Positions 1 to 27,047 of a DNA stretch of 27,047 bases are shown one piece after another (the stretch's first letter is position 1; the number at the start of each line of letters is the position of its first letter). The notes beneath the pieces are model-generated. The model had not been told where the DNA came from. It made no database searches and saw only the letters and a program-made list of their open reading frames with translations. The DNA is taken from the IMG/VR virus record IMGVR_UViG_3300007734_000533, positions 1-27,047 of that record; one strand, 5' to 3'. Source of the stretch: a virus. A program made the position numbers and the translations under genes.

Positions 1-478
1 TTTTGTTGTTAATACAATAATTTATTGTGCGACATTCGGGTAAACTTGTCGCAGTTGTTTCTATAACTTGTGCCCTTTTTTCCGCTCTCCGGGATGCAAG
101 GCCAGCGAGCAACTGAGCGAAGCCTTGGCCAGCATTATGCGTCACAGAAGTATCTACAGATAAACGGCTTGAGGGCTGCGCGTATCCATGCGCTCTCTCG
201 AGGATCCATGCCTTGGCTTGCCATGACCTCTCACCGGCCGCCTCTATTGATTGTAGCAGGCTTACTTCGTGTTCTCGCCGTGCTTTTTTCACGCGGCGGC
301 CAAACTCTGGCCGCTTTGTAGTCCAACCTTGCACGGTACCGGGATTCATTCCCACCAATTCGGCCGCGCGCTCCAGGGTCAAGCCGGTCCGCACGCCGTC
401 AATTATCTTTCCCGCGATGCTTTCATCGTATGCGGATGGGCGGCCGTTTTTCGCCTTGTCGCTTGGGAGGTTTTCCAC
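1..478 (-). CDS. Terminase small subunit-like HTH protein (partial, runs off left end)
   Basis: This minus-strand frame is open from a GTG at 476-478 to the left edge of the window (159 codons, no stop). An in-frame TAG lies three codons upstream, so GTG is the best start. Residues about 13-60 are a helix-turn-helix region: an NGRPSAYDE opening, then TLERAAELVGMNPGTVQGW. A charged helix with KKARREHE and a SWQAKAWILER segment follow. That order (HTH, basic helix, W-x-AKAWxLER) is the usual look of phage terminase small subunits, which bind packaging-site DNA and hand it to the large subunit. The last 30 or so codons turn AT-rich, so the true stop is probably just outside the window. The gene is divergent from the plus-strand operon at 612. 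A generic phage HTH regulator is the alternative. Confidence 0.72.
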   Translation of the reverse strand, partial: MENLPSDKAKNGRPSAYDESIAGKIIDGVRTGLTLERAAELVGMNPGTVQGWTTKRPEFGRRVKKARREHEVSLLQSIEAAGERSWQAKAWILERAHGYAQPSSRLSVDTSVTHNAGQGFAQLLAGLASRRAEKRAQVIETTATSLPECRTINYCINNK

Positions 479-611
479 GCTTGCAATCTACCATAAAACT
501 TTATTGAAAATAATTGTTGACTATTCCAAGCCGTAGGCAATACTCAAAAAAGCTTGAGGCAATCCGATAGGATACCAAGGGCAAAAGAAAGAAAATTAGG
601 AGGACAAAGAG
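479..611. promoter_or_regulatory. AT-rich divergent promoter region
   Basis: This 133-base gap separates the minus-strand terminase-like gene from the plus-strand operon. On the plus strand TTGACT (517-522) and AATACT (539-544) are 16 bases apart and make a reasonable sigma70-type promoter for the gene at 612. A short dyad CTCAA/TTGAG surrounds an AAGCTT just downstream of the -10, and TTATT-GAA-AATAA at 501-513 is a second small dyad. Either could be an operator. On the minus strand TATGGT about 11 bases before the GTG at 478 is a weak -10 with no clear -35. Confidence 0.5.
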
Positions 612-860
612 ATGACAAAGAGAACGAAAACATGGAAGATAGGCGAGTACTGCGCGGGTGGAGTCATCCGCGCCAAGTCATGCGGCGAGTTGGTCAAATT
701 AGAGATTCGCGACTACTTCACCGGCGAATTGTTGGATCATTCAGCGTTCGGCAGAATCCATGAGCGGCAGGTTGAAGAATTCTTAACCCAATTCACCACT
801 CCTTATTACTCCGATAATGTTCTCGCGTGGATTAAGCAGAAAGTATGGGGGTTGGCGTGA
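612..860 (+). CDS. Conserved-type small phage protein, first gene of plus-strand operon
   Basis: 82 residues. The ATG at 612 is preceded by AGGAGG with about 8 bases spacing, a strong ribosome binding site that fixes the start. The protein opens with a basic patch (KRTKTWKIGEY) followed by a short beta-rich stretch (GGVIRAKSCGELVKLEIRDYFTG) and a helical C-terminal half. This KWKIGEY..GG.I layout is familiar from small uncharacterised proteins of phages and their hosts, but I know no function for it. No signal peptide or membrane segment is visible. It opens an operon in which every gene overlaps the next by four bases; its TGA at 858-860 overlaps the GTG of the next gene. Confidence 0.8.
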   Translation: MTKRTKTWKIGEYCAGGVIRAKSCGELVKLEIRDYFTGELLDHSAFGRIHERQVEEFLTQFTTPYYSDNVLAWIKQKVWGLA

Positions 861-1594
861 AGTCTCCGCGCATAGTGGGATATAATGACAAGCCGGCGGA
901 GATGCTTTACCATATTACGGAAAGCAGTAAGAATGAAAAAACCGGCCCCATTCCAGTGTCGACTAGCTCATGGAATACTTGCCCGGATTCATGCCCGCTA
1001 AAGGGCCATGGATGCTACGTTGTTGGCCCGATATTCTTTCACTGGCGGGAAGTATCGGAAAACCGGCGCGGCATTCCCCTGGATGCCTTCTGTGATTCAA
1101 TCAAAAAACTGCCGCGCGGGCAATTGTGGCGGCATAATCAAGCCGGTGACTTGCCCGGTGAGAATCAGGCAATCGACGCGGAAAAGCTTTCCAAGCTTGT
1201 CGCTGCGAATGCCGGGCGGCGCGGATATACATATACGCATAAGCCGGTATTGCATTCACAAGGCGGACCCGTCGACGAAAACAGAAAGGCAATTGCGGCC
1301 GCGAATCGCGCCGGGTTCACCATTAACTTATCTGCCAATGGATTGGCCCATGCGGATAAGCTTGCCGCACTTAATATCGGACCCGTCACAGCGCTATGCC
1401 CGGATGAAGATCCAGTGAATCGATTCACCCCGGAGGGCAGGAAAGTAGTTATCTGCCCGGCTCAAACTCGGGAAGGGGTAAACTGCGCGACGTGCGGATT
1501 ATGTCAAAAATCAAACCGCTCATGCATTGTCGGATTCTTGCCGCACGGATCGCAGAAAAAGAAAGCTTTAGAGATTGCGAGGGCAAACTCATGA
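857..1594 (+). CDS. Cysteine-rich conserved phage protein (DUF7227-like)
   Basis: 245 residues from the GTG at 857, which overlaps the upstream TGA as GTGA, the junction style of this operon, with GGGG about six bases before it. An in-frame ATG at 845 is possible but less consistent. The cysteines cluster. Near the N-terminus there is a C-PDS-C-PLKGHG-C motif (C42, C46, C53). Near the C-terminus there are C200, C210, C213, C216 and C223, ending in a GFLPHG signature. Such spacing suggests a metal or iron-sulfur site. I recognise the pattern from an uncharacterised phage family (DUF7227, from memory); the function is unknown. The middle of the protein has mixed alpha/beta character with no known nucleotide-binding motif. 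It is the largest gene of the plus-strand operon. Confidence 0.82.
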   Translation: MKSPRIVGYNDKPAEMLYHITESSKNEKTGPIPVSTSSWNTCPDSCPLKGHGCYVVGPIFFHWREVSENRRGIPLDAFCDSIKKLPRGQLWRHNQAGDLPGENQAIDAEKLSKLVAANAGRRGYTYTHKPVLHSQGGPVDENRKAIAAANRAGFTINLSANGLAHADKLAALNIGPVTALCPDEDPVNRFTPEGRKVVICPAQTREGVNCATCGLCQKSNRSCIVGFLPHGSQKKKALEIARANS

Positions 1595-1731
1595 CAACGT
1601 GGGCAGTTTACAATTCCCAAGGCCAATTTTTTGCGCGATTCATAACGTACCGGCGTGCGCTCGCGTGGGCGATACGCAACGGTATGGAATGGAGTGCGCA
1701 GATAATAAAAGAAAAGGAGAACACCAAATGA
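1591..1731 (+). CDS. Small hypothetical protein (46 aa)
   Basis: The ATG at 1591 overlaps the upstream TGA (ATGA), supporting this start over the longer in-frame opening at 1492, which would run inside the previous gene. The product is a 46-residue soluble protein starting MTTWAVYNSQGQFFARF, with an aromatic-rich N-terminal beta-like stretch and a helical RRALAWAIRNGMEW segment ending in a lysine-rich tail. I do not recognise a family. Its place in a chain of four-base overlaps implies it is translated together with its neighbours. Confidence 0.68.
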   Translation: MTTWAVYNSQGQFFARFITYRRALAWAIRNGMEWSAQIIKEKENTK

Positions 1732-1964
1732 AAAGAAAGCAGGCGATAGCCTTAAGCATCATCGAAACACTAGCGGAGAAGACGGAAGGCACCGGCTTGC
1801 CCTCCGGGCATATGTACGCGGCACTGATGGGCCTAGTTGGCCTCTCAGAATTCCAAGGGATCATCGCGGGCCTGGAACACGTTGGATTGGTCAACGTCTC
1901 CGGGCATTACGTGACGGCGACTCCCAAGGCCCGCGCCATGCTGGCGCAAAAGGCGGCAGCGTGA
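1728..1964 (+). CDS. Small winged-helix-like protein (78 aa)
   Basis: The ATG at 1728 overlaps the upstream TGA as ATGA, with GAAAAGGAGA in front of it as the ribosome binding site. The 78-residue protein is mostly helical: a basic N-terminus, IETLAEKTEGTGLPSGHMYAALMG, then EFQGIIAGLEHVGLVNVSGHYVTATPKA. The last part reads like the recognition helix and wing of a compact winged-helix domain (helix, 'GLV', beta hairpin, 'TPKA'). This is a fold guess from pattern. If right, it could be a DNA-binding regulator of the early genes. No database family can be named. Confidence 0.72.
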   Translation: MKRKQAIALSIIETLAEKTEGTGLPSGHMYAALMGLVGLSEFQGIIAGLEHVGLVNVSGHYVTATPKARAMLAQKAAA

Positions 1965-2044
1965 ACGGCGCAATCTACTTCGCACACGGACTGATCCTAG
2001 GCGGAATCCTTGTCGGCTTCGCCTGGATCGTACTTCGGAAATAA
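1961..2044 (+). CDS. Single-span membrane microprotein (27 aa)
   Basis: A GTG at 1961 overlaps the TGA of the preceding gene (GTGA), exactly the junction used by the other genes of this operon. The 27-residue product is almost one hydrophobic helix (IYFAHGLILGGILVGFAWIVL) closed by Arg-Lys. The positive C-terminus suggests a small inner-membrane peptide with that end in the cytoplasm. Coupling to the previous gene and the clean hydrophobic span are the only evidence, since the frame is very short. Roles could include membrane anchoring, modulation of host membrane proteins or a holin/antiholin-like function; none can be chosen from the sequence. Confidence 0.55.
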   Translation: MNGAIYFAHGLILGGILVGFAWIVLRK

Positions 2045-2050
2045 GCTTTC

Positions 2051-2085
2051 CCTCGTCTCTCCCTTTGGCAAGGGGGGAGGAGAGG
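2051..2085 (+). terminator. Imperfect hairpin after the plus-strand operon
   Basis: Seven bases after the TAA at 2042-2044, a pyrimidine arm (2051-2066) and a purine arm (2070-2085) pair at about 12 of 16 positions around a GGC loop. Its place after the operon suits transcript end or RNA stabilisation. There is no U-run behind it, so a classical intrinsic terminator is doubtful. Confidence 0.3.
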
Positions 2086-2160
2086 TTGAGCCGATAGGTG
2101 AGACCTGGTAAACGCAACGCACCCGGTCGCCAATAATAAACGGCAACTTGGCGCATAAAT

Positions 2161-2430
2161 CGGGAGCGTCCTGGCATCCGTAAATAAACGGAAGCCTGAC
2201 GCATCCTATAAGGAGTTTATAAGAATGACAAAAGAGCAAATAGTAAAAGAGTATCTCGCCAGTATTGGCCGCAAAGGCGGGAGCGTTAAGGGTCCAAGTA
2301 AGGCCCGGAAGTTATCGCGGGAGCATTATCAAATGGTATCGCAGAGGCAGCGGGAGCGTTGGGATTCTTGGCGTAAAGAACGGGAGCGTCAGGATAAACG
2401 GTAGCTTGGCCTATAAGGGCGTTATAAGAA
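2161..2430 (+). repeat. Diverged direct repeats around a small gene
   Basis: A unit beginning CGGGAGCGTC and continuing through ATAAACGG, AGCYTG, CTATAAGG and TTATAAGAA occurs at 2161-2225 and again, shortened, at 2381-2430. A partial copy (AATAAACGG, ACTTGGCGCATAAA) lies just upstream at about 2131-2160. The 9-mer CGGGAGCRT recurs at 2161, 2278, 2318, 2351 and 2381. The first full copy supplies the AGGAG ribosome binding site of the gene at 2225, and the second begins inside its 3' end. The arrangement looks like an old tandem duplication. Confidence 0.6.
2225..2404 (+). CDS. Small basic phage protein with GRKGGS.KGPSKAR motif (59 aa)
   Basis: The ATG at 2225 follows AGGAG with about 11 bases spacing. 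The 59-residue product is very basic: a short helix (EQIVKEYLASI), then GRKGGSVKGPSKAR, then HYQMVSQRQRERWDSWRKERERQDKR. The GRKGGSxKGPSKAR...HY..M pattern is one I know from small uncharacterised phage proteins and suggests nucleic acid binding. I prefer this frame to an overlapping 83-codon frame starting at 2265, which has no ribosome binding site and low-complexity content. It is flanked by diverged direct repeats. Confidence 0.75.
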   Translation: MTKEQIVKEYLASIGRKGGSVKGPSKARKLSREHYQMVSQRQRERWDSWRKERERQDKR

Positions 2431-2438
2431 ACGGTACT

Positions 2439-2567
2439 TCAGCGTCCGATGGAGACGCAGCAGGCTTTATTACCCAAGGATTCTGGTATTTTGCGCTTTA
2501 TAGCCCGTATCTTTGATTGGTAGGCACCATCTACCTGCTTGCCACCAATCCTCGCTTCTGGAGGCAT
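2439..2567 (-). CDS. Possible small protein (42 aa)
   Basis: A minus-strand frame from ATG 2565-2567 to TGA 2439-2441 encodes 42 basic residues (start MPPEARIGGKQVDG, later AIKRKIPESLGNKACC). It would be the last gene of the minus-strand operon that ends with the 2603-2839 gene. The upstream GCGGAA is a poor ribosome binding site and the frame includes the inverted repeat at 2515-2550, so it may be chance. I recognise no family. Confidence 0.3.
   Translation of the reverse strand: MPPEARIGGKQVDGAYQSKIRAIKRKIPESLGNKACCVSIGR
2515..2550. repeat. Long inverted repeat between converging operons
   Basis: GATTGGT-a-GGCA (2515-2526) pairs with TGCC-ACCAATC (2540-2550) as an 11-base-pair stem with one bulged A and a 13-base loop. 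It lies where the plus-strand and minus-strand transcripts converge. Neither side carries a U-run, so it is a structural barrier, weak bidirectional terminator or protein site rather than a textbook terminator. Confidence 0.5.
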
Positions 2568-2602
2568 TTCCGCTCGATTAAACGGTATCCTGGTGCCTTT
2601 CT

Positions 2603-2839
2603 TTACCACTTGCGGCAGCTCCAGTAGCGTGCAGTCATCTTGCTAGGCGGGTTAGAATCGCACCGATGCCTAGCCCGGAAGCTCTTCCTGCGCCCAGGTA
2701 TGGACTTCTTAATGGTCATCTTGGGGTCACCGAAGCGGATGGTCTTGGATTTGCCACCGCTACAGGCGCGGACCACGAACTTCTTTGACCCGCCAGGAGT
2801 CCGGCGTGGGCTGTTGCAGGGTAGGTTTCTAGGGTTCAT
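2603..2839 (-). CDS. Conserved small basic phage protein with ARYWSCRxW C-terminus
   Basis: 78 residues, starting at the ATG at 2837-2839, which overlaps the end of the previous gene by 11 bases. The sequence is highly patterned: GGSKKFVVRAC, KTIRFGDPKM, KKS-PGRRKSFRARHRCD, and a final ARYWSCRKW. This set, including the last tryptophan, matches a small protein widespread in environmental phages and some large DNA viruses (a DUF family whose number I will not guess). The cysteines, histidine and many Arg/Lys suggest a compact zinc- or nucleic-acid-binding protein. The function is unknown. It closes a three-gene minus-strand operon downstream of the origin-like region. Confidence 0.8.
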   Translation of the reverse strand: MNPRNLPCNSPRRTPGGSKKFVVRACSGGKSKTIRFGDPKMTIKKSIPGRRKSFRARHRCDSNPPSKMTARYWSCRKW

Positions 2840-3083
2840 TGAGTTCCTCCGCCAGGTTCCTAATTCTCTGTTGATGTCTATCCAAAAACTTTGATAGGTC
2901 TTCCAGGTCAGCCGTCATCGCATCCATATTGGCCTGGTACACCTCATGGGAGCAGTTGCTTATGACATCCCCAAAGAAGCGGTCTAGCTTACCGATGGTA
3001 CGATGGAGCCTTGAGTTCTCCAGCACCAGCAGTTCGATGTATTCCCACGCAAGTTCGGTCTTACTTCTTTTCACTGAAGCCAC
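2829..3083 (-). CDS. Small helical coiled-coil protein (84 aa)
   Basis: No ATG is available at the start. GTG at 3083 or GTG at 3074 (GGTGG five bases ahead) begins the frame, which overlaps the end of the upstream gene by 23 bases or less. The product is nearly all helical, with heptad-like leucines and acidic/basic alternation (ELAWEYIELLVLENSRLHRTIGKLDRFF is split over two helices, later DLEDLSKFL and RIRNLAEEL). It is probably a small coiled-coil oligomer or accessory factor. I recognise no family. Confidence 0.65.
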   Translation of the reverse strand: MASVKRSKTELAWEYIELLVLENSRLHRTIGKLDRFFGDVISNCSHEVYQANMDAMTADLEDLSKFLDRHQQRIRNLAEELNEP

Positions 3084-3201
3084 CGCGCTTGGCTTTCATA
3101 AGCCTCCAGGTGCGGGGACTAATGGTAGATTTGCTCTTGGGTCGGCTGGTCCCGGCTTTGCGTCGGGCGTTGATGTTGGCGTACAAACCGGGGCGTTTCA
3201 T
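3061..3201 (-). CDS. Small basic phage protein, MKRPGLYANINARRKAG type (46 aa)
   Basis: The ATG at 3199-3201 opens a 46-residue, Lys/Arg/Ser-rich protein beginning MKRPGLYANINARRKAGTS and ending RGGFSEKK. The GLYANI(N/H)A(R/K)RK opening is a recurrent signature of very small basic proteins in marine and freshwater phage genomes, of unknown function and probably nucleic-acid binding. A longer in-frame opening to 3249 exists but lacks supporting signals. No Shine-Dalgarno precedes the ATG. Instead a TATACT box lies six bases ahead, so the mRNA may be leaderless. It is the first gene after the origin-like region and leads a three-gene operon. Confidence 0.75.
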   Translation of the reverse strand: MKRPGLYANINARRKAGTSRPKSKSTISPRTWRLMKAKRGGFSEKK

Positions 3202-3207
3202 TTGGGT

Positions 3208-3235
3208 AGTATAGCACACCCTTTCCAACCCCCAA
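3208..3235 (-). promoter_or_regulatory. Extended -10 promoter, probably leaderless start
   Basis: On the minus strand TGC-TATACT (hexamer at 3208-3213, TG at 3215-3216) is an extended -10 box. TTGGGG at 3230-3235 is a partial -35 with a 16-base spacer. The ATG at 3201 begins exactly seven bases after the -10 hexamer, where transcription would start, and there is no Shine-Dalgarno. This fits a leaderless mRNA for the small operon 3201-2603. Confidence 0.6.
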
Positions 3236-3258
3236 CCCCACGATTTCAATTACAAAAC

Positions 3259-3447
3259 ACTTACGCAAAATTTCTCGATCCAGTTTTCGCCCCACCACCG
3301 CAACAAATAATTTCAACCGCCGCAGCAATACCGCAGAAATACCCCTATAAGGGGTATTTCTTGCGGTAGTTGCGGTATGCGGGCAAAAGCCCATTTCTGC
3401 GGTACCGCAACTTGAATTGTTGCGGTAGTCCAAAATCTTGCGTAAGT
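3259..3447. repeat. Origin-like cluster of iterons and a large cruciform
   Basis: A 189-base non-coding block is bounded by a perfect 10-base inverted repeat, ACTTACGCAA (3259-3268) and TTGCGTAAGT (3438-3447). Inside lie repeated TTGCGGT boxes at 3361, 3370 and 3420. Inverted copies are at 3297 (ACCGCAA) and 3330 (ACCGCAG), and the palindrome TGCGGTACCGCA is at 3398-3409. A long stem pairs 3329-3345 with 3351-3368 (about 17 base pairs, one bulge, loop TATAA) and includes GAAATACCCC/GGGGTATTTC. CCGCAGAAAT (3331) and ATTTCTGCGG (3393) form a further inverted pair. It sits directly beside the primase-helicase gene. A replication origin is the leading reading; a terminator or regulatory hub is the alternative. 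Confidence 0.7.
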
Positions 3448-3477
3448 CGCATTTCTGCAAAAACCATTATCAACGAC

Positions 3478-5409
3478 TTACGAAAGCTCGGTGATCTTCC
3501 AACCATCCCCATCCTTGGAGATCGTGCCGTCAGATTTTGCGGCAGCAAACAACTCCTGTGCCTTCCGTTGGGAACACCCAACGCAAGCCACAATATGCTC
3601 CAGGCAGGCGGTGTACCCACTACCCTTCGGCCAGTCGGGCAGGGCTGGTTCTATGGTCATTTCCTTGCGCCCCCTGCCCGTGTTCTCTGGCCCGTTGGAC
3701 TCCTCCCAGGCCATCCACTCCTCGGCATGGCGTAGCCATACATGGGTGGCGTACTTGCTGGCGTGTATATCGGTATCGCCCTGGGGCCACGGGATAGCTG
3801 CCCGTGTTCCGCGCTTGGGGAACGACAGCTTAAAATGCCCTTCCTTGACCGCCTGAAGGTACACCACGGCTCTTGCCCAGTTGGTTAGCTCACTTGACCC
3901 TAACCCAGCGTAGGCGAGGTCGTAGAGCGTTTGCGAGCCACCACCTTCCTTTGGCGGTTTTGGCGTGTGGTGCATTACCATCCATGTAACCCCAGTGGCC
4001 ACGCTGATTGGGTTTAGGCAGTGGCGCAGGAACATGGTCATGTTCTCCTGGGCAAGGGCATCCCCTCCCATAAAGGATAGGAGCGGATCAATCCAGCATA
4101 GGTCCGGGCGGTGTAGCCCAATCAGGGCAGCCGTCATCTTTGCGAAGTCCGGCCCCGTCTTGGTCGTGTCTCTGATGATCGTGACATTGGCAAGCATCAA
4201 TGAGGACTGCTCCTCGGTCAGGTTCAGCTTCCCCTTGAGGTGTCGAAGCACACCTTGGGCCATCTCCGCGACATCACCCAGATCGTTCTCGGCCTGTACC
4301 AACAGGCTTCGTAGCGGCTTCTTTGGCGTGATCCCAAGGAACGGCAGACCGATGGCCCAAGTCATCATCGCTTGCAGGCAGAGCGTTGACTTGCCCAGCC
4401 CCGACCCGCCGATCCATACGCATGACCCGCCCTTGCACAACCAGCGATTGCCAAGCAAACAATCACCATCCTCGTCCGCCTTGAATCCAAGGATGTCCTG
4501 CCACGGCGTAGGTTGCGGCAGGTTCATCGCCTCCATGTGCGCCCGCCACTCGCTCCACCCTTGCCGCCCGATGTTCGTTGCAAGCAACGCCTGGTGGGCG
4601 TTGGCGAGTTTCCTCGGCGCACCGGGGAGGCGCGACAACCTTGAGGCATCCTTGTTCTTTGGGTCGATGTCGAACTGCGCCATCTTGGAGTAGAGGTAAG
4701 CCACCCGATCTTCATATTCCTTGGCATCCTTGGCATCCACCTTGACCCAGGCATGAACCGAGCGTGATCCGGAATGGATGACCACCGAGCAGGGCAGTTC
4801 CAGTGCGCGGATGACATTCCACTGCTCATCCATCGTGCCGCTGTCGAACTCGACTAGCGCATGACGGAAGGTTTGGACATCCTCAGACTTGCGCGACTCG
4901 CCCACGGGATTGATGCAGACATAAGCACCAACATAGCTTTCGGGCAACTCGACCCCGGCATGGAACTGCTTGAGCCAATCCTCGCGGGTCTTGATGGTTC
5001 CCTTGCCTGACGGCCTCTCGCTATCGTCCTGGTGGATTGCGCCCACGATGCAGACCCGGTCGCCCTCGTTGAAGGCGGTGAGCAAAAACTTCCTAACATC
5101 ATCGGCGTGGTGGCTTGGCTTGGGGCATGGTTCAAGCTCGATCCTGACCGGCTCTTGAATCTTGAATGGGTTGAGCGATTCCCCGATGGGTTGGCGGGCG
5201 GCCTTGCGGTAGGCTGACTTGATCGCCGCCTCGATCTCGCGGTCCTTTAGTCCACTCGATGTCGCACCCGGCCACAGGCGATCCAAGGCATCACCCTCGG
5301 TCACCCCCGCATCGCGCAGTTGTTGTGCGGCCAGAAACAACTCCTGGTTACGCTCGCCCTCCTTGGCTCCGTTGCTGATGAAGTTCTCGGTTCGTTTGGG
5401 TAGTCTCAA
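3478..5409 (-). CDS. Primase-helicase (AEP-like primase fused to RecA-fold RepA-type helicase)
   Basis: 643 residues, starting at TTG 5407-5409 with AGGAGG five bases ahead. Residues about 20-75 resemble a primase-associated helical domain (PriCT-like). Residues about 100-290 carry marks of an archaeo-eukaryotic-type primase: EFDSG (187-191), a serine-histidine strand with H219, and SRLPGAPR (259-266). A RecA/RepA-type ATPase follows, with Walker A GGSGLGKST (334-342), Walker B-like LCWIDPL (437-443) and a HH pair at 480-481. The C-terminal 55 residues look like a winged helix. Such fusions unwind DNA and lay primers at phage or plasmid origins. No DNA polymerase is seen in the window, so host polymerase may be used. 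The adjacent iteron region fits the role. Confidence 0.87.
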   Translation of the reverse strand: MRLPKRTENFISNGAKEGERNQELFLAAQQLRDAGVTEGDALDRLWPGATSSGLKDREIEAAIKSAYRKAARQPIGESLNPFKIQEPVRIELEPCPKPSHHADDVRKFLLTAFNEGDRVCIVGAIHQDDSERPSGKGTIKTREDWLKQFHAGVELPESYVGAYVCINPVGESRKSEDVQTFRHALVEFDSGTMDEQWNVIRALELPCSVVIHSGSRSVHAWVKVDAKDAKEYEDRVAYLYSKMAQFDIDPKNKDASRLSRLPGAPRKLANAHQALLATNIGRQGWSEWRAHMEAMNLPQPTPWQDILGFKADEDGDCLLGNRWLCKGGSCVWIGGSGLGKSTLCLQAMMTWAIGLPFLGITPKKPLRSLLVQAENDLGDVAEMAQGVLRHLKGKLNLTEEQSSLMLANVTIIRDTTKTGPDFAKMTAALIGLHRPDLCWIDPLLSFMGGDALAQENMTMFLRHCLNPISVATGVTWMVMHHTPKPPKEGGGSQTLYDLAYAGLGSSELTNWARAVVYLQAVKEGHFKLSFPKRGTRAAIPWPQGDTDIHASKYATHVWLRHAEEWMAWEESNGPENTGRGRKEMTIEPALPDWPKGSGYTACLEHIVACVGCSQRKAQELFAAAKSDGTISKDGDGWKITELS

Positions 5410-5420
5410 TGTGTCCTCCT

Positions 5421-5738
5421 TTAAGGAAGGTCTGTTTCATAACCATCCTTTGTTTTCTTTATCCAAATTTTGCAACAAGTTCCGAACTCATCCCACATCA
5501 TATTGGCTTTAAGATACCTCCATATTCCATCAATAAGGCTTTCGTCTTCTGGCAATTTGTATCTCTTTATATCATCTCCATAACAGAAATCGCACCATAT
5601 ATATGAACACGATTCCATCGTATTGTCCGATGGATGCACGCCGATTGCAACGGGGAATCCAAAGAACTTTTCATCGTTAACTTTCATTTTAGGAAAGTCA
5701 AGTATTTCAATGTTTGATTTGATTATTATGCGTTTCAT
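5421..5738 (-). CDS. Hypothetical protein (105 aa), AT-rich gene
   Basis: The ATG at 5736-5738 has no Shine-Dalgarno. A perfect TATAAT (5742-5747, minus strand) ends only three bases before it, so the real start of transcript or protein is uncertain; an internal ATG (residue 18) is the alternative. The product mixes short strands and helices with several cysteines and tryptophans (SYIWCDFCYGDD, FGTCCKIW) and no recognisable domain. Its base composition is visibly more AT-rich than the primase-helicase gene that follows after 11 bases, which suggests a recent insertion or a separately acquired gene. Confidence 0.65.
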   Translation of the reverse strand: MKRIIIKSNIEILDFPKMKVNDEKFFGFPVAIGVHPSDNTMESCSYIWCDFCYGDDIKRYKLPEDESLIDGIWRYLKANMMWDEFGTCCKIWIKKTKDGYETDLP

Positions 5739-5780
5739 AAAATTATATGCAGGGTGTTAAAAGAGGCGTACACACTAGGA

Positions 5781-5807
5781 GGACTGCCCGTCCAGGGTTC
5801 TCCCCTG
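5781..5807. other. Two adjoining hairpins in the spacer 5739-5825
   Basis: GGAC-TGCCC-GTCC (5781-5793) and CAGGG-TTCTC-CCCTG (5793-5807) are back-to-back stems 20-45 bases beyond the stop of the glycosyltransferase gene on the minus strand. A CTCTTTT stretch lies about 20 bases further on. They mark the end of the long operon and could slow or end transcription, but they do not form a standard intrinsic terminator. A tRNA was considered and excluded. Confidence 0.4.
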
Positions 5808-5825
5808 ACTCTATTCCCCGCATCG

Positions 5826-6938
5826 TTATTTGGATTTCTCCTCCAACTCCATCGCCTTCCCAGCCGCCTCAACTATATCCTGAGCGGTGATGTTGCGAAG
5901 CGCATTGCACCAGTACTGTGTCAAAGGTAGCTTATTCGTCGCATCCTTACACTTGGCCTGCGGCAACCCTCCATGCGGTCGGCACGGAGCGTGCGGACAG
6001 GTGTCAGGCTTGAAGACCGACACGTTCTTCGGGTAGAACTGAACTCGATCCTCTGGGTGGTACGATCCCCAAAGCGACACGCAAGCCGTGTCGAGGCCAG
6101 CCGCCATGTGGTTCACACTGCTGTCCGGTGCCACGACAAAGTCCGCGTTGGCGATGATCGGGAACAGCGAGCGCACCTGCTTGGTGCAGTTGAACAAGTC
6201 GATGACCCTGGGATGATTCACCTCAAAGTTGTTTGAATTGTCCAGCCCGATGATGACCGCATGATGCTTCGGGTACTCTTCGAGCAGGGAGTAAACCGCC
6301 TCTTGTCCAAGCTTTGGCGGGTAGGTGCGGGTCGGACCGCTGGACGATACATGGTAGGCGAAGAACGGCGTAGGTAGCGGCCACTTGCCTAGTTCCTTTA
6401 GCTCGTTGTGATCGGGGTCAATTAGGTACAGCTTCGGCCTACAATACTTCGCCATCGTCTCCTCGTCCCACACGCCCATCCATTCATAGATCCGTTTGTA
6501 GGCGTTGCCTCCGCCCGTACCTAGTTTGGTGTTGCCCACCTGACCTGAGAACAGATCGTCGGTCGGCAGGTGTGCGTCATAACTATCCCACGCCTCCAGT
6601 GTGCAGGGAAGCGGGTACAGCTTTGCACCCAGCCCAGCGTAGAGGGTGAGGTTGCGGGCAGGCGCGTAAACATCCACCACCCCGCCGGATTCCTGAACCA
6701 GGTAGTTGACGAAGGCGGTAGTGATGATGGCATCACCGATTGCCCCGGCGCGGTACACGGCAGTCGCCCCTCCCGTGGATCTTCCCTTGTAGTACGGCTT
6801 GATCTTGTGCGGCACTGGCACGGCATCCTCCCAAAGCGAGCCGGTAAGCTCGTCGGGCAACATATAGGTAGTGCGCGGCCACAGGTTGTTGTCGTCCACC
6901 TTGTGAACGGAGTTGGTTTGGTTGGTCCAGATTTTCAT
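5826..6938 (-). CDS. Glycosyltransferase family 9-like protein (GT-B, heptosyltransferase type)
   Basis: 370 residues. The ATG at 6936-6938 overlaps the stop of the methyltransferase gene (ATGA), so the two are translationally coupled. The N-terminal half has the RAGAIGDA loop (63-70) typical of GT9 enzymes, which use nucleotide-activated heptose or related sugars. The C-terminal half has APDSSVNHMAAG (270-281), the GT9 nucleotide-sugar-binding segment, followed by VSLWGSYHPEDR. A C-terminal cysteine group (C314, C319, C330, C344) is an added feature. In bacteria these enzymes build lipopolysaccharide core. In a phage the acceptor could be host surface sugar, a virion protein or modified DNA; its pairing with a methyltransferase favours DNA, as inference only. 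Confidence 0.82.
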   Translation of the reverse strand: MKIWTNQTNSVHKVDDNNLWPRTTYMLPDELTGSLWEDAVPVPHKIKPYYKGRSTGGATAVYRAGAIGDAIITTAFVNYLVQESGGVVDVYAPARNLTLYAGLGAKLYPLPCTLEAWDSYDAHLPTDDLFSGQVGNTKLGTGGGNAYKRIYEWMGVWDEETMAKYCRPKLYLIDPDHNELKELGKWPLPTPFFAYHVSSSGPTRTYPPKLGQEAVYSLLEEYPKHHAVIIGLDNSNNFEVNHPRVIDLFNCTKQVRSLFPIIANADFVVAPDSSVNHMAAGLDTACVSLWGSYHPEDRVQFYPKNVSVFKPDTCPHAPCRPHGGLPQAKCKDATNKLPLTQYWCNALRNITAQDIVEAAGKAMELEEKSK

Positions 6939-7777
6939 TGGTTCTCCATGACTAGGTTGATGTTTCTTATGATTTCCGCCGCAACTTGCGGGACGATGGC
7001 GTTGCCCAATCCTTTAAGACGGTGTGTTCGATTGGGTATCCCATGAGCCACTCGACCCACGTTGGGTTCAGTTGGCCAGTTTGACCGTTGTTCTCCTGCA
7101 CCGTTGCGTCCAAATACCCTTTCTCTAAACGATACTTGTGCGACTTGCTGCCGATTGGCCCAACCCCCTTCCATTCCGCCGCCCGTGGAGTTGGCCAGAA
7201 CTGACTGTTCTTTGGCTGCACATGATCCCGAAGTTTGTAATGACCCGTGGTTCCCGGCCTCATTTCCATAATCCCGCCCTCTCCATCCGATGCGTGTGGA
7301 GTTCGCCAGAATCCAGACCCTGTCTCTTTTGTGGCTGGCATCGACACCGCAAGCTGGAATAATGAGCGATTCGACTTCGTAACCTTCCGCTTCCAAGTCA
7401 GTATGCACCTGGTCGAGTGCCATGTTGACGATGCCAGCAACATTCTCACCAATGATCCAAGCTGGCCTTGCTTCGCGTATGACTCTGAGCATTTCCGGCC
7501 AGAGATAGCGGTCATCTCCCTTGCCTCGCTGCTTCCCGGCAACACTGAATGGCTGGCAGGGGAATCCGCCTGTGAGAAGAGTGACTCCTGCGTATAGGTC
7601 GCCTCGTATTTCCCTGATGTCTTTGTGGCACGGCACGTCCGGCCAGTGCTTTTTGAGGACGGCTTGGGCGTAGGGTTCGTTGTCACAGAAGGCAACAGTT
7701 CTATATCCGTTCCACTTGGCGGCAAGCGCAAACCCTCCGATGCCTGAGAAGAGGTCGAGGTGGGTGAGTTCATTCAT
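6935..7777 (-). CDS. DNA (cytosine-5-)-methyltransferase
   Basis: 280 residues from ATG 7775-7777, which overlaps the upstream TGA (ATGA). The motifs are in order: I, DLFSGIGGF (8-16); IV, GGFPCQPFS with catalytic C74; VI, ENV (111-113); VIII, RDRVWILA (151-158); X, GLGNAIVPQVA (257-267). The enzyme would methylate carbon 5 of cytosine in a short target. The region between VIII and X is short, so target recognition is by a small domain. No matching restriction enzyme is nearby, so this is an orphan phage methyltransferase, suited to evading host restriction or starting further base modification. Its DNA also carries a second long open frame on the same strand, with GT9 coupled downstream. Confidence 0.93.
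   Translation of the reverse strand: MNELTHLDLFSGIGGFALAAKWNGYRTVAFCDNEPYAQAVLKKHWPDVPCHKDIREIRGDLYAGVTLLTGGFPCQPFSVAGKQRGKGDDRYLWPEMLRVIREARPAWIIGENVAGIVNMALDQVHTDLEAEGYEVESLIIPACGVDASHKRDRVWILANSTRIGWRGRDYGNEAGNHGSLQTSGSCAAKEQSVLANSTGGGMEGGWANRQQVAQVSFRERVFGRNGAGEQRSNWPTEPNVGRVAHGIPNRTHRLKGLGNAIVPQVAAEIIRNINLVMENQ
6967..7773 (-). CDS. Overprinted ORF inside the methyltransferase gene (268 codons)
   Basis: This frame begins at ATG 7771-7773, four bases downstream of the methyltransferase ATG, and runs 268 codons on the same strand in another frame. Its product is Ser/Thr/Pro-rich at the N-terminus. It then contains segments I recognise from stand-alone or annotated phage proteins: SQADSPASHSVLPGS (67-81), a MTAISGRKCSE stretch, SSTWHSTRCILTWK (115-128), RSLFQLAVSMP, FWPTPRAAEWKG (192-203) and LNPTWVEWLMGYP (235-247). 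The last resembles the C-terminal part of other C5 methyltransferases. It may be a real overlapping gene, a conserved by-product of methyltransferase codons or a source of wrong annotations. No separate ribosome binding site is seen. Confidence 0.42.
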   Translation of the reverse strand: MNSPTSTSSQASEGLRLPPSGTDIELLPSVTTNPTPKPSSKSTGRTCRATKTSGKYEATYTQESLFSQADSPASHSVLPGSSEAREMTAISGRKCSESYAKQGQLGSLVRMLLASSTWHSTRCILTWKRKVTKSNRSLFQLAVSMPATKETGSGFWRTPHASDGEGGIMEMRPGTTGHYKLRDHVQPKNSQFWPTPRAAEWKGVGPIGSKSHKYRLEKGYLDATVQENNGQTGQLNPTWVEWLMGYPIEHTVLKDWATPSSRKLRRKS

Positions 7778-8130
7778 TTCCCCATCCATCCAGACTTCCA
7801 GCCACGAAGCCTTGCGTTTTGAATAGCGTGGCGGTCCACACCATATTCTTTTGATATTTCAGAATCCGTCATCCCGTTCTCCCACATCACCCGCCAGATG
7901 GCAAACCTGCGGTTGATGGCGTGCTTGTCCCTGCACCTGTCCTTCTTGATCTCCTCCGGCACCCGGATCTTGACGGGATTACCCATCTTCTCCTGTGCGT
8001 CCATGACGCAAAGAAGTTGCGCCGCCATCTTTCGGCTGGCATCGCGGCAGTTGGCCAGCGACTTCTCCAGGGAGTGTACCCTAGATGACAGGATTTGTAC
8101 CGCCGTCTTTTGTTCCGTCAGTGTGTTCAT
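7774..8130 (-). CDS. Helix-turn-helix protein with N-terminal coiled coil (118 aa)
   Basis: The ATG at 8128-8130 follows AGGAGAAAAGGA, a strong ribosome binding site. The gene begins inside the 3' end of its neighbour (50-base overlap). Residues about 5-50 form a coiled coil (ILSSRVHSLEKSLANC). The C-terminal 35 residues form a homeodomain-like HTH (MTDSEISKEYGVDRHAIQNARLRGWKS). The layout suits a small dimeric DNA-binding protein, either a regulator or an architectural factor. Its stop overlaps the start of the methyltransferase. No closer family is recognised. Confidence 0.72.
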   Translation of the reverse strand: MNTLTEQKTAVQILSSRVHSLEKSLANCRDASRKMAAQLLCVMDAQEKMGNPVKIRVPEEIKKDRCRDKHAINRRFAIWRVMWENGMTDSEISKEYGVDRHAIQNARLRGWKSGWMGK

Positions 8131-8290
8131 TCCTTTTCTCCTTCATGATGATCGCCGCCGCGTCAACCTCGGCCAGGATCTCCCTGACCTTGTGCGACTC
8201 GGAGTGGCTGACCGTGTCCCGATGGGCGGCCAACTTCCCACGCACCCGCGAGAGAATGTCGGCCACCCATTTCAACTTCTCGCAACTCAC
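8081..8290 (-). CDS. Small helical protein (69 aa), GTG start
   Basis: GTG at 8288-8290 overlaps the upstream TGA as GTGA. The 69-residue protein is mainly one or two charged helices (KLKWVADILSRVRGKLAAH, KVREILAEVDAAAIIMKEK) with a polar, disordered-looking tail (HTDGTKDGGT). The last 17 codons overlap the next gene. There is no recognisable domain, and it is probably cytoplasmic. Confidence 0.6.
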   Translation of the reverse strand: MSCEKLKWVADILSRVRGKLAAHRDTVSHSESHKVREILAEVDAAAIIMKEKRNEHTDGTKDGGTNPVI

Positions 8291-8472
8291 CGACTCCGCA
8301 TCCGAAAACGGCGCGGGCCGGACTTCTTGGGAACGCCAGCCGCACGGAGTGCGATGGCGAGGATCTGCTTCTGGCTGCGCGGCTTTCCGCCCGCACCCTT
8401 GGCTGATCCTTTCTTGCGATTGTCGGCCCGCAGTTCGCGGATATTCTTTCCGATGTCTTTGCCTAGTGGCAT
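8287..8472 (-). CDS. Small basic phage protein (DUF6496-like, 61 aa)
   Basis: The ATG at 8470-8472 follows AAGGAGGT, an ideal ribosome binding site, which decides the start against a longer in-frame opening at 8634. The 61 residues are dominated by Lys, Arg and Gly. A GKDIGKNIRELRADN helix is followed by KGAGGKPRSQKQILAIALRAAG. The 'RPRS(K/Q)KQ..AIAL' segment is the hallmark of a small protein common in phages and environmental contigs (DUF6496 type, from memory). The function is unknown and nucleic acid binding is plausible. Confidence 0.75.
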   Translation of the reverse strand: MPLGKDIGKNIRELRADNRKKGSAKGAGGKPRSQKQILAIALRAAGVPKKSGPRRFRMRSR

Positions 8473-8485
8473 GGTGACCTCCTTG

Positions 8486-9085
8486 TTATGCTGTTTCCTC
8501 TCCCACCACATCGTCAAACGCCTGCTCTTCGGCGTGGTAGGTTTGTGTTTGTACCCGAAGCCAATCTGGTTTGGCAAGACTTTTATTCCTGGTAAAGGAA
8601 GCCTCCCGCCAAAGGATGTTGTTTCCCGGGACACAGGTGATGCGCCCGTTGCAGAGTGCGATGAAGTGATGCGACTTGGTCTGGCTTGGTTCTAGGCTGT
8701 ACCCATCCCCATACGGCTCTGCGGTGAATAGGTAGCTGCCAGCCATCCAATGCTGGCGCGAAGCGAGCCAGACCCAGCAGTCCAGTTCGCGTAGGTAATC
8801 GTATTCGATGGTCGTAAAGCTCCAGCCGAAACAATCCCAACGCTGAGCGTCCCTTAGCTCCCACTTTTGATCTTGTCCGACATGGTCATGCGCGATGGCC
8901 GACAGTGGCAGCCCACGATACAGCGCACCACACTGCAACATGACCGTACAGCCCCAAGCCCTGTGCGGGACGCTGGTTAACCCAAACCATACCGCATCCT
9001 CCCAGCCGTCCTTCTGGCCACGACTCATCACGGATCGGTCCACCGAGACGTAGAGGTGGCGTGGCAGATTGGCGGCGTGGGTCAT
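8486..9085 (-). CDS. Hypothetical tryptophan-rich phage protein (199 aa)
   Basis: ATG 9083-9085 overlaps the stop of the 24-residue microprotein (ATGA); an ATG four codons upstream at 9097 is also possible. The product is rich in Trp, His and Tyr (for example RAWGCTVML, WDCFGWSFTTIEYDYL, CWVWLASRQHWMAGSYLF), with mixed beta-strand character and an acidic tail (FDDVVGEE). There is no signal peptide or known motif. The even spread of aromatic residues suggests a compact beta-rich globular protein. I cannot assign a function. Confidence 0.7.
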   Translation of the reverse strand: MTHAANLPRHLYVSVDRSVMSRGQKDGWEDAVWFGLTSVPHRAWGCTVMLQCGALYRGLPLSAIAHDHVGQDQKWELRDAQRWDCFGWSFTTIEYDYLRELDCWVWLASRQHWMAGSYLFTAEPYGDGYSLEPSQTKSHHFIALCNGRITCVPGNNILWREASFTRNKSLAKPDWLRVQTQTYHAEEQAFDDVVGEETA

Positions 9086-9156
9086 TTGTCCAACCACATG
9101 GCCATGAGCGTAACGCCAATGGCAAAAAGAATCATGTCGATGGGGGTTATTTCCAT
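9082..9156 (-). CDS. Single-span membrane microprotein (24 aa)
   Basis: ATG 9154-9156 lies inside the last codons of the oxygenase gene, with GGGG about five bases ahead. The TGA at 9082-9084 forms an ATGA with the ATG of the next gene. The 24 residues (MEITPIDMILFAIGVTLMAM, then WLDK) form one hydrophobic span with an acidic start and a Lys end. Overlap at both ends supports translation by coupling, yet a frame this short can occur by chance. It is similar in design to the 27-residue microprotein at 1961-2044, with no obvious sequence relation. Confidence 0.45.
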   Translation of the reverse strand: MEITPIDMILFAIGVTLMAMWLDK

Positions 9157-9728
9157 TGTGGCCCCGTGATCCATGCGACCAGTGCCCAGCGTGTTCCCCA
9201 GATCGGAGCCTTGGCGCGATGCTTCATCCATGCAGGAAAGAACGTGGCCGCACCCTGGGCCTTGCGATGTTCCACCCCATGCCAATCCCCATCCACCTGC
9301 AGTCCTCCACCAACATATTCTTCCGGGCGGGACAGGTTGATGACCATCGTCAGCTTGCGGTCGGAGCCATCGAAGGTATCAAAGTGCCACTTGAACCACT
9401 GGCCGGGGCGGTAGCGAAGAACCTGAAGGTTCTGCATATCCATCACGTCAAATCTAAAGTGCGCCGTGTTTACCTCGTCGGTGACGGCGGCCACATAGTC
9501 ATAGATCCACCGAAAGTGCGGAGACTTGGGCAACCAGCAAGAGGCGCAGGTTCGGGTCAACGACCTGACATGGCTACCGTCTTTGGCCATGACCGGCGCA
9601 CGTTTCATTCCGATAACGCCAGCATCCTGGCGAAGCATCTCGCACTGCGAGCGGGTCAGGACTTGCGGGACCGTGACCGCCGTGAGGATCTTTTGCTTAA
9701 AACTTTTTTTAGTTTCTTGAGCGTCCAT
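9147..9728 (-). CDS. 2-oxoglutarate/Fe(II)-dependent oxygenase (prolyl-4-hydroxylase-like)
   Basis: 193 residues from ATG 9726-9728, with AAAGGAG eight bases ahead. The catalytic set of the superfamily is visible: iron ligands H115 and D117 (KWHFDTF), distal H170 (WMKHR) and 2-oxoglutarate-binding R180 (GTRWALVAW). The double-stranded beta-helix is indicated by LQVLRYRPGQ, LTMVINLS, GGGLQV and GAATFFP. The layout is that of P4H/PKHD-type hydroxylases, common in aquatic phages. The substrate could be a protein side chain or a nucleobase. It shares an operon with a C5-methyltransferase and two glycosyltransferases, which makes base hydroxylation worth considering, although it is not clearly of the TET/JBP type. 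Confidence 0.87.
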   Translation of the reverse strand: MDAQETKKSFKQKILTAVTVPQVLTRSQCEMLRQDAGVIGMKRAPVMAKDGSHVRSLTRTCASCWLPKSPHFRWIYDYVAAVTDEVNTAHFRFDVMDMQNLQVLRYRPGQWFKWHFDTFDGSDRKLTMVINLSRPEEYVGGGLQVDGDWHGVEHRKAQGAATFFPAWMKHRAKAPIWGTRWALVAWITGPQWK

Positions 9729-9922
9729 GTGTCTTCTCCTTTCGCAAAATTCTCCAGTGCCTTTGTCATGGCATATCTGAACAATGCAGGTTTGTCATTT
9801 TCAATCAGGTGTATCGCGTGCGCCGCAATCAGGTCAAGCGTTTTGTCATCCACGTCAAAGTCCATCTCGACCATGCTCACCTTGCGATCCCCAAGAAAAG
9901 TTATTTGTCCCAGTTTTTCCAT
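9656..9922 (-). CDS. Hypothetical protein (88 aa) with basic tail
   Basis: ATG 9920-9922 has AGGAAAGGT six or so bases ahead and overlaps the end of the membrane-protein gene by 22 bases. Residues 1-60 look like a small alpha/beta domain (ITFLGDRKVSMVEMDFDVDD, then TLDLIAAHAIHLIEND). The C-terminal 25 residues are strongly basic (KKLKKVLSKRSSRRSRSRK) and are encoded in DNA shared with the oxygenase start (73-base overlap). The tail may bind nucleic acid or simply reflect the overlap. The function is unknown. Confidence 0.65.
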   Translation of the reverse strand: MEKLGQITFLGDRKVSMVEMDFDVDDKTLDLIAAHAIHLIENDKPALFRYAMTKALENFAKGEDTWTLKKLKKVLSKRSSRRSRSRKS

Positions 9923-10065
9923 TGCGACCTTTCCTGTTTCAGCTTGTCCCATACCCACAGGACAAAGCCTACCGCACCTCCAAGGAGGCTGACTGCGATC
10001 CCAAGGGCGATGAAGAGTGCGACTCCGTGGATGAGAATTTCGATCCCCAGTTTAGTGTATTCCAT
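9901..10065 (-). CDS. Small membrane protein (54 aa)
   Basis: ATG 10063-10065 follows AAAGGAG with six bases spacing, a convincing start. The 54 residues contain a long hydrophobic stretch, residues about 8-37 (ILIHGVALFIALGIAVSLLG, then GAVGFVLWVW), followed by a charged tail (DKLKQERSQWKNWDK). It is one long or two tightly packed membrane spans with a cytoplasmic C-terminus. Holin-like or membrane-adaptor roles are possible, but it is not next to the lytic enzyme. It lies in an operon of small overlapping genes and its first 97 bases overlap the end of the upstream frame. Confidence 0.7.
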   Translation of the reverse strand: MEYTKLGIEILIHGVALFIALGIAVSLLGGAVGFVLWVWDKLKQERSQWKNWDK

Positions 10066-10367
10066 TTGTTTCTCCTTTCGATGACGCGGTTGAGGGTGCG
10101 CTGGTCGATGTCAACACCGGCAACTTTGCACCAGAATAGGACCGTTCCATCCCTGAAGTCGGAGACAAGTTCCTCGACGGAACCAGGCTCGGAATACTCG
10201 TAGCAATCCTTAAGTTTACAGTCTTGGTAACCGGTGATCCTCGTTCCATCCAACACACCTCTCCTCTGTAAAAGGCGTATGTCCTGAATGGCGCGAATGA
10301 CGATCTCTCCGGCCAGTTGGCGGATGCGTTCATCCTCGTCCCACTTGGTTAGTTGCGTCGAGACCAT
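9969..10367 (-). CDS. Hypothetical protein (132 aa)
   Basis: I place the start at ATG 10365-10367, which has GGAAAG about 12 bases ahead and overlaps the previous gene by 19 bases. A longer in-frame start at 10421 is less likely. The N-terminal 100 residues are credible protein (WDEDERIRQLAGEIVIRAI, a basic region, GTVLFWCKVAGVDI). The last 30 residues are encoded in DNA shared with the membrane-protein gene and look low-complexity (Ser-rich). No domain is recognised. Confidence 0.6.
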   Translation of the reverse strand: MVSTQLTKWDEDERIRQLAGEIVIRAIQDIRLLQRRGVLDGTRITGYQDCKLKDCYEYSEPGSVEELVSDFRDGTVLFWCKVAGVDIDQRTLNRVIERRNKWNTLNWGSKFSSTESHSSSPLGSQSASLEVR

Positions 10368-10585
10368 TTCTTTTTCATCTTTCCAGAACGCTCCCGGCAC
10401 CACAGGGCGTACATATTCCAAAGTTCAGCCGCATCTCTGGCCTTGTCCTTGGTATCAAACACATCTGTGATCGGCGGCAACCCGTTGGGCGGCTCCGACC
10501 CCCACAGGCGTGGACCAATGGGGTTTCCGAACAGGGTTTGCAGGATGTATTTGCCATCACGCTCGACCACCTTCACCGGAGTCAT
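10349..10585 (-). CDS. Small hypothetical protein (78 aa)
   Basis: ATG 10583-10585 overlaps the glycosyltransferase stop (ATGA), supporting this start over an in-frame ATG six codons upstream. The product has an N-terminal beta hairpin (VKVVERDGKYILQTLFG), a proline-rich loop (GPRLWGSEPPNGLPPI) and a helix (KDKARDAAELWNMYALW) with a basic end. It resembles the small hairpin-plus-helix proteins common in phage early regions. I cannot name a family. Confidence 0.65.
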   Translation of the reverse strand: MTPVKVVERDGKYILQTLFGNPIGPRLWGSEPPNGLPPITDVFDTKDKARDAAELWNMYALWCRERSGKMKKKWSRRN

Positions 10586-11247
10586 CTCCCCATCTCCTTC
10601 CACTTGGCATCGTCCTCCTCAATCGTCTTGGCCAGCTTGTCCAGATCCGCGCTCTGGCCTGCGTAGTGGATGATCTGTGCGTCCTTGTGGCGATCCAACC
10701 CGAAGTGTGACTCTACGCTGGTCATGCAGTTGTAGGCTGGGTCAAGATCGGGCAACGGGATGTTCCACAGATGAAGCATGATGTTCATCCAGGTCTGCTC
10801 GGCAAAATGGTTCGGGAACAGCCCAAGCGGAGGTAACGACAACACTCCGATTACCTTTGAGGATATGACAAAGACTCCGGTGTTGACGTAGAACTTCGGC
10901 TTGATCGTTGCACCATAGGTTTCGGCCAGCTTGACCATGTCATTCTTGCGGTCCAAAAATATCCCTTCATTCAAAGCCGAGAATACCACAGCGTCGGTGG
11001 TAATGTCCGGGCAGTCCTGCGCGATCAAGACATCGCAGTCAAAAAAGGTGACCACATCGTAACCACGGCTGGCCATGATGTTCCCGATGGCCGACTTGGT
11101 GTATTGGGGCGGTTCTGCCAGCGGTTTCTCCATCGAGATATAATCCTGCCCATGGCGCTCGCAGTAGTCTTTCATGCGCGGTTGGGTAAGCTCGCGGATC
11201 TTTGCCCAGCCTTCGCCAAAGGATTGAGTGACTACAGCCTTCTTCAT
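10582..11247 (-). CDS. GT-A type glycosyltransferase (GT8-like)
   Basis: 221 residues from ATG 11245-11247, overlapping the stop of the 48-residue gene (ATGA). A nucleotide-sugar-binding GT-A core is suggested by VTQSFGEGW at the start, FFDCDVLI with the metal-binding DxD (70-72), the NTGVFVIS segment (122-129) and HYAG (194-197), the GT8 C-terminal metal or sugar contact. The family transfers hexoses from UDP-sugars with retention of configuration. The acceptor is unknown. With GT9, the oxygenase and the C5 methyltransferase in the same transcription unit, a role in DNA or virion glycosylation is plausible. Host surface modification is the alternative. Confidence 0.8.
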   Translation of the reverse strand: MKKAVVTQSFGEGWAKIRELTQPRMKDYCERHGQDYISMEKPLAEPPQYTKSAIGNIMASRGYDVVTFFDCDVLIAQDCPDITTDAVVFSALNEGIFLDRKNDMVKLAETYGATIKPKFYVNTGVFVISSKVIGVLSLPPLGLFPNHFAEQTWMNIMLHLWNIPLPDLDPAYNCMTSVESHFGLDRHKDAQIIHYAGQSADLDKLAKTIEEDDAKWKEMGR

Positions 11248-11390
11248 TTCTTAACATCTTTCAGGTCCACCCAAGCCTCGAGCGGCAAGCCCGCTCCGAC
11301 AAAGCACACCTGCTGCTCCTTCTTCTCCTTTTCATTCATGGCGTACAATGCCCAGCCGCCATCCACTTTCTCGCAGCGGGTAAACTTCAT
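11244..11390 (-). CDS. Small hypothetical protein (48 aa)
   Basis: ATG 11388-11390 overlaps the TGA of the upstream gene (ATGA). A much longer in-frame opening to 11528 would lie fully inside that gene and is rejected. The 48 residues begin MKFTRCEKVDGGWALYAMNE and read as a small beta-hairpin domain with a charged linker. No family is recognised. It is coupled to the glycosyltransferase downstream. Confidence 0.6.
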   Translation of the reverse strand: MKFTRCEKVDGGWALYAMNEKEKKEQQVCFVGAGLPLEAWVDLKDVKK

Positions 11391-11662
11391 GCCCGCTCCA
11401 TCAGGATCTCGTCGGCTTCCTCCATGAGCAGTTCCTCGGCAAACGTGACCAGGTCTTGCTCCGGCTCGGTCACCTTGTTGCCGTCCAAAAGAATGTCCAG
11501 CTTCTCGACCTGCATCTCGCACGGGCAATCACACCAGACGTGTTCGCGGTGTCCCATCGGCCCCAGGTCCACCTTCTCGGTTTGATAGCTGACATCTCCA
11601 AGAGCAGATGCCTCCTTCCCGTCCCAAATAAACCTGACCTCAACGCTCTCCAGTTTTTTCAT
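11387..11662 (-). CDS. Small acidic hypothetical protein (91 aa)
   Basis: ATG 11660-11662 overlaps the upstream TGA (ATGA). Residues 1-60 look beta-rich (SVEVRFIWDGKEA, HVWCDCPCEMQVEKLDILLDG), with a CDCPC cluster. Residues 60-91 are an acidic helix (TFAEELLMEEADEILME). The cysteine pair may bind metal. No known family is recognised. Confidence 0.65.
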   Translation of the reverse strand: MKKLESVEVRFIWDGKEASALGDVSYQTEKVDLGPMGHREHVWCDCPCEMQVEKLDILLDGNKVTEPEQDLVTFAEELLMEEADEILMERA

Positions 11663-11955
11663 AGTCGTGGTACTTCCTTTTTTACTTGCGCCCAGACGAA
11701 CAAGGCACGAACAACCGCCCGCTCCAGGTGGTCGGTTGCCGTCTCCCCGTTATTGTCAGGGCATGGTGTTGATCTTTGTAGTTGCATCATTGCCGTGGCC
11801 AGATGGCGTATGGCGCGGGCAATATGATAATCGTGAATCGGTCGGTCAAGCTCAAACCATTGTCCATAGGCGGACTTGTCCGATCCTTTGCCCATAACCC
11901 GCCAGACAATATCCTCGGCGGCTTTGCCCATGTCCTCGATGGTCGGCGGGTTCAT
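11659..11955 (-). CDS. Small phage protein, possibly DUF5664/nucleotide-hydrolase-like (98 aa)
   Basis: ATG 11953-11955 overlaps the TGA of the nuclease gene (ATGA), which rules out an in-frame start 12 codons earlier. The core HIARAIRHLATAMMQL, an acidic DNNGET loop, and DHLERAVVRALFVWAQV form two helices with conserved-looking His and Asp. This resembles, loosely, small all-alpha phage proteins of DUF5664 or MazG-like dNTP hydrolase type. That link is tentative. It follows recombination genes, where dNTP-metabolism proteins are common. Confidence 0.55.
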   Translation of the reverse strand: MNPPTIEDMGKAAEDIVWRVMGKGSDKSAYGQWFELDRPIHDYHIARAIRHLATAMMQLQRSTPCPDNNGETATDHLERAVVRALFVWAQVKKEVPRL

Positions 11956-12770
11956 AACTTCATCCCTGGTGGGACATATTGCTTGGACCAAGACCAGACC
12001 TTGAGCATTGCGCTAAAGGCGATGCCAGCCTGATAGAGTTCCTCCTCGTCCCACACATGGTGCCGGATGGATTCCGGGTCGTTGGACGCCAGCACCACCG
12101 ACACGCACGCAGCCTTGGGGTTCTCCGAGGCGATGCGATATGCCCAAAGCTGGGCGCAGTCGGTGTCGTAGAACGGATCGTACTTGGGGTTTACCTTGCG
12201 GTTCTTCAGGTCGATGATGGCGTCGCCAATTCCTGACATCCGCACATAGGCGTCGCACCGCCCAGCGTAACCAGCACCGACAAGGGCTTTTTCGCACCAG
12301 TAGGTCTTTTCAATGTTTGCATCGGCCCACTTCTTAAAGGTTTTGATGTAGGGCTGGAGGTCTTCGTCTTTGCAGGTAGGACGTCCCATAAGGATATTTT
12401 CTGCCTGCTCATGCATGCGAGTTCCATGCTCTGCCGCCTTTCTTGTTTGCTCCTTGCTGTCCTCCACCACCCTTCTGGCGTATTCATCCAATGATTCATC
12501 GTCCCTTTTTGGCAGGGTCAACGCTGATTCTATCGCAACGGAAATGCGCCATGATGTAAGCTGCGGCTTATCCATGATCCCAAGCACGCTGGTGACCGAT
12601 GGAAGCAATCCCAGCTTGCGGGCATCCGCAACCGTGGTGTTTCTTTCGTTGCCGTTTTTACCGATGATTACATGGGCTGACTCGCCATCCTCGGTGTACC
12701 AATGCCCGCTCTGGTCCGTTTGGACCAGGCGGGATTGGCTAGGCTCTTTCTGTGTGAGAGTAAGAGCCAC
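11952..12770 (-). CDS. Cas4/RecB-like PD-(D/E)XK exonuclease
   Basis: 272 residues. There is no ATG early in the frame. GTG at 12768-12770, four bases after the previous stop, gives a start reading M-ALTLTQ, whereas a longer opening to 12938 would lie inside the neighbour. The catalytic signature is complete: GTRMHEQAE with H120, an E160 contact, GYAGRCD with D173, IIDLKN with D187 and K189, and QLWAY (207-211), the QxxxY motif of RecB/Cas4/lambda-exonuclease-type nucleases. It probably resects DNA ends for recombination or processes replication intermediates with the SSB-like protein just upstream. Confidence 0.84.
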   Translation of the reverse strand: MALTLTQKEPSQSRLVQTDQSGHWYTEDGESAHVIIGKNGNERNTTVADARKLGLLPSVTSVLGIMDKPQLTSWRISVAIESALTLPKRDDESLDEYARRVVEDSKEQTRKAAEHGTRMHEQAENILMGRPTCKDEDLQPYIKTFKKWADANIEKTYWCEKALVGAGYAGRCDAYVRMSGIGDAIIDLKNRKVNPKYDPFYDTDCAQLWAYRIASENPKAACVSVVLASNDPESIRHHVWDEEELYQAGIAFSAMLKVWSWSKQYVPPGMKL

Positions 12771-12774
12771 TGGA

Positions 12775-13413
12775 TTAGAATGGTACTTGGTCGCCGGTTT
12801 CGGCAGCCCTTTCCTGCGGTGCCGAAGACGCACCACCGGCAAGCTCCTTGCTGGAGCGGATCTTTTCCTGCAACCACTCTGGCAATTCGCCAAACTGGCC
12901 ACCTGTTCCCTGCTCGATCTCGTAGAACACTTGGCCATTCTGCGTGTTCGTCGGTGCCTTCATGCCCTTTGGCAGTTTGGCCATACCTTGAATCGCGCAG
13001 TACTGCCGTCCGGCTTGGCTGGTCTTGTGAACCAATGTAAGCAGGCAGGCTTTGCCCAAGAGGTTCTTGAGGCTAAAGGACGCAAGCTCCTTTGATGTAA
13101 ACGCCTGACCACGCCACTGCTCAAGCAGTTTGCGGAGGGTCGCACGCTCTCCGAGACTGCGAGTCAGTTCGATGGAAACGACCATTGGCTTGGTAACCTT
13201 GGTGGTCTTGCCGTTCTCCACTACCTCGCCTTCGATGACTTGGTCGGGCAACTCAAATGCCAGACGCAGTTTCGGGGTCCACTTGTCCTCGCCGTCCCAG
13301 GTAACCTTCTGGGTTCCGAGATCGACTAGGCTGAAAAGAACGCCTGTGGTTGCTCCGGCTTCGGGCAACTGGCGTTCCGTGTTCTTGCTGGTTTCGCTGA
13401 GTGTTAGTGCCAT
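12775..13413 (-). CDS. Phage single-stranded-DNA-binding-like protein with SSB-type tail
   Basis: 212 residues from ATG 13411-13413, with GAAAGGAAAC ahead. The first 150 residues are beta-rich (GVLFSLVDLGTQKVTW, KLRLAFELPD, PMVVSIELTRSL). They also contain an ERATLRKLLEQWRGQAF segment that I associate with an uncharacterised phage replication/recombination protein. A disordered linker ends in GDQVPF, close to the acidic-hydrophobic tip of bacterial SSB (DDDIPF) that recruits repair enzymes. The gene lies between two nucleases. OB-fold DNA binding is inferred, not seen directly. Confidence 0.65.
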   Translation of the reverse strand: MALTLSETSKNTERQLPEAGATTGVLFSLVDLGTQKVTWDGEDKWTPKLRLAFELPDQVIEGEVVENGKTTKVTKPMVVSIELTRSLGERATLRKLLEQWRGQAFTSKELASFSLKNLLGKACLLTLVHKTSQAGRQYCAIQGMAKLPKGMKAPTNTQNGQVFYEIEQGTGGQFGELPEWLQEKIRSSKELAGGASSAPQERAAETGDQVPF

Positions 13414-13429
13414 GTTATTATGTTTCCTT

Positions 13430-13867
13430 TCAGTGTATTTTGTTTGGGTTTATTGGGGTTGAAGGCATCACAAATCCTTGGGCTACGGTTGTTGCTACAG
13501 GAGCAGTGTGGACAACGTCAATGGTAAAGTTTGGAGGAGCTATGTGGCGGGCGATCTCGCATAAGTCATCGGCCTCGACGATGGCCAGCCACTTCTTCTC
13601 ACCGTTGCGCCGAAAGAACACCGCCGGGATCTTCCCCTCGGGCGCATCGCCCTTGGCCTGTGCCATCCATTGTTCAGGCTTGATCTGCTGGCATCGTTTA
13701 ACCTCGCAGTGGAATGGGAAGTTCGCACAGACGACATCTCCCGATCCGCCTTCCGGGTCACCTGCATACTGCTGGGTGCGCCGCGCTTTCTGCCATCCCT
13801 GTTCGCGGAGGTATGACGCAAACTCCCGTTCGCCCGCCGCGCCTTTTCTGCGTGAATTTATTGCCAT
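13430..13867 (-). CDS. Holliday-junction-resolvase-like PD-(D/E)XK nuclease
   Basis: 145 residues from ATG 13865-13867, which overlaps the upstream gene by 10 bases. The N-terminal part shows the Hjc-like order: a basic start and RKGAAGEREFASYL with a catalytic glutamate (13 or 15), GSGDVVC with D44, and HCEVKR with E55 and K57. These four positions form the metal site of archaeal-type Holliday junction resolvases and related phage nucleases. The C-terminal 40 residues are Pro/Thr-rich and probably flexible. It likely resolves branched DNA before packaging or acts in recombination with the SSB-like and Cas4-like proteins. Confidence 0.8.
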   Translation of the reverse strand: MAINSRRKGAAGEREFASYLREQGWQKARRTQQYAGDPEGGSGDVVCANFPFHCEVKRCQQIKPEQWMAQAKGDAPEGKIPAVFFRRNGEKKWLAIVEADDLCEIARHIAPPNFTIDVVHTAPVATTVAQGFVMPSTPINPNKIH

Positions 13868-14091
13868 AAAAGCTCGATGGTAACATCGCTGTCAAGCGAC
13901 CCCTGTAATGCTAAGACGGGTCTGGCTTTTTCGCACTTCTTGGAAAACTCGGCCATCGCTCTCTGCGTGACCGTAAATGTAGAATTGTTTCCTTCGCAAC
14001 AAGCCGCGCCCAGCACCATTCCAAGCAGTATCTTTTGAGAGTAGGCATCCATGCTGGAGAGCAGGATCTTGTGGTCACCGGGCAGATACAT
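13858..14091 (-). CDS. Small hypothetical protein (77 aa)
   Basis: The frame starts at ATG 14089-14091, 37 bases after the previous stop, with only GGGT ahead as a weak ribosome binding site. An internal ATG (residue 14) is possible. The product is an alpha/beta mix with a hydrophobic helix-like stretch (QKILLGMVLGAACCEG) and TVTQRAMAEFSKKCEKARPV. The hydrophobic part is too short and mixed to call a membrane span. The function is unknown. Confidence 0.55.
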   Translation of the reverse strand: MYLPGDHKILLSSMDAYSQKILLGMVLGAACCEGNNSTFTVTQRAMAEFSKKCEKARPVLALQGSLDSDVTIELLWQ

Positions 14092-14128
14092 GACCCGATT
14101 GTGGGGCCATGCCCATGTGCGTCAATAC

Positions 14129-14314
14129 TTATTTTCTGGCTTTTATGTCTTCCTCAAAACAGCCCAACAACCCGGCACCCGTCATCTTTTTGGCCACCTG
14201 CGGATGTTTGCGTAGCCAATCGGCGGCCTCCTCAATGGTATATACATTTTGTATATACTTCTCGAAGATCCGCCACGCTTCTTTGGGGCTTAAAGATCGC
14301 TTAAGATTCGCCAT
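14129..14314 (-). CDS. Small helical protein (61 aa)
   Basis: I start the frame at ATG 14312-14314 (overlap of 25 bases with the nuclease gene, AGGG ahead). A longer opening to 14407 would lie inside that gene. The 61 residues are nearly all helical (SPKEAWRIFEKYIQNVYTIEEAADWLRKH), then a glycine turn and an acidic/basic tail. It may be a small HTH-like or adaptor protein. The dyad at 14238-14258 falls within its coding sequence. Confidence 0.55.
   Translation of the reverse strand: MANLKRSLSPKEAWRIFEKYIQNVYTIEEAADWLRKHPQVAKKMTGAGLLGCFEEDIKARK
14238..14258. repeat. Perfect inverted repeat GTATATACA-ttt-TGTATATAC
   Basis: GTATATACA (14238-14246) and TGTATATAC (14250-14258) form a perfect 9-base dyad with a three-base centre. 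Each half contains the self-complementary GTATATAC. It lies inside a small coding region (it encodes YIQNVYT) and looks like an operator for a dimeric regulator or an AT-rich structural element. Confidence 0.55.
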
Positions 14315-14670
14315 GATGACCCTGTCTTTGGGTAAAGCTTCTTTGTCGGTCCCTTGCAGTCGGACGGTCTCAACACCCAGAACAAGTCCTCGTCCATCGA
14401 CCAGCACACAATGTAGTCAACCTTTTCCTTGGTGTATTTGGATTTTCCATCGCACCCCGCGCTGGTCATAAAGCGGTAATAAAGTTTGTCGCCCTCCGGC
14501 TTGGTCGTTGTCTTGATCTGGATTCGGTTGAATTTTCCGTTCTTTTCGGCCACCAGGTCGTAGCCCACAAAGTCCTCCATCGGGGTCAACACCGAATACC
14601 CGTTGCGGAACAAGGCTCCAGCCACCCTGGCCACCCCTACGGCTCCTATTTGGCGGTTGCTTAATTTCAT
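14290..14670 (-). CDS. PD-(D/E)XK endonuclease-like protein (PDDEXK_5 type)
   Basis: 126 residues from ATG 14668-14670. A TTG three codons upstream is also in frame but less likely. The start GAVGVARVAGALFRNGYSV, GYDLVAE with D38, and RIQIKT with Q51-x-K53 match the small PD-(D/E)XK nuclease fold seen in some homing-type or repair-type endonucleases (PDDEXK_5, from memory). The C-terminal half is beta-rich (VDYIVCWSMDED, FWVLRPSD), as in that family. It is the first gene of the long minus-strand operon, and its start codon directly abuts the palindrome at 14671-14681. It may act in recombination or exclude other DNA. Confidence 0.75.
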   Translation of the reverse strand: MKLSNRQIGAVGVARVAGALFRNGYSVLTPMEDFVGYDLVAEKNGKFNRIQIKTTTKPEGDKLYYRFMTSAGCDGKSKYTKEKVDYIVCWSMDEDLFWVLRPSDCKGPTKKLYPKTGSSWRILSDL

Positions 14671-14702
14671 GGTTGACAACCTTGGCGCGGGTACCCTACT
14701 TT
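14671..14702 (+). promoter_or_regulatory. Plus-strand promoter with two embedded palindromes
   Basis: TTGACA (14673-14678, perfect -35) and TACTTT (14697-14702, -10) are 18 bases apart. GGTTG-A-CAACC (14671-14681) is a perfect dyad covering the -35 and touching the minus-strand ATG at 14670. GGGTACCC (14689-14696) is a perfect 8-base palindrome in the spacer. The ATG at 14711 lies eight bases after the -10 with no Shine-Dalgarno, so the mRNA is probably leaderless. The dyads look like operators that could control both directions. Confidence 0.6.
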
Positions 14703-14710
14703 TTACTTAA

Positions 14711-15058
14711 ATGAAAGCAACACTAATTTTGATGGCTCTACTGGTGGCAGGGGTGAGGGCAGATGACCTTGATGATTATGTGGCCGCAGTTTATGGCGGA
14801 AATGGTGATTTTGTGAGGGTTGGAAGCACTTATGTTGGAAGTCACGACATTATCACAAGGGCCGGAAGTGCTTATGTGTCCTCTTGCGGAATTGCCACCA
14901 AGGCTGGAAGCACATATATCAGCGAGGATAATGAGACAGTCGTTAAGGCCGGAAGTGCGTTTGTTTCAAATAACGACATTATTGTAAATGCTGGGGATGC
15001 GTATTTTGGCGGCAATGGTATAAGCTATAAAACTGGATTTTTCTTGTCTAAACCATAG
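14711..15058 (+). CDS. Secreted protein with tandem 14-residue repeats
   Basis: 115 residues. Residues 1-17 are a clean signal peptide (Lys at 2, hydrophobic core LILMALLVAG, cleavage after VRA). The mature, acidic protein consists of a DDLDDY start and five tandem 14/15-residue units (37-107) with consensus AGSxYVSxxDIITK. A degenerate unit precedes them (23-36), and a short GFFLSKP end follows. Regular Gly/Ser, aromatic and Ile/Val positions suggest a beta-roll or beta-solenoid. The gene lies alone on the plus strand between minus-strand operons, with its own promoter. Its TAG abuts the muramidase TAG (palindrome TAGCTA). It may be an accessory ('moron') gene acting on the cell surface. The family is unknown to me. 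Confidence 0.75.
   Translation: MKATLILMALLVAGVRADDLDDYVAAVYGGNGDFVRVGSTYVGSHDIITRAGSAYVSSCGIATKAGSTYISEDNETVVKAGSAFVSNNDIIVNAGDAYFGGNGISYKTGFFLSKP
14819..15031 (+). repeat. Five tandem 42/45-base coding repeats
   Basis: The units encode VGSTYVGSHDIITR, AGSAYVSSCGIATK, AGSTYISEDNETVVK, AGSAFVSNNDIIVN and AGDAYFGGNGISYK. DNA identity between units is moderate, with GGAAG and TAT/ATTATT stretches recurring, so the array is old or under protein-level selection rather than a fresh slippage product. Confidence 0.75.
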
Positions 15059-15784
15059 CTATCCTGCCATCCCGAACAGGGAAAATCTGTTTCTAATCCT
15101 GTTTTCAAGACCCTGCAAAAACTTGCGTCTTTCAGGATTGGATTGCGCTCTTGCGTACTCGTCCTTAAGCTGGGCGTTGCTTGCCGCCTGCATAAGCGAC
15201 CTAGGCTGAACTTCTTGAATGGCTTTAAGGGTTTGTGGTCCAAGCCTTCCGTCCACGGCCACACTGATTCCAAGGTCATTTAATCCCTGCTGGATGTATT
15301 TTGTCGCACCACCTGCACCACGATTAAAAGCCATATCCTGAACAAATGCCTTCATTTCATCAGGCATCTTGTCAACAATTGGAGCCGTATATTTTCTTAT
15401 GTATTTTGCGGCTTCGATTTCGCGTTGTTCTGGTGGCAACCCAGCAAGCCTTCTTGCCTCGCCAGGATGATATCTATCGTTAATCCCAGCAACTTCATAA
15501 GTTCCACCCATATCTCCGGATGGAAGCTTATAGACGGCGACATTGCCAAGCTTATCTCGCCTTGCCTCAAGGTTTACGGTTTGCAGGGCAGCTGGCAAAA
15601 GCGGGTCAAGTTCATTTTGATATTGTTCTGTTTTCATGGGAGATATTTCCTGCTGTATTTCCATCCTTTTGCTTGGAGCCGATGGCTCAATTTGTTTTCT
15701 TACCGCAACATCCCTTACCCTATCTTCAATTTGCCCAAATCCAGCACTCCTTCCAACAGATCCCGATATGTCAAACTTAGCCAT
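15059..15784 (-). CDS. Muramidase-like protein with peptidoglycan-binding motif (GH108-like)
   Basis: 241 residues. The ATG at 15782-15784 overlaps the upstream stop as TAATG. The N-terminal 60 residues are polar, probably an unstructured or virion-associated segment. Residues 75-170 resemble the GH108/N-acetylmuramidase core: SGDMGGTYEVAGINDRYHPG (89-108), then DMAFNRGAGGA (150-160). VDGRLGPQT (177-185) is the classic peptidoglycan-binding repeat. The usual EGG catalytic motif is not intact (E73 is a candidate), so activity is not certain. It sits at the end of the ejection-protein block, so it may be a virion-borne wall-opening enzyme rather than the lysis endolysin. There is no signal peptide and no neighbouring holin. 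Confidence 0.7.
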   Translation of the reverse strand: MAKFDISGSVGRSAGFGQIEDRVRDVAVRKQIEPSAPSKRMEIQQEISPMKTEQYQNELDPLLPAALQTVNLEARRDKLGNVAVYKLPSGDMGGTYEVAGINDRYHPGEARRLAGLPPEQREIEAAKYIRKYTAPIVDKMPDEMKAFVQDMAFNRGAGGATKYIQQGLNDLGISVAVDGRLGPQTLKAIQEVQPRSLMQAASNAQLKDEYARAQSNPERRKFLQGLENRIRNRFSLFGMAG

Positions 15785-17862
15785 TATTTGCCAAGTCCTC
15801 TGACCATCTCTTCCCTCTGAAGCATTGCGGCAATTTCAGCCAAATCCGGATCATTTTCATCCTTTGCGATTGCATTAAGATTGGCAATTGCACCCGGTAT
15901 TGCATCCATTGGTATTTTTGAATTTTCAGCAAGCCATTTAACGTATCTTGGGTTTGTAAAGGCTTTTGCCGATGCCCTTGAAATTGCGGAAGCTGAAAGC
16001 AATCCGGTCAGAAGCATGTACTGGCCTCCGGTAATAGCAGTTGCAATGACCGCAAGCGAAGCAGGCGTAATACCTGCCGCAGCCGTTCCAGATGGATTTG
16101 CCAGAACCCTAGAACCCTCGCGTATCTTGGAAGCGGTCTGAGCAATCTTGTCGAGATTCTTCCTGTAATCAGTGCCAAACCTGTCAAAAAGTATTTTCTT
16201 GGCATCGGGACTCAGCCTATTCCAGTTTGTAAGAAATCTTTCGGAGCTAAACACATCCCCAAGCTCGTCCTGTTGCCCTGGGAGTGCCTTGCCCATCTTG
16301 GCGATATATGCCGAAGCAACAGCCTTCTGCTCCGGTTTTGGTATGCTTTGCATGATTGCCCGGAGCCTTGTTGCGCCAAGCTCGCTTCCCTCAAAAGCCG
16401 CCCGGTAAATCTTTTCAGGCTCATTTTTGTCTATAAAGCCCTGAAGTTTTTCAGCCCTACCATGCAATGCCTTTGTATATTTGTTTGCACGGCTCAATGC
16501 CGTAATTGCATCGGCACCGGATTCCTTGGCCGCTTCTTTTAAGTCTTCCGAAAGTGCTCCATAAATTCTTTTGTAAACACCCTGGGGCACGTTTGACAGC
16601 AGATTAACCGAAGAAAGCTTTTCACCGATGCTTGACCTTAACCCCTTTAGGGCTGAAAATGGTATATCCCCTTGTGCGTTGAGAAGATCTGATTCAAGGT
16701 CTCTTTTAAGATTGGCTATCTCTTGGCTGATAATAAGCTGATTTCTAGACAAGGCTGGCGCACCCTCAATGGGTCTGGATAATTCCTCAAGAACGGCGTA
16801 TGTGTTCTTTGCCTTTACCGGCTTAAACTTTGGAATTGCCTCATCAAGTCTGTTGTAAAGACCTGATTCAATCGCCCTTGCCCTTGGCAGAAACACATCC
16901 TGAACCCCTCTTTGTATTCCGGCACCAGCAACGGTAGGCTCTTTGACTGTTGAAAGCTTTCCAGCCATTTCCTCTACACGCTTCCCAATTTCCTGCTGTT
17001 GTCTGATGGCTTTTTCCCTCATTACCCCAATAGATCCAGGTATTCTGCCTACCGAACTTTCCAGACCCTGAATCAATGTTTTGCCGGTTGCCTGACCTGC
17101 GGATGGCGTTGTTCCGGCCGCGGCAAATGTCTCTATATTCCTCCTAATTTCATCTGGAGTTGCTCCAGCCCTTCCAATCTGTCTTGCCGCAACCCCCGAA
17201 GCTGGGGCAATGGCCGGAGCCAATCCGCCTGCAATACCGGCAACCGTCTGCCCAACCGGACCTGCGCCAGCTTCCTCGGCAAGCGAAGATGCCACTCCGC
17301 TCGTTATACCGGAAATGGCCTGCATTGCAGGTCTCTCTGTAAGAGTTTTTCCAATTCCACGGATAACCGGAGAAACGGCCTTTTCGGCAAGTTTCCCCAC
17401 ACTGGCTGGACCAATCATTCCAGTACTCGTCTCGATGACCCGTTCGGCCATGCGTTCCCTGGCTGTGGCCGGCCTCGGGAGACCTATATCCGTCTTGATT
17501 TCCTCAAGAATATCGTTAAGGGGTTTTCCCTGTCCGGTCAGGGATGAATAAATTCTTGACCCAATATCCGTAAGAAAACCCGCTGTTGCCCCGGCTGCCG
17601 CACCTGGGACTGCCCCAACCCCGCCAATCATTGATCCAATTCCAGCACCCGCCAATGCACCAAGCGTTGTTGGGCTTGTAATTGCCCTTGTTGCAAGACC
17701 AGCCTGCCTTCCAATATATTCCCCAGTATCAGCCGGAGATACGGCTTGCCTGGCCTCAGAATAGTCTTGAATTACCTGTTGGACAATCTGGTCCTGCTGG
17801 TCTTCTTGAAGACCATCTGGAACCTCGATTTTGCCAATTCCCTCAATTTCAATAAAAGCCAT
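15784..17862 (-). CDS. Large ejection-type internal virion protein
   Basis: 692 residues, starting at ATG 17860-17862 in a TAATG overlap. The N-terminus is a short beta domain (FIEIEGIGKIEVPDG). Residues about 60-97 are a long Gly/Ala-rich hydrophobic stretch (TLGALAGAGIGSMIGGVGAV), as in phage ejection proteins that insert in the host envelope. A helical, Ala-rich body follows, with a second hydrophobic stretch near residues 600-640 (SLAVIATAITGGQYMLLTGL). In podoviruses such proteins leave the virion through the tail and form a DNA conduit. The position between the tail and muramidase genes supports that role. No enzyme motif is visible. Confidence 0.68.
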   Translation of the reverse strand: MAFIEIEGIGKIEVPDGLQEDQQDQIVQQVIQDYSEARQAVSPADTGEYIGRQAGLATRAITSPTTLGALAGAGIGSMIGGVGAVPGAAAGATAGFLTDIGSRIYSSLTGQGKPLNDILEEIKTDIGLPRPATARERMAERVIETSTGMIGPASVGKLAEKAVSPVIRGIGKTLTERPAMQAISGITSGVASSLAEEAGAGPVGQTVAGIAGGLAPAIAPASGVAARQIGRAGATPDEIRRNIETFAAAGTTPSAGQATGKTLIQGLESSVGRIPGSIGVMREKAIRQQQEIGKRVEEMAGKLSTVKEPTVAGAGIQRGVQDVFLPRARAIESGLYNRLDEAIPKFKPVKAKNTYAVLEELSRPIEGAPALSRNQLIISQEIANLKRDLESDLLNAQGDIPFSALKGLRSSIGEKLSSVNLLSNVPQGVYKRIYGALSEDLKEAAKESGADAITALSRANKYTKALHGRAEKLQGFIDKNEPEKIYRAAFEGSELGATRLRAIMQSIPKPEQKAVASAYIAKMGKALPGQQDELGDVFSSERFLTNWNRLSPDAKKILFDRFGTDYRKNLDKIAQTASKIREGSRVLANPSGTAAAGITPASLAVIATAITGGQYMLLTGLLSASAISRASAKAFTNPRYVKWLAENSKIPMDAIPGAIANLNAIAKDENDPDLAEIAAMLQREEMVRGLGK

Positions 17863-18827
17863 TATTTAGCCCGTATTCCACGACCCGTTGTTGGATCAAT
17901 AATGTATTTTCCAATTACCCCGCCAGTTGATGGCTGCCCTGGCGCGCCCTGCGTGGCATCTTCTGATACTCCGATTTGCAATGATTTTGGAATCTCAAAG
18001 CCAGCTTCTTGATATGCCTGAAGTTTGTCTAGGTACTCCTTCCTTCGCTGGGCTGTAAATGTTTCAAGTCTTTGACCAAAATCCCCTGAATATGGATTAC
18101 CAATTTCCTGTAAAAATCTTTCGGCCTCGGATGGAGTTACGGCCGCGCCAGCCCTTGCCTTTAGGATCTGATTCCTTACGCCAGAAAATGCTTGATTCAT
18201 CTCTGTGAAGCTCGGGCTTTTTCCGATGGCCGCAAGACCTGCCTGAATCGGGGCATCAATTATTCCGTAGAGATTTGGTTTTGCCTTCTCAACGGCCTTG
18301 GTTCCAAGATCAACAAGATTCTTATATTCCACAAGCTCTTCTGCCTGCTTGATTGGAAGCTTTTTGAAGTTGTCTTTTACGTTCTTAAATTGAATATCAC
18401 GCACTGCCTCAAGCGCTGAGGCCGTGTACATGTCGCCATTTTGCTTGGCTTGGTCAATTTGTTGGTTGACCGCTGCAAGCCTTTGCGCGCTCATCTGAGT
18501 CCTGCGACCAAGAATTTCATTTACCTGGTCTTCTGGAATTACAGTTGGAACCTGACCAAGACCCTCAACTTGCCTTGTTCCGCCAAGTTCTCCAAGTCTT
18601 GCATAGGCAGCGGCCTTTCGCCCAATACTTGCCTGTGGAGATTCCATAGCCATAAGCTCCGCATCAATCGCCCTTGCCCTTGCCTCTGGGTCTTCCTTCA
18701 ATAGGCTTGCCTCAAGGCTTTTTGCCTGTAATTCCCTTACCCGTTCATCCAAAGCCCTCTGGCGATCCTCCTGTTCGTATATCTTTTGTTGCCATGGCAA
18801 CGGAAACAATGGTCTGCCTTGTGCCAT
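17862..18827 (-). CDS. Helical ejection-type virion protein (321 aa)
   Basis: ATG 18825-18827 overlaps the upstream TAA by one base (TAATG). The protein is largely alpha-helical and charged (QKIYEQEDRQRALDERVREL, ARARAIDAELMAMES, RLAAVNQQIDQAKQNGDM), with a coiled-coil-prone N-terminus. Its C-terminus is Pro/Gly-rich (GAPGQPSTGGVIGKYII). There is no membrane span or catalytic motif. In the same gene block as the glycine-rich membrane-active protein and the muramidase, it is best read as an internal virion or ejection protein. I infer this mainly from context. Confidence 0.62.
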   Translation of the reverse strand: MAQGRPLFPLPWQQKIYEQEDRQRALDERVRELQAKSLEASLLKEDPEARARAIDAELMAMESPQASIGRKAAAYARLGELGGTRQVEGLGQVPTVIPEDQVNEILGRRTQMSAQRLAAVNQQIDQAKQNGDMYTASALEAVRDIQFKNVKDNFKKLPIKQAEELVEYKNLVDLGTKAVEKAKPNLYGIIDAPIQAGLAAIGKSPSFTEMNQAFSGVRNQILKARAGAAVTPSEAERFLQEIGNPYSGDFGQRLETFTAQRRKEYLDKLQAYQEAGFEIPKSLQIGVSEDATQGAPGQPSTGGVIGKYIIDPTTGRGIRAK

Positions 18828-20689
18828 TATGCACCTCCAAGTTCAAGTATTTTCGAGTCCATCCACCTGCGGATGATTGCCTTTATTTTCGGCTTGTTGC
18901 GAATTGATTCCGCAATTTTTTCTCCATGCTTGATGTAATAATTCCTAAGATTATCGGACGCTTTTGTAAGAATCCATTCTCTAAATCTCATCCATTTTGG
19001 ATTTTCAGCACCATAAACCTCTCTGGCAACCCAGCAAATAAGGCCAAATGGAGCAACCTTGCCAAGTATGTCAGCACCGCCACCAGCAAATGCGGCAAAC
19101 TCCTGTCCTGGGCTTCTGTAGGATTGTGCAATCGCACCGACCTGCGCCCCATAAGTTTTCGCCTGATAATCAGCCATCGTTCCATAAACATTCGCCGCAT
19201 TGCTGGCCAACTGAACAGGAATTGCAGGGTTGGCGGTTTGATAAAATTGTTGTGGCATACCCTGAGTCTGGAATTGCCCAGGCAACGCTTGGTTGGCCTG
19301 AATGTATTGCTGGGCGGCTAGGTTCTGCTGGCCGAGGCGTTGCTGGGCTAGATTGGCCAAGGACGGACCACCGGCCAAGAAGCCGGAAGCCGCACCAAGG
19401 CGTTGCTGGGTCAGCCCCTCGCGAAGCGCGAGGTCACGTGCGGCGGCGGCTCCAGTTGTCTCGCCGGATGCAAGGAACTGCTGGGCGGCACCATACCTGG
19501 CAAGCTTGCGCTGCTCGCCAGCCGCACCAAGTTGCGCGGCTTCCTGCACTGCCGGTCCAAGACCGAAGATGTTTCCACGGGCGGTCTGGGCGGCACGGAT
19601 GGCCTGTTCGTAGCCACGCCGTTCCTCGGCTCCCAAGGTCGAGCCAAGGCGAAGCTGGTTGAGTGCTTCCTGCTCGATGGTCTGGCGAAGTTGTTCAGTC
19701 TGCGGAGTCGTGGTTGCAGGCAATTCCTGTGTGACAAGATTGCGGTACTGCTGGCCAAGACCCTTGGCGGTTTCGTAAGCCTGCGGGTCAATCTGGCGAA
19801 GCTGGTCGGAGGCACGCTCCTCGGGCAGTTTGACAAACTCACGGAAGGATGTGATTTCACGCAAGCCTTCGGTGGAGTCGGGCGTGACGGGCTTGTAGTT
19901 CTTGATTTGATCGTTGGCCTTGGTCACCGCACCCTGCACGCTGGCAAGGTCGGAGGTCAACTGGTCGATGGAAACCTGCGCCGAAGTGCGGCGTGGATCA
20001 CCAGCCGGGAGACCTGCAAGAAGCTGATTGGCGGCCTGAAGACGGCTTTGAATTCCGGCAATCTGCGCCGCGCCATCCTCGGCAATCATGTTGAGGCGGT
20101 TTAGGCGGGTGTTATTGTAGTCATCGACAATCTGCTGGTCGGAGACCTGAAAGTTCAGCCGGGTGCCAAGATCGCTGGCGGCGTAGTTCCTGTCACCGCC
20201 AAGGGCGGCCACGGCCTGATTAAATGCACTGATGTTGGCTGGCGACCTTACCCCGCCGGTGATTCCCGCAATCTGTTCGGCTAGGGTGTTATAGGTCATG
20301 TTTTGGGAGAGTTGATCTTTATATTGCTTCTCAAGATCGGCAACGGATTGCTTGGTCTTTTTGGATGCGGCATTGATGGCGTCAGATACTTTTGTGAATT
20401 CGTAATCTTTAACCTTTGCGTCAAATGCTTTTGCCTGTTCGTTTGCGCTTTTTATTGCATTACCGTAATTAGCCTTTCTCTTCATTTCGGCAGTAATATT
20501 TAAGCTAAATCCCGGTAACTCCTCAACTTCGCCAGCCTCGTTGACGCGGTATCTTGTCTGGCGCGAAATCGAAGTATCACGTTCCCGCACACTGCCAGCA
20601 AAGAAGGCGTTCATGCGTCCGCCTACTCCCATAACCCTGTTTAAGATAAGGCGTGCTTCGCGCTCTTGAGGTGCAAGTCCTAAAAACAT
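18827..20689 (-). CDS. Large internal virion protein with C-terminal CWVAREVYG motif
   Basis: 620 residues from ATG 20687-20689, overlapping the upstream TGA (ATGA). Residues about 60-250 are coiled-coil-rich. The middle is Ala/Gln/Leu-rich (GAAQQFLASGETTGAAAARD, LAQQRLGQQNLAAQQY), typical of elongated virion proteins. The last 70 residues (from C552) contain CWVAREVYGAENPKWMRFRE, a short motif I recognise in C-terminal parts of phage tail or internal proteins. Base composition changes along the gene: 40 of 60 bases are G/C at 19501-19560, against 23 of 60 at 20401-20460 and 21 of 60 at 18901-18960. This suggests recombination within the gene. Confidence 0.68.
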   Translation of the reverse strand: MFLGLAPQEREARLILNRVMGVGGRMNAFFAGSVRERDTSISRQTRYRVNEAGEVEELPGFSLNITAEMKRKANYGNAIKSANEQAKAFDAKVKDYEFTKVSDAINAASKKTKQSVADLEKQYKDQLSQNMTYNTLAEQIAGITGGVRSPANISAFNQAVAALGGDRNYAASDLGTRLNFQVSDQQIVDDYNNTRLNRLNMIAEDGAAQIAGIQSRLQAANQLLAGLPAGDPRRTSAQVSIDQLTSDLASVQGAVTKANDQIKNYKPVTPDSTEGLREITSFREFVKLPEERASDQLRQIDPQAYETAKGLGQQYRNLVTQELPATTTPQTEQLRQTIEQEALNQLRLGSTLGAEERRGYEQAIRAAQTARGNIFGLGPAVQEAAQLGAAGEQRKLARYGAAQQFLASGETTGAAAARDLALREGLTQQRLGAASGFLAGGPSLANLAQQRLGQQNLAAQQYIQANQALPGQFQTQGMPQQFYQTANPAIPVQLASNAANVYGTMADYQAKTYGAQVGAIAQSYRSPGQEFAAFAGGGADILGKVAPFGLICWVAREVYGAENPKWMRFREWILTKASDNLRNYYIKHGEKIAESIRNKPKIKAIIRRWMDSKILELGGA

Positions 20690-21240
20690 CAGATTTCTCC
20701 AGCCCTAAATTTTTCAGTCGTCTTTTTCTGGGCCTCAATGTTTCTTGCCAGAACATCGGCAACATCGGTCGTGTACGCAGGTGCGGCAATCGGCTGGGTG
20801 ATTCCAGCCGTGTAATTGACAGGGCCAACACCGCCGCCAAAGGCAACCTGTGGCTCTACCGAGCCGTAAGGGCTTACGCCGTAGGTACGTTCAAACTGGC
20901 GGGTCATCTGATCTCCAAGCGCACGGTTAAGGGCAAAAGCCTGCGGGCTATATTCATACTGGCGACGTAAACCTTCCAGGGTACGTTGACCTCCATATTG
21001 ACGCTCAAGTTGCAGGCCGGTCTGAACCTGGGCAAGCTGGTCAGCCGCAGACAACTGGCGTTCCAGTTGACGCTGTTCGGGCATATACTTGATCCGAAGG
21101 GCATTTTCCAAGGCCGCAATGTCAGGAGCCTTTTCAACATAGGTCTCCAGCGAAGAACGATAAAATAGGGCATTTGCCTGCGCCGCCTTTAGGGGATCTG
21201 GCGGAGGAGGAGGTGCCGGAATGGATGGTCCGCCTCCCAT
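20689..21240 (-). CDS. Internal virion protein, GGGPSIPAPPPPPDP type (183 aa)
   Basis: ATG 21238-21240 is one base after the upstream TAA. The N-terminus is a proline run (SIPAPPPPPDPLKAAQAN) that I know from small structural proteins of environmental podoviruses. A helical, Gln/Arg/Leu-rich region follows (EQRQLERQLSAADQLAQVQTG), then a Gly/Tyr/Thr-rich end (YGVSPYGSVEPQVAFGGGVG). It was probably cut from the same lineage as the neighbouring ejection proteins. There is no enzymatic motif. It lies between the GNAT-like gene and the large ejection protein. Confidence 0.65.
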   Translation of the reverse strand: MGGGPSIPAPPPPPDPLKAAQANALFYRSSLETYVEKAPDIAALENALRIKYMPEQRQLERQLSAADQLAQVQTGLQLERQYGGQRTLEGLRRQYEYSPQAFALNRALGDQMTRQFERTYGVSPYGSVEPQVAFGGGVGPVNYTAGITQPIAAPAYTTDVADVLARNIEAQKKTTEKFRAGEI

Positions 21241-21241
21241 G

Positions 21242-21631
21242 TTAGTTCATAGCCTTTCGCATAAAATTGTAGTAGTCGTACTCCTTATATACGCCGTTGC
21301 GCTTAAACGTGATCCTCCTGCGCGGACCAAAACGATCCCAAAGGATCGACAGCAGGCACTTCAGAGCCTTGCGACTCAAGGTGTTACTTTTACCATCAAT
21401 CGAGGTCACGGTCAAGTCCACGAACACCCTGTCACCATCCTCGTTATGTGCATAATGGTCAGCCTCTTGTCCAATGTCAAGACACCTTGCAACGGCCACC
21501 CCGGCCACCTGGTCGCCATCCTTGGCTACCCCAACTAGCCCCCGCTCCTGGTGCCAGTTAAACCATTCCCTGAAATTGGGCCACATGGACTCAGGCACGC
21601 CGGAAGCCTCGATATATTCAACCGCCGTCAC
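21242..21631 (-). CDS. GNAT-fold-like phage protein (129 aa)
   Basis: GTG at 21629-21631 overlaps the TGA of the nozzle gene as GTGA. A longer opening to 21736 lies inside that gene and is rejected. The start is a helix (VEYIEASGVPESMWPNFREW). Then come GLVGVAKDGDQVAGVAVAR, FVDLTVTSIDGK, LKCLLSILWDRFG and RRITFKRNGVYKEYDYYNFMRK. The order strand pair, strand, helix, strand, with a closing 'FkR..k...y' segment, is like a compact N-acetyltransferase fold, seen in small podoviral virion-assembly proteins at this genomic place. The acetyl-CoA loop (RxxGxG/A) is not clear, so it may be structural only. Confidence 0.5.
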   Translation of the reverse strand: MTAVEYIEASGVPESMWPNFREWFNWHQERGLVGVAKDGDQVAGVAVARCLDIGQEADHYAHNEDGDRVFVDLTVTSIDGKSNTLSRKALKCLLSILWDRFGPRRRITFKRNGVYKEYDYYNFMRKAMN

Positions 21632-23487
21632 AGGGTCTTTTGCACCTCGATGGTGTCCGGGTTGGCGGCAGCCGTGATCTGGCGGATGGCCATCTTGTTC
21701 GCCGTGCTGGTAATCTTGATGTTCAACAACCTCCATTTCTCGTATGCCCGAAGGTCGCTGGCAATCCTTTTCTTTACAGATGATGGCAACTGGGCTGGCA
21801 AGACAAACGGCAGGGTCAATACCGCGCTTGAAATGTTTAGGTTGGGCTGAACGTCAATATCCCCAACATCGGTGTCACGCTGAATGGAGATGGTGGCATC
21901 GGTTGAAAATGAATCGTCAAAAACAACCTCAAAATGACTTCCATGCTTCTCTGCAAATGGGTCGCCAAAGTTGAAGTCTTTGGTACGCACATAGGATTCA
22001 TAGTCAACGCCCGCATCCTGGTAGTCGGCCGTGGTTACCTGGGCAGGTGTCTTGTACCCGCTGTACTTCTGGATCTGCCCTGTGGTCGATTTCTTCATCA
22101 ACCGCAATCCCTCATCTTGGAAGTTGGTCAGGGCAAACTGCATGACATTTGGTGTCCAGGTACCCTCAAACGCACCCAGCACGGTATTGTAAACAATGAG
22201 CGTGTCATTGAAGTCATTGGAACCTGTTGGCACGGCAAGGAAGTACCTGTTGTCGTAAAAGGCAGCCGTGCTGATGCCAATCTCGGCGGTGTTGATTTCC
22301 TGAATGACATCCTTGATAACCTCGGAAATAGGTAGTCCAACGGATGTGAAGTCGTCGGCGGCAGACCTGACCAGCGAGCGGATTCCATCGTCGGAAAGAA
22401 AGAAGATGTCGGAACTTACCTGCACGGCAGAACCTTCGGCCACGCAACCTGTATTGTTGGAAATAAGCTCGACCACCCAATCCGCCGCCGTGTTCATGTC
22501 CGGCGGGATGGTGATCTGGAATATGCGCCGTTTTTTGAATACGATGATTCGGTTCTGGTAATACGGAACAATGGAGATGATTTCATCGCCGTCATCGGCG
22601 TTGACCACGATGCTGTTGGCCGAATCCCAGATGGATGCGTCAAGAATGTCGGACGCATAGAGAGTGTTTCTTGCCGATCCAGATCCAACCGCAAACAGGC
22701 GGTTGCCTGTGTTAATCAAAAGACGCAGATTGAGGGGAGGAGGGCTGACGGTTGCCGTGGCCGTGGCACCAACCCCATCACCAATGATCGTGACGGTCGG
22801 TGCGGTTGAGTAACCAGATCCACCATCAACCACGGTTACTCCGGTAACCGCTCCGCCTGCCACCGTGGTAACAAGCGTGGGAAGTTGCCCACCCCAATCC
22901 GGCCCGGTCACAATGGCGGTTGCGCTTGTATACCCGGTTCCGCCCGTGGATACCGTGATCGCCCTTACCTTGCCAGCCTGCCGTGTGGCAACAACGCCAT
23001 CGTAATAATAAAGCGGGCCATCGGCATCGGCCATGTACATCTTGTCATTAAACTGGGCCATGCTGACCTTGACATCATAATCGGTTGAAAATCCGTCAGC
23101 CCATTGCTGGTTCTCGTTATCCCATGTGCGTGTTGCACCTGTGAAGCTGTTCCATATTTCATCAGCCGGATGCAGGTCGGCATTTCCGTTTGAGTCGATG
23201 GTGTAAAGCCTCCCCTGCGTAACCGAGACAAGCCTCTCGATGGCCGCCGTGTCGTAATAACGCATCCCGCCAATTGAGCCTTCCTGGCTTGTTGCCGTCG
23301 TGCTGAAGCTTGTCACGCCACGGCGAGTCTCAAGACTGCCCTTGGGTGAAAGGGTCATGTTGACCAATTGCTGAACCTGATTCTCGGCCAACAGGTCTGA
23401 TTGCAGACCGCTGGCCTGACCACCCGCAAAACTGCGGATGCCGTCAAACGCCAGCAGGTCGTCGAGGTTGTCCGAGTAGTATGGCAT
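21628..23487 (-). CDS. Tail nozzle / tail stabilisation-type protein
   Basis: 619 residues from ATG 23485-23487 in a TAATG overlap. The opening QQLVNMTLSPKGSLETRRGV (39-58) and repeated beta-propeller-like blades (RLVSVTQGRLYTID, DKMYMADADGPLYYYDG, NRLFAVGSGSARNTLYASDI, IIVFKKRRIFQI) fit the podoviral nozzle or tail-tube protein (T7 gp12-like, P22 gp10-like) that closes the tail below the adaptor. Inserted at residues about 173-247 are two copies of a GGxGYTSAxxxVxG...GATATATV repeat, an add-on common in phage receptor-contact regions. It is followed by further beta structure up to a short KK/R-containing C-terminus. The gene order adaptor, nozzle, ejection proteins supports the call. Confidence 0.77.
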   Translation of the reverse strand: MPYYSDNLDDLLAFDGIRSFAGGQASGLQSDLLAENQVQQLVNMTLSPKGSLETRRGVTSFSTTATSQEGSIGGMRYYDTAAIERLVSVTQGRLYTIDSNGNADLHPADEIWNSFTGATRTWDNENQQWADGFSTDYDVKVSMAQFNDKMYMADADGPLYYYDGVVATRQAGKVRAITVSTGGTGYTSATAIVTGPDWGGQLPTLVTTVAGGAVTGVTVVDGGSGYSTAPTVTIIGDGVGATATATVSPPPLNLRLLINTGNRLFAVGSGSARNTLYASDILDASIWDSANSIVVNADDGDEIISIVPYYQNRIIVFKKRRIFQITIPPDMNTAADWVVELISNNTGCVAEGSAVQVSSDIFFLSDDGIRSLVRSAADDFTSVGLPISEVIKDVIQEINTAEIGISTAAFYDNRYFLAVPTGSNDFNDTLIVYNTVLGAFEGTWTPNVMQFALTNFQDEGLRLMKKSTTGQIQKYSGYKTPAQVTTADYQDAGVDYESYVRTKDFNFGDPFAEKHGSHFEVVFDDSFSTDATISIQRDTDVGDIDVQPNLNISSAVLTLPFVLPAQLPSSVKKRIASDLRAYEKWRLLNIKITSTANKMAIRQITAAANPDTIEVQKTL

Positions 23488-24185
23488 TAGGCTGCGGTGA
23501 TTTCTTCGATGGTAAGCTCGCCAAGCTGAACCGGGCTAATCTGCTTGATGCCGCCAACCTGGCTGAGTTCATAGTTGGCCATCGCCGCAAGGTCTGCATT
23601 GGCGGTCTGAACAACCGATTGGGCCTTGGCATACTGCCGCTCGCGCTCCAGGGCATCGGCATGGGTCAAGGCAAGCACGACATGATGGACATGGGGAAGC
23701 TTGAGTTCGTCATCCAATGCCTGCGTGCTTGGCGGAAAATCCACCACATAATTGTTTCGGGTAAGGCATTTCAGCTTTTCCACCACGCGAAGTGCAATGG
23801 TTCCAGCCGTATCAAGGCGCGGGTATAGGTCAAGTTGTGCGATGCCGGAAGTGTTCCGCCCGGTAAAATGATAGACCTGCGGGTCGCCAGTGCGGGTTTC
23901 CTCAAGCAGGTCAGCGTCTTGGCTGACGATGGTGGCTAGGTCAATCGGTTCAACCTCGTTTTTGTCATAGGCAACAGACAGGGGTGTCTCAACATTTGAG
24001 CCAAGGGTAACCGTGCGTCCGGTTCCAACCGAATAGGTTGACGATGTGACCGTTTCCCGCCAAGGGGCAAAGTTCCAGACCCGGCGGTAGTTGAGGCTGG
24101 CGGCCTTTTGGAGGAAGGTCAGCGTGTCGGAGTCGGTCTTACCGACCTTCTCACCTGCGTATTGGGCGATTTCAGACAGGGTCAT
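23487..24185 (-). CDS. Head-to-tail adaptor protein (T7 gp11-like)
   Basis: 232 residues from ATG 24183-24185, with GGAGGAG about eight bases ahead. It overlaps the upstream gene by 14 bases. An N-terminal helix bundle (LSEIAQYAGEKVGKTD, FLQKAASLNYRRVWNFAPW) leads to a beta domain (TVTSSTYSVGTGRTVTLG, LDLYPRLDTAGTIALRVVEK). A C-terminal helix follows (LPHVHHVVLALTHADALERE). The RRVWNFxPWRE segment is typical of adaptor or 'tail tubular A' proteins, which bind under the portal ring. It lies immediately upstream of the nozzle-like gene, the normal order in podoviruses. No enzymatic residues are visible. Confidence 0.75.
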   Translation of the reverse strand: MTLSEIAQYAGEKVGKTDSDTLTFLQKAASLNYRRVWNFAPWRETVTSSTYSVGTGRTVTLGSNVETPLSVAYDKNEVEPIDLATIVSQDADLLEETRTGDPQVYHFTGRNTSGIAQLDLYPRLDTAGTIALRVVEKLKCLTRNNYVVDFPPSTQALDDELKLPHVHHVVLALTHADALERERQYAKAQSVVQTANADLAAMANYELSQVGGIKQISPVQLGELTIEEITAA

Positions 24186-24447
24186 TTACAGGCTCCTCCG
24201 GGGTGGGTTCAGGTTCGGGCAGAGGCTCGGTGTTAAACCGCTCGTAAACCTCACCGTCAACCTCTTCATTATACGCTCCAGTAACCCGATGTCCACTCGG
24301 CACGGAGCCGGGATGGTAAGGCTTGACCCCAATCTCGGCCAACTGCTCCTTGCTCCAGCACCAGAAGATGCTGGCCGGATGGTTGACATCGCCAATGCGG
24401 ATGCCTTGGGGTTGACGGATGATGTTGTTTTCAGATGTGATCCACAT
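24172..24447 (-). CDS. Small tail-region protein with proline-rich tail (91 aa)
   Basis: The ATG at 24445-24447 follows AAGGAGT with about five bases spacing. Residues 1-60 are a compact beta/alpha domain (MWITSENNIIRQPQGIRIGD, IFWCWSKEQLAEIGVKPYHP). The C-terminus is an acidic proline repeat (LPEPEPTPEEPVNDP). The N-terminal pattern, helix with EELAxIGV.p, is common in small tail-fibre-associated proteins of many phages. A chaperone or fibre-linked role is possible but not shown. It lies between the receptor protein and the adaptor. Confidence 0.62.
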   Translation of the reverse strand: MWITSENNIIRQPQGIRIGDVNHPASIFWCWSKEQLAEIGVKPYHPGSVPSGHRVTGAYNEEVDGEVYERFNTEPLPEPEPTPEEPVNDPV

Positions 24448-24456
24448 AGTTACTCC

Positions 24457-26787
24457 TTATCTGGCTCTTGCGTATTTGAACGGTGACTCTGCAAAGGCGG
24501 CGAAGATGTAGGTTCCGCCAGATGCGTTACTTCCAAGCATTGTTCCCCTGCCCTTAAATCCATTTGAAAGAATATCTAGCCAAGAAAATGATGAGTCTTC
24601 CGCAACTGCCGACTCTGGATTAAGCTGAGAATTTGTGATGTTAGAGGTATTTCTTGCTGTATCTAAAACAATCCATCCGTTTGTAGTATCCGTTCTTTTC
24701 ACCATCACCCACCTCGGCCTAAAACCGCACCACACAAACGGCCCGTCAGCCGACCCGTTGCCAGTATAGCTTCCAAACTTGCTGAAGCCTTCGACTTCGG
24801 AGAAGAGGTAGGCAATGTAGGTATCGTTGTTTGCGTTGACGGCGGCATTTGTTCCAACTGAGAACACGCTGGATGTGGGGCTGGTTGAGTTCCAGTAATC
24901 GGCTCCAGTAGCGGCGGCGGCAGTTGAGTTGAGAAGAAGATATTGGGTGTTTGCTAGGGACGAATGATAAACAGGCCACCCCTGATCCGCTCCTGCCGTG
25001 GTACGAGCCTTGACAACAATCATCTTCGGGACCACGCCTAAACCATGAGCAATGGTGCGGTTGGCCCCGTTGCCCGTGTAGCTGACAATATCTACACCAT
25101 CAGTTGCCGCCTCGTCCCAAGCCCACGCAACGTAGGTGGCGGCGTTGGTATTGATCTTGGCAAGTGTGCCAATGCTGAAACCATCAGAATTAAATGCGGT
25201 TAAGCCTTGAGTTTGGGTAGTTTCGTCAGTTGTCAGGTTTGATCCCAAATCTCGCTGAACTCCCCTGACCGAATCATAAATCGCATGGTCTGTCGCCCCA
25301 CTCCGTCCCTTGATCCACACAAGGTCAGGCGAGAAGCCAAGGCCAGTAATGCTTCTGGCCGATCCGTTGCCTGTGTAGGTGACGACATCCATTGCAGAGC
25401 TTGGCTTCCTGATGGTCGGAGTCGGCAAATTGGTGGTGCAGAGAGCCTTGAAGCCAGTTGGGGCGGTGTAGGCGAAGGGGCGTTGGCCGAAGTTGAGTGA
25501 AACAGAATTTGCGGCATTATTCCCAACAGCAGGACAAAATGTACCACTTAGGCCAGAAAATGCTGTTCCTTGTGATATATTATTTTTGTAGAAAACAAGA
25601 GTTCCATTATCCATATCAGCAAGGACTCCAATAATATCTCCAGCTGTAAATGTATTACCATAAGAAGAACCTGCATTATTATTAAATTTTTTTCCGTCGT
25701 TACCCTGATATCCATAACCATTAGATGTGTTGCCAACAAAAACAGTAGATGGCAAAGTTTCTTGTAGAACAATTCCAACCATTCCAATCCCAGAATTTAT
25801 AGTATTTTCCCAATACCATTTTCCGCTATTAAATGAAAAAGTTCCCTTTCCTATTGTTCCAGAAACACCAGAATTTGATGTATCTAGGTTACCGTTAGAA
25901 AGCGTGATTGAAGCACCTTTATCTACTGCGTTTATTGTACAATAATTCCCCCTCACCTCCCCGCCAACACCAGTATCCGTCCCGTAGTTGGTCGGGCTAT
26001 CCACAAGGCTGTCATTCCCAGCCCCAGCCGTGACGGAGAAGTTGTTGGGAGTCCAGTTATTTCCGTTCCCGCTTGAGTCCTTGCCTAGCGTGGTTGCGGT
26101 GGTTCCGCTGTTGTCGGCGAACTTGAGATAGAACCCATTCGTCCCATACGTCCCGCTGTACGCCTTGGCCTTCCACCGACCCGTAATGGCATCGGTTTCG
26201 CCAAAGGACGATGGGGTCAGGGCTTGGCCGTCGATGAAATTGATTTCGGTGAGGTAGCCATCAAAAAAAGATGCTCCGTACCCAATCCTATGTTCAAGAG
26301 CCAAATTTACCCCATAATCAGTATTTAATGTTGGATCTGATGATGTGACAAAAGATGTAACCTCAGATCCATTTACATATATTTTAATCCTATTTGACCC
26401 AGTTGCTTGCGTTGTATCAAAAGCAACAACAATATGATACCAAGAAGACACATCCCTAAAAACCTGATTAGTAGTTCTAAAATTTGTATTATATCCATTT
26501 ACTGAAAAATAATCCGCATTTAATGTTGTTCCAAATCTTATATCAAAATATGTTAAATCAGATGTTCCAGATGGGTTTGCTATAAAAATACTTCTATTTT
26601 GAGATCCAAGTAATCCCCTCTTTACCCACCCACTCCAAGTCCAAATTTTACGATTCCCAGCACTCGCAGGCGTTCTATTCAAATACGCCGAATCAGCCGA
26701 ATTGAACCGCAGGCTCCTCTCAATGCGGTAGGTGTCGTTGTCGCCTTGCGCTCCAAGCAGGCCGTTTGGATGGACGGGCCAAGGCAT
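24457..26787 (-). CDS. Modular tail protein: LamG-like, SPRY-like and YTGNG repeat domains
   Basis: 776 residues from ATG 26785-26787. Residues about 20-195 form a concanavalin/LamG-like jelly roll (RSLRFNSADSAYLNRT, KIWTWSGWVKRG, WYHIVVAFDTT, IKIYVNGSEV). Residues about 285-435 are SPRY-like (GKWYWENTIN, DIIGVLADMDNGTLVFYKN, NFGQRPF). Three modules beginning with YTGNG (471, 570, about 678) then carry GLGFSPDLVWIKGRS / GVVPKMIVVKART / GFRPRWVMVKRT segments (DUF7483 type, from memory). All are carbohydrate- or surface-binding-type folds, so this is probably the receptor-binding or tail-fibre protein. The LamG and SPRY segments are AT-rich cassettes within a more GC-rich gene. Confidence 0.8.
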   Translation of the reverse strand: MPWPVHPNGLLGAQGDNDTYRIERSLRFNSADSAYLNRTPASAGNRKIWTWSGWVKRGLLGSQNRSIFIANPSGTSDLTYFDIRFGTTLNADYFSVNGYNTNFRTTNQVFRDVSSWYHIVVAFDTTQATGSNRIKIYVNGSEVTSFVTSSDPTLNTDYGVNLALEHRIGYGASFFDGYLTEINFIDGQALTPSSFGETDAITGRWKAKAYSGTYGTNGFYLKFADNSGTTATTLGKDSSGNGNNWTPNNFSVTAGAGNDSLVDSPTNYGTDTGVGGEVRGNYCTINAVDKGASITLSNGNLDTSNSGVSGTIGKGTFSFNSGKWYWENTINSGIGMVGIVLQETLPSTVFVGNTSNGYGYQGNDGKKFNNNAGSSYGNTFTAGDIIGVLADMDNGTLVFYKNNISQGTAFSGLSGTFCPAVGNNAANSVSLNFGQRPFAYTAPTGFKALCTTNLPTPTIRKPSSAMDVVTYTGNGSARSITGLGFSPDLVWIKGRSGATDHAIYDSVRGVQRDLGSNLTTDETTQTQGLTAFNSDGFSIGTLAKINTNAATYVAWAWDEAATDGVDIVSYTGNGANRTIAHGLGVVPKMIVVKARTTAGADQGWPVYHSSLANTQYLLLNSTAAAATGADYWNSTSPTSSVFSVGTNAAVNANNDTYIAYLFSEVEGFSKFGSYTGNGSADGPFVWCGFRPRWVMVKRTDTTNGWIVLDTARNTSNITNSQLNPESAVAEDSSFSWLDILSNGFKGRGTMLGSNASGGTYIFAAFAESPFKYARAR

Positions 26788-26793
26788 TGGATG

Positions 26794-27047
26794 TTACGAG
26801 AAGTTCTGGCTTGCTACGCCGTAGAGAAGCGTGCCGTTGGAAACAAAGGAAAGAACGTCAACCTGGGCGGAACCGGTGGATAGCACCGGGGCCGATCCCC
26901 CGGGGAACTTGTAGGCGGTTGAGAAAGATAGAGTATTTGAGCCGCCAGTGCCTTGAGTAACAATAAGCACATAGGTCGCGCCTGCCTGCGGATTAGTGGG
27001 CGTGTTCATGGTTGAGTTGGTTGTAACCGTAAGCGTGGCAACCTGGT
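26794..27047 (-). CDS. Phage tail/appendage protein, C-terminal part (partial)
   Basis: The frame is open through the right edge of the window (83 residues seen); an internal ATG at 27009 is not the true start. The sequence (ATLTVTTNSTMNTPTNPQAG, ATYVLIVTQGTGGSNTLSFS, YKFPGGSAPVLSTG, VDVLSFVSNGTLLYG) is the C-terminal beta-structured repeat seen at the ends of many phage fibre or hyaluronidase-like proteins. There it forms a trimeric or knob domain. It is read on the minus strand and is followed after a short gap by the modular tail protein. The rest lies beyond 27047. Confidence 0.72.
   Translation of the reverse strand, partial: QVATLTVTTNSTMNTPTNPQAGATYVLIVTQGTGGSNTLSFSTAYKFPGGSAPVLSTGSAQVDVLSFVSNGTLLYGVASQNFS

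Follow-up and report, generated by a model that had tools for sequence, protein, structure and literature searches.

What is the function of the repeat-rich non-coding DNA that lies directly 3' of the primase-helicase gene in this viral contig, which was analysed over its whole length of 27,047 nucleotides (hereafter the window)? From the sequence comparisons below, we propose, with a probability of about 0.85, that this block is the replication origin of the phage, which would be read by the C-terminal domain of the primase, opened by its helicase part and perhaps primed at a central hairpin.

Boxes and hairpin 3' of the primase-helicase gene

The block contains the following features.

3259–3482, no strand: the whole proposed origin block, kept in 28 distinct relatives
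3259–3268, plus strand: outer variant box ACTTACGCAA, pairing with TTGCGTAAGT at 3438–3447
3296–3302, plus strand: degenerate iteron CACCGCA, which is TACCGCA in most relatives
3303–3318, no strand: A+T-rich stretch between iterons, a possible opening site judging by sequence only
3329–3335, plus strand: iteron TACCGCA, the outer part of one hairpin arm
3329–3368, no strand: hairpin or cruciform, in the order iteron, GAAATACCCC, loop, GGGGTATTTC, iteron, with one bulged T at 3361
3362–3368, minus strand: iteron TACCGCA, the outer part of the other hairpin arm
3371–3377, minus strand: iteron TACCGCA, invariant among relatives
3398–3409, no strand: palindrome TGCGGTACCGCA, formed by two overlapping iterons arranged head to head
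3421–3427, minus strand: iteron TACCGCA
3438–3449, no strand: outer variant box TTGCGTAAGTCG, the inverted partner to both other outer boxes, its core columns invariant in 28 relatives
3474–3482, plus strand: outer variant box CGACTTACG, overlapping the primase stop codon

The elements named in the original prediction were located at these sites, including the perfect 10-base inverted repeat at the borders (3259–3268 and 3438–3447), the palindrome at 3398–3409 and the ACTTACG at 3476 that overlaps the primase-helicase stop codon. At least five TTGCGGT-type boxes in both orientations had been predicted, and five exact copies of TTGCGGT/ACCGCAA were found (3361, 3370 and 3420 on the plus strand; 3297 and 3404 in reverse). 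Counted as TACCGCA, the block holds six boxes (3329, 3362, 3371, 3398, 3403 and 3421) and the degenerate one at 3296; the six span 99 bp around a strong hairpin, directly 3' of the primase-helicase gene. In 100 dinucleotide shuffles of the whole window, the densest 7-mer cluster per 130 bp had at most four copies and usually three, compared to the six observed. TACCGCA occurs 12 times in the whole window against 2.4 expected, and half of these copies are in the block. The ACTTACG at 3476 also pairs with CGTAAGTCG at 3441–3449 in a 9-bp inverted repeat. The outer boxes, ACTTACG(CAA) (3259–3268, 3438–3449 and 3474–3482), resemble the iteron ACTACCGCAA, with 8 of 10 positions shared; it is possible that they are weaker sites of the same protein or sites of another protein.

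A search of viral contigs with the adjacent primase-helicase (3478–5409, minus strand) retrieved 39 contigs with 75–98% identity, and the block was present in every inspected contig that extends past the primase stop codon. When 28 distinct versions were aligned, conservation reached about 98% in the boxes and hairpin core, compared to 85% elsewhere in the block and 76% in the flank (boxes versus rest of block, 0/10,000 permutations), and the boxes in both orientations outside the hairpin were as strongly conserved as the hairpin itself. In the longer relative G003, which has 123-bp terminal repeats, seven of the eight TACCGCA sites lie inside the block. A similarity search of the block DNA against sequenced phages gave no match.

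The hairpin of the original prediction is present, but not as an unbroken 17-base-pair cruciform: only an inner stem of 12 bp is perfect (3335–3346/3350–3361), and extension to 17 pairs (3329–3345/3351–3368) leaves one T, at 3361, unpaired. Its predicted DNA folding energy is −18.3 kcal/mol (z = −9.3), a value that none of 200 shuffles equalled. The core, in which a short A+T-rich loop separates a C-run from a G-run, hardly varies. Within classes of relatives, stem pairing is kept by double changes (9 cells versus 2.3 expected, 0/500 shuffles), and in a second class the paired substitutions were weaker, with the direction unchanged. Across relatives the pairing outlasts changes of the boxes through such compensatory substitutions, a sign that the paired form is under selection. 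A scan of 2.9 million viral contigs for the hairpin pattern returned 23 contigs, nearly all of them known primase contigs, with one (L056) left unchecked.

The boxes might instead be operators for the primase operon or for the small downstream gene, to which the C-terminal domain or a different regulator would bind, with the origin elsewhere. Many initiators also autoregulate, which counts toward such a role, as does a conserved −10-like TATACT immediately beyond the block, ending 6 nt upstream of the ATG of the following gene. However, the block sits downstream of the primase gene, away from its promoter, a hairpin selected for pairing is needless for operators, and a consensus promoter scan found no promoter within the block. 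We consider this explanation unlikely, although it survives better than the other alternatives. The −10-like element (3199–3213, minus strand; the small gene starts at 3201) is TATACT or TACAAT in relatives, and the arrangement suggests a leaderless transcript for the small gene.

A one-piece primase-helicase with a predicted winged helix

If the block is an origin, the adjacent gene is its candidate initiator, for which the following features were assigned.

3478–5409, minus strand: one-piece primase-helicase, the proposed initiator, 643 aa (AAA_25, E = 2.7e-22; weak BT4734-like_N; PHROG 2597 DNA primase, E = 1.2e-52)
4540–5112, minus strand: AEP (PrimPol-type) primase domain, about residues 100–290 (profile match 6zp9, E = 1.8e-5)
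3670–4524, minus strand: RSF1010 RepA-like hexameric helicase domain, about residues 296–580 (structural and profile match)
3493–3654, minus strand: predicted C-terminal winged-helix domain, the proposed box reader, about residues 586–639 (predicted structure)

An AlphaFold model of the protein had a mean pLDDT of 82.9. The AEP region gave sub-threshold matches to BT4734-like_N and RepB_primase, the family profile matched the PrimPol AEP domain 6zp9 at the E-value listed above, and the N-terminal part carries conserved EFD and SxH, which we take to be AEP primase motifs. For the helicase domain, the top structural match was RSF1010 RepA (Z 22.6, rmsd 2.5 over 229 residues), with a profile match to 1g8y (E = 0.002); the structure also matches other RecA-fold helicases. 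The C-terminal 60 residues were modelled as helix-helix-strand-strand in two models, and their structural matches were modest and mostly to winged-helix proteins, the best being FtsK gamma (Z 6.6); a Pfam search with the C-terminal domains returned no significant match. As modelled, a single polypeptide appears to combine the activities that in RSF1010 are split among RepB', RepA and RepC.

In relatives whose primases have no C-terminal domain (L120, L122, L124, L130 and L132), a small ORF directly follows the primase stop codon, that of L122 containing HDRDFSKSEVIAYVMETCDYDLEQATQTFHYLRNRRIIVF. This ORF could encode a split-off DNA-binding domain.

Joint variation of boxes and C-terminal domain

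Close relatives that keep the primase-helicase all retain the repeats, and relatives at 44% identity carry different repeats in the same arrangement. More broadly, among relatives with 34–50% identity and the C-terminal extension, the arrangement is the same and the boxes differ, with box counts compared against shuffles. Successive searches of distant relatives brought the box types to about eleven in all, including TAGTGCA, CCCTCAA, CCCCCAA, CTACCAA, CCTTCAA, TATCACC, GACAAAT, CTGGTGCA and GTGGGTCA, and tabulating box types against blocks gives a nearly diagonal matrix. The constant order comprises an inverted box pair, a hairpin (C-run, A+T-rich loop and G-run between box-bearing arms), more boxes and the next gene. 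For example, L082 and L083 (44% identity) have TAGTGCA boxes; L084 almost matches L082 over its first 570 residues, differs in the last 70, and has CCCTCAA boxes. In an out-of-sample case, the Planctomycetota contig L156 has ten CTGCCAC boxes on the same hairpin plan (4985–5145) after a primase relative. This contig holds the single primase relative found among bacterial genomes and gives a hint of the hosts.

The block is not common to all AEP-RepA families, a generalization that we rejected: in several subfamilies with the C-terminal extension (L129 and L133–L155) the region downstream contains no such block, nor could a similar cluster of boxes be seen in the vicinity. The isolated phages EFC-1 (Enterococcus) and Javan74 (Streptococcus) encode primase-helicases with about 30% identity, and the gap that follows the gene contains clustered repeats and lacks the C-run hairpin; these clusters are likely to be unannotated origins. 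Their repeats are AGCTATT in EFC-1 (L247, 4352–4594) and GAAAAATA in Javan74 (L249, 4391–4691). The phage FP_Lugh is a weaker case of a box cluster after the same gene.

The boxes track the C-terminal domain. Across 58 distinct loci of one clade, which are not independent of each other, C-terminal distance correlated with block distance at a Mantel r of 0.896, and at a partial r of 0.874 given N-terminal distance (0/2000 permutations each), while downstream-gene distance barely followed C-terminal distance (r = 0.141). The pair L211/L179 shares 99% N-terminal identity, and the first 70 residues of the next gene are identical, whereas 77% of the C-terminal residues and 65% of the block positions differ; identity drops some 290 nt upstream of the stop codon and resumes at the next start codon. 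The chimera L208/L180 reflects a joint exchange between the same two classes, and L243/L239 one between two other classes, both flanks being shared in all three pairs. On a finer scale, within a single domain class, the putative recognition helix carries different residues where the boxes shift among CTACCAA, CCCCCAA and CCCTCAA. Since the boxes of a block all change together and the flanks do not, the reader should lie inside the cassette, which has no coding part other than the C-terminal domain. This joint exchange and covariation are indirect signs of a possible cognate specificity between the C-terminal domain and the iterons.

Because the domain adjoins the boxes, breakpoints in the homologous flanks could also move both without a functional link, so that linkage alone would give the correlation and another protein would read the boxes. 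Against such neutral co-travel, the flanks of L211 and L179 are almost identical and their box sets differ, a distant reader would need simultaneous exchange, and the fine box changes match putative recognition-helix substitutions in one domain class. We regard it as improbable, somewhat more so than operators. The original prediction had also offered a site for recombination enzymes, and resolution or packaging enzymes can be added. The long palindromes and the phage-encoded RusA-like resolvase and exonuclease would fit a site of this kind, but no site-specific recombinase could be identified among the genes that were scanned, those for the RusA-like resolvase and the exonuclease are some 10 kb away, and box identity follows the primase C-terminus, making this explanation very improbable. 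A run of minus-strand genes (6935–7789, 9147–9728 and 11952–13867) encodes a C5-cytosine methylase, a 2OG-Fe(II) oxygenase, the exonuclease and the RusA-like resolvase. Least probable of all is a transcription terminator or structured RNA: a strong hairpin does directly follow the gene, but its stem has no T-run after it and a terminator scan was negative, which makes a terminator unlikely, an Rfam search gave no match, and the boxes outside the hairpin are equally strongly conserved in both orientations.

Proposed mechanism and known systems

The original proposal of an initiator-binding origin is thus strongly supported by the conserved block, by the same layout with different boxes, and by boxes that track the C-terminal domain, and we infer that replication starts at the block. 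In the proposed mechanism, the winged-helix C-terminus of the adjacent primase-helicase would bind the TACCGCA boxes and probably also the variant ACTTACG boxes, assembling on the DNA immediately 3' of the gene that encodes it. The duplex would then be opened by the RepA-like helicase part, and the central hairpin would be extruded or become accessible as folded single-stranded DNA. The fused AEP primase would prime at the hairpin, so that one polypeptide would do much of what RepC, RepA and RepB' do at the iterons and ssi hairpins of RSF1010. This use of the hairpin for priming, drawn by analogy, is the least certain step, and we put it forward tentatively, at somewhat below even odds. With the odds only slightly short of even, the origin may have two parts, in which the constant C-run/G-run hairpin serves the constant AEP part and the boxes serve the exchangeable winged-helix tail. 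Tail and boxes would be traded as a cassette within one phage population, possibly escaping origin-directed interference or competition.

The original prediction knew no described phage origin with this exact layout. A search of the literature collection used here found no paper on this replicon in phages, but the claim has to be tempered, as the origins of SaPI, SCCmec, P4, RSF1010 and pRN1 are of the same general kind. In SaPI Rep and SCCmec Cch2, the C-terminal domain recognises iterons situated immediately 3' of the respective gene (PMC7581432 and work cited there). Shared with these systems are the origin right after the initiator helicase gene and the clustered short iterons; we also count as a likeness their self-loading initiator helicase, whose C-terminal domain reads short iterons. 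A C-terminal dsDNA-binding domain on the helicase, as in the SaPI, Cch2 and P4 type, is present here as a predicted winged helix. In contrast, the SaPI and Cch2 helicases are of the DUF927 or D5/Primase_Cterm type, and the present one is neither, being AAA_25 in Pfam with the fold of RSF1010 RepA. The prominent hairpin with iterons in its arms is a further difference, since deletion of the SCCmec inverted repeats left Cch2 binding unaffected (PMC7581432).

With RSF1010 (IncQ) the phage shares a RepA-like helicase, an AEP primase, iterons and a stem-loop (PMC4234260, PMC4538821). The RSF1010 stem-loops are priming sites, and by analogy the hairpin found here, which is under structural selection, is a candidate priming site. 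Different from RSF1010, which has three separate proteins (RepA, RepB' and RepC) and two stem-loops (ssiA and ssiB), the phage has one polypeptide and one symmetrical hairpin, and no separate iteron binder of the RepC type was found. Replication of pRN1 requires a stem-loop 3' of ORF904, an AEP-helicase-winged-helix gene, and similar stem-loops have been noted in phages BIP-1/BPP-1 (PMC4234260). These systems have in common with ours an AEP primase, a helicase, a C-terminal winged helix and a stem-loop 3' of the gene; the pRN1 type differs in having an SF3 helicase rather than a RepA-like one and no iterons, and its specific binding could not be demonstrated. According to the part of PMC4234260 that deals with P4, the winged helix of the alpha protein binds origin repeats and the same multifunctional protein then unwinds and primes, similar to the proposed phage initiator in uniting reader, unwinding and priming in one protein; in that account the P4 primase is TOPRIM-type, whereas the one here is AEP. 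Joint exchange of reader and origin is also common to PLE satellites, in which a DNA-binding domain and its cognate origin are exchanged together, cognate specificity was shown experimentally, and exchange of the origin allows escape from an origin-directed nuclease, a selective force (PMC8263062). The PLE initiator, RepA_N, reads DNA with its N-terminal part, unlike the C-terminal reader proposed here, and neither primase nor helicase activity is predicted for it.

The type of system is therefore already known, and what appears new, judged from sequence, is the fused RSF1010-like protein, the constant hairpin and the exchangeable cassettes of iterons and reader. A widespread group of uncultured phages would gain a concrete origin and initiator, found by pattern. 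The natural cassette exchanges provide matched pairs of small DNA-binding domains and sites that may help to learn how winged helices change specificity, and, if the two-part origin is true, they constitute a natural collection of such reader-site pairs. They also suggest that some force selects for a changing origin code, as demonstrated in the PLE satellites.

In the window and three longer relatives, GC skew switches near the block, and we rejected it as a means of mapping the origin: the switch coincides with changes of gene strand, and its sign differs from the one usually seen at a bidirectional origin. In the contigs of the relatives G001, G002 and G003, the skew measured at 4-fold sites in minus-strand genes changes gradually around the genome; a step coincides with the block in two of them, and the third shows little. 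This drift could reflect one-directional replication or gene timing.
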